Source of the DNA: Cystobacter ferrugineus | GTDB lineage: Bacteria; Myxococcota; Myxococcia; Myxococcales; Myxococcaceae | Reading direction: 5' to 3' | Assembly: GCF_001887355.1 (NCBI RefSeq) | Contig: NZ_MPIN01000001.1 | Location: 62,001-126,000 of the forward strand | DNA length: 64,000 bases | Part shown: one piece after another, positions 1 through 64,000 of the stretch | How the letters are laid out: each line of letters begins with the position of its first letter | How positions within the stretch are numbered: the first letter of the stretch is position 1 | Position numbers and translations under genes: made by a program | The notes under the pieces: model-generated | What the model was told of the DNA's origin: nothing | What the model saw: only the letters and a program-made list of their open reading frames with translations | The model's database searches: none

Positions 1-392
1 AGCCCCCGCGCCTGCGTGCCACAGGCCGCCATGTGCGAGGGATCGTAGGCCACCAGCCCGGTGGCCTGGATGATCGGGGTCACCGTGCTCTCCTCCACAC
101 GGCCCACCTTGATCCCCGCCCTCGCGAGGAACTCCGGCGGCAGCACGAGGGCATTGGCCTCCAGGTGGGGCGCCGCGCTCGCCTCCGGTGCCGGCTCGGG
201 CGCCGGCTCGCGCGAGGCGAGCAGCGCGATCAACCCCGTGAGGGCCACGCCGCCGCCGCCCAGCAGCAGCCAGCGCCGTCGGCCTCGGGTGGGGGTGGGG
301 GGAGGAGCCTCATGGGGCGGGAGGGGAGACGTCATGGGGGGGTTGTCCTCGTGAGGGCGCGTGTCGGAAGAAGGAGGGAGGGGAGCGCTCAT
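1..392 (-). CDS. RND efflux periplasmic adaptor (membrane fusion protein), N-terminal part
   Basis: Reading the minus strand from the ATG at 392 gives a frame that stays open to the window edge, so only about the first 130 residues are present. There is a proline-rich cytoplasmic leader, a basic RGRRR stretch, one hydrophobic membrane anchor near residues 40-60 (LLLGGGGVALTGLIALLA), then a periplasmic region resembling the start of CusB/CzcB-type adaptors (LPPEFLARAGIKVGRVEE...). The start codon overlaps the TGA of the upstream TolC-type gene (ATGA), which indicates translational coupling. Adaptor and TolC together suggest that an RND pump gene lies beyond the edge. Metal specificity cannot be judged from this piece. 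Confidence 0.8.
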   Translation of the reverse strand, partial: MSAPLPPSSDTRPHEDNPPMTSPLPPHEAPPPTPTRGRRRWLLLGGGGVALTGLIALLASREPAPEPAPEASAAPHLEANALVLPPEFLARAGIKVGRVEESTVTPIIQATGLVAYDPSHMAACGTQARG

Positions 393-1627
393 GGAAGGGC
401 TCCCAGGAGCTGCGTGAGCTCGGCGTAGCTGCCCCAGGCCGCGGACAGCAGGGCGAGCCGGTCGTCGCGCATGAGCACCAGCTCTCGCCGCGCCATCAGG
501 ACGCGGGCGAAATCGAGCTTGCCGAGCTTCCAGGCCTGGGTGGAGGCATCCACCGCGCGCTGGGCCGCGGGCAGCGCGGAGTCGTCCGTCACCTGGAGCG
601 CCCTGCGGGTGGCGTTCAGCGCGTCGAGCAGGGCACGGCCGCGCAGGGTCACGGCGCGGCGCAGCAGCTCGAGGTTGCGCTCGGCGCGGGCCTTCTCGGC
701 ACGGGCCCGGGCGATCTCCGTCTGGTTGCGTTGGAAGATGGGGAAGGTCCAGGCGAGGCCCACGCCACCATGAGCGCGTCCGAGCTCATCGCGGCCACCG
801 GTCAGCACCAGGTTGAGGGGGACGAAGCGCTCGGCCTCCCAGCGGCCCCGGCTCGCATCGAAGAAGTCCGCCTCGATGTCGGCCGCGCGCAGGGTGGGGG
901 TGCGCTCCTCGAGCGCGGGGGGGGCCAGGGCCTCGGGCTCCGACAGGGGGGGCAGCTCCGCGCCACGGGAGGCGGGCCGCGTGGCCAGCTCGGGCTGACC
1001 GACGGAGATGCTCAACCGGCCGCGGGCCCGGGCCAGCGCCACCTCGAGCTCGGCGCGCCGCTGGGCCCACCGCGCCACCTCCGCGCGCGCGTGGGCGGCG
1101 TCGAGGGCGGTGGCATCCCCCTCCTGGAGTCGGCCCTCGACATAACGGGCGTCCTCCTCGCTCAGGGCGGCGGCTTCCTCGAGCGTCCTCAGCCGTGCCT
1201 CGGCGACCAGCACCTGGCCATAGGCCGCCACCGCTTCCGCCATGGCGCGCGCCGCGGCCTCGTCGCGTTGGGCTTCCTTCCAGCGCACCAGCGTGTCCGC
1301 TTCCTGGATGCGGCGGCCCCGCTGGCCACCCACCTCCACCGGCAGGAACAGGCTGCCGGCCACCGCGACGCCCTCGGCGCCCGGCACCGTGTCGGCGATC
1401 ACCTCGAGATAGGGATTGGTGAGCGGAGGCAGCCCCGCGCTCTGTCGTGAGGCGCCCGCGATGTCCACGTCCGCGGTGGCCAGCACCACCGCCGGGCCGT
1501 GGGTCCTCGCCCGGGCGACCACCTCGTCCAGGCTGGGGAAGCGCTCGGCCTCGGGGGGCGCGCTCTGGGCCCGCGCGAGGTGTGGCAACAGGGTGACGAC
1601 GATGACAAGAGGCCATGCGTGACGCAT
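389..1627 (-). CDS. TolC family outer-membrane efflux protein
   Basis: A 412-residue protein with a cleavable signal peptide (MRHAWPLVIVVTLLPHLARA) and two long Ala/Arg/Glu-rich helical coiled-coil repeats, typical of TolC/CusC/CzcC channels that cross the outer membrane and periplasm. Its length fits the CzcC subgroup. It is the first gene of an operon: the adaptor gene overlaps its stop codon, and a sigma70-type promoter lies about 155 bp upstream. Together with the adaptor and an off-window pump it should export metal ions or drugs. The long opposite-strand frames here are GC-rich shadows. Confidence 0.85.
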   Translation of the reverse strand: MRHAWPLVIVVTLLPHLARAQSAPPEAERFPSLDEVVARARTHGPAVVLATADVDIAGASRQSAGLPPLTNPYLEVIADTVPGAEGVAVAGSLFLPVEVGGQRGRRIQEADTLVRWKEAQRDEAAARAMAEAVAAYGQVLVAEARLRTLEEAAALSEEDARYVEGRLQEGDATALDAAHARAEVARWAQRRAELEVALARARGRLSISVGQPELATRPASRGAELPPLSEPEALAPPALEERTPTLRAADIEADFFDASRGRWEAERFVPLNLVLTGGRDELGRAHGGVGLAWTFPIFQRNQTEIARARAEKARAERNLELLRRAVTLRGRALLDALNATRRALQVTDDSALPAAQRAVDASTQAWKLGKLDFARVLMARRELVLMRDDRLALLSAAWGSYAELTQLLGALP

Positions 1628-1783
1628 TGCGCTCCTTCTTCGGAGGTGGATCGGAGAATGGGGAGGGGACTGGCGGCGATGCGATGCGCTCGAAGCCCGG
1701 GACGCGAAGCGTGGCCCGGGCGAGCGGCGGCACTTACCGATTCTCGGGAGGATCAGGCGGGTGCGTGTGCATCGACGCGCCCC

Positions 1784-1812
1784 AATCTAAGACGCAACAT
1801 GTTTGAGGTCAA
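1784..1812 (-). promoter_or_regulatory. Sigma70-type promoter of the efflux operon with overlapping palindrome
   Basis: On the minus strand TTGACC is followed after exactly 17 bases by TAGATT, a good -35/-10 pair. An inverted repeat, TTTGA-GG-TCAAA (plus-strand 1802-1813), covers the -35 box, and imperfect outer arms AACAT/ATGTT extend it to about 1796-1817. An operator over the -35 box suggests repression of the tolC-adaptor operon by a dimeric regulator. No regulator gene is adjacent in the window. The 5' leader would be about 150 nt. Confidence 0.55.
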
Positions 1813-1872
1813 ATGTTTCGATGTCGCACCGCGTTGCTCGCTCGGCTGGCCGCTCGCGGGCCAGGGGAGCAC

Positions 1873-2673
1873 TCATGGGGAGGCGGTTGCCTCGCGGAGC
1901 AGGGCCTGGGTGTGCGCCAGGAGTCCGGGTCCCCCGGGCAGGCCGTGGCCGGGCACCACCTCGCGCACTTCGGGGAAACGCCGACGCACGCGCTCGAGGC
2001 TCGCGGGCCAGGCGGCCACGTCCGCGTCCTCCACGTTGCCGAGGTTCCGGGCGCGCTCGTCCTTCACGAAGCAGCCGCCGAACAGGAGCCGGTGGGCGGG
2101 CAGCCACACGACGAGGTTGTCCCGCGAGTGCCCGGCGCCGGGGAAGAAGACCTCCAGCGGGCCCAGTGTCCCCGTCTCCGGCAGGCGCTGGTCGGGCGCG
2201 GGCCGGCCGTGTCCGGCGGTGAGGCGCGCGGTGTCCTCGCTCGCGTGGACGGGCACCCCGCGCGCCACGAGCGCGGACATGCCTCCCGTCCGGTCGGCGT
2301 GGGAGTGCGTCACCAGGGCGGCGCGCACGGGCCGGTGCAGGGTGTCCTCCGCCCACGCGAGCAGGAGCTCCGTCTGCCGCGCGTTCCATGCCGTATCGAC
2401 GAGGATCGTGGAGTCGCCCTCCTCGACGAGCAGCCCATTGGAGGGAGCACGCCCCCAGTCCTCGCCCGCCAGCGTCACGTGGAGCCACACCCCGGGCGCG
2501 ATGCGCCGGATACGGACGTCCTCGGCGAGCACGGTCTCGTCGGAAGCCGAGGGCTGGCTCACCGAGGGCGAGGCCGGAGTGCCCGGGACGGGAGCGGGTG
2601 GGGTGGAGGCGCAGGCCGTGCCCAGCAGGAGCAGCAGCCACGCGCCAGGCGGGCGGAGTCGGGAGATGTTCAT
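1873..2673 (-). CDS. Subclass B1-type metallo-beta-lactamase, lipoprotein
   Basis: 266 residues. A lipoprotein signal peptide ends in LLGTAC (lipid-modified Cys21). The body carries the complete zinc-ligand set of subclass B1 metallo-beta-lactamases: HSHAD at 123-127, His182 in GHS, Cys201 in GGCFVK and His243 in PGHG. The B1-type Lys204 is three residues after the Cys ligand, and an NLGN segment follows (210-213). The Cys ligand sets it apart from B3 enzymes and from generic MBL-fold hydrolases. It should hydrolyse beta-lactams in the periplasm, anchored to a membrane as NDM-type enzymes are. It is a single gene, and substrate range is untested. Confidence 0.82.
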   Translation of the reverse strand: MNISRLRPPGAWLLLLLGTACASTPPAPVPGTPASPSVSQPSASDETVLAEDVRIRRIAPGVWLHVTLAGEDWGRAPSNGLLVEEGDSTILVDTAWNARQTELLLAWAEDTLHRPVRAALVTHSHADRTGGMSALVARGVPVHASEDTARLTAGHGRPAPDQRLPETGTLGPLEVFFPGAGHSRDNLVVWLPAHRLLFGGCFVKDERARNLGNVEDADVAAWPASLERVRRRFPEVREVVPGHGLPGGPGLLAHTQALLREATASP

Positions 2674-2723
2674 GAGGGGCGACTCTACTTCTTCGGAGTC
2701 GCCTCACATCCCCAGGGGTGCGC

Positions 2724-3194
2724 TCAGTCGCGGACGACGAAGTGCCTGGGGACTGGAGAATCCGAGCCCAAAGCGCGTGTGAGGAAGGCGGGGCGCACGT
2801 CGAGCCGCTCGAGCTCCTCGAGCGCGAACCATTGGAATCTCAGCACGGCCCCGGACTCCGAGCCGAAGTACGGACCAGGGCCGGTCAACACGGGGCTGTC
2901 GTCCGGGAGGGTGACCTCGAAGTACATGCCGAGCTCGTGGTAGTGACGGCCCGCGTGCGGGAAGAAGTTCTCGACCACCCACAGCAGACGGCCCACGGTG
3001 GCCTCGAGCCCCAATTCCTCTCGCAATTCGCGGAGCACGGTGGCCGCGGATTCCTCTCCGGGCTCCACGCGCCCGCCCGGCAGCGCCCAGATGGTGTCGG
3101 TCTCGAGCCGGTGGAGCAGCACGCGCGCGCCCTGGCGGATGACGGCGGCGGCGCGCAGGTGGAAGCGATGCGTCGGCGTGTCGAAGGAGAGCAT
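2724..3194 (-). CDS. Nudix hydrolase
   Basis: 156 residues with a complete Nudix box: Gly41, Glu47, then RELREELG at 55-62, matching GX5EX7REUXEEXGU. Such enzymes hydrolyse nucleoside diphosphates linked to another moiety (NTPs, NDP-sugars, dinucleotides) using Mg2+ held by the box glutamates. The sequence outside the box does not decide the substrate. A degraded gene fragment lies directly upstream on the same strand, and that fragment's reading frame runs into this gene. Confidence 0.85.
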   Translation of the reverse strand: MLSFDTPTHRFHLRAAAVIRQGARVLLHRLETDTIWALPGGRVEPGEESAATVLRELREELGLEATVGRLLWVVENFFPHAGRHYHELGMYFEVTLPDDSPVLTGPGPYFGSESGAVLRFQWFALEELERLDVRPAFLTRALGSDSPVPRHFVVRD

Positions 3195-3247
3195 GGGCGG
3201 CGAGCATACCCAGCGGGCCAGGGGAGGGGAGTCCCCTGGCCCGGGCC

Positions 3248-3433
3248 GCCTCTCAGGGCATGGAACACCTGCACTCCCGCGATGTCGTCCGGACCTAGTT
3301 CCTCGGCCAGCGCCACCAGCGAAGCGGTCGGGCGCGCCTCTGCGAAGGCGGTGAGCGAGTCGTAGCCCCGCTCGCGGACCCGCTCGTACAAGCGCACCTT
3401 CCAGTTACCCTCCCAGGAGCGTCCGTCGGTCAT
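3248..3433 (-). pseudogene. Truncated N-terminal fragment of a hypothetical gene
   Basis: From the ATG at 3433 about 60 residues read like a normal soluble protein (MTDGRSWEGNWKVRLYERVR..., then SLVALAEELGPDDIAGVQV). After that the composition becomes proline/arginine-rich and the frame runs on through the Nudix gene as far as 2885 without meaning. I read this as a gene that lost its 3' part at about 3250. The start resembles a family of myxobacterial hypothetical proteins from memory; I have not matched it. The neighbouring fragment at 3437-3529 ends only 4 bp upstream, as in a former two-gene unit. Confidence 0.4.
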
Positions 3434-3436
3434 CGC

Positions 3437-3529
3437 TCATTTCCCACGACAGCGGATGAAGTTCATCGGGATGTCGTAGAACCTCATACGCTCCGCGACG
3501 ATCTCCAGGATCGTGTTCCGCGTCAACAT
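3437..3529 (-). pseudogene. Possible 3' remnant of a second gene (30 codons)
   Basis: A 30-codon frame ends in TGA four bases before the ATG of the 3248-3433 fragment. It encodes a C-terminus-like stretch (TILEIVAERMRFYDIPMNFI then RCRGK), and upstream of about 3530 the coding character stops. Close spacing of this tail and the next start looks like the end of one gene and the beginning of its operon partner, for example a toxin followed by its immunity gene. That is inference only; no domain can be named with confidence. Confidence 0.3.
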
Positions 3530-3756
3530 CCGGCCGGCCCTGGACTCAGGTTGGATGGCAATGCCAGGGCGAGCAACAGCCCCGTTCCCCTTGCCCCTGG
3601 CGAGTCAGCGCGCATTGTCCATCCCGAACGGCGCTCCTTGGCCCGCCTGCTCATTTTTGAAGGCCGTCTGACGTCAGAAGTCACCTCGAACGGAGGACCC
3701 TCTTCCCGAGGGGGATGACATCCGAAGTCATGTCGGAGGGTCCCCCGCGCGAGCGC
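3530..3756. other. Non-coding stretch with paired degenerate repeats
   Basis: No convincing gene. Two related segments begin TGACGTCAGAAGTCA (about 3669) and TGACATCCGAAGTCA (about 3716), followed by purine-rich tails that form an inverted pair GGACCCTC ... GAGGGTCC (about 3695 and 3736). It lies 3' of the acetoacetate-decarboxylase-like gene (minus strand) and could act as a transcript end or be a recombination scar. Confidence 0.3.
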
Positions 3757-4443
3757 TCACGGCTCGTATTCGTACTCGCCGCCCGGGTACACGAAGGAGT
3801 CCCGGGGCGCGTACCAGCACCAGGCTTCCACGCGCCGCAGGGGCTGCGCCGGGCGCAGCGCGTACACCGGATGATCCTTGGCGAGGAACTCCAGCGACAC
3901 CAGCTCGAAGGGGGAGACGACCTCACCCACGTAGGGGTAGTTGCCGGCCATCAGCCGCTTGCCCACCCGCGTCACGTAGAGCAGGTGGCCGCGCGCCACC
4001 GAGCCGATGGCCGACCCCACGCGCGCCACCGTGCGGATGATGGGCACGCCCTCCACCCGCGTGGTGGCCACGAGCTCGTTGCCCGTGAGTTCCAGCGCCG
4101 TCGTCCCCTGCGAGGCCGGCACGCCCCGTTCGCGCACGTAGGCGCGCACGGTCTCCGAGGAGTTGAAGTAGTGGGTGAAGAAGCGCGCGGGCGTCACGCC
4201 ATCCGGCGCGGTGCGGCCCGCCAGGTCCACCCCCAGGTACGTGAGCGAGTATGCGCCGAAGCTCGACGTCTGCTCCGCCGAGTCGACGACGTACTGGTTC
4301 ATGTACACGGCCCGGTTGGCGGCGGGACGCAGCCCCGGGGCGAGCAGCGCCGCGGCGGCGTGAGGGTCGGCGGGAATCCAGCTCGAATACAGCATGCGGC
4401 TGTTGATGACGAGCTGGGGAGCGGCAAGCGATGGGGTGGTCAT
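3757..4443 (-). CDS. Acetoacetate-decarboxylase-fold protein
   Basis: 228 residues from the ATG at 4443, which is preceded by a GAGGAC ribosome-binding site; an in-frame start 75 bp further upstream adds only a Gly/Pro/Arg-rich tail and is unlikely. The sequence resembles the ADC-like beta-barrel superfamily: an N-terminal two-thirds rich in beta strands, with short motifs such as VYMNQYVVD, YLGVDLAG and GNELVATTRVEG. I cannot point to the catalytic lysine of true acetoacetate decarboxylase, so decarboxylase activity is not implied. It follows a cytochrome P450 gene on the same strand after 120 bp, so the two may act in one small-molecule pathway. Confidence 0.5.
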   Translation of the reverse strand: MTTPSLAAPQLVINSRMLYSSWIPADPHAAAALLAPGLRPAANRAVYMNQYVVDSAEQTSSFGAYSLTYLGVDLAGRTAPDGVTPARFFTHYFNSSETVRAYVRERGVPASQGTTALELTGNELVATTRVEGVPIIRTVARVGSAIGSVARGHLLYVTRVGKRLMAGNYPYVGEVVSPFELVSLEFLAKDHPVYALRPAQPLRRVEAWCWYAPRDSFVYPGGEYEYEP

Positions 4444-4563
4444 ATCGTCCTCGGTCGTTCGAGGGATGGACCGCCCCCGGGGCCTCCCCCATGGCCACGG
4501 TCCCCCCCCCACGCCCATGGTACGTCCACACCCGCACCGCGAGACACATTCTTCGACGACGGC

Positions 4564-5787
4564 TCAGGGGGTGGGGCGCCGCTCGGCCCTCAAGCGCAGG
4601 GCGCGGGGGCCGCGCAGTTGCAGCGAGTCGCCCCAGTCCAGGCTCTGCTCCTGGCCGGGGGCGAACGAGACATGGCGCACCCGCGACATGAACTCCTCGA
4701 GCACCACCTTCGCCTCCAGTCTCGCCAGGGGCGCGCCGAGGCAGAAATGCACGCCATGCCCGAAGGCCAGCGAGTTCGGATTGGCGCGGGTGATGTCGAA
4801 CCGGTCCGGCTGCTCGAAGCGGCGGGGGTCGCGGTTGGCGCACGCGAGCAGCAGCATGACGCGCGCTCCCTCGGGAATACGATGGCCGGCGACCTGGGTG
4901 TCCTCCGAGGTCACCCGCACGAGCGCCTGCAGGGGCCCGTCGTAGCGCAGCGCCTCCTCGACGGCGGAGGCGCTGAGCGAGGGATTTTCCAGCAGCCGCT
5001 CCAGCTCCCGGGGGTGGCGCAGCAGGGCCACCATGGCGTTACCCAACAGATTGGCCGTGGTCTCGTTGCCCGCGACGAGCAACACCCGGGTGAAGGAGAT
5101 GAGATCCGGCACCTCCAGGTAGCCCTCGCTCGCCTCGAGCAGGGCACTGATGAGATCCTCGCGCGGCTCGCGCCGCCGCTGCTCGATGATCCGCTCCAGG
5201 TAGGCGTGGAACTCCTGGAGGCTCGCGAGGATGGGGGCCGGATCGCGCGTGCCCACGGCCATGGCTATCGTCTTCAAGACGTCGTCGGACCAGCGCTTGA
5301 AGTCCTCGCGGCGTTCGGGCTCCACGCCGAGCAGCTTGCTGATGACGGTGACGGGCAGGGGCACGGCCAGCTCCGCCATCAGGTCGAACTCCTCCCGGGC
5401 GAGCATGCGATCGAGCAGCTCGCGCGTGAGGGCGCGCATCCACGGCTCCAGCTCGGCGATGCGGTGGGGGGTGAAGGCCCGGCCCACCAGGGCGCGCAGG
5501 CGCGTGTGCTCGGGCGGGTCCGCGGAGATGAGGTTCTTCGCGTTGCTGAAGTACTCGCGCGCCTTCTCACCGCTCTCCGCCGTCAGCGACACCACGGGCT
5601 CCACGCGCGCGGAGGAGAATATTCCCGGGTTTTTGAGGACCGAGACGATGTCGTCGTAGCGGGTGACGGCATAGGCCTCCCCGAAGGGCTCCACCTGGAG
5701 AACGGGGGTGGACTCCCGGAGCGAGGCGTAGAAGGGGTGGGGATCGCGCAGGTATTCGGGCGACCACGGCAAGGCGGCAGGGGGCAT
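4564..5787 (-). CDS. Cytochrome P450
   Basis: 407 residues, the usual length of soluble bacterial class I P450s. Visible signatures are the I-helix oxygen-activation segment (AGNETT), the K-helix ExxR (EEALR) and the haem loop FGHGVHFCLG with Cys349 as axial ligand. It needs an external ferredoxin/reductase, neither of which is nearby. The substrate is unknown. The next gene on the same strand encodes an ADC-fold protein, which hints at a two-step modification. The divergent gene at 5887 shares the 99-bp upstream region. Confidence 0.9.
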   Translation of the reverse strand: MPPAALPWSPEYLRDPHPFYASLRESTPVLQVEPFGEAYAVTRYDDIVSVLKNPGIFSSARVEPVVSLTAESGEKAREYFSNAKNLISADPPEHTRLRALVGRAFTPHRIAELEPWMRALTRELLDRMLAREEFDLMAELAVPLPVTVISKLLGVEPERREDFKRWSDDVLKTIAMAVGTRDPAPILASLQEFHAYLERIIEQRRREPREDLISALLEASEGYLEVPDLISFTRVLLVAGNETTANLLGNAMVALLRHPRELERLLENPSLSASAVEEALRYDGPLQALVRVTSEDTQVAGHRIPEGARVMLLLACANRDPRRFEQPDRFDITRANPNSLAFGHGVHFCLGAPLARLEAKVVLEEFMSRVRHVSFAPGQEQSLDWGDSLQLRGPRALRLRAERRPTP

Positions 5788-5886
5788 GGGAACTCCGACG
5801 GGGGGCGAGAAAGGAAGTTATGCCTGACAGTTCCCACGTGAAAGGCATGCTTGTCCCCGCGAGGAGTCGTTATACGGTGAGCCTCT

Positions 5887-7233
5887 ATGGCGAAGGCTCC
5901 CGCGAAACCCGCCGCGCGCAAGGCGGATCCCGTCCTCCTCTCCCTGTTCGACGTCCAGGAGGCCACGCTGCCCAATGGCCTCCGGGTGCGTCTGCTGGCC
6001 AACCACCAGACTCCGGTGGTGAGTCTCTACACCTTCTTCCAGGTGGGCAGCCGCAACGAGCGGCCCGGCATCACCGGCATCAGCCACCTGTTCGAGCACA
6101 TGATGTTCAACGGGGCCAAGAAGTATGGCCCCAAGAAGTTCGATCAGACGCTCGAGTCCAATGGTGGCCGCTCCAACGCCTACACGTCCACGGACATGAC
6201 CGTGTACTACGAGGACTTCGCCTCGGACGCGCTGGAGACGGTGCTGGATCTGGAGTCGGACCGGATGCGCTCGTTGCGCATCAACGACGTGGCGCTCAAG
6301 AGCGAGCGCCAGGTGGTGCTGGAAGAGCGCCGCGTGCGCGTGGACAACGACATCACCGGCATCATGGACGAGGAGCTGGGCACGCTCGTGTGGAAGGCGC
6401 ACGCGTACCGCTGGCCCGTCATCGGTTGGCAGAAGGACATCGAGAACATCACCCGCCAGGACTGCGAGCAGTACTTCCGCACCTACTACGCGCCCAACAA
6501 CGCGGTGCTCTACATCGTCGGGGACATCGATCCGAAGAAGACGCTGGCGCTGGTGCGCAAGTACTACGGGGACATCCCCAAGGGCCCCACGCCCGCGCCC
6601 GTGCTCGACGCCGAGCCCGAGCAGAAGGGCGAGCGCCGCGCCGAGGTGCGCCACCCCGCCCAGTCCCCGGCGCTGATGATCGCCTACCGCGGCCCGGCCG
6701 CGCGCGACGAGGACACGCTCCTGCTGGACGTCATCCAGTACGCGCTGGCCAAGGGCGAGGGCAGCCGGCTGACCAAGAAGCTCGTCTATGACACCCAGCT
6801 CGCCGTGTCGGTGGGCGTGGACTGGGGCTGGCGGTTGGATCCGGGCATCATCCTCTTCTTCCTGGAGCTCAAGCCGGACTCGGATCCGCGCAAGGTGGAG
6901 GAGGCGCTCTACGCGGAGCTCCAGCGCCTGGTGGCCGAGGGCCTCACGGAGCGCGAGCTGCAGAAGGCGAAGAACAACCTGCGCGCGGACCACCTGCGCG
7001 AGCTGGCCACCAACAGCGGCCGGGCCCACGCCATGGGCCACTACGAGGCGCTGCTGGGCTCGTGGCGGGATGGGCTGAGCCTGCCGAGTGTGTACGCGGC
7101 CGCGACGAACGAGCAGGTGCGCGCGGTGGCGGCGAAGTACTTCGCGCCCGAGCGCCGCTCGGTGGTGACGGTGCGGCCCACGGCTCCCGCGGACGGGGCC
7201 GTGCCCACGGTGGACGCGCAGGAGGTGGCGTGA
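5887..7233 (+). CDS. M16 family zinc peptidase, catalytic subunit
   Basis: 448 residues with the inverted zinc motif HLFEH (His67, Glu70, His71) of insulinase/processing-peptidase enzymes, followed by the usual Glu-rich helix and C-terminal M16 half. There is no obvious signal peptide; the N-terminus is Lys/Ala rich. The stop codon overlaps the ATG of a second M16 gene that lacks the zinc motif. Such catalytic/non-catalytic pairs form heterodimers in bacteria and mitochondria, so this should be the active half of a peptide-degrading complex. Confidence 0.88.
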   Translation: MAKAPAKPAARKADPVLLSLFDVQEATLPNGLRVRLLANHQTPVVSLYTFFQVGSRNERPGITGISHLFEHMMFNGAKKYGPKKFDQTLESNGGRSNAYTSTDMTVYYEDFASDALETVLDLESDRMRSLRINDVALKSERQVVLEERRVRVDNDITGIMDEELGTLVWKAHAYRWPVIGWQKDIENITRQDCEQYFRTYYAPNNAVLYIVGDIDPKKTLALVRKYYGDIPKGPTPAPVLDAEPEQKGERRAEVRHPAQSPALMIAYRGPAARDEDTLLLDVIQYALAKGEGSRLTKKLVYDTQLAVSVGVDWGWRLDPGIILFFLELKPDSDPRKVEEALYAELQRLVAEGLTERELQKAKNNLRADHLRELATNSGRAHAMGHYEALLGSWRDGLSLPSVYAAATNEQVRAVAAKYFAPERRSVVTVRPTAPADGAVPTVDAQEVA

Positions 7234-8600
7234 TGGCGGCCCGGAAGAGCGCGACGAAGAAGAAGCCGGCCGCCCCGACGATGGGCGCGCTGATGCTGCC
7301 CGCCCTGCACGAGAGCACCACCTCCAGCGGGCTGAAGGTGCTGGCGGCCGAGCGGGGACCGCTGCCGCTCGTCGCCATGCGGCTGGTGGTGCGCGCGGGC
7401 AGCGCGGTGGACCCCAAGGACAAGCACGGCTTGGCGGACTTCACCGCGCGGCTCATGCGCCGCGGGACGCAGAAGCGCGGCGCGGATGAGCTCGACGAGG
7501 CGATCGAGTTCGTCGGCGCGAGCTTCTCGGTGGGCAGCAACGAGGACCTGCTGTCGTTCTTCGTCACCACGCCCGCCGAGCACTTTCCGGCGATGATCGG
7601 GCTGCTCGGGGAGATCGTCCGCGAGCCGTCCTTCCCCGAGCGCGAGGTGGAGCTGGCGCGCGAGCGCACCCTGGCGGGCTTCGCCAATGACCTGGACGAT
7701 CCGTCGACGATCGCCGACCGGGCCTTCACCCGGGCGCTGTGGGGCGCGCACCCCTACGGCCATGACATCGGCGGCAGCTCGGCGCACGTGCGCACCTTCA
7801 CGCGCGAGGATCTCGTGCGCTTCCACTGCGAGCGACTGGGGCCCAAGGTGGCGCTCCTGTCGGTGGTGGGCGCGGTGGATCCGAAGCTCGTGCTGGACGA
7901 GGCGGAGAAGGCCTTCGCGGGCTGGACGGGCGGGCCGGAAGCGGCGCCGCAGATTCCCGCCATGGGGAAGATGGCCTCGGGCCGCATCCTGCTCGTGGAC
8001 AAGCCGGATCAGACGCAGACGCAGGTGCGCATCGGCGGCCCGGGCTTCCGCATGGGGCATCCGGACTACTTCCCGTCCACGGCGATGAACAACGTGCTCG
8101 GCGGTGGTTTCACCTCGCGGCTGGTGAACGAGGTGCGCGTGGAGCGCGGCCTGACGTACGGCATCAGCAGCTACTTCGACATGCTCAACGTGGGCGGCGT
8201 GTTCGCCATCTCCACCTTCACCCAGACGGAGCGCACGCGGGAGATGCTCGACGTGACGCTCTCCGAGGTGGCCAAGGTGCGCGCGGGCGGCATCAGCGCG
8301 GCGGAGCTGAAGAAGGCGCAGCGCTACCTGGCGGGGCTCTACCCCATGCGCACCGAGACGAACGAGTCGGTGGCGTCCGTCATCGGCGACATCCGGGTGC
8401 ACGCGCTCGGGGACGACTGGGTGGAGAAGTTCCGCGAGCGCCTGTGCACGGTGAAGCCCAGGCAGACGCAGGAGGTGGCGGCCAAGTACCTCTTCCCCAC
8501 CCCCCCGCTCATCGTGCTCTTGGGCAAGGCGTCCGCGGTGAAGAAGCAGCTCAAGGGGCTGGGGCCGGTGAAGGTGGTGCCGGCCTCGGACTACGAGTGA
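7233..8600 (+). CDS. M16 family peptidase homologue, non-catalytic subunit
   Basis: 455 residues from the ATG at 7233, which overlaps the previous stop (TGATG) and follows a GGAGGTGG site inside the upstream gene; a longer frame starting at 7062 is ruled out by this arrangement. Where active M16 enzymes have HxxEH, this protein has HGLADFTARL, so the zinc site is missing. The C-terminal half keeps the family features (GGGFTSRLVNEVRVERGLTYG, RY loop). It probably serves as the substrate-clamping partner of the catalytic subunit. Confidence 0.88.
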   Translation: MAARKSATKKKPAAPTMGALMLPALHESTTSSGLKVLAAERGPLPLVAMRLVVRAGSAVDPKDKHGLADFTARLMRRGTQKRGADELDEAIEFVGASFSVGSNEDLLSFFVTTPAEHFPAMIGLLGEIVREPSFPEREVELARERTLAGFANDLDDPSTIADRAFTRALWGAHPYGHDIGGSSAHVRTFTREDLVRFHCERLGPKVALLSVVGAVDPKLVLDEAEKAFAGWTGGPEAAPQIPAMGKMASGRILLVDKPDQTQTQVRIGGPGFRMGHPDYFPSTAMNNVLGGGFTSRLVNEVRVERGLTYGISSYFDMLNVGGVFAISTFTQTERTREMLDVTLSEVAKVRAGGISAAELKKAQRYLAGLYPMRTETNESVASVIGDIRVHALGDDWVEKFRERLCTVKPRQTQEVAAKYLFPTPPLIVLLGKASAVKKQLKGLGPVKVVPASDYE

Positions 8601-9304
8601 GCGGCGCGCGCGTCCCCGTCCTCTTCGAGGGCGGGGGAGTGCTCGCGGTGGACAAGCCCGCGGGGATGCTCGTCATCCCCGGGCGCTCCGAGGACAGCGC
8701 CCCGTCCCTGCGCGAGGTGCTGGAGGCGGAGCTCAAGCGCAAGGTGTTCGTGGTGCACCGGTTGGATCGGGACACGTCGGGCGTGGTGGTGTTCGCCCTG
8801 ACGCCCGCGGTCCACCGCACGCTGTCCATGGCCTTCGAGGCGGGAGGGGTGCACAAGCACTACCTGGCGTTGGTGGAAGGCCGGCTGGAGGCGCCCGTCG
8901 TGGTGGACGCGGCGCTCGCGCCCGCGCGCAAGGGCCGCATGCGGGTGGCCCGGCCGGGCGAGGAGGGCAAGCCCTCGACGACGCGGATTCAGCCCGTGGA
9001 GGTGTTCCCCTCGGCCACGCTCGTGGAGGCCGAGCCGCTCACGGGGCGCACGCACCAGATTCGCGTGCACCTCTTGTCCCTCGGGCACCCGCTGCTCGTG
9101 GATCACCAGTACGGGCGGGACACGCCGTGGACGGCGCGCGAGCTGGGCGGGCAGGGGGAGGACGTGGTGCTGGCCCGGACGCCCCTGCACGCGGCCCGGC
9201 TGGAGTGGCCCGCGTTGCCGGGCGTGGGGGCGCGCCGCCTGGAGTCCCCGCTCCCCGAGGACATGGCGCGCACCGTGGGGCTCGTCCGTCAGGGCTTGCG
9301 CTGA
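8597..9304 (+). CDS. RluA-family pseudouridine synthase
   Basis: 235 residues from a GTG start at 8597 that overlaps the TGA of the M16 gene (GTGA); longer frames would run through that gene. It carries the catalytic motif HRLDRDTSG (catalytic Asp57), the AVDKPAGMLV strand and the LTGRTHQIRVHL motif. It isomerises uridines in rRNA or tRNA; there is no S4 domain, which is closer to RluA/TruC than to RluC/D. The last 16 bp overlap the convergent M50 protease gene. Confidence 0.88.
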   Translation: MSGARVPVLFEGGGVLAVDKPAGMLVIPGRSEDSAPSLREVLEAELKRKVFVVHRLDRDTSGVVVFALTPAVHRTLSMAFEAGGVHKHYLALVEGRLEAPVVVDAALAPARKGRMRVARPGEEGKPSTTRIQPVEVFPSATLVEAEPLTGRTHQIRVHLLSLGHPLLVDHQYGRDTPWTARELGGQGEDVVLARTPLHAARLEWPALPGVGARRLESPLPEDMARTVGLVRQGLR

Positions 9305-10659
9305 CCGAGCCGCGCGGCGATCTCCGGAGCGGAGCGCACGTGGGCGAACGCGGGCTCCAGGCCCACGGCCTCGAGGTCGTCATACCCCGCGTCCAGCGCG
9401 CGCTTGAGCCACTCGGCGGCGCGCTCCAGTTGGGCGCTGCGCGCGTGGTTGAGGGCGGCCTGGTAGGCCTCCTCCGCGCGGCCGGTGCTCTCGAAGGTGG
9501 CCGCGAAGAGCGCCGCCGCCGCGTCGAAGTCGCCCCGGGCCACCGCGATGTCCGCGAGCAGCGCGTCGCGCCGGGCCAGGGACTTCCAGGAGAAGTCACG
9601 CGCGGTGCGCTCGGCCTCTTCCAGCCGCCGCGCCTTCACGAGCAGCCGCACCGCCAGCGCGACGACGGCCTCGGAGGGCTCACGCTCCAGCGCGGCGAGC
9701 GCGGGCGCGAGGGCGCGATCCGGCAGGCCCGCGGCCTCGTAGGCCATGGCCCAGCTGAAGGGCCGCGCGTCCTGGGGCGGCTGCACCTTCTCCAGGTGGG
9801 ACAGGGCGGCGCGGGGGTTGCCCTCGGCGAGCGCCACCCAGGCGAGCAGATCCCTCGCCGCGTTGGTCTCCGCGCCCGGTCGGGCCGACGAGAGCGCCAG
9901 GTGGGCCAGCCGTGCCGCCTCGGTCTCCTGGCCCGAGCGCAGCGCCTGCCAGCCGCGCGTGAGCGCTTCCGGCTCGGGCTCCGCGGTCTGCACGGGGGGC
10001 AGCGGCTTGACGTCGTGGGTCACCGACAGGGCCTGCCAGCAGTCGAACGCCATGCGGCCGAACATGAAGGCGGCGAAGAACGCGCGGATGAAGAGGAACA
10101 AGCTCGTCGCCGCGCCCGCCACGATCACGCCCACCCACAGGGTGAGCCGCTGCCGCGTGGGGCCCAGCACGCCGCGCAAAATCTGCCCGCCGTCCAGCGG
10201 CAGCACCGGCAGCAGGTTGATGATGCCCCAGCCGAAGTTCACGAACATCAGATCGGTGAAGATGGTGCGGGCGAGGGGGGTCTGCGGGGGGACGAAGTAG
10301 TTGACGGCGATCATCACCCCGCCGAACAGGAAGCCCGCGAACGGTCCGGCGGCGGTGACGGCCACGTCGCGCCAGCGGCTGAGCATCCGGTCCGGGTACG
10401 TCAGCCCGCCAAAGGCATAGAGCCGGATGCCCGCCACGTCACAGCCCAGGCTCATCGCCATGAGCGCGTGTCCCAGCTCATGGATCAGGATGGAGACGAA
10501 ACAGACGGCCACCCACGACACCACGAAGCGCCAGTCGTCGAGCCGGCCGCCGATCATGCCGAACATGGCGGTGATGAGCCAGAAGCTCGGCTCGACGACG
10601 ACCGGGATGCGGCCCAGGTTGAAGTGCCAGGAGAAGGGAGAAGAAGAGTCCGTGCTCAT
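9289..10659 (-). CDS. Site-2-protease-type M50 membrane metalloprotease with C-terminal helical repeats
   Basis: 456 residues. The N-terminal half is a polytopic membrane core with HELGH (His60, Glu61, His64) and the third ligand in LPVLPLDGG (Asp156), as in intramembrane-cleaving S2P enzymes. No PDZ or CBS domain is visible. The C-terminal half (from about 220) is Ala-rich helical-repeat sequence resembling TPRs, presumably for partner docking. S2Ps release membrane-tethered regulators such as anti-sigma factors; no candidate substrate is adjacent. A lipoprotein gene lies 12 bp upstream on the same strand. Confidence 0.85.
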   Translation of the reverse strand: MSTDSSSPFSWHFNLGRIPVVVEPSFWLITAMFGMIGGRLDDWRFVVSWVAVCFVSILIHELGHALMAMSLGCDVAGIRLYAFGGLTYPDRMLSRWRDVAVTAAGPFAGFLFGGVMIAVNYFVPPQTPLARTIFTDLMFVNFGWGIINLLPVLPLDGGQILRGVLGPTRQRLTLWVGVIVAGAATSLFLFIRAFFAAFMFGRMAFDCWQALSVTHDVKPLPPVQTAEPEPEALTRGWQALRSGQETEAARLAHLALSSARPGAETNAARDLLAWVALAEGNPRAALSHLEKVQPPQDARPFSWAMAYEAAGLPDRALAPALAALEREPSEAVVALAVRLLVKARRLEEAERTARDFSWKSLARRDALLADIAVARGDFDAAAALFAATFESTGRAEEAYQAALNHARSAQLERAAEWLKRALDAGYDDLEAVGLEPAFAHVRSAPEIAARLGQRKP

Positions 10660-10671
10660 GTGTCTCGTGAA

Positions 10672-11388
10672 TCAGCTCTCGGAAGGAGCCACCGGGAAGG
10701 CGTTGGAAAACGCTTGCTCCCCCTGGGGATCCTCGATCTTGGCGACGAAGTCGTCGCCGGACTGGTCGATGGTGACCGCTTGCTGGAGCTTGCCCGCCGT
10801 GAAGGGACCCAGCGGCACGCTGAAGGCGGTCTTTCCCCCGCTGTAGATCGACAACGTGGCGGTGCCCTGGAAGGGCAGTTCGCCCTCCACCTGTCCGTGG
10901 ACGGTGACGGTGATGGTGACGGTGAAGGGCTGGCCCTGGACCTGGGGGTCGATGCGCGTGAAGTCGTACGTCGCCCACGCCGGCTCCGGCTCGGGTTCCG
11001 GCTCGGGTTCCGGTTCCTGCTCCACCGGCGTCACCACGTAGGGCGTGGCGAAGGTGGCCTCGCGCCCATCGCCCATGTTCACCCCGACGATGTAGTTGCC
11101 CACCTCCAGCGGCTCCACGGTGCCCTCGAACAGGCCATGGCCCAGGTAGGTGAGGGGGACGGTGCGGGGGCCAATCACCATCTGGGGTTGTCCCACCATC
11201 CGGGCCGTGGGCTCGCCGTAGTCCACGAAGAAGGCGGGATCCGTGTCGAGCCGCACCCGGACACTCCTCGACTCGTTGGTCTTCTGGGTGAGGGGCGCCA
11301 CGTCGAGGATCTGGAAGGGCTTCAGGGTGGAAGAGGGCTCGCACGCGCTCAGCACCGTGGCGAGCACGAGAATCAATCGCTTGCTCAT
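10672..11388 (-). CDS. Hypothetical lipoprotein with Glu-Pro linker
   Basis: 238 residues. The signal peptide ends in a lipobox (TVLSAC), giving a short mature protein tethered to a membrane. Two beta-rich, Ig-like halves flank a (Glu-Pro)n spacer of about 12 residues near 125-137, like the rigid periplasm-spanning linker of TonB-type proteins. No known domain is recognised. Its ATG overlaps the stop of the upstream outer-membrane-type gene (ATGA), so the two proteins are probably made together and may form one envelope complex. Confidence 0.7.
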   Translation of the reverse strand: MSKRLILVLATVLSACEPSSTLKPFQILDVAPLTQKTNESRSVRVRLDTDPAFFVDYGEPTARMVGQPQMVIGPRTVPLTYLGHGLFEGTVEPLEVGNYIVGVNMGDGREATFATPYVVTPVEQEPEPEPEPEPEPAWATYDFTRIDPQVQGQPFTVTITVTVHGQVEGELPFQGTATLSIYSGGKTAFSVPLGPFTAGKLQQAVTIDQSGDDFVAKIEDPQGEQAFSNAFPVAPSES

Positions 11389-12800
11389 AACCGGTACCTC
11401 AGACCCACGCAGGCGGAAAGACCGCCGAGCTGGGCATCGACGAGTGAGGCGCTCGCGGCGGCACGGCCCGCACGCACCTCGAGGAGGGTGCTCACCGCGC
11501 CCAGACGCCAGACGGCCTGTGCCGCGAGAAAGCCCATGAAGGTGCGCCCTTGCTGGACGAGCGGGGTGTCGAAGAAGGAGCCCGTCGCGCGGTGATTGTA
11601 GTACGTCGGCCCGGCGCCCACGCGGCCATGCAGGGAAAAGCGTCCATGCTCGAACGCCAGCCCCCTCACCGAGAACAACAGGGGGTAGGCCATCACCCGG
11701 GAATCCAGCGTCCCCAGGCCCTCCACGAAGGGGTGGGAGGTGGAGCGACGTATGCCCGCCTCGGCCTCCAGGGCGAAGCGGCCCCCGAGCAGGGGAAGCT
11801 GGTAGCCCACGCCCAGTGAGGCCAGCGGCCCCCGGTTGTCCCCCCCGGCGAGAAAGCCCCCGCCCAGCACCTGTACGGAAAAGGGGTGGGAGGGGGGAGG
11901 GGGGCGGGGAGGTGCCACCACGGGGCCGAGGACGAGCGCGGGCGTCACCTCGGCCAGGGGCACCCTCGGGGCGGGAGGCGGAGGGGCGGGAGTGAGGCGC
12001 ACCACGGCCGCCACGACATGGGCCGTGAGCCGCGCCGAGCCGGTGCCATCCGCCCGCTGGGCCTCCACCACGACCGCGTTCGCGCCGGGCTCCGGCTTCA
12101 CGCGGAAGACACTGGGCAGCTCCTCCCGGGTGCTCGCGCCCTGGACCCGCAGGCGCAGCTCCGAGCCCGGCACGGGCTGATCGCCCATGAGGAGGAGCCA
12201 GCCATCCCCGCCCGCCGGCAGGGACTCGGGGCTCATCACCGCGAGCAGGGGCTGCTCGGGGGGGACGTCGAGGGGAATGGTGCGCAGCGAGGGCCGCTGG
12301 CGCGTGGAGGTGACGCGCACGCTGGCCTTGCTCACCCCCGGCGGCACCTGCACCGTCACCTTGGCCTTGCCCCGGCGGTCCGCGCGGGTGGGGCCGAAGC
12401 TGCGGCCGGCCACCTCCACCACCACCTGGGCACCCGCGGCCGTGTCCACGGTGAGCTCGTTGCGGCCCAGCAGGGGAATGGGGACGCGGGTGATCTCCGG
12501 CGGGCCGCCGGGTGAGTCCGTCCAGAAGGCGAGCACCGCCAGGAGCGGGTAGCGGATGTCCGGAGGCGTCCAGATGAACAGGGACTCTCCGGGCTTGGGG
12601 GAGCGCTGGGGTATGAGCCGGCCCGTGGAGGCCGCGGCCCGGAGCGGCGGGGCGTCCGGCGGGGTCTTCACCCGCACCACCACCACCAGATCCCGGCCGA
12701 GCACGACCTGGGACGGTAGCAGCGTCACCGGCAAGGGCTCCGCCCCCGCCAGGCCCGGCAGGGCGAGCAGCAGCAGGGTCAAGAGCACGCGCATAGGCAA
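11385..12800 (-). CDS. Exported protein with putative C-terminal outer-membrane beta-barrel
   Basis: 471 residues with a clear signal peptide (RVLLTLLLLALPGLAGA). Residues 20-270 are beta-rich, Ig-like repeats. A Pro-rich hinge (PPPPAPRVPL, PPRPPPPSHP) follows. The last about 170 residues alternate Gly/aromatic positions (QVLGGGFLAGGDNRGPLASL) and end in an aromatic-rich strand with a terminal RYRL, as expected for a small barrel. The function is unknown. It is co-expressed with the following lipoprotein; the barrel assignment rests on pattern only. Confidence 0.65.
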   Translation of the reverse strand: MPMRVLLTLLLLALPGLAGAEPLPVTLLPSQVVLGRDLVVVVRVKTPPDAPPLRAAASTGRLIPQRSPKPGESLFIWTPPDIRYPLLAVLAFWTDSPGGPPEITRVPIPLLGRNELTVDTAAGAQVVVEVAGRSFGPTRADRRGKAKVTVQVPPGVSKASVRVTSTRQRPSLRTIPLDVPPEQPLLAVMSPESLPAGGDGWLLLMGDQPVPGSELRLRVQGASTREELPSVFRVKPEPGANAVVVEAQRADGTGSARLTAHVVAAVVRLTPAPPPPAPRVPLAEVTPALVLGPVVAPPRPPPPSHPFSVQVLGGGFLAGGDNRGPLASLGVGYQLPLLGGRFALEAEAGIRRSTSHPFVEGLGTLDSRVMAYPLLFSVRGLAFEHGRFSLHGRVGAGPTYYNHRATGSFFDTPLVQQGRTFMGFLAAQAVWRLGAVSTLLEVRAGRAAASASLVDAQLGGLSACVGLRYRL

Positions 12801-12834
12801 GGGGCCTTACCGTCCAGCCTCCCCGGCGTCCGTG

Positions 12835-13413
12835 TCAACCCTCGGCGGTGTCACCCGGGGCGGCGGCGGGCTCTTCCGTGGGAGCCGTCATGGGCTTGTC
12901 CGCAGGGCCCGTCATTTTCGCGTGGGGCGGGCTGAACGTGGGCTTCTCCGCGCTGCCCCCCCCCGTGGCGTGCACGAGCGTCTTGGTCTCGGACTTGAAG
13001 GTGATGTCCACCTTGTTGCCCCGCACGGCCGTCACCAGGCCGAGGCCGAAGGTGGGGTGCTGGATGACCTGATCCACCTTGTAGGTGTCCTTGGGGCTGT
13101 AGCGCGGGGCATTGGCGATGTCCTTGCCCGCGAGCTGCTCCTCGAAGGAGATGATGATCTTCTCCTCGTCCGACGCGCGGCTGGCGCGCGGGGCGCGGGG
13201 GGTGCTGGAGCCGCCGCTGCTCGAGCGTGACGAGGTGCTCGGCCGGTCCGTGGTGCCGGGCGCGGACCGGAAGGCGTGGTCGCCGTTGCAGGTGTTGCAG
13301 CGCACGCGAGCGATCTTCGTACCCACCATCGCCAGGATGGTGTGCGCGAGCGTGAGCCTGCACCGGGTGCAGAACGCGTCGACCTCGCCGCCGACCTTGA
13401 GTTGGGTCGCCAT
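12835..13413 (-). CDS. Zinc-ribbon-like protein with HPxFGxG (tudor-like) module
   Basis: 192 residues. The N-terminus has two cysteine pairs, CTRC (residues 15-18) and CNTC (about 39-42), suggesting a zinc ribbon. A Ser/Arg/Pro-rich low-complexity linker follows (about 50-80). Residues about 110-145 hold QHPTFGLGLVTAV plus a VDITF strand, a module seen in UvrD/PcrA C-termini and CarD-like proteins that contacts RNA polymerase or nucleic acid. A Pro/Ala-rich tail ends the protein. I infer a nucleic-acid- or polymerase-associated factor. It is a single gene divergent from the mla operon. Confidence 0.6.
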   Translation of the reverse strand: MATQLKVGGEVDAFCTRCRLTLAHTILAMVGTKIARVRCNTCNGDHAFRSAPGTTDRPSTSSRSSSGGSSTPRAPRASRASDEEKIIISFEEQLAGKDIANAPRYSPKDTYKVDQVIQHPTFGLGLVTAVRGNKVDITFKSETKTLVHATGGGSAEKPTFSPPHAKMTGPADKPMTAPTEEPAAAPGDTAEG

Positions 13414-13626
13414 GGGTGTGTGCTTCTCGCTTCTCTATGTAGAGGGGGGGGATGAAAAGGGGGGCGCAACATAACGGCAACACCGCTCGGGAGAAACCCC
13501 CTTTGTCGGTCGAGGGGGGGTGGAGCCTGGATGCCTGGGGTCCGGGAAGCCGGAGCGCGCACGGGGAGGGGGGGAGCAGGAGCCTTTGCTTGTGCCTGGA
13601 ACCGGGGCACGTAGAGTAGACCCCCG

Positions 13627-14451
13627 GTGGCGTCCGAGAACACAGAGCAGAAGGTGGAGGAGTCCCCACGCACCTCGTGGCTCGTCCGGGCCATCGAGAG
13701 CCTGGGACGGGTGTTCGTCGAGGGAGTGGAGGAGCTCGGCCGGCTGGCGACGCTCGGGGCGGACGTGGCGCGCTGGAGCGTGCGCCCGCCGTTTCGCGCC
13801 GCCAACCTCTTCTTCCAACTGGACTTCGTGGGCGTGGGCAGCGTCTTCATCGTGCTGCTCACCGGCCTGTTCACCGGCATGGTGTTCGCCAACCAGTCCG
13901 CGCGCGCCTTCGCCATGTTCGACGCCCAGAGCCTCGTGGGCCCCACGGTGGGCCTGGTGCTCACACGCGAGCTGGCCCCCGTCTTCTCCGCGCTGATGAT
14001 GACCATGCGCGCCGGCTCCGCCATGTGCACGGAGCTGGGCACCATGCGCGTCACCGAGCAGGTGGATGCCCTGGAGACCATGGCCGTCAACCCCGTGCAG
14101 TACCTGCTGGTGCCCCGGGTGCTGGCCGGCCTGCTCATGGTGCCCGCGCTCACGCTGCTCTTCGACACCTCGGGCATCTTCGGCGCCTACATCGTCGCCG
14201 TGTCGGTGCAGAACGTGTCCCCCGGCACCTTCATCGCCCGCACGCAGCAGTGGTTGGATCCCATCGACGTCTACGAGGGTCTCATCAAGGGCGCCGTCTT
14301 CGGCCTGTCCGTGGCGCTCATCTGCTGCTTCAAGGGCTACAACGCCACCGGGGGCGCCAAGGGCGTGGGTCAGGCCACCACCGCCGCCATGGTCAACAGC
14401 GCCCTCTCCATCTTCATCCTCGACTTCATCGTCGGGATTCTCTTGCACTGA
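13627..14451 (+). CDS. mlaE: MlaE-family ABC permease (phospholipid transport)
   Basis: 274 residues, GTG start. The MlaE domain is recognisable from its conserved segments (TGLFTGMVFANQSA, TRELAPVFSALMMTMRAGSA, GTMRVTEQVDALE) and five to six membrane helices. It forms the inner-membrane channel of the Mla system that returns phospholipids from the outer membrane. It overlaps mlaF by one base and is followed by mlaD. No Shine-Dalgarno is visible; a possible -10 (TAGAGT, 13612-13617) ends 9 bp before the GTG, so the transcript may be leaderless. Confidence 0.9.
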   Translation: MASENTEQKVEESPRTSWLVRAIESLGRVFVEGVEELGRLATLGADVARWSVRPPFRAANLFFQLDFVGVGSVFIVLLTGLFTGMVFANQSARAFAMFDAQSLVGPTVGLVLTRELAPVFSALMMTMRAGSAMCTELGTMRVTEQVDALETMAVNPVQYLLVPRVLAGLLMVPALTLLFDTSGIFGAYIVAVSVQNVSPGTFIARTQQWLDPIDVYEGLIKGAVFGLSVALICCFKGYNATGGAKGVGQATTAAMVNSALSIFILDFIVGILLH

Positions 14452-15218
14452 TGGGCGATCCGACCCCCGCGCGGCCGATGATCGACATCCGCGGCCTGCA
14501 CAAGTCCTTCGGCCCGAACAAGGTGCTCACGGGCATCGACCTGGCCGTGCCCGCGGGCAGCACCTGCGTCATCCTCGGCGGCTCGGGCTCGGGCAAGACG
14601 GTGCTCATGAAGCACATGATCGGCCTGCTCAAGCCCGACGCGGGCGAGGTCCTCATCGACGGCGAGGACATCGTCCCCCTGGGCGCCGAGGGCCTCGAGC
14701 GGGTGCGCCACAAGTTCGGCATGGTGTTCCAGGCCGCGGCGCTCTTCGACTCGATGACCGTCTACGAGAACGTGGCCTTCCCCCTGCGCGAGCACCGCCG
14801 CCTGTCCGCGGACGAGGAGTCCACGCTCGTGCGCTCCAAGCTCGAGCTCATGGGTCTGCCGCGCTCGGTGGAGCCCAAGTACCCCGCCGACCTGTCCGGC
14901 GGCATGCGCAAGCGCGTGGGCCTGGCACGCGCCATCGTGATGAATCCGAAGATCGTCCTCTACGACGAGCCCACCACGGGGTTGGATCCCATCACCACTG
15001 ACTACGTGGACGAGATGATCCTCGCGGCCCAGCGCGAGCTGGGCATCACCAGCGTCGTCATCAGTCACGACGTCGCCTCGGCCTTCAACATCGCCAACCA
15101 GATCGCCTTCCTCAGCAAGGGCGTCATCCTGGAGCAGGGCACCCCGGAAGAGCTGCTCGCCTCAGAGCAGCCCGCGGTGAAGATCTTCCTCCAGACCTGG
15201 TTTGGTAAGAACGACTAG
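14451..15218 (+). CDS. mlaF: MlaF-type ABC transporter ATPase
   Basis: 255 residues. Walker A GGSGSGKT, signature LSGGM, Walker B IVLYDEPTTGLDP and the H-loop (SHD) are all present. It powers phospholipid transfer with MlaE and MlaD. The ATG overlaps the stop of mlaE (TGATG), and mlaD follows 12 bp downstream, so the three genes form one coupled operon. Confidence 0.93.
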   Translation: MGDPTPARPMIDIRGLHKSFGPNKVLTGIDLAVPAGSTCVILGGSGSGKTVLMKHMIGLLKPDAGEVLIDGEDIVPLGAEGLERVRHKFGMVFQAAALFDSMTVYENVAFPLREHRRLSADEESTLVRSKLELMGLPRSVEPKYPADLSGGMRKRVGLARAIVMNPKIVLYDEPTTGLDPITTDYVDEMILAAQRELGITSVVISHDVASAFNIANQIAFLSKGVILEQGTPEELLASEQPAVKIFLQTWFGKND

Positions 15219-15230
15219 GAGTCACACCCG

Positions 15231-16754
15231 GTGAAGCGCTTCATCACACCCTTCCGCGTCGGCCTGCTGGTGCTCATCGCCGGAGGATGCCTCATTGGCT
15301 TCATCCTCTTCACCCGCAAGGGAGGCATGGGCAAGGACGAGGCCATGGAGGCCCACGCCTACTTCCGCGACGCCTCGGGCCTGGGCACCAAGAGCCGCAT
15401 CCAGATCGCCGGCATCCCCGTGGGCGAGGTGACGGGCGTCACCCTGGAGGGCACGCGCGCCAAGGTGACCGTGCGCGTGCGCCGCGACGTGGTGCTCCAC
15501 CAGGACGCCGCCCTCATCAAACGCTCCGAGTCGCTGCTCGGCGACTACCTCCTGGATCTCAACCCCGGCACCGAGATGACCCCGCCGCTCCAGGACGGCG
15601 AGGAGATCCGCAAGGTGGTGGACGTGCAGGGCATGGAGGCCGCCTTCGCCTCGCTCAGTCAGATCACCGAGGACATCCAGCAGGTGACGGGCGCCTTGCG
15701 CGACGTGCTCGGCGGAGAGAAGGGCGCGGGCTCGCTCGGACGCATCGTCGACAACATGGTGCGCCTGTCGGACTCGGTGGACATGACGGTGCGCACCAGC
15801 TCCGAGCGCCTGGACTCGATTCTTCGCAACTTCGAGGGCGTGAGCAAGGACGTGCGCGGCATGACGCACTCCAACGAGGAGAGCGTCGGCAACATCGTGA
15901 AGAACATCGAGGTCATCACCCAGGACACCCGCGAGGTGCTCGTCACGGTGCGCCAGATCATCGGCAGCGGGGAAGGGGACCTCAAGCAGAGCGTGTCGAG
16001 CCTCAAGAAGACGATGGAGCGCCTGGATCGCTCGCTCGCCAACATCGAGGAGGTCACCACCAAGGTGAAGAACGGCGAGGGCGCCGTGGGCACGCTGCTG
16101 AGCGACGAGCGCCTGGGCCAGAAGCTCGCCGAGACCGTGGAGGACGTGTCCAGCCTCGCCTCCACCATCACCGGCCTGCAGACCGAGGTGGGCCTGCAGG
16201 CCACGTGGCTCACCGGGCAGGAGACGTCCAAGAACAGCCTGTCCATCCGCCTGGCCCCCCGGCCGGACAAGTACTACCTGCTGGAGGTGGTGGACGATCC
16301 GCGCGGCATCACGGAGACGGTCTACACCCAGACCAACCCTCCCTCCTCGGGCGAGCCCGTGCTGCAGCAGCAGAAGATCACCCGCCAGGGCTTCACCTTC
16401 AGCGCGCAGTTCGCCAAGCGCTACTACTTCACCACGCTGCGCTTCGGCATCATCGAGTCCACGGGAGGCGTGGGCGCCGACTTCCACTTCTTCAAGGACC
16501 ACCTGATGCTCAGGCTGGACGCCTTCAACTTCTCGGTGGCCGAGCTGCGCTACCCGCGCATCCGCACTTCGCTCCGGGCCCAGGCCTTCGATCGCATCTT
16601 CGTCACCGTGGGCATGGACGACCTGCTCAACGCGCCCCAGCGCGACATCAACACCCGGCGCATGCTCGCCGGCCGGGACTTCTTCTTCGGCGGTGGCCTC
16701 TACTTCACCGACGACGACCTCAAGGCGCTGCTGCCCGTCCTTCCCACCCCTTGA
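15231..16754 (+). CDS. mlaD: MCE-domain protein MlaD with long helical extension
   Basis: 507 residues from a GTG start. One N-terminal membrane helix (about 8-28) is followed by an MCE domain (about 40-130; HAYFRDASGLGTKSRIQIAG, SLLGDYLLDL). A long helical region (about 130-330) of Ser/Thr/Val heptads suits a coiled-coil tube across the periplasm. A C-terminal part with amphipathic strands (RFGIIESTGGVGADFHFF) follows. This is far longer than E. coli MlaD (about 180 residues) and resembles the extended MCE proteins of other delta-proteobacterial lineages. It carries lipids between the membranes. Confidence 0.88.
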   Translation: MKRFITPFRVGLLVLIAGGCLIGFILFTRKGGMGKDEAMEAHAYFRDASGLGTKSRIQIAGIPVGEVTGVTLEGTRAKVTVRVRRDVVLHQDAALIKRSESLLGDYLLDLNPGTEMTPPLQDGEEIRKVVDVQGMEAAFASLSQITEDIQQVTGALRDVLGGEKGAGSLGRIVDNMVRLSDSVDMTVRTSSERLDSILRNFEGVSKDVRGMTHSNEESVGNIVKNIEVITQDTREVLVTVRQIIGSGEGDLKQSVSSLKKTMERLDRSLANIEEVTTKVKNGEGAVGTLLSDERLGQKLAETVEDVSSLASTITGLQTEVGLQATWLTGQETSKNSLSIRLAPRPDKYYLLEVVDDPRGITETVYTQTNPPSSGEPVLQQQKITRQGFTFSAQFAKRYYFTTLRFGIIESTGGVGADFHFFKDHLMLRLDAFNFSVAELRYPRIRTSLRAQAFDRIFVTVGMDDLLNAPQRDINTRRMLAGRDFFFGGGLYFTDDDLKALLPVLPTP

Positions 16755-16846
16755 CCTGACCGGCTCAAAAGTCGTACCTCGCCTCGGCACGGGCCCCTGG
16801 GAGCCCCCGTGCCGCCGTGTGCCGGCCGCTCCCTCCTGGATTGCCC

Positions 16847-17773
16847 ATGTCTCTTCTCGTCGTTGGCTCGGTCGCGCTGGATTCGGTGGAAACCCCCTTC
16901 GGGCTCAAGGAGGACGTCCTCGGCGGCTCGGCCAGCTACTTCTCCACCGCCGCCTCGTTCTTCACCCCCGTGCAGATGGTGGCCGTGGTGGGCGAGGACT
17001 TCCCCAAGGCCCACCTCGACTTCCTGCGCGCGCGGGGCGTGGACATCGACGGCGTGTCCCACGAGAAGGGCCGCACCTTCCGCTGGAAGGGCCGCTATAG
17101 CTGGCAGCTCAACGAGGCCGAGACGCTCGACACCCAGCTCAACGTCTTCCAGAGCTTCTCGCCCCAGCTCTCCGAGCGCCACCGCGACGCCCAGTACGTC
17201 ATGCTCGGCAACATCCACCCCGAGCTCCAGGCGCGCGTGGTGGACCAGGTCAGGGCGCCCCGGCTCGTGGCCGCCGACACCATGAACTTCTGGATCAACG
17301 GCAGCCGGCCCGCGCTCCTCAAGACGCTCGAGCGCGTCAACCTGCTCTTCGTCAACGACGCCGAGGCGCGCCAGCTCTCCGGCGAGCACAACATCATCCG
17401 CGCCGCCCGCGCCATCCTCGCCATGGGCCCCCAGCGCGTGGTCATCAAGCGCGGCGAGTACGGCGCCATGCTCGTGGAGAAGGAGCACCTCTTCGTCTGC
17501 CCCGCCATGCCCCTGGCCGACGTGTTCGATCCCACCGGCGCCGGAGACACCTTCGCCGGCGGCTTCATGGGCACGCTCGCCACCGCCGGCGGCTCCCTGG
17601 ACATCCCCGTGCTGCGCCGCGCCATGGTCATGGGCAGCGTCATGGCCTCCTTCACCGTGGAGCAGTTCAGCCTCGAGCGCCTGCGCGAAATCTCCCGCTC
17701 GGACCTCCACCAGCGCTTCTCCGAGTTCAAGCGCCTCACCCACTTCGACGACCTGCCCGTCCTCGACGCCTGA
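16847..17773 (+). CDS. PfkB-family sugar/nucleoside kinase
   Basis: 308 residues from the ATG at 16847. The ribokinase fold is shown by the N-terminal LGGSASYFSTAASFF segment and the C-terminal signature DPTGAGDTFAGGF, whose Asp is the catalytic base. It transfers phosphate from ATP to a hydroxyl of a sugar, nucleoside or similar compound; the substrate is not evident. A short non-coding gap separates it from mlaD, so co-transcription is possible. Confidence 0.85.
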   Translation: MSLLVVGSVALDSVETPFGLKEDVLGGSASYFSTAASFFTPVQMVAVVGEDFPKAHLDFLRARGVDIDGVSHEKGRTFRWKGRYSWQLNEAETLDTQLNVFQSFSPQLSERHRDAQYVMLGNIHPELQARVVDQVRAPRLVAADTMNFWINGSRPALLKTLERVNLLFVNDAEARQLSGEHNIIRAARAILAMGPQRVVIKRGEYGAMLVEKEHLFVCPAMPLADVFDPTGAGDTFAGGFMGTLATAGGSLDIPVLRRAMVMGSVMASFTVEQFSLERLREISRSDLHQRFSEFKRLTHFDDLPVLDA

Positions 17774-17819
17774 CCCGCCCCCCTCCAAGCCGCCCGCCAG
17801 CCCTGTCCGGAATCGCCTC

Positions 17820-17848
17820 TTGACGGATTTTTACAATCTACCTAGAGT
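17820..17848 (+). promoter_or_regulatory. Sigma70-type promoter upstream of the PilZ gene
   Basis: TTGACG and TAGAGT are separated by exactly 17 bp in a locally AT-rich stretch within GC-rich DNA. The -10 ends 87 bp before the GTG start of the PilZ protein. The same TTGAC-N17-TAGA.T layout occurs at the efflux operon (1784-1812). Confidence 0.55.
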
Positions 17849-17935
17849 GGATTCCCGTTAATCCGGACTCCCTCGAAACCAGGGGGAGGTCCGTGACATG
17901 GTAGGTCCGAGAGGACCGGGCTGGAGGGCAGCGGG

Positions 17936-18286
17936 GTGCCGATCGATAACCGGAAGACCACGCGGTTCGCCTCGCGCCTGCGCTGCTGGTGCGAGTCGGA
18001 GGACATCACCCTGTATGCTCGGGTGGCCAACCTGAGCGAGGGGGGGATGTTCCTGCAGACGAGCACGCCCCTGGACACGGGCCGCCGGGCGCGGGTGCGG
18101 CTGGGGGGCGGGGTGGTGCACGAGGTGACGGCCGAGGCCACGGTGATGTGGAATAGGTCCCGGCGTCAGGACAAGGGCCCGGCGGGGATGGGCCTGCGGT
18201 TCGAGGGGTTGGATTCTGGCGCTCAGGACTTGTTGAGGCGCATCATTTCCAGCGAGCAACGAGGCCCTCCGTTCGGCCTCTCGTAG
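17936..18286 (+). CDS. PilZ domain protein
   Basis: 116 residues, GTG start preceded by GGAGGG. A single PilZ domain is visible: an N-terminal RKTTRF segment in the place of RxxxR, and NLSEGGMFLQT in the place of D/NxSxxG. PilZ proteins bind cyclic-di-GMP and control motility, exopolysaccharide or development in myxobacteria. Some myxobacterial PilZ proteins have lost c-di-GMP binding. Here the first arginine of RxxxR is doubtful because the spacing is RKTTRF. The next gene, a metallophosphoesterase, begins 14 bp downstream, so they are likely co-transcribed. Confidence 0.8.
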   Translation: MPIDNRKTTRFASRLRCWCESEDITLYARVANLSEGGMFLQTSTPLDTGRRARVRLGGGVVHEVTAEATVMWNRSRRQDKGPAGMGLRFEGLDSGAQDLLRRIISSEQRGPPFGLS

Positions 18287-18299
18287 AGACTCCACCACC

Positions 18300-19031
<732 letters not shown>

Positions 19032-19075
19032 GGGGCTCCCGGGCCGGGAGCGGCCCTGGGGGGAGGGGAGGCGGT

Positions 19076-20068
19076 ATGCGTGCGTGGAGAGCCAGGTGGG
19101 TGGCCTTGGGCTGTGTACTGCTGGGGCTTGAGGCCTCCGCGCAGACGGCCAATCCCACGGCGCAGGTGACCCTGCACGAGGTGCCGATCACGGTGACGGC
19201 GTCCTCGGTGCTGGAGGAGGCGAAGAACGCCGGCCGGTATTCACCCGCCCATCTGCTCGATGAGGACCCGGGAACAATCTGGGCCGAGGGCGTGAAGAGC
19301 AATGGCGTGGGGGAGTGGGTCGAGCTGGGCTTCCCGCCGGGGACTCCAGTGGAAGCCTTCCTGGTGACCCCCGGCAATCCCAAGTCCTCCAAGCTCTACC
19401 AGGCCAATGCCCGCCCGAGAAAGGCGCGGCTGGAGCTGAAGCTCGAGGAAAACAGACAGCTGAACTACGAGCTCGAGTTCCCACGCAACTTCCCCGCCGG
19501 TGGGTCCATCTACGTGGCCTATGCGAGGAAGCTGGCCGTCCAATCGGCGCGGCTGACGGTTCTCTCGGTCTGGCCCGGGAAGAAGTACCGCGACCTGTGC
19601 ATCGCCAGCTTCATCCCTGTGTTCCGGGACACGGAGAGGTCTTTCCGGGGACAGGGCAAGGAACTTGCTCCCACCCTCGCGGTGTTCATGAGCCAGACAT
19701 TGCTCATCCATGAACTCCTGCCGTCCGAGGACGGGGACGAGCCCGTGTGGCTCCGGACCTACAAGAAGGTTCCCCATGGGGGGCCGTTGCGTTCACCGGT
19801 ACAGGAGTTCGACCTGCGCAAGAAGTACCTGAGTGAGTGGATGGATGAAGCGTATGCGCTCAGCGAAGATAGAGCCGGTGCCTGGGTTCAGAGCGAGCTG
19901 TTCCGGCTCACACCGGCCCCGCGCGGAATGGGCTATGTGCTCGATCCCCTCTTCCCTCCCAAGCAACCCGACGCGTTCGCGAACTTCAGGATTCGATGGC
20001 GCTTCGTCGATGAGCAGTGGCGGGTAGTGGAACTCGACCTGAAATACAGGGAAGAGACTCCGCCTTGA
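19076..20068 (+). CDS. Exported protein with discoidin/NADase-type glycan-binding domain
   Basis: 330 residues from the ATG at 19076, with a GGGAGGGGAGG site upstream; a longer frame from 18893 overlaps the previous gene and is rejected. Signal peptide: RWVALGCVLLGLEASA. Residues about 38-160 match the discoidin-like fold seen in NADase-type glycan-binding domains: YSPAHLLDEDPGTIWAEG, then GVGEWVELGFPPGT. The remaining about 170 residues are unassigned. I infer a secreted or periplasmic carbohydrate-binding protein. Confidence 0.65.
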   Translation: MRAWRARWVALGCVLLGLEASAQTANPTAQVTLHEVPITVTASSVLEEAKNAGRYSPAHLLDEDPGTIWAEGVKSNGVGEWVELGFPPGTPVEAFLVTPGNPKSSKLYQANARPRKARLELKLEENRQLNYELEFPRNFPAGGSIYVAYARKLAVQSARLTVLSVWPGKKYRDLCIASFIPVFRDTERSFRGQGKELAPTLAVFMSQTLLIHELLPSEDGDEPVWLRTYKKVPHGGPLRSPVQEFDLRKKYLSEWMDEAYALSEDRAGAWVQSELFRLTPAPRGMGYVLDPLFPPKQPDAFANFRIRWRFVDEQWRVVELDLKYREETPP

Positions 20069-20104
20069 GCAGAGTGGGTTCCGGCCCACCAAGATGGCGC
20101 CAAC

Positions 20105-22480
20105 CTACTTCGCGGGCGCTTTAGCGCGCGGCGCGGCTGGTTTTGGGGGCTTGGGCGCGGGGGGCGGTGCGTCCTGCGGGTACAAGGAATTCCAGTCGCG
20201 GTCTCCCAGCCTCGATACGAACGCCTCCATGTTGGTCCGGGTGGTCTCCGCCAGCATGTAGTCGAACTTGAAGCCGCAGGTACCGAAGTCACAGGGCTCA
20301 AGTCCATCCTCAAGATATTGCGCGTGCTTGAGTTCAATTTGCTTGACGTAAACACTCTTCACCCAACCGTCCTTGGTCTCGGTCAGCTTCTTGGTAAATT
20401 CCTCGATGCCCGCGTCGACGGCCTTCTTGATGTCCTCTTCGGTGCTTTTGTCGCTCAACGCGCTGAGCACCTTCTCCCGTGCGTAGTCTTGAAGCAGTGA
20501 ATAGGTGTTCTTGTTGTAGTATTCCTCCGAGGGGAATTGCTTCCAGTAGGCCTTCCCCACCTGATTGGTGAACTCCTGGTTGGCTTTGCTCTCGGCGAAG
20601 AGCTTTTCGACTGCGTCTCGGAGTTTCTTGGCGTCGGGAGTCGCAGTAGCCTTGGGCTCGTTGGACGCAGACGTATCGACGGGCGTTGGTGGGGAAAAGC
20701 CCGTCTGGAGTGCCGAGTTCGCGAGTTTTGCGAACTCATTGGGACAACCGTTGATGTAAGTGGTCATGTTCTCGCCGATGCCCTTCTCCACGTCCTCCAC
20801 GGTAAGCGTCCTGCCGCACTTGTCGGTGCGGGAGGGGCAGTGCACGCGCTTGGATAGCATGGCCATCCGCATGAAATGACGGAAGTCATTGGGGGAACGG
20901 AACACCTGACAACCTTCGGACCAGTTGTTCACCTCTCGATTCTTCCGCCAAGCCCCTTCTTCTTCGCTGACCGAGCGGTGCATGTTCGTGCCAGCTGCAG
21001 TGCCGAAGGTCACGAGCACGTCGTCCTTCGTCAGCGTCAACGTCCTGGGTGGCGGGGGAGTTGTCGCGGAGGCGCCCACGGCCGCGGAGGGTGAAGCCGA
21101 AGCAACGGCAGCCGAGGGCTTCGCCGTTATCGAAGCAGGAGGGGCAGCCGGTGCGGCGGTGGGGGGGCTCGATGTCGGGGGCGAAGATTCGAAGACGAGC
21201 CGGACGCATACCCGGATGGGCGAGGTGTCGTCATCCGCTACTTCCATGCTCGAGATCTGGTTGCCCTCCTTGGCGAAGTCCTGTGTCTCGGCGCCGCTGG
21301 GAGCCTCGAGCCGGATGTACCGCTCGTTCTTGCCGATCCGGGCCTTGAGCGCGTTGAGCACGGCCCTGGCCGCGTTCGTCCGGAGTTCGAGGATCCTGGG
21401 CGCATAGGTCTCGCGGTTGCGTGCGTCGAGTTCTTCCTTCACCGCTTTGTCGAAGGCGGCCTTCTCGGCCTTTGTCCCGCGCTTCATCTCCTTGAACTCT
21501 TCCTGGATGCTGGCGATGAGTTCCTTCTGGGCCTTGGCGTCCTTGCGGATGAGCGCCTTTCGAATGTCATCGTCCGTCCCCTTGTTGAACGCGCTCTCCG
21601 CGCGTTTCAGGAAGCGGCCGATGGGGTAGCGCCGCCGGGCGGGAATCGAATCGGGAACGAGTTGGAGCGCGGCGAAGGAGTTGGGGGGCTTGCGCGTCCC
21701 CAGGTGCAATCCCACCCGATAGGAGTTGTTGTAGATGCCGGGAGCGACCGCGCCCACCTCATCCGGCAGCAGGGAGAGGTCGTCGAAGTTGGGGAGCTGC
21801 TTTCCCTGTGCGTCCTTCTTGGTGTGGGGTGCTTTGGGGTCGTACCCGGGCTCGGTGGTGATGGGAAAGGTGAGCACCCGCCAGTGCATGCACTGGAGGC
21901 ATGAGACATCCGTCCCGGGCAGGGGCCAGTCCTTCTGGGGCGGGCGTTTCTTGTCCGCGAGGATCTTGTCCACGTAGCCCTGCGCGCTCGGCAGGTTCTC
22001 CTGGCGCAGATCCGGATCCTCCAGGACGGTCTTCTCTCCCTCCTTCAGGAGGGCGGGGTCGTAAAGCACGACCATCAGGTCATCGAACTTGTTCGAGATG
22101 GAGCGCTCCCGGCGCAGCCCCACGAGCTGGAGCGTGAGCGGCTTCGCACGGAGGAACTCGATCTCCTCGTTGTCTTGCAGGTGGTACTTCTGGTTGCTCG
22201 GGTCGAGCTTCTTCTGCGCCCGGAGGCTCTCGCTGGTGTACTGCTTGAGCAGGCCGATCATGCAATCCGAGCACTTCGTCTCCCCGAGGGTCGCGCGGTG
22301 CGCCTCGTTCTCGGTGGTCGTTGGCACGGCGGCCTTCCTGGGCGGGTCCGCCTGTCCGGCCCGCGTTTCCCCTTCCTGGGGCGGGGTCTCCCGCCGAGGT
22401 TCGGCGGCGGCTGGTTTCGCTTGGGGTGCACCCTGCTTGGGTGCGGTTCCGGTCTTCTTGGTCACGGCCTTGACTGCCAT
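20105..22480 (-). CDS. Large Cys-rich protein with L,D-transpeptidase-like motif
   Basis: 791 residues, no signal peptide, with a Lys/Ala/Pro-rich N-terminus (1-50) and tail. Cysteine pairs occur at CSDC, CLQC and CDFGTC. Near residue 510 the sequence TNMHRS is followed about 22 residues later by NWSEGCQVF. This His...SxGC pattern with a preceding Trp/Asn resembles the catalytic signature of YkuD-like L,D-transpeptidase folds in phage- and secretion-linked proteins. A Pro/Ala/Ser linker (about 435-480) precedes it. Base composition is lower in GC than in the neighbours. It is co-directional with a LysM/peptidoglycan-binding gene 24 bp upstream; together they suggest a cell-wall-targeting effector. 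The domain call is inference. Confidence 0.55.
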   Translation of the reverse strand: MAVKAVTKKTGTAPKQGAPQAKPAAAEPRRETPPQEGETRAGQADPPRKAAVPTTTENEAHRATLGETKCSDCMIGLLKQYTSESLRAQKKLDPSNQKYHLQDNEEIEFLRAKPLTLQLVGLRRERSISNKFDDLMVVLYDPALLKEGEKTVLEDPDLRQENLPSAQGYVDKILADKKRPPQKDWPLPGTDVSCLQCMHWRVLTFPITTEPGYDPKAPHTKKDAQGKQLPNFDDLSLLPDEVGAVAPGIYNNSYRVGLHLGTRKPPNSFAALQLVPDSIPARRRYPIGRFLKRAESAFNKGTDDDIRKALIRKDAKAQKELIASIQEEFKEMKRGTKAEKAAFDKAVKEELDARNRETYAPRILELRTNAARAVLNALKARIGKNERYIRLEAPSGAETQDFAKEGNQISSMEVADDDTSPIRVCVRLVFESSPPTSSPPTAAPAAPPASITAKPSAAVASASPSAAVGASATTPPPPRTLTLTKDDVLVTFGTAAGTNMHRSVSEEEGAWRKNREVNNWSEGCQVFRSPNDFRHFMRMAMLSKRVHCPSRTDKCGRTLTVEDVEKGIGENMTTYINGCPNEFAKLANSALQTGFSPPTPVDTSASNEPKATATPDAKKLRDAVEKLFAESKANQEFTNQVGKAYWKQFPSEEYYNKNTYSLLQDYAREKVLSALSDKSTEEDIKKAVDAGIEEFTKKLTETKDGWVKSVYVKQIELKHAQYLEDGLEPCDFGTCGFKFDYMLAETTRTNMEAFVSRLGDRDWNSLYPQDAPPPAPKPPKPAAPRAKAPAK

Positions 22481-22504
22481 CGAGATCCTCGAGGGGAGGC
22501 GGGC

Positions 22505-23158
22505 TTAGCTCCCGTGCAACTCGGTGAGCTTCTTGATCGTGGTTTCGTCCAGGCGGCCGGTGAGCTCGAGGCCGCTCCGGTGCTGGAATGCTCGGATGGC
22601 GCTGCGCAGCGCTGGCGTCATCTGGCCCGTGGGCTCGAGCGCGTAGCCCAGGTTGATGAGCCGGGCCTCCGCCCCCGAGATGCTCTCGTCCGGCACGCCC
22701 TCCAGTGGGTTGAGGTGCCCCAGCTCGAGTTGCCAGCTCCTCCCATCGCATTGGAGCAGGGCGCGGGTCGCGGCATACGGCACCCTCTGCTCGAGGATGC
22801 CCTGGTCGTTGGTGTGCCCCTCTCGCGGCGGGTCATCCCCGAGGGAGAGCGTATAGGGCGTGTCGGCCAGGGGTTTTCCCTCGGCGTCCTCGAGGGCGAG
22901 TCTCACCAGCCGTGTCCGCAGTTGAAGGACGAAGCGGTGGGTCTGACCGGTGGAGAGACTCACCGTCATGCCCTTCGCGGAGGTGGATTCCGGAATGACG
23001 ATCTCGTCCCCGGGGAAGAGCACGTGGGGATTGGGGCGTTTCTTGCGCAGTTCCGCGTTGTCCGGGTGCTCGTAGAGCTTCTTGTAGTCCGCGAAGCCAT
23101 GGCGCCGCGCGATTCGCAAGAGGCACTCACCTTGTTTGACGACATGGATCTTGGTCAT
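22505..23158 (-). CDS. LysM and peptidoglycan-binding-domain protein
   Basis: 217 residues. Residues 4-60 are a LysM-type domain (VVKQGECLLRIARRHGF, then PGDEIVIP). Residues about 70-150 form an Ig-like beta module. Residues about 155-215 are a PG_binding_1 domain (EARLINLGY, AIRAFQHRSGLELTG). No signal peptide is present, as in tail/spike-like baseplate proteins of contractile injection systems and phages, where this three-module layout recurs. It is the first gene of a pair with the 791-residue protein. Confidence 0.8.
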   Translation of the reverse strand: MTKIHVVKQGECLLRIARRHGFADYKKLYEHPDNAELRKKRPNPHVLFPGDEIVIPESTSAKGMTVSLSTGQTHRFVLQLRTRLVRLALEDAEGKPLADTPYTLSLGDDPPREGHTNDQGILEQRVPYAATRALLQCDGRSWQLELGHLNPLEGVPDESISGAEARLINLGYALEPTGQMTPALRSAIRAFQHRSGLELTGRLDETTIKKLTELHGS

Positions 23159-23253
23159 CGAAGCCCCCCTTCCAGGCAGGCCACGTTAGCAGAAGCGGTG
23201 TGTCCGGGGGCGCGGTCGCCGGATGACAAGGGAAGGGCGCTTGCCGGACGTGA

Positions 23254-24189
<936 letters not shown>

Positions 24190-24207
24190 GTCTTGGCGCC
24201 CGGCCGC

Positions 24208-25164
24208 TCAGGGTTGGGTCCAGTTCAGCCACAAGGTCGGGTTGGGCGTGTCCTGCTTGACCTCGATGGCGTAGCTCCGGCCAGAGGGGGGCTGGGTTCC
24301 CGGCGTGTCGGTCCCCGGGTACGCCGCCAGGTACAGATCGAACCCTCCGAAGGCCTGTTTGCGGACGATGGCCTGGTCCACGAAGGGCCATCGCCCCGGT
24401 TTCGGGCAGTAGATGCTGTTGGTGGCATCCCGATAGTTCTGCCAGTAACCCCCGAAGGCGTCGCTCAAGGCGGACGGCAGGTAACGGGTGGCCGGCGGCA
24501 CCAGTCCCACCAGACGGAAGTGCCAGATGTTGGCCGCCGCGCCGCTGGACGTCGAGGCCACTGGCGTATTGCAGTTCGTCGAGACGTGGGGAACTCCAGG
24601 AGTGCCACGCTGGACGGCTCGGATGAAGCGCAGCTCGGGCCGCCCCGCGCAGACGGTGTCCTTATGATTGCCATCCAGGTAGTAGCTTCCGCACGCCTCG
24701 GTCTGACTGTCCATCATCCTGGATTGCGCGACGTTGTCCGGAGCCACTGCGAGGACGATGCTCGCCGGGTTGCCGTAGTTGCCCTCCTCCCCCGTGACGA
24801 TGGCCTCGAAGGACCACAGCGGCTGGTTGTCGGCGGGCACGAGGGTCACCCTCGACCAGTAGGCCTGGCACCACGATGAATAGACGAGTTCGACGACGAG
24901 GATGCCTTCGTCGATGATGCTGGGGTTGTTGCCACGAGGTGCGTCGATGGGCGCCGTCGCCACCTTTTTGGCCTCGATCGCGCCGGTGTTGTCCGCGCAG
25001 CCATAGCCCGCGGCGTTCTTGTGGGAGACAGGGCTCTTGCCGAAACAGCCCGAGCCGGTACATGGCGCCGTCCCATACTGGGCTTGCGCCTCGGGAACTC
25101 CACCCAGTGCGAAGCTGGCGAACAACATGCCCACGACGAGTGCAACGGTATGGCGCCAATGCAT
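24208..25164 (-). CDS. Exported DUF2690-type protein
   Basis: 318 residues with a signal peptide (VVGMLFASFALGGVPEAQA). Residues about 34-115 fit DUF2690: CTGSGCFGKSP, GCADNTGAIEAKK, then VELVYSSWCQAYWSRVTLV, with paired cysteines likely forming disulfides. DUF2690 occurs mostly in actinobacterial secreted proteins and its role is unknown. The remaining about 200 residues have no recognised domain but contain more Cys. It is convergent with the SitI6 gene and stands alone. Confidence 0.65.
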   Translation of the reverse strand: MHWRHTVALVVGMLFASFALGGVPEAQAQYGTAPCTGSGCFGKSPVSHKNAAGYGCADNTGAIEAKKVATAPIDAPRGNNPSIIDEGILVVELVYSSWCQAYWSRVTLVPADNQPLWSFEAIVTGEEGNYGNPASIVLAVAPDNVAQSRMMDSQTEACGSYYLDGNHKDTVCAGRPELRFIRAVQRGTPGVPHVSTNCNTPVASTSSGAAANIWHFRLVGLVPPATRYLPSALSDAFGGYWQNYRDATNSIYCPKPGRWPFVDQAIVRKQAFGGFDLYLAAYPGTDTPGTQPPSGRSYAIEVKQDTPNPTLWLNWTQP

Positions 25165-25249
25165 GAGGACTCCTCCTTGGGGAACGAGGAGTCCTTTCTA
25201 GGACAGCTATCACTCCGAGTGAAAGAGCGGGCGCCGCCGGGCCGGAGGC

Positions 25250-25642
25250 TCACTCGTCCTCGGCGGGCTCCTTGCCCACCCGCTCGTCATAGGTCTTGCG
25301 CGCGGCTTCCACGTGCTCGCGGTGCGCCAGCGCCCACTGGGCCAGTGCGTTGAGCGGTACCAGTACGTCGCGCCCCAATTGGGTGAGTTCGTAGTCGACC
25401 CGGGGGGGAATCGTCGGGGTGACCTTCCGGGTCACATACCCGTCACGCTCCAGACCACGCAGGGTGGCCGTCAGCATCTTCTGCGACACGGTGCCAATGC
25501 CGCGCCTCAGCTCGTTGAAGCGCTGGCTGCCATCGGCCAGCGTGACGATCACCAGCACCGCCCACTTGTCGCCCACCCGCCCGAGAACGTCTCCGACAGA
25601 CCGGCAGACTTCCGAGGGGAGGTTGAGGTTACCGAGTTTCAT
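25250..25642 (-). CDS. HxlR-family transcriptional regulator
   Basis: 130 residues. A winged-helix HxlR domain is clear: CRSVGDVLGRVGDKWAVLV (Cys13 at the usual redox or aldehyde-sensing place), FNELRRGIGTVSQKMLTATL as recognition helix region and PRVDYELTQLG as the wing. It is divergent from an SDR oxidoreductase across 100 bp, the classic arrangement in which HxlR regulates the neighbouring reductase in response to electrophiles or oxidants. Confidence 0.88.
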   Translation of the reverse strand: MKLGNLNLPSEVCRSVGDVLGRVGDKWAVLVIVTLADGSQRFNELRRGIGTVSQKMLTATLRGLERDGYVTRKVTPTIPPRVDYELTQLGRDVLVPLNALAQWALAHREHVEAARKTYDERVGKEPAEDE

Positions 25643-25742
25643 TCAGGTGCCTTCTTGTGCGCTTTTCCAGTCGCCGTTACACACCGACTCTCCTTTGGAT
25701 ACCAACCCATGAGGGCGGGTTCAAGGCGAGGCGGAGAAACCC
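25643..25742. promoter_or_regulatory. Divergent hxlR/SDR promoter region with palindrome
   Basis: The 100-bp gap holds the palindrome TTGG-ATA-CCAA (25695-25705), a plausible HxlR dimer site. On the minus strand TTGGTA and TGTAAC, 18 bp apart, could serve hxlR itself. The SDR gene has GGCGGAG ahead of its ATG. Confidence 0.35.
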
Positions 25743-26780
25743 ATGAGCACAGAGACGAAGGACACCACGGTGCTGGTCACCGGAGGGTCGGGGTATGTGG
25801 GCAGTTGGGCCATCAGTGCCTTGTTGCGGCAGGGGTATCGGGTGCGCACGACGGTGCGCCACCTGAAGCGGGAAGGCGAGGTGCGGGCGGCCGTCGCCCG
25901 GGAGGCGGGCAGCGCCACCGAGCGTCTGTCCTTCTTCGTCGCTGATCTCCTGCGCGACGAGGGGTGGGCGCGCGCGGCGGAAGGCGCAGATTACATCCTG
26001 CACGTCGCCTCGCCCCTGGCCATGGGCGAGTTCAAGGGACAGGACCTCGTTCGCCCGGCTCGCGAGGGCACCCGGCGGGTGCTCGAGGCGGGCGCGCGGG
26101 CGGGCGTGAAGCGCGTCGTCATGACGTCCTCGCTGCTGGCCGCCCTCCCGCCCGCGGGCCACGACGACGCGCGTCCAATCGATGAGTCCGTCTGGACCGA
26201 TCTCTCGGGCAAGGACATCAACAACTACACGCGCTCGAAGACCCTGGCCGAACAGGATGCCTGGGACTTCATCCGGCAGTCGGGTGGTTCGATGACGCTC
26301 GCCACCGTGCTTCCCGCCGTCATCCAGGGGCCCGTGCTGGGCAAGGACTACTCCGGCTCGGTCGCCATGGTGGCGCAACTGCTGGGCGGGAAGATGCCGG
26401 CCCTGCCACGGTTCGGGTCCAGCATCGTGGATGTGCGCGATCTCGTGGACCTGCACCTCAAGGCGATGACGGCGCCCGAGGCCGCGGGCCAGCGCTTCGC
26501 CGCGGCCAGTGATTTTCTCTGGATGACCGACATCGCGCGCGCGCTGCGCGAACATCTGGGCACTCGTGCCGCCAAGGTGCCGACGCGGGTGCTGCCCGAC
26601 GTCGTGGTGCGGCTCCTGGCGCTCGTCAATTCGGATCTCCGTCTGCTCGTTCCCAACCTGGGCCTGCGGCAGGCGTTCTCCTCGGCGAAGGCCCAGCGGC
26701 TGCTGGGTTGGCACGCCCGCCCGGCGACTCGCTCCATCCTCGATGGCGCGGAGAGCCTGCTGCGCGAGGGGATCGTCTGA
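25743..26780 (+). CDS. NAD(P)-dependent extended SDR (dihydroflavonol-reductase/epimerase-like)
   Basis: 345 residues. It shows the N-terminal Rossmann motif GGSGYVG, an Arg-rich cofactor loop (TVRHLKR) suggesting NADPH preference, and the active-site YTRSK (Tyr/Lys). The layout matches extended SDRs that reduce aldehydes or dihydroflavonol-like ketones. Divergent hxlR suggests inducible detoxification of a carbonyl compound. Confidence 0.85.
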   Translation: MSTETKDTTVLVTGGSGYVGSWAISALLRQGYRVRTTVRHLKREGEVRAAVAREAGSATERLSFFVADLLRDEGWARAAEGADYILHVASPLAMGEFKGQDLVRPAREGTRRVLEAGARAGVKRVVMTSSLLAALPPAGHDDARPIDESVWTDLSGKDINNYTRSKTLAEQDAWDFIRQSGGSMTLATVLPAVIQGPVLGKDYSGSVAMVAQLLGGKMPALPRFGSSIVDVRDLVDLHLKAMTAPEAAGQRFAAASDFLWMTDIARALREHLGTRAAKVPTRVLPDVVVRLLALVNSDLRLLVPNLGLRQAFSSAKAQRLLGWHARPATRSILDGAESLLREGIV

Positions 26781-26824
26781 AAGCCTCACGCCCGACCACG
26801 ACATTCCAGACAGGAGCCGACCCC

Positions 26825-26935
26825 ATGAAGCCAGACACCACCGCGCAGGGGACCCTCGCCTTCACGGTCGCGTTCGACCTCGTCGAGAGAGGCGAGACGG
26901 ACCATCGCGCCGAGCTTCTGCTCTCCAGTGAATAG
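26825..26935 (+). CDS. Small ORF, 36 residues
   Basis: An ATG with AGGAG about 8 bp upstream opens a 36-codon frame (MKPDTTAQGTLAFTVAFDLV...) 44 bp after the SDR gene. It could be a real small protein, or the start of a lost gene, since the leader looks like that of a normal soluble protein and stops abruptly at TAG. No family is recognised. Confidence 0.3.
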   Translation: MKPDTTAQGTLAFTVAFDLVERGETDHRAELLLSSE

Positions 26936-27051
26936 GAGGGCCACTGCTCCGACGCACGAACCCATGGACACCCGAGCTGCCCGTTGATTGATTAGAGGGG
27001 AAGAAACGTCGCCCGCCGCGACGTCCACCTCCTTTCCCCTGGAGTCCGCCC

Positions 27052-28158
27052 ATGTCCAAGTCCGTCCTGGAAGCAGATGTCGCCATCGTGGGGGCGGGGC
27101 CCGCCGGGACGGCCGCCGCCCTGCACCTGGGCCAGCTCGGGGTGAAGCGGGTGGTGCTCGTGGACCGGGCGGACTTCCCTCGGGACAAGACCTGCGGCAG
27201 CGGGGTGAGCCCCAAGGGGATTGGTTGTCTGAAGACGCTGGGGGTCTGGGACGCGGTGGAGCCGCACTCCTACTGGATCAAGGGCCTCCGGCTGACCACC
27301 CGGGGCAACGAGACGATGTTCCTGTCGGGAGGCGACGCCGCCGCCGCCATCATCTGCAACCGCCGCACGCTCGATGAGATCCTCCTGCGCCGCGCCCAGT
27401 CGCTCGGGGTGGAGTTCGTCCCCAACTTCCTCGTGCGCTCGCTCATCGAGGAAGGCGGGCGGGTGGTGGGCTTCCAGGATGACGAGGGCCGCGAGGTGCG
27501 CGCGCGCTACACGGTGGTCGCCGACGGGGGGCACTCCAAGCTCGTTCCCGAGCGGGGCCCCAAGTCCATCCTCCAGGCCATCATGGGCTGGTGGGAGGGC
27601 GTCGACTTCACCCCGCACCACGTGGAGATGATCTTCGATCCCCGCGTGGCGCCCTGGTACGTCTGGCTCTTCCCGGAGAACGACACCCGGGTGAACATCG
27701 GCATCTGCTACCGGGACGACGCGCACCAGCACAACGCCCGCGCCCTGTTCCAGCAGATCCTCGACAGCCACTTCGCCCCCCGCCTGCGCGGCGCGCGGCA
27801 GATCGGCGGCTGGAAGGGCCACCCCATCCTCTACTCGTACACCATCGAGAAGCTGCACTCGCCCGGGCGCATCGTGATTGGCGAGGCGGGACGCATGGTG
27901 CATCCGGCCACCGGCGAGGGCATCTACCAGGGCATGCGCTCGGGCATCCTGGCGGCCGAGGCCCTGCGCGACGTGCTCACCGACGCGAGCACCGAGGCAC
28001 GCGCCTTCGAGCGCTATGAGTCGCGCTGCCGCCTCGCGTACACCGCGTCCTTCGCGGCGACCCGGCTGCTGCAACCCCTCATCGACTCGCCCGTGCTCGA
28101 TACCGTGGCGAGGGTGCTGCCCAAGTCCTTGCGGAACCGGGTGGCGGCCGCGCCGTAG
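27052..28158 (+). CDS. Geranylgeranyl-reductase-type FAD oxidoreductase
   Basis: 368 residues. The N-terminal FAD fold is GAGPAGTAAALHL, with the family's DKTCGSGVSPKG segment (R..CG.G) and the second FAD motif GEAGRMVHPATGEGIYQGM. Such flavoproteins reduce isoprenoid double bonds (geranylgeranyl lipids, menaquinone tail) or hydroxylate aromatic compounds. A polyprenyl synthase lies 22 kb away but is not linked. It stands as its own transcription unit with a GGAG site upstream. Confidence 0.8.
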   Translation: MSKSVLEADVAIVGAGPAGTAAALHLGQLGVKRVVLVDRADFPRDKTCGSGVSPKGIGCLKTLGVWDAVEPHSYWIKGLRLTTRGNETMFLSGGDAAAAIICNRRTLDEILLRRAQSLGVEFVPNFLVRSLIEEGGRVVGFQDDEGREVRARYTVVADGGHSKLVPERGPKSILQAIMGWWEGVDFTPHHVEMIFDPRVAPWYVWLFPENDTRVNIGICYRDDAHQHNARALFQQILDSHFAPRLRGARQIGGWKGHPILYSYTIEKLHSPGRIVIGEAGRMVHPATGEGIYQGMRSGILAAEALRDVLTDASTEARAFERYESRCRLAYTASFAATRLLQPLIDSPVLDTVARVLPKSLRNRVAAAP

Positions 28159-28194
28159 GACCGGGGCGGGTGGGGTGCCTCCAGCGACGAGGCC

Positions 28195-29475
28195 TCATCG
28201 CGAGCGGCACGTCAGATCCGCCGAGGCGCCGCTCAGCTCGCTCAATCCCTTGCAGCTCGCCAGGTCTCCGCCCTCGCAGGCCGCGTGCAGCAGCCGCTCG
28301 CCCTCGGTGCTCTCGCCTTGCCGCAGCGGGGGGCTGAGGAACAGCACGCCCAGCACTCCACATGCCGAGGCCGACCCCGAGGCGCAGCGGGGCTGGGCCG
28401 CCTGGGTCACCTCGTCGAGGAACTCGCACGCCTGGCCCGCTCCGAGCAGACACGCGCGCTTGAGCAGTCCGGGCAGCTCGAACACCGGCCGGAGCGCGAG
28501 TGGCTCGTCGCGGAGCTCATCGTAGAGGGCGAGGCAACCCAGCGCCGCGCCCCGGTCGCACGCGTGGCGGTAGAGCGCCCGCCGGTCCGCGGTGTTCTTC
28601 TGGCGTCCCTGGGAATCGAGCGTCTCGAGCACCGTCAGCCGGCACGCCTCGGGCGAGCCGAGTTCGCATCCCCGCGAGAGCAGTTGCTCGGCGCGCGGCT
28701 CGGCCCAGGGTCCTTCGGCTCGCAGGAGCATTCCCTGGCGCGTGCACGCCTCGCCATCGCCCGCCTCGCACGCGCGGGCGTAGAGTCCGGCCGCCTTGTC
28801 CGCGTCCTGCGCGACGCCGCGCCCCGAGTAGAACGCCTCCCCGAGAATCCGGCAGGACAGGCCGTCCCCCGCGTCACAACCCCGCTGCGCGAACAGCGCC
28901 ATCCATTCCCACTCCGGCGCCGTGCCTTCCCGCAGGGTCTCCTCGGCGAGCCCCTCCACCGCGAGTCCACAGGAGATGCCGGGAAAGCGCTCGCAGGCGT
29001 CCTGGAGCCCCGCCCGGGCCGCCACCGCGTCCCGTGCCTCGCCTTGTCCCCGCAGCGTCATCAGCGCCTTCAGGGCACACCCCTCGCCGTCTCCCAGGGT
29101 ACAGGCCCGCAGGAACAGGCCCGAGGCCGCGGCGAAGTCCACGCCTCCCGCCTTCACCAGGCCCCGGGTCTCCCACCGCCCCAGCTCGGTGCAGCCCTCG
29201 GCCACGTTCAGCGCGCAGGCCCTTCGGGCGAGCTCCACCCGCCGCCGCGCCTCGCACTCGGACAGGGTGTCCCGCGGTGAGGCTCGGAGCGCCTCGCGGC
29301 AGTCGGTTGCGTCCTTGCAGACCTCTGGGGAGGGGTCGGCTGGAGACGGGGCCTCCGGCGCGAGCGGGGTCCTCGGGGGCGCGGTGGCGCAGCCGCCGAG
29401 GGCCAGCCCCAGGGTCAGCAGCACGACGGAGAGGGAACATGGCGCCTGGGACACCACGGGAGCACGAGGGTTCAT
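28195..29475 (-). CDS. Cys-rich Sel1-repeat lipoprotein
   Basis: 426 residues. A lipoprotein signal ends in LALGGC. From about residue 95 onward there are helical Sel1-like repeats, each with paired cysteines (ACTLGDGEGCALKAL, GCDAGDGLSCRILGEAFYSG, ACEAGDGEACTRQG), the disulfide-staple style of Helicobacter Hcp proteins. Roughly eight to nine units are present. It is likely a periplasmic or outer-membrane scaffold that binds other proteins. A perfect 8-bp palindrome lies 41 bp upstream of its ATG. Confidence 0.8.
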   Translation of the reverse strand: MNPRAPVVSQAPCSLSVVLLTLGLALGGCATAPPRTPLAPEAPSPADPSPEVCKDATDCREALRASPRDTLSECEARRRVELARRACALNVAEGCTELGRWETRGLVKAGGVDFAAASGLFLRACTLGDGEGCALKALMTLRGQGEARDAVAARAGLQDACERFPGISCGLAVEGLAEETLREGTAPEWEWMALFAQRGCDAGDGLSCRILGEAFYSGRGVAQDADKAAGLYARACEAGDGEACTRQGMLLRAEGPWAEPRAEQLLSRGCELGSPEACRLTVLETLDSQGRQKNTADRRALYRHACDRGAALGCLALYDELRDEPLALRPVFELPGLLKRACLLGAGQACEFLDEVTQAAQPRCASGSASACGVLGVLFLSPPLRQGESTEGERLLHAACEGGDLASCKGLSELSGASADLTCRSR

Positions 29476-29515
29476 GCTCCCATCACACCCCCGGCTTCTT
29501 TCCGCGTCGTGACGC

Positions 29516-29535
29516 CTTCATGAAGAATCATGAAG
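29516..29535 (-). promoter_or_regulatory. Perfect palindrome upstream of the Sel1 lipoprotein gene
   Basis: CTTCATGA-agaa-TCATGAAG is an exact 8-bp inverted repeat with a 4-nt centre, 41-60 bp upstream of the lipoprotein start. Position and symmetry fit an operator; it has no T-tract, so terminator action is unlikely. Confidence 0.45.
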
Positions 29536-29540
29536 AGCCA

Positions 29541-29563
29541 GGTGCCGGACACGGCCCGGCGCC
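29541..29563 (-). terminator. GC hairpin beyond the left repeat copy
   Basis: GGTGCCGG and CCGGCGCC pair over 8 bp (one G-T) around a 7-nt loop. It lies just 3' of the 29579-29623 copy of the PH-gene end, so it may be that gene's original transcript end. It lacks a T-run. Confidence 0.3.
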
Positions 29564-29578
29564 AGGGGGAGGGTTTCC

Positions 29579-29623
29579 GGCTCAGGACTTGAGGTAGCGC
29601 TCGAACACGAAGCCGAAGTCCTT
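29579..29623 (-). repeat. Left copy of a 45-bp direct repeat (PH-domain gene 3' end)
   Basis: Exactly identical to 33374-33418, where the sequence is the 3' terminus of the PH-domain gene. Read on the minus strand it encodes KDFGFVFERYLKS and the stop, but here it is cut off from any gene body: the hydrolase stop codon is only 15 bp further along. The two copies bracket 3.75 kb with three genes. Confidence 0.9.
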
Positions 29624-29638
29624 TCGGCGGCGCTCGCG

Positions 29639-30733
29639 TCAATCCAGGCTGCCACGGAAGAACGTCGTCAACCGGTCGAAGGGAATGAGGTCTACGCGAT
29701 CGTAGAGATCCACGTGACCGGCGCTGGGTACGACGACCAGCTCCTTGGGTTCGGCAGCGAGCCGGTAGGCCTCATCGCTGAACTCCCTGGAATGCGCATG
29801 CTCGCCCGTCACGAACATCATCGGACGAGGAGCGATGGTCTCGATGTCCACGAACGGGTAGAAGTTCATGAACTTCACGTTGCTGGTGAGCGTCGGGTGG
29901 GTCGTCGTGTTGGGGCGGTGCCCCCTCGCCGTGCGGTAGAAGTCGTAGAACTCGCGATCAATCGCAGTTGACTTGTCACTCAGCTCTTCGGGCGTCCCGC
30001 TCGTATATTGGGTTTCACCACCCGCGAACTCCACATCGCGCTGCTGCGCTGCCTCCTCGAGAAACTTCTTTCTCTGCTCGAGGGTCACCGACTGCCTGAG
30101 CCCGTTGCGGTTGGCAGCGCCCATGTCGTACATGCTGACTGTGGCGATGGCCTTGATGCGCGGATCGATCTTGGCCGCACTGATGACGAAGCTCCCGCTG
30201 CCGCAAATTCCGATGGCGCCAATCCTCTCCCTGTCGACAAACGGCTGGGTGCGCAGGAAGTCCACCGCGGCGCTGAAGTCCTCCGCATAGATGTCCGGCG
30301 CCACGGCATTGCGGGGTTGGCCGTCACTCTCGCCCCAGAACGACAGGTCCAGGGACAGGGTGACGAATCCCTGCTCCGCCATCTTCGTGGCGTACAGGTT
30401 CGCGCTCTGCTCCTTGACCGCACCCATGGGATGTCCGACGACGATCGCCGGATTCTTCGCGCTGCGATCCAGGTCCTTGGGGACGAACAGGTTCCCCACG
30501 ACGCTCATCTCGTACTGGTTCTTGAAGACGACCCTCTGAACGGTGACCCTGTCGCTCGTGTAGAAGTTGTCCGCGCCGTGGGTCGTGTCCCCGGACGCGA
30601 GGCCCGGCGTTGGACGTGCCACCGCTGCCGAGGGCGATGCGCAGGCCACCAGTGCGGAGAATGAACCGAGCAGAAGAGCACCGAGCAAGCAGCGTCGGTG
30701 GGTCGCGAGAGGCAGTTTCATCATTGTCTTCAT
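29639..30733 (-). CDS. Alpha/beta hydrolase lipoprotein (dienelactone-hydrolase-like)
   Basis: 364 residues. A signal peptide ends in ALVAC (lipobox). The alpha/beta fold has VVGHPMGA near the oxyanion region, GICGSG as the nucleophile elbow (Cys in place of Ser), and a late GHVDLYD with the catalytic His. A Cys elbow occurs in dienelactone hydrolase and YcjY-type proteins. Codon use looks less GC-extreme than in flanking core genes. It is the first gene of the cassette between the 45-bp repeats and shares an upstream motif with the MFS pump gene, so the two may be co-regulated by the LysR protein. Confidence 0.75.
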   Translation of the reverse strand: MKTMMKLPLATHRRCLLGALLLGSFSALVACASPSAAVARPTPGLASGDTTHGADNFYTSDRVTVQRVVFKNQYEMSVVGNLFVPKDLDRSAKNPAIVVGHPMGAVKEQSANLYATKMAEQGFVTLSLDLSFWGESDGQPRNAVAPDIYAEDFSAAVDFLRTQPFVDRERIGAIGICGSGSFVISAAKIDPRIKAIATVSMYDMGAANRNGLRQSVTLEQRKKFLEEAAQQRDVEFAGGETQYTSGTPEELSDKSTAIDREFYDFYRTARGHRPNTTTHPTLTSNVKFMNFYPFVDIETIAPRPMMFVTGEHAHSREFSDEAYRLAAEPKELVVVPSAGHVDLYDRVDLIPFDRLTTFFRGSLD

Positions 30734-30827
30734 CCTCGTGGGTGTGTGGTTCGGCAGGGGACGTGCCCGGCAGCGCCCGTGTCCCAGTGGTACTGCCCGG
30801 CTCGGCGGGGGGCTACGCGACGAGCGT

Positions 30828-30858
30828 GAACGGGCCGTTCAGCGCTCGTTGACAGTGG
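30828..30858 (-). promoter_or_regulatory. Shared operator-like motif, copy A (upstream of hydrolase)
   Basis: Contains the palindrome AACGG-G-CCGTT followed by an AGC...GTTGA..GTGG block. It matches copy B at 32287-32317 in 24 of 31 positions. It is 95 bp upstream of the hydrolase start, in the usual range for a LysR-type site. Confidence 0.45.
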
Positions 30859-30878
30859 AGTGGGCCTTCACGCCCTCC

Positions 30879-32159
30879 TCAGGCGGCGCTTTCCAGCGGC
30901 GCCTTCGGGACCTCGACATCGCCAGTGCAGGCATCCCTCGATGCCCGGACGCCCAGGAGGGCCGCTCCCCCGAGCAGTGCGGCGCTCACCACGAACGTGC
31001 TCTGGTAGCCGCTCCGGTCGAACAGCAACCCTCCGAGCGAGGCGCCAACCGTGATGGCGAGCTGAATGGCCGCGACCATGAGGCCTCCGCCAGCCTCCGC
31101 GTCGCGTGGCAGCGTGCGGCTGAGCCACGTCCACCACGCGACCGGCGCCGCCGTGCCGATGAGCCCCCACCCCGCGAGGAGGACGGCCGTGGCGGCAAGG
31201 GACCGGCCGAAGACGACGAGCGCGACCGCGATGACGGCCATGGCCACCGGCGCGGCGATGAGCACCGCGGACAACCGCCTGGCCACGAGGAACCCGATGA
31301 GATACGTGCCCATGAGCCCCGCGGTGCCCATCCCCAACAGGAGCAGCGAGAGCGTGGACACCCCCACCCGCGTCACCGTCTCCAGGAAGGGACGCAGGTA
31401 CGTGAAGAGGGCGAACTGGCCCATGAAGAAGAACGTGACCGCCAGGATGCCCCACAGCGCCTTGGGGCGTCGAAGGACGGCGAGCGCGCTCGGGGACGGA
31501 GCCGCACGCTCCATCGGCATCGCGGGCAGGGAGAAGAACTGCCACGCGAGGGTGATGGCCGCGAGCGGGACGACCGCGAAGAACGCACCACGCCATCCGA
31601 TGTACTGGCCCAGGAAGCTGCCGAGCGGCGCCGCGATGGTGGTGGCCAGCGCGTTTCCACCGTTCAGCAAGGCGAGCGCACGCGGCACGTCGCCTCCGGG
31701 CACCAGCCGCATGACGGTGGCCGCCGACAACGACCAGAAGCCACCGATGACGACTCCGATGAGCGCACGCCCGAGCATGAGCACCGTGAAGTTCGGCGCC
31801 AGGGCGACGACGAGGCCCGAGGCCAGCATCACGCCGGTGAGGCCCAGGAGCAGCTTCCGGCGGTCCACGGCCCTGGCCGCGGACGCGATGCAGAGGCTCG
31901 TCACCACGGCGAAGAGGCCGGACACGCCGATGGCTTGACCGGCGCGGCCTTCGCTCAGGTGGAGGTCCGACGCGATGGGCGTCAGCAGGCTCACCGGCAT
32001 GAACTCGGAGGCGATGAGCGTCGAGACGCACAGCGTGAGCGCGAACACGGCGCCCCAGGACGCGGAACGCGGGGCTGGCGCCACGGATGCGCCTACGGAT
32101 TGGATGGTCATGAGTCTCTCGGGCGGGTGGGTGCGTTTCGGTCGGGCGGCGCTCTCCAA
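30879..32159 (-). CDS. MFS transporter, DHA1-type efflux permease
   Basis: 426 residues with about twelve membrane helices and DHA1 landmarks (GVSGLFAVVTSLCIASAARAVDRR in the 2-3 loop region; RALIGVVIGGFWSL helix 4). It resembles sugar-efflux/YdhP/arabinose-exporter proteins that expel small drugs or metabolites. It is divergent from a LysR gene across 243 bp containing motif copy B. Likely role: regulated export in the cassette with the hydrolase. Confidence 0.88.
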   Translation of the reverse strand: MESAARPKRTHPPERLMTIQSVGASVAPAPRSASWGAVFALTLCVSTLIASEFMPVSLLTPIASDLHLSEGRAGQAIGVSGLFAVVTSLCIASAARAVDRRKLLLGLTGVMLASGLVVALAPNFTVLMLGRALIGVVIGGFWSLSAATVMRLVPGGDVPRALALLNGGNALATTIAAPLGSFLGQYIGWRGAFFAVVPLAAITLAWQFFSLPAMPMERAAPSPSALAVLRRPKALWGILAVTFFFMGQFALFTYLRPFLETVTRVGVSTLSLLLLGMGTAGLMGTYLIGFLVARRLSAVLIAAPVAMAVIAVALVVFGRSLAATAVLLAGWGLIGTAAPVAWWTWLSRTLPRDAEAGGGLMVAAIQLAITVGASLGGLLFDRSGYQSTFVVSAALLGGAALLGVRASRDACTGDVEVPKAPLESAA

Positions 32160-32286
32160 CCAGGCGAGCGCTGGTGTCGAGGGCCTCTCGTGGCGAGCAA
32201 GCGCCTGGGCTTCGTGCTCGCCGGAGCAGCAAGGCCCGGTGAAAGAAGTACGCGCCGTGCCCTCCGCGGACTAGACGGCGAGGAGC

Positions 32287-32317
32287 GAACGGGCCGTTAA
32301 GCAGCGGTTGATGGTGG
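32287..32317. promoter_or_regulatory. Shared operator-like motif, copy B (LysR/MFS intergenic)
   Basis: The AACGG-G-CCGTT palindrome plus flanking block lies in the divergent gap, 86 bp upstream of the LysR gene and 128 bp upstream of the MFS gene. LysR regulators normally bind exactly such a shared divergent region; copy A lies at the hydrolase gene. Confidence 0.5.
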
Positions 32318-32402
32318 CCCGGCTATTTGCCGAAACTGGCCGGACTCCTACGCCGGGTGGTCACGGCCCCCCGGACGCCGGCACTCCGGAGCAACCACTG
32401 CG

Positions 32403-33308
32403 ATGAAGACGGTCCTCTTCCAGCAACTCCACGTGTTCCTCGCCGTCGCGCGGCTCCAGAGCTTCCGGGGCGCGGCGCGCGAGCTCGGCGTCTCCACGGC
32501 CGCCGTGAGCCAGTCGGTGCGGCAGTTGGAGAAGCAGCTGCGCGTGGTCCTGCTCAACCGCACCACGCGCAGCGTGGCCCTGACCGACGCGGGGCGGCGG
32601 CTGGTGGAGGAGGCCGGTCCGGGCCTGGCCCAGGCCGCTGCCGCCCTCCACGGGATCTCGGCCGAGCCCGGGGAGGCTGTCGGACGGCTGAAGCTGTCGG
32701 TGCCGCGCGCGGCGGTGCCCTTCCTCATCACGCCCGTGCTGCCCGCCTTCCGGACGCGCTACCCCCGCGTGGAGGTGGACGTCGTCGTCGAAGAGCGCCT
32801 CGTCGACATCGTGGCGGAGGGCTACGACGCCGGCGTGCGCCTGAGCGAGACCATCGAGCGCGACATGGTGCAGGTGCGCCTGACCGATGCCTTCCGCTTC
32901 GTGGTGGTGGGCGCACCGGCCTACCTCGAGAAGCACGGCCCCCCAGAGCGCCCCGAGGATCTGCTCCGGCACGAATGCGTCATCCTGCGCTCACAGACGA
33001 CCGGGGCTGTCTATGCGTGGGAGCTGGAGCGTGGGAGCAGAACCTGGCGCGTCCCGGTGCACGGCGGGATCGCCACCAACGACCACATGACCAGCGTGGC
33101 GCTCGCCACCGAAGGGGTGGGGCTGGCGTACGCCTTCGAGCCTGTCATCCAGGAACTCCTGCACGCCGGGCGCCTCGTGCGGGTGCTCGAGGACTACGCG
33201 CCCACCGTGCCGGGCTTCTTCCTCTACTATCCCAGCCGCGCCCAGCGCTCGAAGCCCCTGCGCCTCTTCATCGAGGCGGCCAAGGAGCTGGCCACCAGGG
33301 CGAGCTGA
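32403..33308 (+). CDS. LysR-family transcriptional regulator
   Basis: 301 residues. The N-terminal winged helix (LHVFLAVARLQSFRGAAREL, then VSQSVRQLEKQL) and the C-terminal periplasmic-binding-type effector domain are complete. The effector part resembles the PBP2 domain of the CrgA subgroup. It is divergent from the MFS pump; by position it controls the pump and probably the hydrolase through the two matching palindromic sites. Confidence 0.9.
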   Translation: MKTVLFQQLHVFLAVARLQSFRGAARELGVSTAAVSQSVRQLEKQLRVVLLNRTTRSVALTDAGRRLVEEAGPGLAQAAAALHGISAEPGEAVGRLKLSVPRAAVPFLITPVLPAFRTRYPRVEVDVVVEERLVDIVAEGYDAGVRLSETIERDMVQVRLTDAFRFVVVGAPAYLEKHGPPERPEDLLRHECVILRSQTTGAVYAWELERGSRTWRVPVHGGIATNDHMTSVALATEGVGLAYAFEPVIQELLHAGRLVRVLEDYAPTVPGFFLYYPSRAQRSKPLRLFIEAAKELATRAS

Positions 33309-33373
33309 CGCGTTCGCGATCCCACCACTGCCGTGCCGAGTCCTCCTTGACGGCAGGCATGTGGTGATAGGGG

Positions 33374-33418
33374 GGCTCAGGACTTGAGGTAGCGCTCGAA
33401 CACGAAGCCGAAGTCCTT
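33374..33418 (-). repeat. Right copy of the 45-bp direct repeat
   Basis: Identical to 29579-29623. Here it is the intact 3' end of the PH-domain gene, including its stop codon (33377-33379). The first bases outside the repeat differ on both sides. Confidence 0.9.
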
Positions 33419-33997
33419 GACCCAGTACTTCTGCTGCGCGCCGAGGAACCAGGAGAAGGCGGCCTGGTTGAGTTCCTTGAAGGTCTCCACGAGCGGCGCG
33501 CTGCCCGCCTGGCCACGGCCCAGGGTGGTGGAGGCCAGCTCGATGCTGGTCTTGGCCAGACCGAGCGCCACCTCGTTCTCGTGCATCATCTCGGAGATGC
33601 GGAAGAGGGCCTTGTAGAGATCCTTCACCTGCTCGAGGTGCTTCTTGTGCACGTCGATGGAGAAGTTCTTCGCGCCGAGCTGGAACTTGATCTCCACGTC
33701 CATGTCGATGGTGCCGGCGGTCTCGAGCCGCACATTGGACACCGGGTGGGAGCCGTAGCTGTAGCGGTGCAGCATGCGCTTCTTGCTGGTGGCGCTGGTG
33801 CCATCCAGGTGGATGAGGGCCTTGTTGGTGAAGCAGTACTCGTCGGACTTGGACTTGATCAGGAAGAAGATCTTCTCCTGGTCCTCGTGCATCACGTAGT
33901 CGTCGGCATCCACCTTGTCGTAGTCAGCCGGAGCGATGACCGCGCCGATGTCACTGAGACCAAGGGCGTCGGCGGCGAGTTTTCCGAACATGTGCAT
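33377..33997 (-). CDS. Bacterial PH-domain protein (YvbH/DUF1696-like)
   Basis: 206 residues. Residues about 35-130 fit the bPH_1 domain: FFLIKSKSDEYCFTNKALIH, KKRMLHRYSYGSHPVSNVRL, ETAGTIDMDVEIKFQL. The helical C-terminus (about 130-206) resembles the YvbH extension used for oligomerisation. It is cytosolic with unknown role; related proteins form ring-like assemblies at membranes. Its final 14 codons are duplicated 3.8 kb away at the far side of the hydrolase-MFS-LysR cassette. Confidence 0.8.
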   Translation of the reverse strand: MHMFGKLAADALGLSDIGAVIAPADYDKVDADDYVMHEDQEKIFFLIKSKSDEYCFTNKALIHLDGTSATSKKRMLHRYSYGSHPVSNVRLETAGTIDMDVEIKFQLGAKNFSIDVHKKHLEQVKDLYKALFRISEMMHENEVALGLAKTSIELASTTLGRGQAGSAPLVETFKELNQAAFSWFLGAQQKYWVKDFGFVFERYLKS

Positions 33998-34096
33998 TCT
34001 CCCGGGGTAGGGGCCGTGAGGCGGCCACGCGAAGCATAGGCGAAGGGCATGTCGTGAGAAGGGAGAGAGCGTCGCGGCGGGGCGGCCGCGGCTCCC

Positions 34097-34687
34097 TCAC
34101 AAGGAGACGGGGTAGAGAGCCGCCCAGGTATGGAGCACGGCCAGCAGGCAGAAGCCGAGGGTCACGGTGGCCAGGGCGGCGGCGGTCCTGGAGGACCAGC
34201 GGCCCGGTCTGGGCCGCTCGGGGCTCGACCCACGATGCTCGCGCGACGCCTCCACCCACAGCACCAGCATGGCGGCGGTCTGCAGACTGATCGTGTACAG
34301 CAACGCGGTCAGCAAATAACTCTGGAGTTCCCCGGACAGGATCAGGGCCACCGACTGGTCCGGGTCCCCCTTGATCCCTTGACCATACAGCCTCATCAGG
34401 AGGGTCCGGCTACCGAGCCCGACTCCGATCGCGGTGAGCCAGGGCGTACTCCCCACGACGAGGATGGGAACCAGGGGGATGGATCTGCCGGTGCCCAGCC
34501 ATGTCAGACAGGCCCCGAGGACGACAGCCCCCACCAGGGAACTCCATCCGATGGCGAAGGAGAGCCAGGGCATGGATTCCATACAAGTGGCCTGGAACCA
34601 CGGGGCCGGGAGCCACCGCGACGCCACGGCGAGCAAGATGGGCAGACACGCGTACAGGATGGGACGCAACGCTCCACTCGAGGGCAT
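34097..34687 (-). CDS. Hypothetical integral membrane protein
   Basis: 196 residues with about five hydrophobic helices (for example LYACLPILLAVASRW, WSSLVGAVVLGACLTWL, SYLLTALLYTISLQTAAMLV, LATVTLGFCLLAVLHTWA). No motif ties it to a family. It lies between the PH-domain gene and the truncated DUF2381 gene on the same strand. Confidence 0.6.
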   Translation of the reverse strand: MPSSGALRPILYACLPILLAVASRWLPAPWFQATCMESMPWLSFAIGWSSLVGAVVLGACLTWLGTGRSIPLVPILVVGSTPWLTAIGVGLGSRTLLMRLYGQGIKGDPDQSVALILSGELQSYLLTALLYTISLQTAAMLVLWVEASREHRGSSPERPRPGRWSSRTAAALATVTLGFCLLAVLHTWAALYPVSL

Positions 34688-34726
34688 GGGGGGAGTGTAC
34701 CTGTTCGTGGGCAGGCATGCCCGGGT

Positions 34727-35551
34727 TCAACGGAACTCGTTCACGATGTAGACGCCCGCATGGGGCGAGTCCACGATCGCCGTTCCTGGTTTGGATTCGG
34801 GCCGCTTGCGGAGTTGACCCAGCCCGAGCCGCGCCACCGCGCAGATGGGCACCTGATCGCCTCCATTCATCGGCTGGGCGGAGTAGTACCGGATGATGGC
34901 CTGGGGCCCACTCGTCCAGACCCGGCCATAGAGCCGGGCCGGCGCTTCCAGGAGTCCGAGATCCTCTTCCAGGATGCTCTCGATGTTGCCCTCGTAGAGG
35001 GTGACGGGGGAGGTGCTGGTCTGGTTCGCATCGAGCACGACCCAAGCGGACTCGCCGACGAACATCCTCAAGGGCTGCTCGGGATCGAGGTTCTTGATGG
35101 AGAGGACGACCGCGGCCTTCCCTTTGCCACGAAATACCTTCGCCCTCACGGTGGCCTTCTCATCCCTGCCGGAGAAGAGATCCACGACCTTGAACGGCGT
35201 CTGCGCGAGCGCCCCTGAGGCGAGCAGGGTGGCCAGGGAGTGATCCTCCGAGGTCTCCTCCTTGCGGTAACGCGCGTTCTCCTCGGTGAGGGTGCCGTTC
35301 TCCTTGAGCGCTCGCTGAAGGGCGGAGTGCATGGCCGCGTAGCTTTCGCGATCCTTGAACACATCGACCTGTTGGTCCGCCCAGTCCCACGCTTGGCGCC
35401 TCGGAGGTCTCAGGAGGAACGACACCTCGGTCCCATCCGCCAGCGTCACGAGCAAGGGAATCGCCTCGTCGGCGTTGAGGTCATGGAGCGGCTCGAGAAT
35501 GACCTTGTTGCGGACCTCCCGGACGACTTTACAAGGCGGGTCCGGGGGCTT
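34727..35551 (-). pseudogene. 5'-truncated DUF2381-family gene
   Basis: The frame is open from an in-frame stop at 35552-35554 down to 34727. Residues such as REVRNKVILEPLHDL, then PLLVTLADGTEVSFLL and VDVFKDRESYAAMHSAL, fit the middle of the myxobacteria-specific DUF2381 family. The signal peptide and first about 60 residues are missing, and the first usable start is a TTG at 35455. The break lies about 25 bp 3' of the SET-domain gene stop, so the gene was probably cut by a deletion or rearrangement there. The C-terminal part looks intact. Confidence 0.6.
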
Positions 35552-35578
35552 TCAAGCACGCGTTTCCCTCGGGTCAGA

Positions 35579-36958
35579 TCACTTCTTCTGGCGCAGCAGC
35601 CCCAGCAGATCGTTGCGCACGTAGCCGTCGAACCATCCCCACGGCGAGTCGGCACGCGCGGCGAGCTGCTCGATTTCCTCGCGGGGCTGGCGCAGCAGGG
35701 CGCGGCCCGCGCGGGTCAGCTCCAGGTAGTCACGCAGCAGCCGCTTCTCCTGGCGCCGCAGGAGCACGCAACTGCGCTCGTTCGGCGACAGGGGCCCCTC
35801 GCGCAGCAGCCGCTCGTCCTCCTCCAGCGTCGTGGGGAAGCCCTTCAGCCGCTCCTCGCAAGCCGCCGCCAGGGTGCCCAGCACCCGCTCCTCGCACGCC
35901 ACGCTCACGGGGGCGATCGTCTTCGTGCCCGACAGCAGCCGGTTGGACAGGGCGAGGAACTCGTCGGGCGACGCGTGCGCCATGCGCAGGAAGGAGAACA
36001 CCGACCAGGACGCGAGGTACTTGCCCTGGCGCGACACCTTGAAGGGATGTTTCGCCGTGGCCGAGCCGAGCCCGAACATCTGCTGCTTGACCGACGCCAG
36101 CGGATCCCCCGGGGGCAGCCCCACGGAGAGATACACCTCGTCGTTCTCCTCGTTGCCGTCGGGCACGAAGCCCGAGTGCAGCAGGAACACGTCACTGCTC
36201 TTGGCGCCGTAGTGCGTGTGGATTTCCGCTCCGGCCGGCACCGCGCGCTGCGCGATCATCCGGAACGTCTGTCCATCCTCCGAGGTCGACCAGAGCACGT
36301 CGGGCGGCTGGCGGTGGTTGAACATGTCCGACAGCGGCACGAGGCTCGGCCCCTGCAGGCCCCCCTTGAGCGAGAACAGGCGCGAGTACAACGAAATCCG
36401 CGCCCAGACGTACTCCTCGAAGCCGAAGCGCTCGTACTCGGGCAGCTTCCCGCGAAGCTGCGCGTACTCCTGCTCGAAGGACTGGCGCTGCACCTCCACC
36501 AGCCGCTCCATCTGCGAGCCCTGGAGCCGCGCTCGCTCCTGCTCCGAGTAGAACAGGGGCACGTGGGGGTAGGCCTCGGGCAGGCTGTCCACGAAGGGCT
36601 TCCAGAAGGAGTCCGCGCCCCGGTGCTTCTCCTCGAGCAGCCAGGAGGCCAGGTAGAGGAAGTCATTGTCCGGCTGGAGCTGCGACTGGATGCGGCGCCC
36701 GATGTCCGACGCCTTCGCGCGCTCCAGCGTGAACAGGTGCGTGGTGGGAATCTGGAGCACCACCTCGCCCTCGGCGATGTCCGAGCGCGCCAGCACCGAG
36801 CGCTCCCCATCCGCCTGCCGGACGATGTGCATCTTGGGAAAGAGCGCTCCGCCTTGCTCCATCCACCGCAACAGGCTCGACAGCTTCTGCTCCGAGGACT
36901 CGGCGGAGGTCCTCAATCCAGACGTCGCGGGGGGGCTCGGGGGGGAGGCGGAGTTCAT
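35579..36958 (-). CDS. SET-domain protein of the SETD3/Rubisco-LSMT type
   Basis: 459 residues. The SET part is split as in SETD3 and plant LSMT: an N-terminal SET-N strand (VRQADGERSVLARSDIAEGE), a large inserted helical region, then LVPLSDMFNH and THYGAKSSDVFLLHSGFVPD (SAM and knot motifs NH...YG). A C-terminal helical domain (about 300-459) matches the Rubis-subst-bind position. In eukaryotes these enzymes methylate Lys or His in proteins such as Rubisco and actin. Its bacterial substrate is unknown. No partner gene is obvious. Confidence 0.82.
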   Translation of the reverse strand: MNSASPPSPPATSGLRTSAESSEQKLSSLLRWMEQGGALFPKMHIVRQADGERSVLARSDIAEGEVVLQIPTTHLFTLERAKASDIGRRIQSQLQPDNDFLYLASWLLEEKHRGADSFWKPFVDSLPEAYPHVPLFYSEQERARLQGSQMERLVEVQRQSFEQEYAQLRGKLPEYERFGFEEYVWARISLYSRLFSLKGGLQGPSLVPLSDMFNHRQPPDVLWSTSEDGQTFRMIAQRAVPAGAEIHTHYGAKSSDVFLLHSGFVPDGNEENDEVYLSVGLPPGDPLASVKQQMFGLGSATAKHPFKVSRQGKYLASWSVFSFLRMAHASPDEFLALSNRLLSGTKTIAPVSVACEERVLGTLAAACEERLKGFPTTLEEDERLLREGPLSPNERSCVLLRRQEKRLLRDYLELTRAGRALLRQPREEIEQLAARADSPWGWFDGYVRNDLLGLLRQKK

Positions 36959-37016
36959 GGGTGGCTGGGGACGCTACTCCAGGCCAGGACGAGCGCGGAA
37001 GTCGGCCGCGTGGGCC

Positions 37017-38939
37017 CTACCGCGAGGCGTCCTCCACGAAGGCGAGCACCTGCTGGAAGGGCACGTCCGACAGCAGGCCGAACAGCTCGTGGGTGGCGAG
37101 CCGGGCCCGGGAGACGCTCGGCGAGGGGATGCCGCAGAGAAACCTCGCCATCTGCCGGGGAGCGGCGAGGGCCTCGTGCCGCTCGGCGCGCAACTGCTTC
37201 AGCTTCGCCCCTTCCCGTGCCCCCGGGGCGGGAACGGCCAGGGCGGGCAGGGGGCCGGGGCGCTCACCCGCGCACCAGTCGCAGTGGCCGCAGTCGGCCT
37301 CCAGGTCCTCGCCGAAGTAGGTGAGCAGGACGCGGGTGCGGCACCCCTCGTGGCCGGCGAAGTCCAGCACCTGGCGCAGCCGCCGCACGTCCCGGCGCTC
37401 GCGCTCGTCGAAGCGCTCGATCATCGTCCGGGTGAGCGTGGCGGCCTCGACGTCGCCGCGCGTGCGCCGGTAGCCCTGGCGCACCCCCGTCACCTGGAGC
37501 TTCAACGCCCCCTGTTCCTCGAGATAGTTGAGCGCGGCGATGATGCGCGCGCGCGGCTCGCCGAGCTTCCGGGAGATGTCGTCGAGCTTCAGCAGGGACC
37601 AGGTCCGCTTGGGCTCGGCGAGGGCGAACACGCGGCGCAGGAAGTCGGCCCGGGAGGCATCGAAGCCGGCGAAGACCTCGTCGAGCGGCCGCAGGGCCTG
37701 GAACTTGTACTCGGTATAGAACGGGCCCGTGGACGCGAGCACGCCGTCCAGCTCGAGGTAGGTCATCAACGTCTCGATGACCAGCGGACGCACGTCATGG
37801 GTCTGGGACAGCTCGTGGAGCGAGACGTCGAAGGTGTCGCCCTGGCCGAGCACGTGCCCGAGCACCCCGGCCACGGCCTCGGGCGTGGGCGTGTCGCCAT
37901 AGGTGAAGTTCTCCAGGACGACCACGTCTTCCCGGGCCGCGAGCAGCTCGCAGTCCGAGGGCTGGCCGTCCCGTCCCGCGCGGCCGATCTCCTGGGCGTA
38001 GTTCTCCAGGCTCTTGGGCAGGTTGCAGTGGTAGACGGCCCGGATGTCGCTCTTGTCGATGCCCATGCCGAAGGCGATCGTGGCGACCACCACCGCGTCG
38101 GCCGAGCCCATGAACCAGTCCTGCACCTCGTGCCGCACCTCGGGTGCGAGGCCCGCGTGGTACGCCCGGGCGGACAGGCCGTGGTCGGTGAGGAACCGGG
38201 CCGTCTCCTCCGCCGTGCGCTGGAGCGTGACGTAGACGATCGTCGCCCCCCGCGGGCGCGAGCGCAGGCGCGACAGCAGCAGCTCCCGGCGCGCGTCCCC
38301 GCCGGGGGTGGGGGAGACGTGCAGCGTGAGGTTCTCGCGGTGGAAGCCCGTCTGGACGACATCCCCGGGGGCGATGCCGAACGCGTCCGCGATGTCCCGG
38401 GCGACCGAGGGCGTGGCGGTCGCGGTGAGCGCCAGCACCCGTTCCACCTTCAGCGTCCGGGCGAGCGGGGCGAGCTTCATGTAGTCGGGCCGGAAGTTGT
38501 GTCCCCACTCGCTCATGCAGTGGGCCTCGTCCACCGCGAGCATGGAAATGCGCACCCCGCGCAGCGTCTGGAGGAAGCGCTCGTTGGCCAGCCGCTCCGG
38601 CGCGATGTAGAGCAGCTTGAGCGTGCCCGCCTTCAAGTCGGCGTAGAGCTGGCGGAGCTCCTCCGGCCCGAGCGTCGAGTCGAGCCGGGCGGCGGGGATG
38701 CCCCGGCCCTGGAGGAAGTCGATCTGATCCTTCATCAACGCGATGAGCGGAGAGATGACGAGCGTGAGGCCCTCCAGCATCAGCGCGGGGAGCTGGTAGC
38801 ACAGGCTCTTGCCGGCCCCGGTGGGGAAGATGGCGAGCACGGACCGGGCCTCCAGCAGGCGCGAGACGACGGCCTCCTGCCCCTCGCGGAAGCCGGAGAA
38901 GCCGAAGACGGACTGGAGCACGTGGGCGGGGGAGGGCAT
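37017..38939 (-). CDS. recQ: RecQ ATP-dependent DNA helicase
   Basis: 640 residues from the ATG at 38939; an in-frame ATG at 38975 adds 12 residues, and neither has a good ribosome site. RecQ features: motif 0 FGFSGFREGQ, Walker A TGAGKS, DEAH box (VDEAH), motif VI region EIGRAGRDGQ, then the RQC zinc-binding region with Cys residues (GCRTRV...ADCGHCDWC). The C-terminal about 110 residues do not show a clear HRDC domain. It unwinds recombination and replication intermediates. Confidence 0.93.
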   Translation of the reverse strand: MPSPAHVLQSVFGFSGFREGQEAVVSRLLEARSVLAIFPTGAGKSLCYQLPALMLEGLTLVISPLIALMKDQIDFLQGRGIPAARLDSTLGPEELRQLYADLKAGTLKLLYIAPERLANERFLQTLRGVRISMLAVDEAHCMSEWGHNFRPDYMKLAPLARTLKVERVLALTATATPSVARDIADAFGIAPGDVVQTGFHRENLTLHVSPTPGGDARRELLLSRLRSRPRGATIVYVTLQRTAEETARFLTDHGLSARAYHAGLAPEVRHEVQDWFMGSADAVVVATIAFGMGIDKSDIRAVYHCNLPKSLENYAQEIGRAGRDGQPSDCELLAAREDVVVLENFTYGDTPTPEAVAGVLGHVLGQGDTFDVSLHELSQTHDVRPLVIETLMTYLELDGVLASTGPFYTEYKFQALRPLDEVFAGFDASRADFLRRVFALAEPKRTWSLLKLDDISRKLGEPRARIIAALNYLEEQGALKLQVTGVRQGYRRTRGDVEAATLTRTMIERFDERERRDVRRLRQVLDFAGHEGCRTRVLLTYFGEDLEADCGHCDWCAGERPGPLPALAVPAPGAREGAKLKQLRAERHEALAAPRQMARFLCGIPSPSVSRARLATHELFGLLSDVPFQQVLAFVEDASR

Positions 38940-39046
38940 CAGGGGGCTCGGGAGGGGAGGAGGGACGTGCAGCATGCGGCGGGGAGGGGCCCCGGAGCGC
39001 GAAAAAGGGGTGCGTCCGCCCGGAAATGGCGTAGAAAACCGGACCC

Positions 39047-39769
39047 ATGCGCACCTACAGCCCTCGTGTTGGCCGGACGTTCGCTGCCCTCGTGACCGCC
39101 TTGCTGCTCGCCGCCCCCGCCGGCTGCCGCAAGCCCGCTCAGCCCTCGGAGGCCTATGTCGAGGCGCAGACGCGCTTTGGCAAGCTGTACGCCGCCAGGG
39201 GCGACGATGCGTTCGTGGACCCCGAGCTGACCGCCATCGAGGGGCTGCTCGCCCAGGTGCCCGCCAACAGCCTGGACGCCGCGGCGGCCAACGAGCTGCG
39301 CGCGCGCATCGAGGAGGGCAAGCAGCAGGCCCGCTCCCGGCAGCGCGCGCTGGAAGAGGTCCGCAGCCGGGCCAGCCAGCCGACACGGGCGCCGGCGGAA
39401 GGGTACGGAAGCACCCCGTCGTTCCCTTCCTCCCGGCCCACCGAGCCCACGGCCGAGGCCGCGGATGCCGGGACGGATGCCGGCACGGCCGGAGGCGCTC
39501 CGGGGGTGGGCACGCCCGCCAAGGAGCTGGCGAGCGGCTTCTCCGGCTGCTTCAAGCAGGGTGAATCCCTCGAGGTCCAGGGCCGGGGGCGGCGTGATCG
39601 CTGGGACTTGTCCGACAGCCCGGCGTGCCGCGCGCAGTTCGCCGCGCTCCAGGATCAGGCGTTGATCATCGAAGAGGGCAAGGTGCTCGCCCTGGTGCCC
39701 AAGAAATCCATCCAGGCGATTCCCACCGATGGTGGCTCGCCGAGCCCCGCCGCGGACGCGGGCCGTTGA
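39047..39769 (+). CDS. Hypothetical lipoprotein
   Basis: 240 residues with a signal peptide whose last segment (LLLAAPAGC) fits a lipobox. A helical N-terminal half (AYVEAQTRFGKLYAAR...) with a short coiled-coil (RARIEEGKQQARSRQRALEE) is followed by a Pro/Thr/Ala/Asp-rich linker (about 118-165) and a small C-terminal region with two cysteines. No family is recognised. It stands alone upstream of psd. Confidence 0.65.
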   Translation: MRTYSPRVGRTFAALVTALLLAAPAGCRKPAQPSEAYVEAQTRFGKLYAARGDDAFVDPELTAIEGLLAQVPANSLDAAAANELRARIEEGKQQARSRQRALEEVRSRASQPTRAPAEGYGSTPSFPSSRPTEPTAEAADAGTDAGTAGGAPGVGTPAKELASGFSGCFKQGESLEVQGRGRRDRWDLSDSPACRAQFAALQDQALIIEEGKVLALVPKKSIQAIPTDGGSPSPAADAGR

Positions 39770-39831
39770 ATGAAGCGCGAGTTCGCGCGGTTTCCTTTCT
39801 CCCACCCCTTTTCCTTCTCGTCGCTCCCCTC

Positions 39832-40674
39832 ATGAACGAACAGACCTTCATGAAGTTGATGCAAGTGCTCCCCAAGTCCGCGCTGTCCACGGCGGTGGGG
39901 ATGGCCACGCGTCTGCCCGCGCCCGCGCCGTTGCACCGGGCCGCCATCAAGACCTTCGCCCGGCTCTACAACGTGGACGTGGCCGAGGCCGAGCACGCGC
40001 TGGAGCACTACCCCACGTTCGCGGAGTTCTTCACCCGTGGGCTCAAGGGCGGCGCGCGCCCCATCGATCCGGGGGAGAAGGTGGTGGTGTCCCCGGTGGA
40101 CGGCGCGGTGTCCCAGGTGGGCTACTCCGAGCACGGCCGGGTGCTGCAGGCCAAGGGCATCCACTACACGGTGGGCGAGCTGCTCGGCGACGAGGCCGCG
40201 GCCAGGCCCTTCCACGGCGGCGCCTGGACGACCATCTACCTGTCGCCGCGCGACTACCACCGCATCCACGCCCCGCTGGGCGGGAAGGTGACCGGCTACG
40301 CCTACATCCCGGGCGAGTTCTGGCCCGTCAACCCGGCCTCGGTGAAGAACAAGCAGTCGCTCTTCTGCGTGAACGAGCGGCTCGTCACCTATCTGGACAC
40401 CGTGGCCGGCCAGTGCGCGGTGGTGAAGGTGGGCGCCACGTGCGTGTCGCGCATCAAGGCGGCCTATGAGGACGTCATCACGCACCAGGGCAGGCCCGGC
40501 AAGGTGCACCGCTATGACACCGGGATTCCGGTGGACAAGGCCGGGGAGCTGGGGCGCTTCGAGATGGGCTCCACCGTCATCCTGCTGTTCGAGCCGGGCC
40601 GGGTGAAGTGGGACGACAGCCTGCAGCCCGAGGCGGTGGTGCGCATGGGCCGGCGCATCGGGGAGATTCCGTGA
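39832..40674 (+). CDS. psd: Phosphatidylserine decarboxylase proenzyme
   Basis: 280 residues. It shows the conserved SPVDGAV (Asp90), the His pair in DYHRIHAP and the C-terminal cleavage motif MGST (245-248), at which self-cleavage before Ser247 creates the pyruvoyl cofactor. It converts phosphatidylserine to phosphatidylethanolamine at the inner membrane. Its TGA overlaps the GTG of hisS (GTGA). Confidence 0.93.
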   Translation: MNEQTFMKLMQVLPKSALSTAVGMATRLPAPAPLHRAAIKTFARLYNVDVAEAEHALEHYPTFAEFFTRGLKGGARPIDPGEKVVVSPVDGAVSQVGYSEHGRVLQAKGIHYTVGELLGDEAAARPFHGGAWTTIYLSPRDYHRIHAPLGGKVTGYAYIPGEFWPVNPASVKNKQSLFCVNERLVTYLDTVAGQCAVVKVGATCVSRIKAAYEDVITHQGRPGKVHRYDTGIPVDKAGELGRFEMGSTVILLFEPGRVKWDDSLQPEAVVRMGRRIGEIP

Positions 40675-41945
40675 GCAAGATTTCCGGCGTCAAGGGCATG
40701 AACGACATCCTCCCCGGCCAGGTGGAGGTGTGGCAGCACGTGGAGCGCACGGCGCGCGAGGTGTTCTCGCGCTTCAGCTACGGCGAGGTGCGCACCCCCA
40801 CGGTGGAGGACACCGCGCTTTTCGTGCGCAGCGTGGGCGAGGAGACCGACATCGTCGGCAAGGAGATGTACACCTTCGAGGACAAGGGCGGCCGCAGCCT
40901 GTCCCTGCGCCCCGAGGGCACCGCTCCCGCGGCGCGCGCCTACATCGAGCACTCGGTGGTGAACCAGGAGCCGCTCACGCGCTGGTTCTACATGGGGCCC
41001 ATGTTCCGCTACGAGCGCATGAAGACGGGCCGCTACCGTCAGTTCCACCAGATCGGCGCCGAGGCGTATGGCTCGAAGGAGCCCGCCCAGGACGTGGAGA
41101 TCATGGACGCGGTGGTGCAGCTGCTCCAGAAGCTCGGGCTCACCGACGTGTCGCTCAACGTCAACTCGCTCGGCGACGAGGCGTGCCGGCCCGCCTACCA
41201 GGAGAAGCTGGTGGGGCACCTGCGCGCCCACGTGGACGAGCTGTGCGCGGACTGCAAGGTGCGCCTGGAGCGCAATCCGCTGCGCGTGCTCGACTGCAAG
41301 CAGGAGCGCTGCCAGCAGATCGCGCTGGCCGCGCCGAGCATCCTCGAGTCCCTGTGCGAGCCGTGCCGCGCGCACTTCGGCGACGTGCAGCGCAAGCTGG
41401 GGGCGCTCGGCATCAAGTACGAGGTCAACCACCGCATCATGCGCGGGTTGGACTACTACACGCGCACCACCTTCGAGTTCATCGCCGCGCACCCGGTGCT
41501 GGGCACGGCGAGCACGGTGGGCGGCGGCGGCCGCTACGACAAGCTGATCAAGAGCCTCGGGGGACCGGACGTGCCCGCGGTGGGCGTTGGCATCGGCCTG
41601 GACCGGTTGTGCATCCTCCTGCAGGAGAGTGGCCAGCGCTTCTCCCAGCCCACCCAGCTCTTCATCGCCGTGGCGGACGAGGGCTCGGCGGACGAGGCGC
41701 TCGTGCTCGCCAGCCGCCTGCGCCGTGAGGGGCTCCGGGTGGAGCTGGACACGCGCGGAGGCAGCCTCAAGAGCCAGATGAAGCGCGCGGACAAGGTGGG
41801 CGCCACCTACACCCTGGTGCTGGGGGAGCGGGAGCGGCAGAGCGGGGAAGCCCAGCTCAAGCCCATGGCGGGAGGAGAGCCCCGGCCCGTGAAGCTCGCC
41901 GAGCTGGCCCAGGAGCTGCGCGCCTCGGGCAAGCCCGCCGCCTGA
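40671..41945 (+). CDS. hisS: Histidyl-tRNA synthetase
   Basis: 424 residues from the GTG at 40671, overlapping psd. Class II motifs: GMNDILPGQ at the N-terminus, motif 2 (MFRYERMKTGRYRQFHQ), the HisA-type loop RGLDYYTRTTFEF and motif 3 (GVGIGLDRL), followed by the anticodon-binding alpha/beta domain. A longer frame starting at 40608 lies within psd and is not used. Confidence 0.95.
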   Translation: MSKISGVKGMNDILPGQVEVWQHVERTAREVFSRFSYGEVRTPTVEDTALFVRSVGEETDIVGKEMYTFEDKGGRSLSLRPEGTAPAARAYIEHSVVNQEPLTRWFYMGPMFRYERMKTGRYRQFHQIGAEAYGSKEPAQDVEIMDAVVQLLQKLGLTDVSLNVNSLGDEACRPAYQEKLVGHLRAHVDELCADCKVRLERNPLRVLDCKQERCQQIALAAPSILESLCEPCRAHFGDVQRKLGALGIKYEVNHRIMRGLDYYTRTTFEFIAAHPVLGTASTVGGGGRYDKLIKSLGGPDVPAVGVGIGLDRLCILLQESGQRFSQPTQLFIAVADEGSADEALVLASRLRREGLRVELDTRGGSLKSQMKRADKVGATYTLVLGERERQSGEAQLKPMAGGEPRPVKLAELAQELRASGKPAA

Positions 41946-41994
41946 AGTGCCTTCGGGGCTCCCGCGCGTCACGCCGCGCGGGGCCCGAGCGCCG

Positions 41995-42903
41995 ATGAAA
42001 CCCTTCCTCACCGTCATCGCCGGCCCCACCGCCTCGGGGAAGACCGCGCTCGCCGTGGAACTCGCCCTGCGGCACGGGGGGGAGATCGTCGGCGCGGACT
42101 CGCAGCAGGTGTACCGCGAGTTCGACATCGGCACCGCGAAGCCCTCGGCCGAGGAGCTCGCCGCGGTGCCCCATCACCTCGTCTCCGTGGTGGAGCCGCT
42201 CGAGCCCTTCTCCGCCGCCGAGTACCAGCGCCGGGCGGACGCGGCCATCGCGGATGTTGTTTCCCGGGGGCGGCGGGTGTTCGTCGTGGGCGGCACGGGC
42301 ATGTACCTGCGGATTCTGCTGCATGGGCTCGTGGAGGCGCCCGGCGCGGATCCCCGGTTGCGCGCCGAGCTGGAGGCGCTCGCCGCCGCCGAGGGCCGTG
42401 AAGCCGTGCACCGGCAGCTCGCGCAGGTGGATCCGGAGACGGCCGCGAAGCTGCCTCCCCAGGATCTGGTGCGCGTCATCCGGGCGTTGGAGATCCACCG
42501 CCAGACGGGCCGGACCGCCTCCGAGTTCCGCCGGGAGCATGCCTTCGCCGCGAGCCGCTATCCCTTCCGGATGTACGTGCTCTCCCCGCCGCGCGAGGCG
42601 CTGTACGAGGCCATCGACCGGCGCACCGCGGCGCTGTTCGAGCGGGGCCTGGTGGAGGAGGTGCGAGGGCTCCTCGCCCGGGGGTATGCCGAGGCGGCGC
42701 CCATGCGCAGCGTGGGCTACGCCCAGGCGAAGGCGGTGGTGGAGGGCCAGCTCTCGCTCGAGCAGGCGCGCGAGCTGGTGGCCCAGGAGACGCGCCGCTA
42801 CGCCAAGCGGCAGCTCACGTGGTTCCGCAAGGAGCCCGGGGCGCTCTTCGTGGAGCCGCCCTATGACGCGGTGAGGGCCGCCCAGGCGCCTCAGGAGGCG
42901 TAG
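41995..42903 (+). CDS. miaA: tRNA dimethylallyltransferase
   Basis: 302 residues from the ATG at 41995 (MKPFLTVIAGPTASGKT). P-loop GPTASGKT, DSQQVYREFDIGTAKP and the GGTGMYLR strand are diagnostic. It adds a dimethylallyl group to A37 of tRNAs reading UNN codons, including the tRNA-Leu(CAA) in this window. A GTG 48 bp upstream is an alternative start. It overlaps the convergent flavoprotein-receiver gene by 13 bp. Confidence 0.93.
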   Translation: MKPFLTVIAGPTASGKTALAVELALRHGGEIVGADSQQVYREFDIGTAKPSAEELAAVPHHLVSVVEPLEPFSAAEYQRRADAAIADVVSRGRRVFVVGGTGMYLRILLHGLVEAPGADPRLRAELEALAAAEGREAVHRQLAQVDPETAAKLPPQDLVRVIRALEIHRQTGRTASEFRREHAFAASRYPFRMYVLSPPREALYEAIDRRTAALFERGLVEEVRGLLARGYAEAAPMRSVGYAQAKAVVEGQLSLEQARELVAQETRRYAKRQLTWFRKEPGALFVEPPYDAVRAAQAPQEA

Positions 42904-44639
42904 CGCCCCGTCTCCCCGGCCGCGTCGAGCGGCGCCTCGGAGGGAGCGGAGGAGGTGGTGGGCACCACGCCCATGAGCTGGCGCAGCAGGCGCTCGGGAT
43001 CCACGGGCTTGGGCAGGAAGGCCTCGGCGCCGGCGTCGAGCGCGCGCTGGCGGATGTGGGGCCGGTTCATCCCGCTCATCACCACCACGCGCGTGTCCCG
43101 CGTGAGCGGGTGCTGCTTGAGGCCCTCGCACAGCCGCAGCCCGTCCACCCAGTGCAGCACCACGTCCAGGAGGATGGCGGTGGGAGGGCGCCTGGCCACC
43201 GCGCAGAACAGGGCCAGCTCGTCGGCGAAGGCCACCACGTGGGCCCCCGTGGACTCGAGCAGTTGCGTCATGGCCTCGCGCTGATCCGGATCGTCGTCCA
43301 CGATGTAGTAGAGGTCCCGCTCCATCGTGGGAATCGTCGTGGGCAGGGGCTCCACGGCGGTGCGCACCCAGGAGGACATCGTCTCGCGGATGCCCGCCCA
43401 GCGCGCCACGGACAGCAGCACCTGGGGCGAGGGAGCGGGAAGACCCAGCACACCCGAGCCCACGGTGCCCGCCGCGGCGACGCGGTGACGGGCGGTGATG
43501 AAGGCCTGGGGCGCGCGGCGTCCGGCGCGGCGCAACCAGGTCACGGCGCGCGCGCCCGCGGCCGCGTCATCCAGCAGATCCGCCAGGCCATCGCGCACGT
43601 ACCGGCGCTCCAGGGCCGGGGCCTCCAGGCCCGCGTCCAGCAGGGCCACGGCGGCGCGGCTGCACGAGGCGAGGGTGTCCGACACGCCCACCTGGAGCGG
43701 GTGGCCGAACGCCGCCGCGCCCACCACGAGCTGTCCGGGGGCCACGAGCGAGCGGCCCGGCCCGTAGGGCAGGCGAGTGGTTTCCAGGGCGAGCAGCTCG
43801 AAGCCCTCCTCCACGAGCCCGTCGCGCGCCGCCATCATCAGGGCCTGACACAGGTCCGCCGGCGTCACCGCGGGGCCATAGGCGAGCGCGTACACCGAGT
43901 GGGCGCCCGGCAGGAGCACGAGCCCATCCACGGAGGGCAGGGGAGACATCCACAGCCGGGCGAGCGGTGGGGGACCCATGCGGGGCGTGGGCAGCCGCAG
44001 GCGCGCCTGGACGGCGGCCACGGAGGGAGCGGGCTGGAAGCCTGGGAAGAAGGAGTCGCCGAGGGACGCGCCCGCGCCCGTGGCGAGGGCCACCGCGTGG
44101 AAGCGCTCGCCACTGCCCTGGGCACGCACCACGAGGGGACCATTCTTGCGCACCACCGCGGGGGCATCCGCCGCACAAGGCTGGTGCTCCACGCGCTCCA
44201 CGCGCCGGGACACGAAGCGAGCGCCCTGGGAGGTGGCCGCGCCCGCGAGTGCCTCGCGTACCAGCGACAGCCCGCCCTGGCCCTGCGGCCACCCATCCAC
44301 CACCCACAGGCCACCGGCCGAGGCGGGCATCACCTCGCGCTGGCCATGGGAGAGCAGCTCCACGCCGCGCAATTCATGGGCGCGCCACTCCTGGGGCACG
44401 CGGGCGCCGAGCGCGGCCAGGCGCGAGCGGCACTCGGGCGTGAGGATGGCGGGGGGGGCGATGGCGTCCGGGTCTCCGCTCTCGTACACGCGCACGTCGA
44501 GCGCGCACCCGCGGGCCCGTCCGTTGAAGATCAGCGATGCGGCGAGTCCCGCCCCGGCGATCCCCCCGCCGACGATGGCCACCCGTGATCCGCTCGCCAG
44601 CCTGCTGCCGCTCATCCGCGCCCTTGCTCCACCGTCCAT
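42891..44639 (-). CDS. Flavin-dependent oxidoreductase fused to a receiver domain
   Basis: 582 residues. Residues 18-430 are an FAD/NAD(P)-binding fold: GGGIAGAG (24-31), central beta-rich substrate region, then a late segment (VAPGQLVVGAAAFGHPLQVG) at the position of the second FAD motif of aromatic hydroxylase/halogenase-type flavoproteins. Residues 439-555 form a complete CheY-like receiver: acidic pocket DDD at 448-450, phospho-acceptor Asp492, Ser522 and Lys544. No stop or frameshift separates them. AGAGG precedes the ATG. The next gene upstream on the strand is a receiver-GGDEF cyclase. The fusion suggests phosphorylation or docking controls a redox enzyme. Confidence 0.8.
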   Translation of the reverse strand: MDGGARARMSGSRLASGSRVAIVGGGIAGAGLAASLIFNGRARGCALDVRVYESGDPDAIAPPAILTPECRSRLAALGARVPQEWRAHELRGVELLSHGQREVMPASAGGLWVVDGWPQGQGGLSLVREALAGAATSQGARFVSRRVERVEHQPCAADAPAVVRKNGPLVVRAQGSGERFHAVALATGAGASLGDSFFPGFQPAPSVAAVQARLRLPTPRMGPPPLARLWMSPLPSVDGLVLLPGAHSVYALAYGPAVTPADLCQALMMAARDGLVEEGFELLALETTRLPYGPGRSLVAPGQLVVGAAAFGHPLQVGVSDTLASCSRAAVALLDAGLEAPALERRYVRDGLADLLDDAAAGARAVTWLRRAGRRAPQAFITARHRVAAAGTVGSGVLGLPAPSPQVLLSVARWAGIRETMSSWVRTAVEPLPTTIPTMERDLYYIVDDDPDQREAMTQLLESTGAHVVAFADELALFCAVARRPPTAILLDVVLHWVDGLRLCEGLKQHPLTRDTRVVVMSGMNRPHIRQRALDAGAEAFLPKPVDPERLLRQLMGVVPTTSSAPSEAPLDAAGETGRYAS

Positions 44640-44673
44640 CGCGACCTCTGGGGGTAGTGAAACCGTGTCTCGT

Positions 44674-45642
44674 CTAGTGCCGTTGTGCTGCCTTGGGGGA
44701 CGCCAGGTCCGAGGCGCCGTACACCACCACGCGATCCCGGCCCTCGCGCTTGGCCTCGTAGAGCGCCGCGTCCGCGGCCCTGAGCAACTCGTCGGTGCAC
44801 GCGCGCGGCTGGGCGGGGGAGTGATCCGCGATGCCCACGCTCACGCTCAGCCCGAAGGGGGCGGGCCGCCCGTCGCTGCGCGTCACCTTCACCGTGCGCA
44901 GGCCCGCGCGGATGCGCTCGGCGAGCACCGCCGCCTCGGCGGCCGTCTGGTGGGGCAAGAGCGCCACGAACTCATCGCCACCGAAGCGCGCCGCGAAGTC
45001 CACCTCGCGCAGGTTGGTGCGCAGGAGGTTGGCGAGCGCCAGGATGGCGCGGTTGCCCACGTCATGGCCCATGCCGTCGTTGATGGCCTTGAGGTGATCC
45101 AAGTCGATGACCACCACCGACATCGGGTAGTCGTAGCGGCTCGAGCGCTTGAACTCCTCCTCCAGCCGCATGGACAGCGCCCGGAAGTTGGCCAGGCCCG
45201 TGAGCGCGTCCGTCTGGGCCATGGCCTGCAGCCGCTGCTGCTGCTCGCTCTGGCGCAGCGCCCGGTTGATGCGGGCCATCAACTCGCGCGCGCTCGCCGG
45301 CTTGTGCACGAAGTCCACCGCGCCCAGCTCCAGGCAGCGCTCGAGCGTGGCCTCGTCCGAGTCTCCGGTGAGGAAGATGACGGGCACGGACTCGGTGGCG
45401 CGGTCGTGCTGGAGCGACTCGAGCACGGCCAGGCCGTCCTCGCCGCTCTCCAGGAAGCGATCCAGGAGGATGAGATCCGGGTGCCGCTCCCGGGCGAGCT
45501 CCACTCCGGACTGGCCGTCACTGGCGCCCAGGACGCGGTAGCGGGCCGCGAGCAACTCCATCAGGCTGTCGCGGGTGCCCGCATCATCCTCCACGACCAG
45601 GATCAGGGGCGTCTCTCCGCGTCGGTCATGCTGCCGCTGCAT
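44674..45642 (-). CDS. Receiver-GGDEF diguanylate cyclase (PleD-like)
   Basis: 322 residues from the ATG at 45642; the frame is open up to 45888 but the extra residues look non-coding. Receiver domain: DD at 19-20, phospho-acceptor Asp61, Lys114. GGDEF domain: active site RFGGDEF (221-225) is intact, and the inhibitory site RxxD (Arg212-Asp215) sits at the canonical five-residue distance. It should make c-di-GMP with product feedback. The C-terminus ends cleanly after the GGDEF fold. It is co-directional with the flavoprotein-receiver gene. Confidence 0.9.
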   Translation of the reverse strand: MQRQHDRRGETPLILVVEDDAGTRDSLMELLAARYRVLGASDGQSGVELARERHPDLILLDRFLESGEDGLAVLESLQHDRATESVPVIFLTGDSDEATLERCLELGAVDFVHKPASARELMARINRALRQSEQQQRLQAMAQTDALTGLANFRALSMRLEEEFKRSSRYDYPMSVVVIDLDHLKAINDGMGHDVGNRAILALANLLRTNLREVDFAARFGGDEFVALLPHQTAAEAAVLAERIRAGLRTVKVTRSDGRPAPFGLSVSVGIADHSPAQPRACTDELLRAADAALYEAKREGRDRVVVYGASDLASPKAAQRH

Positions 45643-45970
45643 GCTCTGCTCCGCTTCCTGCGCCTGGCCCTGGAATCCGGAGTGCGAGTCCCGAGCGCAC
45701 CGCTCGGAGGCCTCGCCTGCCCGCTCTTCCTCCGCCGCCCTGCCCATGTCCTCCATCACCCAAGACCCCCGGCCGCCTGCTGATCCTCGGGGATTTCCTT
45801 CTCCGAGGATGGAGAACCCAGGAGCAAGAGACGTGCCGTGGGAGCGTCCCGATTCCGGACCGTGATTCCGGGGGGTTGCGATCAGCACGTGGGCCGCCCG
45901 GCGGCGGGATAGGCAAGAGTTGCAGCATTCCCCGGAATGCGTTCCGGTAGGAATTCCCGGCAGGGAGGGG
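45643..45970. other. Non-coding stretch with a hairpin
   Basis: Upstream region of the cyclase gene and downstream region of the TPR-type membrane gene. A perfect inverted repeat GCATTCC-CC-GGAATGC lies at 45925-45940, about 31 bp past the stop of the 45971-46717 gene, and may end its transcript, although no T-tract follows. The rest has no supported feature; an in-frame 5' extension of the cyclase occupies 45643-45888. Confidence 0.4.
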
Positions 45971-46717
45971 TCAGCGTCGGGGATTGAACTGCACGCGCCG
46001 GCCCCCGCCGCCCCCCATGATTTGAGGGGGAGGGGTTTCCAGGCCGAACTGCCACCACATGGGCTCGTAGGGCTTCATCTTCAATTTCTTGTCGTTCTGG
46101 AGAGCCGACAAGCTGCCCTTGAGCTTTTCATCGGAGGGGTTGGCCTCGACCGCCCGCCCGAGCACCTTGAGAGCGCCTTCCTTGTCCTTGTTCTGCAGGA
46201 GGCACCAGGCGTAGACGGCCCACACCACGGACTCCTTCTTGCCGGAGACCACCGCGGCCTCGAAGGACTTCTTCATGGCGGCGGCATCCTTCTTCTGGAA
46301 GAAGAGGGCGCCCTCCATGGCCTTGGCCAGGTAGTTGCGCGAGCTGGAGCGGGCGAAGTGCGTCTGGGCGCCGTCCAGGTCCTTCGACATGTACTTCAAC
46401 ATTCCAATCTGGGAGTGCACCTCCGCGCCCACGAGGAACTGCCACTTGTCGTAGACGAGGCCGGACTCGAGCATCTTGACGGCCCGCTCGATGCGCGCCT
46501 GGGCTTCCTTCTGGCTGGTGGGCTGCCCCTGGAGCTCCTTCTGCACGGCGGTCATGATGGCCTGGAGCCTCTGCCCGATGCGGCGACCGAGCCAGATGTA
46601 GGTGCCCACGAAGGCGAGGGTGCCCGGGACGAGGGCGGCCCAGACGTTGAAGCCGGCGAACTTGATACCCAAGGTGATGGCGACGCCTACACCCAGGGCG
46701 ATGAGGAGGTTGTACAT
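45971..46717 (-). CDS. Membrane-anchored TPR-like protein
   Basis: 248 residues. Two N-terminal hydrophobic helices (LLIALGVGVAITLGIKFAG and ALVPGTLAFVGTYIWLG) are followed by a cytosolic or periplasmic helical-repeat region with TPR spacing (GMLKYMSKDLDGAQTHFARS; ALFFQKKDAAAMKKSFEAAV; WCLLQNKDKEGALKVLGRAV). The tail is Gly/Arg rich. It is probably a scaffold; no partner is evident. Confidence 0.7.
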   Translation of the reverse strand: MYNLLIALGVGVAITLGIKFAGFNVWAALVPGTLAFVGTYIWLGRRIGQRLQAIMTAVQKELQGQPTSQKEAQARIERAVKMLESGLVYDKWQFLVGAEVHSQIGMLKYMSKDLDGAQTHFARSSSRNYLAKAMEGALFFQKKDAAAMKKSFEAAVVSGKKESVVWAVYAWCLLQNKDKEGALKVLGRAVEANPSDEKLKGSLSALQNDKKLKMKPYEPMWWQFGLETPPPQIMGGGGGRRVQFNPRR

Positions 46718-46810
46718 GGCGCCCGTTTAGCGATCAGCGCGGGGGACCGCAATCTTCGGATGCGTCCGGCGCGGAGTCGCGGTATACGTCTGGCCGTCCC
46801 ACCCCCAAGG

Positions 46811-46896
46811 GGCCCTCTGTCGAAATTGGTAGACGAGGCGGACTCAAAATCCGCTGCGGCTGACCCCGCGTCCCGGTTCGAGTCCGGGGAGGGCCA
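46811..46896 (+). tRNA. tRNA-Leu (anticodon CAA)
   Basis: 86 nt. The acceptor stem GGCCCTC pairs with GAGGGCC, and the anticodon arm GCGGA-CTCAAAA-TCCGC places CAA at the anticodon. A long variable arm and the T-arm CCCGG-TTCGAGT-CCGGG follow. CCA is not encoded. Substrate for the MiaA enzyme encoded at 42 kb. Confidence 0.95.
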
Positions 46897-46980
46897 CTCC
46901 AAGGGACGTTGTCGCCCAACGAGCAGAAGCACGCCTCCCAGGCGCGGATGAGTCCCTGACATGCCCGGCGAGAAGACCCG

Positions 46981-47634
46981 ATGAAGGTGCTGCTGGTGGA
47001 GGATGACGCCGGTCTGCGCGAGGGGATGGCGGAGCTCATCGCCGAGCAGACGCCCGTGCGCGAGGCGGGCAGCGTGGCCGAGGCCCTGCGGGTGCTCCAG
47101 GAGGAGTCCTTCGCCCTGGTCCTCACGGATCTGCGCATCGGCGACAGTGGAGGCGGCGGGCGCATCATCCTCGAGGCGGCGCGCAAGCGGCTGCAACCGG
47201 TGGCCATCGTCAGCGCCTCGTCCGCCGAGGAGGTGGTGCGGGTGCTGCGGCCCCACGAGCCGGACGCGGTGCTCAGCAAGCCCTTCCAGATCGAGGACAT
47301 GATGCTCCTGGTGGAGCGCTTCGTGCGGTTGCGGCGCGACGTGGAGCGCCTGGCCGCGGGGAGCGTGCCGCCCGAGGACTCCTGGACGACGGAGCCCACC
47401 ACGGGACTGCGGCTGTCGCAGCGGCCGGATGGCAGTCTGTGGATGCGCCTGGCGCCGGGAGCCAGCCACCGCCCACCGGTGAGCCAGGGCCGCGCGGCCC
47501 TGGTGGTGGAGGGCTCGCTCGAGGTGGACGGCGAGAGGCGCGGGCGCGATCACTACTTCTATCTGGCGGCCGGACCGCGCGAGCTGCGCTCCCATGAGGG
47601 GTGCCTGGCCGTCTCGCTCCCCCTGGACGCGTGA
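46981..47634 (+). CDS. Response regulator with C-terminal cupin-like domain
   Basis: 217 residues. Receiver residues 1-118: acidic Asp8/Asp9, phospho-acceptor Asp50 and Lys100. A linker (about 120-140) leads to a small beta-rich domain (TGLRLSQRPDGSLWMRLAPG, then EGSLEVDGERRGRDHYFYL) that reads like a single cupin or ChrR-type barrel. No DNA-binding helix is visible. The stop overlaps the GTG of the rRNA methyltransferase, so they are translationally coupled. The tRNA-Leu gene lies 85 bp upstream. Confidence 0.75.
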   Translation: MKVLLVEDDAGLREGMAELIAEQTPVREAGSVAEALRVLQEESFALVLTDLRIGDSGGGGRIILEAARKRLQPVAIVSASSAEEVVRVLRPHEPDAVLSKPFQIEDMMLLVERFVRLRRDVERLAAGSVPPEDSWTTEPTTGLRLSQRPDGSLWMRLAPGASHRPPVSQGRAALVVEGSLEVDGERRGRDHYFYLAAGPRELRSHEGCLAVSLPLDA

Positions 47635-49019
47635 GCCTCTGGCCCGACACCTTCCTGGACGAGGCGCGCCTGGGGCGGCCCTCGCGGCGCGCGGCGACCG
47701 CGGCGCTCGAGGCGCACCTGGCCGTGCTCAAGGGCGAGCCCCTCAAGCTCTCGCTCGCCGAGGCCCTCAAGGACGCCGGCGGGCTGGGGGGCCAGGAGCG
47801 GCGCTTCACCGCGCTGGCGGTGCGCGAGTTGTCCCGGCACCAGCGGCTGCTGGATCTGGCGGCGCGCACCCTGGGCCACGCCCCGAGCAGGATTGGACTG
47901 CTGGAGGATCAGGCGCTGGTGCGCTACGTGCTCTGGCGGCGGATCTTCTGTGGAGCCAACTGGGCGCGCATCGGCCCCGAGGTGAAGCTGCCCGGCCCGG
48001 TGCGCCCGCGTACCCTCAAGGATGACTTCCTCGAGCGGGTGGTGATGGCGCCGCTGGCCGAGCCCCCCTTGCCCGAGTCCGTCCCGGATCGTCTGGCGAC
48101 GCGCTACTCCTTTCCCACCTGGCTGGTGCAGCGCCTGGCCGAGCTGCATCCGGAGCCGGTGCTGGAGGCGATGCTGGCGGCGCTGGACGAGGAGCCGGCG
48201 CTGCACCTGCGCGCGCGTCCCACGGGCAGCCGCGACGAGGTGCTCGCGCGGTTGGCGGAGGAGGGCGTGGCGGCGGAGCCGGTGGTGCTGGCGCCGGGCG
48301 CGGTGCGCGTCGCCGAGGCGAGCCACAAGGTGTTCGAGACGCGGGTGATGCGCGAGGGGCGCCTGCAGGTGCAGGACGTGGGCAGCCAGCTCATCGTCGA
48401 GGCGTGCCGCCCCATCATCGAGGAGGGTGGGGGCTCGCTCGCGGGGTGGACGGTGGCGGACGTGTGCGCGGGGGCGGGAGGCAAGACGCTCGCGCTGGCG
48501 GACGAGGTGGGCAAGGCGGGACGGGTGTTGGCCGGAGATCGCTCGCGCCGCCGCCTGGCGCACGCGCGCGATCGGGCCCGGGAGTTGTCCCTGCGCCACG
48601 TGTCCTTTCCGCACCCGCTGCCCCTCGAGTCCGCGGACGTGGTGCTGGTGGACGCGCCGTGCAGCGGCACGGGCTCGCTGGCGCGCGAGCCGGATCAGAA
48701 GTGGAAGCTGAGCGCGAAGGCCGTGGCGGAGTTCCACACCACGCAGCTCGAGTTGCTGCGCGAGCTGGCGCCCCAGGTGAAGCCCGGCGCGCTGGTGGTG
48801 TACGCCACGTGCTCGTTGCTGCCGGAGGAGAACGACACGGTGGTGCGCGACTTCCTCGCCCAGGAGTCCGGCTTCAGTCTGGAGCCCCTGGCGCCCGTCT
48901 TCGGCCCCGAGCGGGCGGCCCTGCTGTGTGACGGCCCCTTCCTGCGTGCCCTGCCGCCGCGGGTGCCCGGGGGTGGCTTCTTCGCCGCCCGGCTGCGCAA
49001 GGGGCCGGGGCCGGGTTGA
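47631..49019 (+). CDS. RsmB-type rRNA (cytosine-5) methyltransferase
   Basis: 462 residues from the GTG at 47631. The N-terminal helical region has NusB-like character, and the SAM domain starts at VADVCAGAGGKTLALAD. Both cysteines of NOL1/NOP2/Sun enzymes are present: PCSGTG (covalent/release pair) and YATCSLLPEEN. It methylates 16S rRNA C967 or another cytosine; the exact target cannot be told apart from paralogues. It is coupled to the receiver-cupin gene upstream. Confidence 0.87.
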   Translation: MSLWPDTFLDEARLGRPSRRAATAALEAHLAVLKGEPLKLSLAEALKDAGGLGGQERRFTALAVRELSRHQRLLDLAARTLGHAPSRIGLLEDQALVRYVLWRRIFCGANWARIGPEVKLPGPVRPRTLKDDFLERVVMAPLAEPPLPESVPDRLATRYSFPTWLVQRLAELHPEPVLEAMLAALDEEPALHLRARPTGSRDEVLARLAEEGVAAEPVVLAPGAVRVAEASHKVFETRVMREGRLQVQDVGSQLIVEACRPIIEEGGGSLAGWTVADVCAGAGGKTLALADEVGKAGRVLAGDRSRRRLAHARDRARELSLRHVSFPHPLPLESADVVLVDAPCSGTGSLAREPDQKWKLSAKAVAEFHTTQLELLRELAPQVKPGALVVYATCSLLPEENDTVVRDFLAQESGFSLEPLAPVFGPERAALLCDGPFLRALPPRVPGGGFFAARLRKGPGPG

Positions 49020-49079
49020 CAGTCCGGTCGCGCGCACGCTACGCAGGAAAACCCCCTTTTTCCGCGAGGTTCGCGCCCG

Positions 49080-49478
49080 GTGGCAGCCGACCCCAAGCAG
49101 TCCGAAGCCCTGCGCCAGCTCCAGGCGGCGTTCGAGTCCGCCCAGCAGAAGATGAGCCAGTTGCGCAAGCAGGTGGAGACGCACTCCGCGCTGGCGGAGG
49201 CCAAGGCGCGCAGTGATCTGCTCCAGGCGGAGAAGGAGCGGGTGATGCGCGAGCTGGGCGAGGCCGTGTTCAAGCAGGTGCAGAAGGGGCGCCTGGAGCT
49301 GCCCACCTCGTTCGCCCCCCTGCTCAAGGCGATCGATCAGGTGCAGCTCAAGGTCGAGGCCCAGGCGCGGGAGATCACCGATCTGCTCCAGGAAGGGGAG
49401 GAAGCGGCCCAGCGCCTGAAGCAGAAAAACATCGGGGCCACGCATTCGGGAGTAGCGACCCGCACGAAGAAGTTGTAG
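49080..49478 (+). CDS. Small coiled-coil protein
   Basis: 132 residues from the GTG at 49080. It is almost entirely helical with heptads of Leu/Ala and Glu/Lys (QLQAAFESAQQKMSQLRKQV; LLQAEKERVMRELGEAVFKQ). No known domain is recognised. It ends 51 bp before a tRNA-Ala gene. It could be a cytosolic scaffold. Confidence 0.55.
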   Translation: MAADPKQSEALRQLQAAFESAQQKMSQLRKQVETHSALAEAKARSDLLQAEKERVMRELGEAVFKQVQKGRLELPTSFAPLLKAIDQVQLKVEAQAREITDLLQEGEEAAQRLKQKNIGATHSGVATRTKKL

Positions 49479-49529
49479 AAGAGCGCCGCTTTCGACGGCG
49501 GCCACTCCCCAGGTGGCCAACCGAGTTGT

Positions 49530-49602
<73 letters not shown>

Positions 49603-49611
49603 CTGGAAGAA

Positions 49612-49649
49612 GAGACGAGGCCCGGCGGTCACCCTTCGGGCCTCGTCTC
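49612..49649 (+). terminator. 13-bp hairpin between the two tRNA-Ala genes
   Basis: GAGACGAGGCCCG and CGGGCCTCGTCTC pair perfectly around a 12-nt loop. It follows tRNA copy 1 by 9 bp. There is no T-run after it, so it may act as a processing stem between tandem tRNAs rather than a strict terminator. Confidence 0.5.
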
Positions 49650-49676
49650 CACTCCGCCGAAGGCAACAGAAGATGA

Positions 49677-49749
<73 letters not shown>

Positions 49750-49759
49750 CAACGTGAAG

Positions 49760-49792
49760 AGCCCATCCGATGAAAATCGGGTGGGCTTTTTG
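49760..49792 (+). terminator. Intrinsic terminator of the tRNA-Ala pair
   Basis: AGCCCATCCGAT and ATCGGGTGGGCT form a 12-bp stem (one G-T) around GAAA, followed by a T-run. It begins 10 bp after the second tRNA. Confidence 0.85.
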
Positions 49793-49863
49793 CTTTTCCG
49801 CCGCGTGAGCGGAACGGGCCCTCGAGCCGTCACCGGCTCGGGCCCACCTGGTGCCACAACGTG

Positions 49864-49900
49864 AAAAGCCCACCCGGTGAGCTCGGGTGGGCTTTTGTTT
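49864..49900. terminator. Second, related terminator, bidirectional
   Basis: AAAAGCCCACCCG and CGGGTGGGCTTTT pair over 13 bp with A- and T-tracts on both sides. It lies 47 bp beyond the 3' end of the polyprenyl synthase gene (minus strand) and should serve both directions. The leader CCACAACGTGAA is the same as before the 49760 terminator, so the two are diverged copies. Confidence 0.8.
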
Positions 49901-49946
49901 TTCCTCGAGGAGAGGGGGGGGGCCGCCCGGAGCGGCCCGAGCCTTC

Positions 49947-51125
49947 TCAGGCCTCGCGGATCATCAACATCTGCAGCAGATCGCGCAGCATCTGCTTGAG
50001 GCCGCCGGCCTCGGGCAGGGTGTGCAGGATGCGCGCGGCGGCGTTGGTGGAGCGCTCGATGATGCGCTCGGTGGCGGAGCGCCCGCCGTGGATCTCCACC
50101 AGCTCGCGGGCGCGCTGCAGCATCGTCTCGTCCTTGGGGCCGGGGATGCAGAGCGTCTCCATCTCCTGGCGGGCCTCGGGGGTGGCGCGCAGGTAGGCGG
50201 CCAGCAGCGGGAAGGTGCGCTTGCCCTGCGCCAGGTCCGAGTCGGTGGGCTTGCCCACCACGGAGGACTGGCCGTACAGCCCCAGCAGATCGTCCCGCAG
50301 CTGGTAGGCCGTGCCCACGTAGCGGCCGAAGCGCTCCAGCTTGTTGATGATCTCCGGCGCCGAGCCGGACAGCATGGCCCCGCAGACCAGCGGCGCGGTG
50401 AAGCCGTAGAGCGCCGTCTTCAGGTAGGCCACGCGCAGCGCGTTGTAGATGGACAGCTCGGCCAGGGGCTGGTGCGGCAGCCGGATGTCCATGTACTGCC
50501 CGGCGGCGGTGTAGCGGCACACCTTGAGGAAGTAGCGCGTGGCCACGTCCGCTTCCGGCAGGTTGCAGCCCAGCATCACCTCCAGCGAGCGCCCATAGAG
50601 GTGATCTCCGATGACGATCGCCAGGTTCTCTCCCAGGCGCCCCTCGCCGAGCATCTTGTGCAGCGCGGCGCCGCCGCGGCGGGTGTCGGCCTGATCCGCG
50701 ACGTCGTCGTGGATGAGCATGAAGGTGTGGAGCAGCTCGGTGGCCGCCGCGAACCGCCACAGTCCCGAGGGCGCTCGCGTGTCACCCCGACCCAGCGCGT
50801 AGCCCACCAGCACCAGGGCCGGACGGATGCGCTTGGAGGGCCGCAGGCTGTAGCTGCGCACCTGCTCGAGCACCTTGTTCCAGGCGGGATCCAGGTGGCG
50901 CTCGTCCTCCAGTTCCAGGATCTGATGCAGCACGACCTGGGTCTGGTACTGGACCGTCTTCGCCCAGGAGGTGAAGTCAACGGGGGAGGGGGGAGCCTGC
51001 TGCTGCTCCGCCGCCGGCGCCTCGGCCTGGGTAGAAGACTTCCGCTCTTTCATGACCGAGTAGGGTGCACTCGAGGTTCCGCGCGTCGGCATTGTATCTT
51101 GCACTGCGGCCACCAGCGTCAGCAT
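49947..51125 (-). CDS. Polyprenyl (geranylgeranyl-type) diphosphate synthase
   Basis: 392 residues from the ATG at 51125, which has GGAGG six bases upstream; a later in-frame ATG at 51053 has none. The first Asp-rich motif is DDVAD (140-144). The second is DDLLG (278-282), lacking the last Asp of DDxxD, as in many long-chain or GGPP-type synthases. A 50-residue Ala/Gln/Pro-rich leader precedes the catalytic helices. It condenses isopentenyl diphosphate with allylic primers for carotenoid, quinone or geranylated lipid precursors. Confidence 0.85.
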   Translation of the reverse strand: MLTLVAAVQDTMPTRGTSSAPYSVMKERKSSTQAEAPAAEQQQAPPSPVDFTSWAKTVQYQTQVVLHQILELEDERHLDPAWNKVLEQVRSYSLRPSKRIRPALVLVGYALGRGDTRAPSGLWRFAAATELLHTFMLIHDDVADQADTRRGGAALHKMLGEGRLGENLAIVIGDHLYGRSLEVMLGCNLPEADVATRYFLKVCRYTAAGQYMDIRLPHQPLAELSIYNALRVAYLKTALYGFTAPLVCGAMLSGSAPEIINKLERFGRYVGTAYQLRDDLLGLYGQSSVVGKPTDSDLAQGKRTFPLLAAYLRATPEARQEMETLCIPGPKDETMLQRARELVEIHGGRSATERIIERSTNAAARILHTLPEAGGLKQMLRDLLQMLMIREA

Positions 51126-51350
51126 GTAGAACCTCCGGGGCTTACTTCGGGGATCAAGCTCGCCCCTCGGACATTCCTCGATATTTTACTATCAGAAAAA
51201 TTTTCTTCGAGCAAACAACTTCTTCGTAGGGAAGGAATACTGCCGCTGAAAACGGCAAGGAAGAGCCCCGCTGTGGAAACGTGGGTTGGGCCACGCAATA
51301 CCCGTGAGGTTCTTTCCAGGGGGAGACGTTTCCCCGCTTCCGGAACGAAT
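51126..51350 (-). promoter_or_regulatory. AT-rich upstream region of the polyprenyl synthase gene
   Basis: A strikingly AT-rich pocket in the window (about 51180-51240) contains the palindrome AGAAAA-A-TTTTCT (51194-51206) and TAAAAT on the minus strand as a possible -10. No matching -35 at the right spacing is clear. The pocket likely holds the promoter and a regulator site. The rest of the stretch up to 51350 shows nothing else. Confidence 0.4.
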
Positions 51351-51384
51351 AAGCGGCCGAGCCCTCGAGGAGCCGCGGCCGCTT
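51351..51384 (-). terminator. Hairpin downstream of the aldolase gene
   Basis: AAGCGGCCG and CGGCCGCTT pair perfectly over 9 bp around a 16-nt loop, 38 bp past the aldolase stop on the minus strand. The T-tract is weak (TTATTCGTT). Confidence 0.5.
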
Positions 51385-51421
51385 GGGTGTAGCCGGGTGT
51401 GAGCTCAGGTACGGAGATGGC

Positions 51422-52345
51422 TCAGGGGGCGCTCTTGAAGATGGCCATCACGTCCTTGAGCAGCTTGACGGACTCAGCATGGGGGCGCTGGAAGGCGTTG
51501 CGGCCCATGATGGAGCCGAAGCCGCCGCCGGCGGCGATCTGGCGGATCTCCTCGAGCAGGTCCTCGGTCTTCTTGGACTCGCCGCCGGAGAAGATGACGA
51601 TGCGCTTGCCGTTGAAGGCGGACTTCACCACGTCACGGATGCGGTCGGCCATGGTGGCGGTGGGGATCTTGTACTGCTCGTAGACCTTCTTGGCCTCGGC
51701 CTGCTCCAGGAAGTCCTGGGGCGGCTTGACCTTGATGATGTGCGCGCCGAGCTGGGCGCTGATCTGCGCCGCGTAGGAGATGACGTCGATGCCCGTCTCG
51801 CCCTGCTTGGACATGTTGCCGCGCGCGTAGGCCCACACGATGGTGGGCAGGCCGTAGTCCTTGGCCTCGGCGATGATCTCGCGCAGATCCTCGTACATCT
51901 GGTTGCGCGCCCCGGAGCCCGGGTAGATGGTGTAGCCCACGGCCGAGCAGCCCAGACGCACGGCGTCACGCACCGAGGAGGTGACGGCGGAGATGGGGAA
52001 GTCGGTCTTGGCCAGCGTGTCCGAGTTGTTCAGCTTGAGCACGAGCGGGATCTCGCCCATGTACTTGCCGGCCACCGCCTCCAGGAAGCCCAGGGGCGCG
52101 GCGTAGGCGTTGCAGCCCGAGTCGATGGCGAGCTGGATGTGATAGTCCGGATCATAGCCGGCCGCGTTGGGCGCGAAGGAGCGCGCCGGGCCGTGCTCGA
52201 AGCCCTGATCCACGGGCAGGATGACCAGCTTGCCGGTGCCCGCGAGCGTGCCGGTGTTGAGCAGGCGGGCCAGGTTGGCCAGCGTGCCGGGGTTGTCGGA
52301 CGGGTACCACGAGAGGATCTGCTTGACGCGATCGGTGTACGCCAT
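51422..52345 (-). CDS. fbaB: Class I fructose-bisphosphate aldolase (FbaB/DhnA type)
   Basis: 307 residues from the ATG at 52345, preceded by GAGGAA; an upstream in-frame start at 52435 is less likely. The DhnA-type TIM barrel is shown by LVILPVDQGFEHGP, the Schiff-base strand HIIKVKPP (Lys) and the phosphate-binding IFSGGESKK. It cleaves fructose-1,6-bisphosphate in glycolysis and makes it in gluconeogenesis without a metal ion. Confidence 0.9.
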   Translation of the reverse strand: MAYTDRVKQILSWYPSDNPGTLANLARLLNTGTLAGTGKLVILPVDQGFEHGPARSFAPNAAGYDPDYHIQLAIDSGCNAYAAPLGFLEAVAGKYMGEIPLVLKLNNSDTLAKTDFPISAVTSSVRDAVRLGCSAVGYTIYPGSGARNQMYEDLREIIAEAKDYGLPTIVWAYARGNMSKQGETGIDVISYAAQISAQLGAHIIKVKPPQDFLEQAEAKKVYEQYKIPTATMADRIRDVVKSAFNGKRIVIFSGGESKKTEDLLEEIRQIAAGGGFGSIMGRNAFQRPHAESVKLLKDVMAIFKSAP

Positions 52346-52561
52346 GGGGTTCCTCGTAATGGGGGCTCGACGCCCCGGGACTGGATAGGCGGCGCGGATT
52401 CTTCCCACGCGAACGGCCCACAACCAAGCGATCATTCATTTCTTCGTCGCTCGGGTGTCTCTCTTGCGGGAACGATTCAGCCACCCGGGAATTCCAGGCG
52501 GGAGATGCCGCGCCGCGTCGAGCAGGATCCAGGGTATTCACGGGGTAACGGAGGGAAGTAC

Positions 52562-54085
52562 GTGGTGGAACGCAGCACATCGCGACGTGTCATGGGGCTG
52601 GGATGGGTGCTCACCGCGACGGTGGCGGGAGCGCAGATCGCGCCGCCCGCGCTCCCGGCGCCCGTGCCCAATGGGCAGGTGGGGTTTCCCTCGGCCGCGG
52701 ACGTCACGCCCCAGTTGGGCGAGGCGGCGGAGCAGTCCGTGCCGGACGAGGCCCCGTCCTCGGCGCCCGGTGAGGTGAGGCGCACGCCGCTCACGCTGGA
52801 GCAGCTCGTGCGGCGCGCGCGCGAGCAGGACGCGCGGGTGGAGGCCGCGCGCGCGGAGCTGCGCCGGTTGCACGCGCTGCTGAGCGAGGCGCGCTGGGCA
52901 TGGTTTCCCAAGTTCGAGACCCGGGTGGGCCTGGGCGGCCCCATTCCCGAGGCCCGCAACGACGGCCTGGGCGGTCCTCCCACCACCCAGGCCTCGCTGG
53001 AGGGGGATCTCAACTTCGGCCGCATGGGCGTGACGGCGTTCGTCGAGTCCAACGCCGTGCTGCCCCTCTATACCTTCGGAAAGCTCAAGGCCCTGGAGCA
53101 GGCCGCGGAGCAGGGTCCCGTCATCGGCAAGGCGCTTCAGGCGCGCGCCGAGGACGAGGCGGGTTTCCAGGCCGCGCAGGCCTTCTATGGCTACCAGTTG
53201 GCGCGCTCGGGGCTCGCGCAGCTCGAGGAGACCTCCAAGCGCCTGGAGGACGCGGCCGGGCGCATCCAGGAGATGCTGGCGGCCCGGTCCGATCAGGTGT
53301 CGAAGATGGACCTGTACAAGGTCGGCTTCTTCCGCAAGCAGCTCGACGCGCGCCGCGCCCAGGCCGAGCAGGGCCGGCAGGTGGCGCTCGCCGCCATCCG
53401 CCTGCTCGCGGGCACCCCCGCGGACGAGCCCGTGGAGGTGGCCGAGGTGGAGCTGGAGCCGGAGGAGGCCGGGGAGCCACCCGCGCTCGAGCAGGCCCTG
53501 GCCACGGCCGAGCGGCAACGGCCAGAGCTCGCCGGCATCGCCGCGGGCATCATCGCGCGCGAGAAGGAAGTGTTCATCCGCGAGCGCAGCTTCTATCCGG
53601 ACCTCGGCCTCGCGGGCTTCCTCACCCTGCGCTTCACGTCGAGCGCCACGCGGCAGCGCGATCCCTTCGCCTACGATCCGTACAACGATCGGGAGGCGGG
53701 GGTGGGGCTGGTGGCGCGCTACACCTTCGACATCCCCGTGAAGCTGGCGCAGTTGGATCAATCCCGGGCGGAGCTGGACAAGCTCAAGGCGCAGCAGCGG
53801 CTGTTGTTCTCGGCCATCCGCCTGGAGGTGACCCAGGTGCATGGGGCGCTGGTGGCGGCGCGCGACCGAGCCCAGGCCCTCAGCCAGGCCGAGCGGGAAG
53901 CGCGGCGCTGGGTGACGGCGGCCCTGAGCGCGTTCGAGCTCGGCACGGGGGGCACGCGGGATCTCATCGAGGCGTTCACGGCGTTCGCCCAGGCATCGGC
54001 CGATCGGGCCCAGAGCTGGCATGACTTCCAGGTGGCCCGGGCACAGCTGGACCGGGTCCTGGGCCGTGTCCCCGGCGCGCCGTGA
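52562..54085 (+). CDS. TolC-family outer-membrane efflux protein
   Basis: 507 residues from the GTG at 52562, with GGAGGG upstream; a longer frame from 51383 runs through the aldolase antisense and is rejected. A signal peptide (VMGLGWVLTATVAGA) and a Pro-rich periplasmic start are followed by two helical-hairpin/beta repeats: LTLEQLVRRAREQDARVEAA in the first and EQALATAERQRPELAGIAAG in the second. No inner-membrane pump is nearby. mlaC begins 77 bp downstream on the same strand. Confidence 0.85.
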   Translation: MVERSTSRRVMGLGWVLTATVAGAQIAPPALPAPVPNGQVGFPSAADVTPQLGEAAEQSVPDEAPSSAPGEVRRTPLTLEQLVRRAREQDARVEAARAELRRLHALLSEARWAWFPKFETRVGLGGPIPEARNDGLGGPPTTQASLEGDLNFGRMGVTAFVESNAVLPLYTFGKLKALEQAAEQGPVIGKALQARAEDEAGFQAAQAFYGYQLARSGLAQLEETSKRLEDAAGRIQEMLAARSDQVSKMDLYKVGFFRKQLDARRAQAEQGRQVALAAIRLLAGTPADEPVEVAEVELEPEEAGEPPALEQALATAERQRPELAGIAAGIIAREKEVFIRERSFYPDLGLAGFLTLRFTSSATRQRDPFAYDPYNDREAGVGLVARYTFDIPVKLAQLDQSRAELDKLKAQQRLLFSAIRLEVTQVHGALVAARDRAQALSQAEREARRWVTAALSAFELGTGGTRDLIEAFTAFAQASADRAQSWHDFQVARAQLDRVLGRVPGAP

Positions 54086-54161
54086 ATAACCCGGCCGCGC
54101 GGAGTGTCCTGGCCCTCATCGTCTCACCCTGTTTCACCCCTCAATGCCGGAGCCCCCATCC

Positions 54162-54728
54162 ATGATCGTCTCCCTGCTCACCGCCGTGCTGCTCACCGCC
54201 ACACCTGGCCCGCTCGAGGTCGTGAAGGAGGGCAACACCAACGTCCAGAAGGTCGCCTCCGCCAAGGCCGCCACCGCGGATCAGGTCTACCAGGTGGTGG
54301 AGCGCTTCGTGGACTTCGGTGAACTGTCCAAGCGCGCGCTCGGCGAGACGTGGAACAAGCTCACCGCCGCCCAGCGCAAGGACTTCTCGAGCACCATGGA
54401 GGGCCTGCTGCGCGCCTCCTACGCCCAGAAGGCGCTCGGCCAGGGCCGCACCCAGGTGCACTACGGCAAGGAGACCATCGAGGGCAACGAGGCCAACGTG
54501 GACACCACCGTCAACGTCAACCGGGACAAGTACCCGGTGAACTACAAGCTCTACCGCTCGGGCGAGCAGGCCGGCTGGCGCATCTACGACGTGATCACCG
54601 ATGACGTCTCGCTCCTGGAGACCTACCAGGAGCAGTTCCGGAAGATCCTCGCCACCAAGGGCTTCGACGGGCTGCTCGCCACGCTCAAGGCCAAGCGGGC
54701 GCAGATCGAGAAGACGCTCATCCCCTGA
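54162..54728 (+). CDS. mlaC: MlaC-type phospholipid-binding periplasmic protein
   Basis: 188 residues from the ATG at 54162, with GGAG upstream. Signal peptide MIVSLLTAVLLTATPG. The MlaC/Ttg2D fold is visible in VDFGELSKRALGETWNKL and the C-terminal WRIYDVITDDVSLLETYQEQF. It ferries phospholipids between the outer membrane and the MlaFED complex encoded about 38 kb away. It lies near a TolC-type gene instead of the operon. Confidence 0.88.
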   Translation: MIVSLLTAVLLTATPGPLEVVKEGNTNVQKVASAKAATADQVYQVVERFVDFGELSKRALGETWNKLTAAQRKDFSSTMEGLLRASYAQKALGQGRTQVHYGKETIEGNEANVDTTVNVNRDKYPVNYKLYRSGEQAGWRIYDVITDDVSLLETYQEQFRKILATKGFDGLLATLKAKRAQIEKTLIP

Positions 54729-54786
54729 AGCCCGGGGAGCAGAGGGCAGGGGCCCCTCGACAGGGCCCTCCTTCACGAGGCCCCGC

Positions 54787-55968
54787 CTACAGGGGCTTCT
54801 CGTAGACGCGGAAGACCTTGGAGCGCTTGCCGCCCATGGACTCGATGGCGCGGTTGACGAGGTGGTTGTCCTCGAGCGTCCAGGAGATCTCCCCGCCCTC
54901 GAAGCCCAGCTCGCGCGCGGTGCGCAGGGTGTCCAGGTAGAGGATGGCGTCCAGGCCCCGGCGCCGGTAGCCCTCGACGGTGCCGAGCAGGATGAGGCGC
55001 AGCCGGCGGATCTTGCGCGAGGCCAGCAGCAGCTTGGCGAGCCCGATGGGCAGGCCGAACGTGGTGAGCCGGCCGTTGGCGGCCTTGAGGGCCTGGTTGG
55101 CATCCGGGACGGTGAGGCCGAAGGCCACCGGCTCACCCTTGACCTCGGCGATGAGCACCAGCTCCGGACGCACCATCTGCTTGAGCTCGCGCGCCAGGTT
55201 GTCGAACTCGGCCTCCGTCATCGGCACGAAGCCCCAGTTGTTCTCCCAGGCCTTGTTGTACATGGCCTTGATGCGGGCCACCTCGCCGTCGAAGTCCTTG
55301 AGGTTCACCGGGCGCACGGTGACGCCCTCGCGCTGACGGATCTTCTCCGCCACGCGCGCCACCTTCTCCGGCGGCGGGGTGGAGGAGGACAGCTCCCACG
55401 CGTACAGGTCCTTCACCTTGGCGTAGCCGTTGGCCTCGATGAGCGCGGCGTACCAGGGCGGGTTGTACGTCGTCATGATGGCCGGCGGGGTGGAGAACCC
55501 CTCGACGAGCAACCCCACCTCGTGGTTGGTCGAGTAGCTCATCGGGCCGATCACCGAGGTGAAGCCCTTGGCGCGCAGCCAGCCCGCCGCGGCCTCGAAC
55601 AGCGCCCGGGCCACGCCCGCGTCGTTCACGCACTCGAAGAGCCCGAAGAAGCCGACGTTCGTCTTCTGGAACTCGTTGTAGCGCGGGTTGTTCACCGCGG
55701 CGATGCGCCCCACCACCTGCCCCTCCCGGCGGGCGAGGAAGAACTCCACCTCGCCGAACTCGAAGAAGGGGTTCTTGCGCGGATCGATGAAGTCCCGGCG
55801 CTCCATCTCCAGGTGGGGCACCCAGTTCGGGTCCCCCCGGTAGATGGTGTAGGGGAAGCGGATGAAGGCCGTGCGCTCCGCCGAGGTGCGCACGGGCGTC
55901 ACCTCCACGTTGGCGGGGAGGGGAGGCAGGGAGGTGCCTGCTGCGGTGGACGGTTCGGCGGCGGCCAT
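54787..55968 (-). CDS. GNAT-fold N-acyltransferase, candidate bacterial ceramide synthase
   Basis: 393 residues in two GNAT-like halves: residues about 60-190 (FLARREGQVVGRIAAVNNPR; FFGLFECVNDAGVA) and about 230-390 with a canonical acyl-CoA loop (LGTVEGYRRRGLDAILY). It begins 6 bp after the stop of the serine-palmitoyltransferase-like gene, so the two form an operon. In Caulobacter the ceramide-forming N-acyltransferase (bCerS) belongs to this fold, unrelated to eukaryotic ceramide synthases. I infer the same role: acylation of the sphingoid-base amine. Substrate chain length is unknown. Confidence 0.68.
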   Translation of the reverse strand: MAAAEPSTAAGTSLPPLPANVEVTPVRTSAERTAFIRFPYTIYRGDPNWVPHLEMERRDFIDPRKNPFFEFGEVEFFLARREGQVVGRIAAVNNPRYNEFQKTNVGFFGLFECVNDAGVARALFEAAAGWLRAKGFTSVIGPMSYSTNHEVGLLVEGFSTPPAIMTTYNPPWYAALIEANGYAKVKDLYAWELSSSTPPPEKVARVAEKIRQREGVTVRPVNLKDFDGEVARIKAMYNKAWENNWGFVPMTEAEFDNLARELKQMVRPELVLIAEVKGEPVAFGLTVPDANQALKAANGRLTTFGLPIGLAKLLLASRKIRRLRLILLGTVEGYRRRGLDAILYLDTLRTARELGFEGGEISWTLEDNHLVNRAIESMGGKRSKVFRVYEKPL

Positions 55969-55974
55969 GGGTGA

Positions 55975-57516
55975 CTAGCTCCTGTCTTCGCGACCGTTGC
56001 GGATGAAGAGGTTGGCGCCCTTCTCCAGCAGCAGGCCGGGGATGTTCGCGCGCTTCTCCCACAGCTTCATCGGCATCTGCCCGAGCTTGCGCAGATCCTC
56101 GGACTGGAGGTTCGCGGCGCGCCAGGTGAGCGTCTCCACCGCGTCGAAGAGCCGGCCGGCCACCTCGCGCGAGGACATGCGCGAGAGCTGATCCAGCGAG
56201 AAGCCGTTGGGGGCGAGCTCCCCGGCGGCGGCGGCGGCCCACTTCTCCGACGCCTTGTTGTTGCGCACGAAGGTGTGGGGACGGGCGATCTGCACCGGCG
56301 TGTAGCTGGAGGGCCGCGTCTGGGGGATGACGTCCATCTTCTTGCCAATCTGCTCGAAGATGTCGAGCACCCGGTCGAGCTGCTCGTCGGTGTGCGTGGC
56401 CATGTAGCTGGTGCGGATGAGCGCGTGGCCCGGCTCCACCGCCGGCGGAATCACGGGGTTGGCGAACACGCCCGCCTCGTGCAGCGCCTTCCAGAAGCGG
56501 AAGCACTTGACCTGGTCGCCGATGAGCACCGGCACCACCGGCGTCACCGACACGCCCGTGTCGAAGCCCATGGCGCGGAAGCCGTTGTGCATCTTCTCCG
56601 CGATGTCCATCAGGCGCGTGCGCCGCTCGGGCTCGGCCTGGATGATCTCCAGCGCCTTGAGCGCGCTCGCCACGGAGGCGGGCGTCATGGACGCGGAGAA
56701 GATGACCGAGCGCGACTTGTGGCGCATGTAGTTGATGACGTCCTGGGGGCCGGCGAGCACGCCGCCCAGCGACGCGAAGCTCTTGGAGAACGTGCCCATG
56801 ACCAGGTCCGTCTCCGCCTCCAGGCCGAAGTACTCGGAGGTGCCCCGGCCCTTCTCGCCGAGCACGCCCATGGAGTGCGCGTCATCCGTCATCACCCGCG
56901 CGTTGTACTTCTTGGACAGCTCCACGATGCGCGGCAGGTCGCAGATGTCGCCCTCCATGGAGAACACACCATCGGTGACGATGATGCGCCCCGCCTTGGG
57001 CTCCTTCTCCACCGACTGCTGCAGGAGCTGCTCGAGGTGCTCCAGGTCGTTGTGGCGGTACTTGCGCTCGGTGGAGAAGGACAGGCGCACGCCGTCCACC
57101 AGCGAGGCGTGGTTCTGCCGGTCCGCGAAGACGATGTCGTGGCGGCCCAGGATGGAGGCCATGGCCAGGTTCGTCTGGAAGCCCGTGGAGATGACGAGCG
57201 CCGACTCGCGGTTGAGGAACCTGGCGAACTGGTGCTCCAGCTCCTCATGCAGCGCGAGCGTGCCGTTGAGCAGGCGCGAGCCCGAGCACGTGGTGCCGTA
57301 GCGCTCCACCGCCTTGATCGCCGCCTCCTTCACCCGCGGGTCCGCGCTCAGGCCCAGGTAGTTGTTCGAGCCCACCATGATGACGCGGCGGCCCTCGATC
57401 TGGACCTCGGTGGCGCCAAAGGACTCCTCGATGGCGCGGAAGTACGGGTAGAGTCCCGTGGCCTTGGCGATGCGGTAGTCGTTCCAGTTGCGGCACTTGT
57501 CGAACACGTCACTCAT
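55975..57516 (-). CDS. spt: Serine palmitoyltransferase-like alpha-oxoamine synthase
   Basis: 513 residues. Fold type I PLP enzyme: stacking His136 (NHAS), DDAHSMG at 211-217 and the PLP lysine K245 in TFSKS. The catalytic part (1-400) is followed by a C-terminal extension of about 110 residues that other alpha-oxoamine synthases such as BioF or Kbl lack. It should condense serine with a fatty acyl thioester to 3-keto-sphinganine. The GNAT acyltransferase gene 6 bp downstream, and an absence of biotin or threonine genes, support SPT over BioF or Kbl. Confidence 0.82.
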   Translation of the reverse strand: MSDVFDKCRNWNDYRIAKATGLYPYFRAIEESFGATEVQIEGRRVIMVGSNNYLGLSADPRVKEAAIKAVERYGTTCSGSRLLNGTLALHEELEHQFARFLNRESALVISTGFQTNLAMASILGRHDIVFADRQNHASLVDGVRLSFSTERKYRHNDLEHLEQLLQQSVEKEPKAGRIIVTDGVFSMEGDICDLPRIVELSKKYNARVMTDDAHSMGVLGEKGRGTSEYFGLEAETDLVMGTFSKSFASLGGVLAGPQDVINYMRHKSRSVIFSASMTPASVASALKALEIIQAEPERRTRLMDIAEKMHNGFRAMGFDTGVSVTPVVPVLIGDQVKCFRFWKALHEAGVFANPVIPPAVEPGHALIRTSYMATHTDEQLDRVLDIFEQIGKKMDVIPQTRPSSYTPVQIARPHTFVRNNKASEKWAAAAAGELAPNGFSLDQLSRMSSREVAGRLFDAVETLTWRAANLQSEDLRKLGQMPMKLWEKRANIPGLLLEKGANLFIRNGREDRS

Positions 57517-57899
57517 GGCTGTCTTCTCAATCCGGGGCGCACGCCGGGGCCGTGGGGTATCCGGGCCTCGCGACGAGGGTCCTTCTCGGGGGGGCGGCGT
57601 GGCGTCAATATTGAGTCACTTCCCGGGTGTCAAGGCGTCGGCCCCTTCGATGGGCTGCCTCCTCGGAAGCCCCCGGAGCCTTCCCGCCTCGTGAGACCTC
57701 CCACCCGCGCCCTGTCCAGGCGTCCGAGTGCGCAATGGTCTGCACACCCGGACTCGATTGCCCTGGTTTCGGGGGAGCAAGCCCCGGGGCTGGCCGGAAG
57801 GCACGGGGCGGGGGAGGGGTTGGAACTGAAATCGGGAGGCCCGTGACAGGAATCCGGAAGTTTGCTCTTTGAGGGCCTCCACTGGATTGGGGTCAAGGC
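57517..57899. other. Divergent non-coding region between spt and the MMPL gene
   Basis: 383 bp without a supported gene. The only clear signal is the minus-strand promoter at 57605-57633. Toward the right there is AT-richer sequence (GAAGTTTGCTCTTTGAG, about 57859-57875) in the place where the MMPL promoter should be, but no -35/-10 pair stands out. Confidence 0.4.
57605..57633 (-). promoter_or_regulatory. Promoter of the spt operon
   Basis: On the minus strand TTGACA (consensus -35) is followed by 17 bp and TATTGA (weak -10). The -10 lies 89 bp upstream of the ATG. Confidence 0.45.
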
Positions 57900-60398
57900 T
57901 TGGCAGAGTCGCATCGACGGCGGTGGTTGGAGACCTTCCTGCGGGCGTCGCTCACGCGGCCCGGGCGGGTGCTCCTCGCGTTCACGCTCCTGGCGCTGGG
58001 AGGCGCCCTGCTGGCCGGACGCCTCGAGTTCCGGGGCTCGTTCGTGGAGTTGCTGCCCGACGAGGCCCGCGAGGTGAAGGATCTCTCGCGCGTGTCGCAG
58101 AAGGCCGGCGGGGATGGCTACCTGGTGGTGCGCGCCCGCGGCCTGCCGCCCGAGCAGCTCCGCGCCTTCGCCGGCACGCTGGCGCGCCAGCTCGAGACGC
58201 TGCCCGAGGTGCGCTACGTGGAGCACCACTTCGACGTGGGCTTCTTCGAGGAGCGCGGCCTGTGGCTGCTGCCCATCGAGAAGCTGCGCGAGCTGCGCAA
58301 GGACGCGGAGGCGCGGCTGCGCTACGAGAAGCAGAAGGCGCTCGCGGTGAACCTGCTCGACGAGGAGGACGCGCCGCCGGACTTCGACGCTCTCGTGAAG
58401 AAGTACAGCCCCGAGGCGCCCATGCGCGAGTACCTCTCCAGCAGGGACGGCACGGAGATGTACCTCATGGTGAAGCCGGATGGCACGGCGGCCGATCTGG
58501 TGTTCGCCCAGAAGCTCGTGGATGACGTGCGGCGCGAGGCCGAGCAGTTCGCGCGCGGCTCGCCGGGCGTGCAGCTCGACTACGGAGGGGCCTTCCAGGC
58601 GCGGCTGGAGGAGGACGCGGTGATGCGCGCGGACCTCACGCGCGCGGGCATCCTCTCGGCGGTGATGGCGGTGGGCATCATCCTCCTGGCCACGCGGCGG
58701 CTGTGGGCGCTGGCCGTGGTGGGCGTGCCCGTCGTGGTCGGCGTGACCCTCACGTTCGCCTTCGCCGAGCTGGCGATCGGCCACCTCAACATCGTCACCG
58801 GCTTCCTGGTGGCCATCCTCATCGGCCTGGGCCTGGAGTACGGCATCCACCTGGCCATGCGCTACTGGGAGGAGCGGCGCGAGCTGCCGACGTCCGAGGC
58901 ACTCGCCGCGGCCGTGCGGGGCACCTTCTCCGGCGCGCTCACCTCGGGGCTGACGAACGCGGCGGCCTTCTTCGTGCTCGTGTTCGCCCAGTTCACCGCC
59001 TTCCAGCAGTTCGGACTGCTCGCCGGCGTGGGCGTCCTGCTGGCCGTGCTGACCGCCTATGCCCTGGGCCCCGCGCTGCTCGTGCTCGCCGAGCGGCTGC
59101 GCCCGGGACGTCAGGCGGCGAGGGAGCATGCCCCCGAGTCGTCCACGCCCGCCTTCGTCCCCTCGGGCAAGCGCTGGCCCACGGCGGGGGTCGCCAGCAT
59201 CCTCGTGGCGGTGCTGAGCCTGGCGGCCTGGTCCCTCTACGTGGCGCCTCGCGTGGGCTTCGAGACGGACATGCGCAAGCTCAAGGGCGATTCGCCCACC
59301 GTGCGGCTGGACGAGCACATCATCCAGGAGACCGGCACATCGCTCAATCCCGCCATCCTCCTGGTGAAGGACTTGGAGGAGGCCCGGGTGGTGCAGGAGG
59401 TCATCCAGGAGGTGAAGCAGCGGCATGGCGCCGACTCGGCCATCAAGATGTCCGCGTCGCTCGGAGATCTGCTGCCCCAGGATGTGCCGGCGCACGCCGA
59501 GCAGATCTCCGCCATGCGCGACTCGCTCAACAAGCTGCCCGAGGACGTCCGGGCGGACTCCCGCGTGGCCGCCGTGACGAAGATGCTCGAGTCCCAGCCC
59601 TACGGACCCGGCCAGGTGCCCGTGGAGGTGCGGCGCCGCTTCGAGGCGCTCGATGGCAAGGGCCTGTTCCTCCTGCTCCTGCCCTCGGTGTCCAACCACG
59701 ACACGCGCGAGCTCGCGGCGTGGTCCTCGCAGGTGGGCGAGGTGATCGACGGGGCGAAGACCCGGGGCGTGGACCTGGCGGTGCTGGACAGCAACCTCAT
59801 CGCCGCGCGCATCTTCTCCATGGTGCGCGCCGACGGGCCCTTCATCCTCTGGTCGGCCGCGGCGGTGGTGTTCCTCGCGCTGCTCGTCAGCCTGCGCAGC
59901 TTCAAGCGCGCCTGCCTGGTGGCCGGGCCGCTGTTCCTGGGCATGCTCTGCCTGGCGGGGGGGATGTACCTCTTCGACGTCAAGCTCAACTTCATCAATG
60001 CCGTGGTGTTGCCCAACCTGCTCGCCATCGCCGTGGACAACTCGGTGCACCTCTTCCACCGGTACGAAGAGGAGGGACCGGGCTCGCTCGGCCATGTCGT
60101 GCGGCACACGGGTCTGGCGGCCGTGGTGGCAACCCTGTCCAACGCCGCGGGGTATGGCGCTCTGTTGATTTCCCACCACGCGGGCTTGAGGTCGATTGGT
60201 CAGATTGCACTTCTGGGCGTCATGTGCACCTTCCTGGGCACCACGGTGTTCTTTCCGGCCCTGCTCGCGTTGCTCGAGCGACACAAGGGCCGGAAGGGTG
60301 GTGGGGTCGAGGTTGGGGCGGGTCGGGTTCAGAGCCTGGAAATCGGCGCTTCCCCGAGGGAGGTGGCCGTAGAGCCAGGGGAGCGTAAATCTGCGTGA
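57900..60398 (+). CDS. MMPL/RND-type lipid exporter (HpnN-like)
   Basis: 832 residues from a TTG start. Two repeats each have a large periplasmic loop and a six-helix bundle; the second and eighth helix regions carry IVTGFLVAILIGLGLEYGIHL and FINAVVLPNLLAIAVDNSVHL, the positions of the proton-relay residues in MMPL transporters. The family moves hydrophobic lipids such as hopanoids or glycolipids to the outer membrane. Divergent from the spt operon and one base-overlap from the PAP2-type gene, it may export sphingolipids. The cargo is inferred from context. Confidence 0.82.
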   Translation: MAESHRRRWLETFLRASLTRPGRVLLAFTLLALGGALLAGRLEFRGSFVELLPDEAREVKDLSRVSQKAGGDGYLVVRARGLPPEQLRAFAGTLARQLETLPEVRYVEHHFDVGFFEERGLWLLPIEKLRELRKDAEARLRYEKQKALAVNLLDEEDAPPDFDALVKKYSPEAPMREYLSSRDGTEMYLMVKPDGTAADLVFAQKLVDDVRREAEQFARGSPGVQLDYGGAFQARLEEDAVMRADLTRAGILSAVMAVGIILLATRRLWALAVVGVPVVVGVTLTFAFAELAIGHLNIVTGFLVAILIGLGLEYGIHLAMRYWEERRELPTSEALAAAVRGTFSGALTSGLTNAAAFFVLVFAQFTAFQQFGLLAGVGVLLAVLTAYALGPALLVLAERLRPGRQAAREHAPESSTPAFVPSGKRWPTAGVASILVAVLSLAAWSLYVAPRVGFETDMRKLKGDSPTVRLDEHIIQETGTSLNPAILLVKDLEEARVVQEVIQEVKQRHGADSAIKMSASLGDLLPQDVPAHAEQISAMRDSLNKLPEDVRADSRVAAVTKMLESQPYGPGQVPVEVRRRFEALDGKGLFLLLLPSVSNHDTRELAAWSSQVGEVIDGAKTRGVDLAVLDSNLIAARIFSMVRADGPFILWSAAAVVFLALLVSLRSFKRACLVAGPLFLGMLCLAGGMYLFDVKLNFINAVVLPNLLAIAVDNSVHLFHRYEEEGPGSLGHVVRHTGLAAVVATLSNAAGYGALLISHHAGLRSIGQIALLGVMCTFLGTTVFFPALLALLERHKGRKGGGVEVGAGRVQSLEIGASPREVAVEPGERKSA

Positions 60399-61342
60399 AG
60401 ACAGCGACATTGGAGCGCCGCGTCCTTCCGGACGCACCTGAGGTTCGGTTCAAGCCCGTCGACGTCGTCATCATCGTCGCCTGTGCCTGTGCCGCCTTCC
60501 TGCTCGTGGGGCCCTACCGGTGGGCTCCCGGCGCGGCCACTTCCGCTGTCACCTTCTTCATCTTCGCGCTCGGCCCCCTGGTGCTGCGCACCCTGGAGTC
60601 CTACTTTCCCCGCCAGCGCCTGCTCGCCTTCGTGGCCTCCTTCTGGCTCTTGCCCGTGGTGGCCCTGGGCCATGGCGCCATGTGTCCGCTGGTGACCGCC
60701 GTGTCGCCCGGGCTGCAGGACGCGCAGCTGGCCACCCTGGATCAGCGCCTGTTCGGCGCCCAGGTGTCGGTGGTGCTCGGCCAGCTCTCGCCGCCCTGGC
60801 TCACCGAGTTCCTCATGTTCTGCTACTACGGCTACTTCCTGTGGCCGCTGGTGCTCGGGGTGACGCTCTACTTCACCGGCAAGCGCGAGGCCTTCGACGA
60901 GTACCTCCTGGCGCTCAGCCTCTTCTTCGCCTTCAACTTCGTGCTGTACTCGCTCGTGCCGGCCATCGGCCCGCGCTACTTCCTCTACAGCGCCTTCCCC
61001 GAGACGCTCCAGGGCCTGTGGTTCACGCCCTACCTGGAGTCGGCCATGCGCCAGCCGGGCTTCGCCAAGGACTGCTTCCCCTCGGGCCACACCGGGGCCA
61101 CGCTCGTGGTGATGGTGTATGCCCTGCGCTTCGAGCGGCGCGTCTTCCGGGTGATGCTGGTGCCGGGCCTGGGCCTCATCGCGGCGACGCTGGTGGGCCG
61201 CTTCCACTACGCCACGGACCTGCTGTGCGCCGTGCCCCTGCTGATCGGGGTGGTGGGCTTCGCCGTGGCCTATACCCGTTCGCTGGCGCGGCGCGGAACA
61301 GTGGCGCGCCCGGTGGAGATGGACGTTATCGTGCGCTCCTGA
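60395..61342 (+). CDS. PAP2/inositol-phosphorylceramide-synthase-like membrane enzyme
   Basis: 315 residues from a GTG start that overlaps the MMPL stop (GTGA). About six membrane helices surround the active-site motifs GPRYF (192-196), CFPSGHT (227-233) and RFHYATD (269-275), the arrangement of PAP2 phosphatases and of AUR1-type IPC synthases. The GPR and HYxxD forms are closer to AUR1-like enzymes. With SPT and acyltransferase genes adjacent, it could attach or remove a phospho head group on ceramide; simple PAP2 phosphatase activity is the alternative. Confidence 0.75.
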   Translation: MKTATLERRVLPDAPEVRFKPVDVVIIVACACAAFLLVGPYRWAPGAATSAVTFFIFALGPLVLRTLESYFPRQRLLAFVASFWLLPVVALGHGAMCPLVTAVSPGLQDAQLATLDQRLFGAQVSVVLGQLSPPWLTEFLMFCYYGYFLWPLVLGVTLYFTGKREAFDEYLLALSLFFAFNFVLYSLVPAIGPRYFLYSAFPETLQGLWFTPYLESAMRQPGFAKDCFPSGHTGATLVVMVYALRFERRVFRVMLVPGLGLIAATLVGRFHYATDLLCAVPLLIGVVGFAVAYTRSLARRGTVARPVEMDVIVRS

Positions 61343-61359
61343 GCAAGGGAGCGTGACGC

Positions 61360-62553
61360 ATGAGCAGGCCGGTTCTCGCGGGTAGGGTGGCCCCCCTGGG
61401 CACCACCGTCTTCTCGGAATTCAGCGCGCTGGCCCTCCAGCACGGCGCGGTGAACCTGGGGCAGGGCTTCCCGGACTTCGATGGGCCCGAGGCCGTCAAG
61501 GAGGCCGCGCGCACGGCCATCACCGAGGGCGTCAACCAGTACGCCCCGGGCATCGGCCTGCGCGCGTTGCGCGTGGCCATCGCCGAGCACTCCGCGCGCT
61601 TCTACGGGCAGCAGGTTGATCCGGACACCATGGTGACCGTCACCAGCGGCGCCACCGAGGCCATCCTCTGCGTGCTGCTGGGGCTGGTGGATCCGGGCGA
61701 CGAGGTGGTGCTCTTCGAGCCCTTCTACGACTCGTACGACGCCAACATCGGCTTCGTCGGGGCCAGGCCGCGCTACGTGCCCCTGCGCCCCCCGGATGCC
61801 ACGCACGCCACGTGGTGGTTCGATCGCGACGAGGTGCGCGCCGCGTTCGGCCCCCGCACGCGCCTGCTCATCCTCAACTCGCCCCACAATCCCACCGGCA
61901 AGGTGTTCACCCGCGAGGAGCTCGAGTTCCTCGGCGGCCTGTGCGCCGAGCACGACGCGCGCGTGCTCTCCGACGAGGTGTACGAGCACATCGTCTTCGG
62001 CCCGGCGCGGCACGTGCGCGCCGCCACGCTGCCCGTGTTCGCGGACCGCACGGTGACGGTGAGCAGTGGGGGGAAGACGTTCAGCCTCACCGGCTGGAAG
62101 GTGGGGTGGTTCATCGCGCCTCCCGCGCTCAACGACGCCGTGCGGCGCGCGCACCAGTTCGTCACGTTCGCCACCGCCACGCCCCTGCAGGTCGCCATGG
62201 CGGCGGCGCTGCGGCTGCCGGACGCGTACTTCCAGGAACTGAGCACCGCCTACCACGCCCGGCGCGAGCGCTTGCTCGCGGGCCTCACGCGCGCGGGGCT
62301 CGAGGCCCATTCCCCCGAGGGCAGCTACTTCATCCTCGCGGACATCTCCGGACAGGGGCATGGGGACGACGTGGCCTTCTGCCGCCACCTGGTGACGCAC
62401 GTGGGCGTGGCCGCCATTCCTCCGAGCGTCTTCTACGGGCCCGAGCACCGGCACCTGGGACGGGGCTTCGCGCGCTTCGCCTTCTGCAAGACCGACGCGG
62501 TGCTCGATGAAGCGGTCCGCCGGCTCGAGGAGGGGCTCGCTCCGCCGCGCTGA
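61360..62553 (+). CDS. Class I aminotransferase (kynurenine/methionine-aminotransferase-like)
   Basis: 397 residues. PLP enzyme fold type I: GQGFPDF near the start (typical of the YbdL/KAT group), NSPHNPTGK (173-181), SDEVYEH and the PLP lysine K239 in SGGKTFS. The start sits 17 bp after the preceding stop. It probably transaminates methionine, glutamine or kynurenine-like substrates. It is co-directional with the lipid genes but not obviously part of that pathway. Confidence 0.87.
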   Translation: MSRPVLAGRVAPLGTTVFSEFSALALQHGAVNLGQGFPDFDGPEAVKEAARTAITEGVNQYAPGIGLRALRVAIAEHSARFYGQQVDPDTMVTVTSGATEAILCVLLGLVDPGDEVVLFEPFYDSYDANIGFVGARPRYVPLRPPDATHATWWFDRDEVRAAFGPRTRLLILNSPHNPTGKVFTREELEFLGGLCAEHDARVLSDEVYEHIVFGPARHVRAATLPVFADRTVTVSSGGKTFSLTGWKVGWFIAPPALNDAVRRAHQFVTFATATPLQVAMAAALRLPDAYFQELSTAYHARRERLLAGLTRAGLEAHSPEGSYFILADISGQGHGDDVAFCRHLVTHVGVAAIPPSVFYGPEHRHLGRGFARFAFCKTDAVLDEAVRRLEEGLAPPR

Positions 62554-62670
62554 GGGCCTCCCGCGCGCCGGGCGCTCGCCTCGCGGCTGGCTCGATCCAG
62601 GTGCCAGCTCCCGCTACAAAACCCTCGCCATCCACCGAAAGGGCGGTCCGCTCTGAGCTTCTTCGGAGAG

Positions 62671-63381
62671 TTGTATCTGCGCTCCACGCTGCCCTTCCTC
62701 TCCGCGGAGACGACGGAGCGGGAAGTGGCCTACCTCGAGCGCGCCTTCCAGTCCCTCGCGCTCCCGGGCCCCATCGTGGACCTGGGCTGTGGCCATGGCC
62801 GGCACGCCGCTCCGCTGAACACCCGGGGGGCCCTGGCGGGCCGCATCCTCGGCCTGGAGCTGGATGCCCTGTCCCTGCGCGAGCGCCTGCCTGGCTTTCC
62901 CGTGGTGCGCGCCGATCTGCGCTCGCTTCCTTTCCGCCCCGGCTCCCTGGCCGGTGCCTACGCCTGGTACTCGACCCTGTTCGTCTTCTCCGACGAGGAG
63001 CACGTGGCGCTGCTGCGCGAGGTGGCGCGCGGTCTGCGACCGGGGGGCCTGCTGGTGTTGCACACCGTGCCGCGCGGGCGCCTGGAGTCCGCGCCCCAGG
63101 CGTCCTTCTCCGGCCGCCTGCCCGACGGCAGCCTCCTGGAAGAGCAGAGCCGCTTCGACGCGGTGCGTGGTCGGGACGAGGCCACCCGCCGGTTGACGCT
63201 GCCCGATGGGCGCGTGCTCTCGGGCCGGTACGCCATCCGCTACTACCGGCTCGAGGAGTTGACCCAACTGCTGGAATCCACGGGGTTTTCGGTGGACTGG
63301 GTCCATGGTGGGCTGGAGGGGGAACCGCCCTCGGAGTCCTCCGTGGATCTCATCGTGGGCGCGCGGGTGCGGCCTGCCTGA
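62671..63381 (+). CDS. Class I SAM-dependent methyltransferase
   Basis: 236 residues from TTG at 62671; in-frame CTG at 62653 would add LSFFGE, a more natural beginning of this family, with AAAGGG upstream, so the start is uncertain. Motif I IVDLGCGHGRHAAPL, motif II region ADLRSLPF and post-III RGLRPGGLLVLHT are clear. The substrate is unknown; the motif I region matches small-molecule and lipid methyltransferases. Confidence 0.82.
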   Translation: MYLRSTLPFLSAETTEREVAYLERAFQSLALPGPIVDLGCGHGRHAAPLNTRGALAGRILGLELDALSLRERLPGFPVVRADLRSLPFRPGSLAGAYAWYSTLFVFSDEEHVALLREVARGLRPGGLLVLHTVPRGRLESAPQASFSGRLPDGSLLEEQSRFDAVRGRDEATRRLTLPDGRVLSGRYAIRYYRLEELTQLLESTGFSVDWVHGGLEGEPPSESSVDLIVGARVRPA

Positions 63382-63535
63382 CATGAGGGGCGGGAACAAC
63401 CTGGCGATAGTCTTGCGCGACGCGGCCCGGGAGATCATCTACACAGGGGGCACCCGACGCCCCCAGGTGTTTGTCGGCGCCCTCCAGGAAGACGTCGAGG
63501 CGGTCGGCGGGAAGCTCGACGCAGGACATCATCCA

Positions 63536-64000
63536 GTGGACTCGAACCAACATCGCGGCCCTCGCGTCACAGGGCTTGGCAGTCTTCCGCGGCGGGTGGA
63601 CCTCTACGAGGTCGGCCCGCGCGACGGCTTGCAGAACGAATTGCGCACACTTCCCACGCGCGACAAGGCGCGGCTCATCGAGGCGTTGATCGCCGCGGGC
63701 GAGAAGCGCATCGAGGTGACGTCCTTCGTCCACCCCAAGTGGATTCCCCAACTGTCGGACGCCGAGGAGCTCTTGCGTCTGGTGGGGCGGCGCGAGGGGG
63801 TGACGTTCTCCGCCCTGGTGCCCAACCTCAAGGGCCTGGCGCGCGCGAAGGAAGCGGGGCTGGAGGAGGCGGCGATCTTCATCTCCGCGTCCGAGGCCCA
63901 CTCGCACAAGAACATCAACAAGAGCATCGCCGAGGCGGTGGCCGAGGCCCGGCAGACGAGTGAAGCGGCGCTCAAGGCCGGCATGCGGGTGCGCGGCTAC
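63536..64000 (+). CDS. Hydroxymethylglutaryl-CoA lyase, N-terminal part
   Basis: Reading from 63596, VDLYEVGPRDGLQNE (metal-binding VGPRDGLQNE), EVTSFVHPKWIPQLSDA and FISASEAHSHKNINKS are the hallmarks of HMG-CoA lyase, which splits HMG-CoA to acetoacetate and acetyl-CoA in leucine breakdown. The gene runs past the window edge. The start is unclear: GTG at 63536 is given, GTG 63596 is possible, and the frame stays open up to an ATG at 63383. Confidence 0.88.
   Translation, partial: MDSNQHRGPRVTGLGSLPRRVDLYEVGPRDGLQNELRTLPTRDKARLIEALIAAGEKRIEVTSFVHPKWIPQLSDAEELLRLVGRREGVTFSALVPNLKGLARAKEAGLEEAAIFISASEAHSHKNINKSIAEAVAEARQTSEAALKAGMRVRGY

Follow-up and report, generated by a model that had tools for sequence, protein, structure and literature searches.

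A receiver fused to a predicted PHBH-type fold is encoded beside the diguanylate cyclase gene dmxB in Cystobacter ferrugineus

A gene of Cystobacter ferrugineus that joins a flavoprotein-like domain to a two-component receiver, and lies next to a gene for a receiver–GGDEF protein, raises the question of whether its product is a flavin enzyme switched by phosphorylation or a regulator built on the fold of one, and whether its neighbour is also its partner. We addressed this computationally in a window of 64,000 nucleotides (the whole stretch analysed; contig NZ_MPIN01000001.1, positions 62,001 to 126,000, forward strand). The gene occupies positions 42891–44639 on the minus strand, starts with ATG and runs as a single frame of 582 codons with no internal stops, encoding a Rossmann-like N-terminal part followed by a C-terminal receiver. 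The first-pass annotation had read it as an in-frame fusion of an FAD oxidoreductase to a CheY-like receiver; it had the coordinates, the GGGIAG motif (residues 24–29) and the number of the phospho-acceptor, Asp492, correct, and had named a sequencing error as one outcome that could undo its reading.

The distribution of the gene confirms the fusion. When 59 genomes, that of Cystobacter ferrugineus among them, were searched with residues 1–440, 27 matched, and all 26 full-length homologs recovered carry the receiver; in the 27th genome (G036) the gene is split across two contigs. Because the fused state is conserved in every full-length homolog, a frame-shift or assembly error that joined two genes is refuted at the sequence level; nothing was found in favour of such an artefact and we give it essentially no weight. 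Two separate proteins in vivo instead of one fusion product are also unlikely. Among loci L009–L086, where certain genomes are represented more than once, the N-terminal domain is present in 78 ORFs, of which 76 contain the receiver as well and two (L031 and L084) stop where the stretch itself stops. A profile of the N-terminal part matched 79 of the 195 genomes returned by the phylum search (fusion threshold E 1e-8), with one match per genome except in two genomes where the gene is split over contigs, and every fusion match among those listed came from the order to which Cystobacter ferrugineus belongs. Scanning genome contigs with two short patterns gave at least 20 loci, all of them myxobacterial by title among the matches listed. 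No sign of a mobile origin was seen in searches for plasmid matches at E 1e-5 or for PHROGs matches at 0.01. When the ORFs of 60 flavoprotein loci from the same genome, some of them overlapping, were scanned with a receiver model built from fusion-family receivers alone and hence narrow, one receiver was found, in a separate 203-aa ORF (L170).

The receiver spans about residues 442–556 (42972–43316, minus strand) and is matched by Pfam PF00072 over residues 446–554 of the 582-aa protein (E 2e-21), as are all 22 members of set A1. It has the phospho-acceptor Asp, the acidic pocket, the Ser/Thr and the Lys of a response regulator: D449, D450, D492, S522 and K544 are invariant in 26/26 full-length homologs, which bears out the earlier statement that all receiver residues are intact. 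The fusion gene is under purifying selection. By a simple count over six pairs, dN/dS was 0.04–0.17 for the receiver, 0.14–0.28 for the N-terminal part and 0.09–1.59 for the linker, so that constraint acts on the two domains, most strongly on the receiver, and the linker is relaxed.

The adjoining receiver–GGDEF gene, correctly placed beside the fusion by the first-pass annotation, is the ortholog of DmxB (44674–45888, minus strand; likely start ATG at 45642), with the RxxD motif REVD five residues ahead of GGDEF. It lies upstream of the fusion gene, 34 bp separating its stop from the fusion ATG. A Myxococcaceae survey counts DmxB as a core protein, going by the part of PMC7694542 available to us, and in Myxococcus xanthus DmxB produces the ∼20-fold rise in c-di-GMP that is required for development, according to the available portions of PMC4877007. 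The same sources lead to an ortholog of the fusion gene itself. In the sections of PMC8844925 accessible to us, MXAN_3734 is described as a 577-aa protein with a C-terminal receiver and a remainder without known domains, which forms a two-gene operon with dmxB. In M. xanthus AM003 (L076) the fusion gene encodes 577 aa from MMLGNR, matching that length, and the preceding DmxB, counted from its ATG, has D60, R210ESD and G219GDEF, the residues published for DmxB (PMC4877007, in the part seen). With its C-terminal receiver, similar length and position directly after dmxB, the Cystobacter ferrugineus fusion gene is the ortholog of MXAN_3734. As a separate matter, the idea that the fused receiver arose by copying that of DmxB was considered and is not supported, because the DmxB receiver is a weak match to it (E 1.2e-5, 29%) and a different receiver encoded in the genome ranks above it (3e-20, 36%).

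What, then, is the remainder of the protein? Residues 1–441, the N-terminal domain with the linker (43317–44639, minus strand), gave a single Pfam match, to PF01266 (DAO), with E 1.5e-4 and a score of 21.9 bits that is under the cut-off of 27.9; across the family, DAO was matched by 10/22 members at E up to 0.1, the best at E 1.7e-7. A single-sequence search with the fusion protein found no solved structure at E up to 1. The family profile gave 46 matches to solved structures, its flavoprotein matches being weak and led by the halogenase CmlS (3i3l, E 1.2e-4). When the profile was compared with that of nine PF01494 proteins from Cystobacter ferrugineus itself, the result was a probability of 96.2 and an E value, valid for that single comparison, of 2.3e-9 over 312 columns; the nine had been chosen by a pattern requiring a GD/GE motif and cannot serve as a test of that motif. 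AlphaFold models were weak (pLDDT 57.9 and pTM 0.44; pLDDT 50.9 and pTM 0.50). Foldseek with the N-terminal domain model nevertheless retrieved the halogenase BrvH (5.4e-10) and the geranylgeranyl reductase (GGR)-like 3oz2 (8.6e-10), with poor superpositions in the domain list (TM 0.27–0.41, rmsd 7–14 Å). VIA-align with the domain model placed GGR, UbiI, StyA and PHBH at Z 9.5–11.2 and rmsd 5.6–6.5, the GGR structure 4opu scoring Z 11.2 with an rmsd of 5.7 over 269 residues, and the titles of the 50 rows listed were all flavin-dependent enzymes or their relatives; the full-length VIA search was filled by receivers and is no test of the N-terminal part. Identity between the domain and superfamily members in the listed structure alignments was 11–18%. 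Because the models are of low confidence, the assignment leans on the profile results too. Taken together, sequence profiles and low-confidence models make it almost certain that this is a PHBH/geranylgeranyl-reductase/halogenase-type fold. The fold class is thus well supported, but the FAD pocket could not be inspected in models this weak and with superpositions this poor.

Whether a flavin sits in that pocket was judged from the motifs. Canonical GR2-type FAD binding uses the GxGxxG loop, an acidic residue at the end of strand beta-2 and the acid of the GD motif. The landmarks in the Cystobacter ferrugineus domain are GxGxxG at 24–29, E53 at the beta-2 end, R73, R272-D273-G274, and A308 at the GD-motif position. 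In the 26 homologs the GxGxxG loop is retained (G24 and G26 in 26/26, G29 in 25/26) and an acid, D or E, stands at the GD-motif position in only four, so that the first canonical element is present in the family and the last is mostly missing. The beta-2 end is acidic (E or D) in 13/26, and the PF01494-type arginine position holds Arg in 1/26. In the distant G039 protein, which lies outside the 26, the GD motif is absent by eye. Conserved elsewhere in the N-terminal part are the family-specific residues R73, R272 and G274, invariant in all 26, the central motif A186/G188 (25/26 and 23/26), H313 (22/26) and P314 (24/26).

For comparison we used a control family built from the GGR-like flavoprotein encoded at 26992–28155 (plus strand), which has GE in place of GD. 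This set mixes orthologs and paralogs at 29–100% identity; 16 of its 18 loci remained after L150 (another ORF) and L157 (no ORF) were dropped, and 15 were readable at the GD motif, L161 having no match there. By eye, the control proteins have the beta-2 acid in 16/16, the arginine in 16/16 and the GD-motif acid in 15/15. For the GGR-like gene itself, G002 and G003 are the only two of the 59 genomes with close orthologs, the next relatives being at 43–46% identity.

Because the GD-motif acid is mostly gone from the fusion family and half of its members have the beta-2 acid, whereas the control family keeps both, a working flavin oxidoreductase is doubtful. The motif pattern argues that FAD binding is probably lost or non-canonical in the N-terminal domain; some dinucleotide binding may persist given the retained GxGxxG, and the invariant R73 might replace lost cofactor contacts. 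Several observations weigh on the other side: the GxGxxG loop, A186/G188, H313 and P314 are largely kept, the Cystobacter ferrugineus protein has its own E53 together with R73, and there are the DAO matches. It is on the loop, the central motif, these matches and the fold itself that the main alternative draws, namely a true FAD-dependent oxidoreductase of the monooxygenase, reductase or halogenase type that is phospho-switched by the fused receiver. Set against the altered cofactor site, and against a conserved partner gene that encodes a diguanylate cyclase, we consider this alternative rather unlikely. The label 'FAD oxidoreductase' of the first-pass annotation was deduced from the fold, and FAD binding at the altered site is putative.

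The neighbourhood gave clues to function as well. At thresholds of E 1e-8 for the fusion and E 1e-70 for DmxB, coordinates place DmxB next to the fusion gene, upstream and on its strand, in 73 of the 79 genomes with the fusion, and with G013 and G045, where this was seen in fetched loci, the figure is at least 75/79; in G138 both genes lie at contig ends and adjacency cannot be judged. Three genomes of one family, G036, G043 and G048 (L091, L093 and L094), have the fusion gene without an adjoining DmxB. The pair was found in four families of the order (f1, f2, f6 and f9). In f9 (L087–L089) it persists, although the stretches fetched there showed neither miaA nor the TPR gene that flank it in Cystobacter ferrugineus. 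The first of these flanking genes, miaA (IPP transferase family; 41947–42903, plus strand), is convergent with the fusion gene and overlaps its end by 13 bp; the second, upstream of dmxB (45971–46717, minus strand), encodes a TPR protein with a hydrophobic N-terminus by eye and is conserved in many loci, not all.

Further genes recur around these loci. At 46981–47634 (plus strand) lies a gene for a receiver protein of 217 aa, without a Pfam match in its C-terminal part; most named relatives have this gene next to that for the TPR protein, at 46–71% identity. In L103–L113 and L115, from genomes without the fusion, and in L095, from G039, which has it, a receiver-bearing ORF lies on the opposite strand beside the DmxB-like gene; in L107, L110 and L095 this convergent neighbour is an NtrC-type activator by Pfam. 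In six genomes of one genus (g16; G018, G033 and G106–G109), fusion and DmxB were both unmatched at the thresholds used.

Another explanation for the pairing would be a shared promoter only, the fusion protein acting in a pathway unrelated to DmxB. MXAN_3734 is dispensable for development under the conditions tested, as far as the available parts of PMC8844925 and PMC4877007 go; 24/98 genomes with a DmxB-like gene have no fusion (a count that depends on thresholds of E 1e-70 for DmxB-like proteins and E 1e-8 for the fusion); and there are the three genomes in which the fusion lacks an adjoining DmxB. All three observations suit this explanation and also count against a dedicated partnership. 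It has difficulty, however, with the retention of the pair in families where identity between the fusion proteins is down to about 30% and other genes surround them, and we think it improbable. A functional link between the fusion protein and DmxB is, in our judgement, likely. The suggestion of a c-di-GMP connection in the first-pass annotation thus stands, resting on DmxB directly upstream in so many genomes; the flavin oxidoreductase that it proposed at the other end of that connection does not stand as worded. The histidine kinase that it suggested the two proteins might share is putative.

How the link would work is less certain. Our best explanation, to which we give about an even chance, is that the fusion protein is a response regulator of the DmxB c-di-GMP module whose pseudo-flavoprotein domain tunes DmxB or a downstream process. 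A kinase would phosphorylate D492 and so change the attached Rossmann fold or its contacts; the fold, which would no longer hold FAD canonically, would serve as a binding or regulatory domain, by the logic of Rab GDI; and the protein would then tune the activity, localisation or turnover of DmxB, or the process fed by its c-di-GMP. Any interaction with DmxB is putative, and direct action on it is possible but less likely than not. The domain could instead be an input, sensing FAD, NAD(P) or another nucleotide, setting the receiver state or the choice of partner, and so relaying metabolic or redox cues to DmxB and its module. A kept GxGxxG loop among otherwise variable flavin contacts and the operon with dmxB (PMC8844925, in the part available) would fit such a sensor. 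Yet DmxB D60N is functional in M. xanthus (PMC4877007, in its available sections), so that phosphorylation of the DmxB receiver, and with it phosphotransfer to DmxB, is not essential; this weakens any scheme that needs that step, and we regard the input role as quite unlikely. Our reading is that the fusion protein works with DmxB as a pseudo-flavoprotein, or a protein that binds flavin weakly, under the control of phosphorylation.

Among known systems, the PHBH/GGR/flavin-dependent halogenase superfamily (3oz2, 4opu, CmlS 3i3l) has the fold and the GxGxxG loop in common with the fusion protein, which differs in having mostly lost the GD-motif acid, in having the beta-2 acid in half its members and in its attached receiver. 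Rab GDI and REP have a flavoprotein-like fold that has lost FAD and binds protein. The likeness lies in this idea of an FAD-less, flavoprotein-like protein binder; these proteins are eukaryotic and have no receiver. A prokaryotic counterpart of Rab GDI in c-di-GMP signalling would go further: here a domain of PHBH fold, without its FAD but with its nucleotide loop, would give a receiver the output (or input) that controls a dedicated diguanylate cyclase. We hold this to be unlikely. Fusions of a response regulator with thioredoxin reductase exist as an NCBI protein name, and combine receiver and flavoprotein likewise, with a different flavoprotein family; no paper containing the two phrases of that name together came up in our literature search. 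The first-pass annotation had called the architecture one not known to it. The combination of a receiver with a PHBH-fold partner is new, the thioredoxin reductase name softening the claim for receiver–flavoprotein fusions at large; the gene itself is not new. It agrees with MXAN_3734 in length, receiver and operon, and what is added is a PHBH-type fold for the part of this family described as domain-less in the accessible text of PMC8844925. We found no assignment of a flavin fold to MXAN_3734 in a literature search that covered few subscription journals.

In conclusion, these data add a PHBH-type fold to the kinds of domain that partner receivers, in a protein whose intact receiver and unusual fold are kept beside DmxB in four families. 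As the Asp of DmxB's own receiver is dispensable (PMC4877007, in the part available), the co-transcribed fusion protein is a testable candidate for tuning DmxB after its synthesis.
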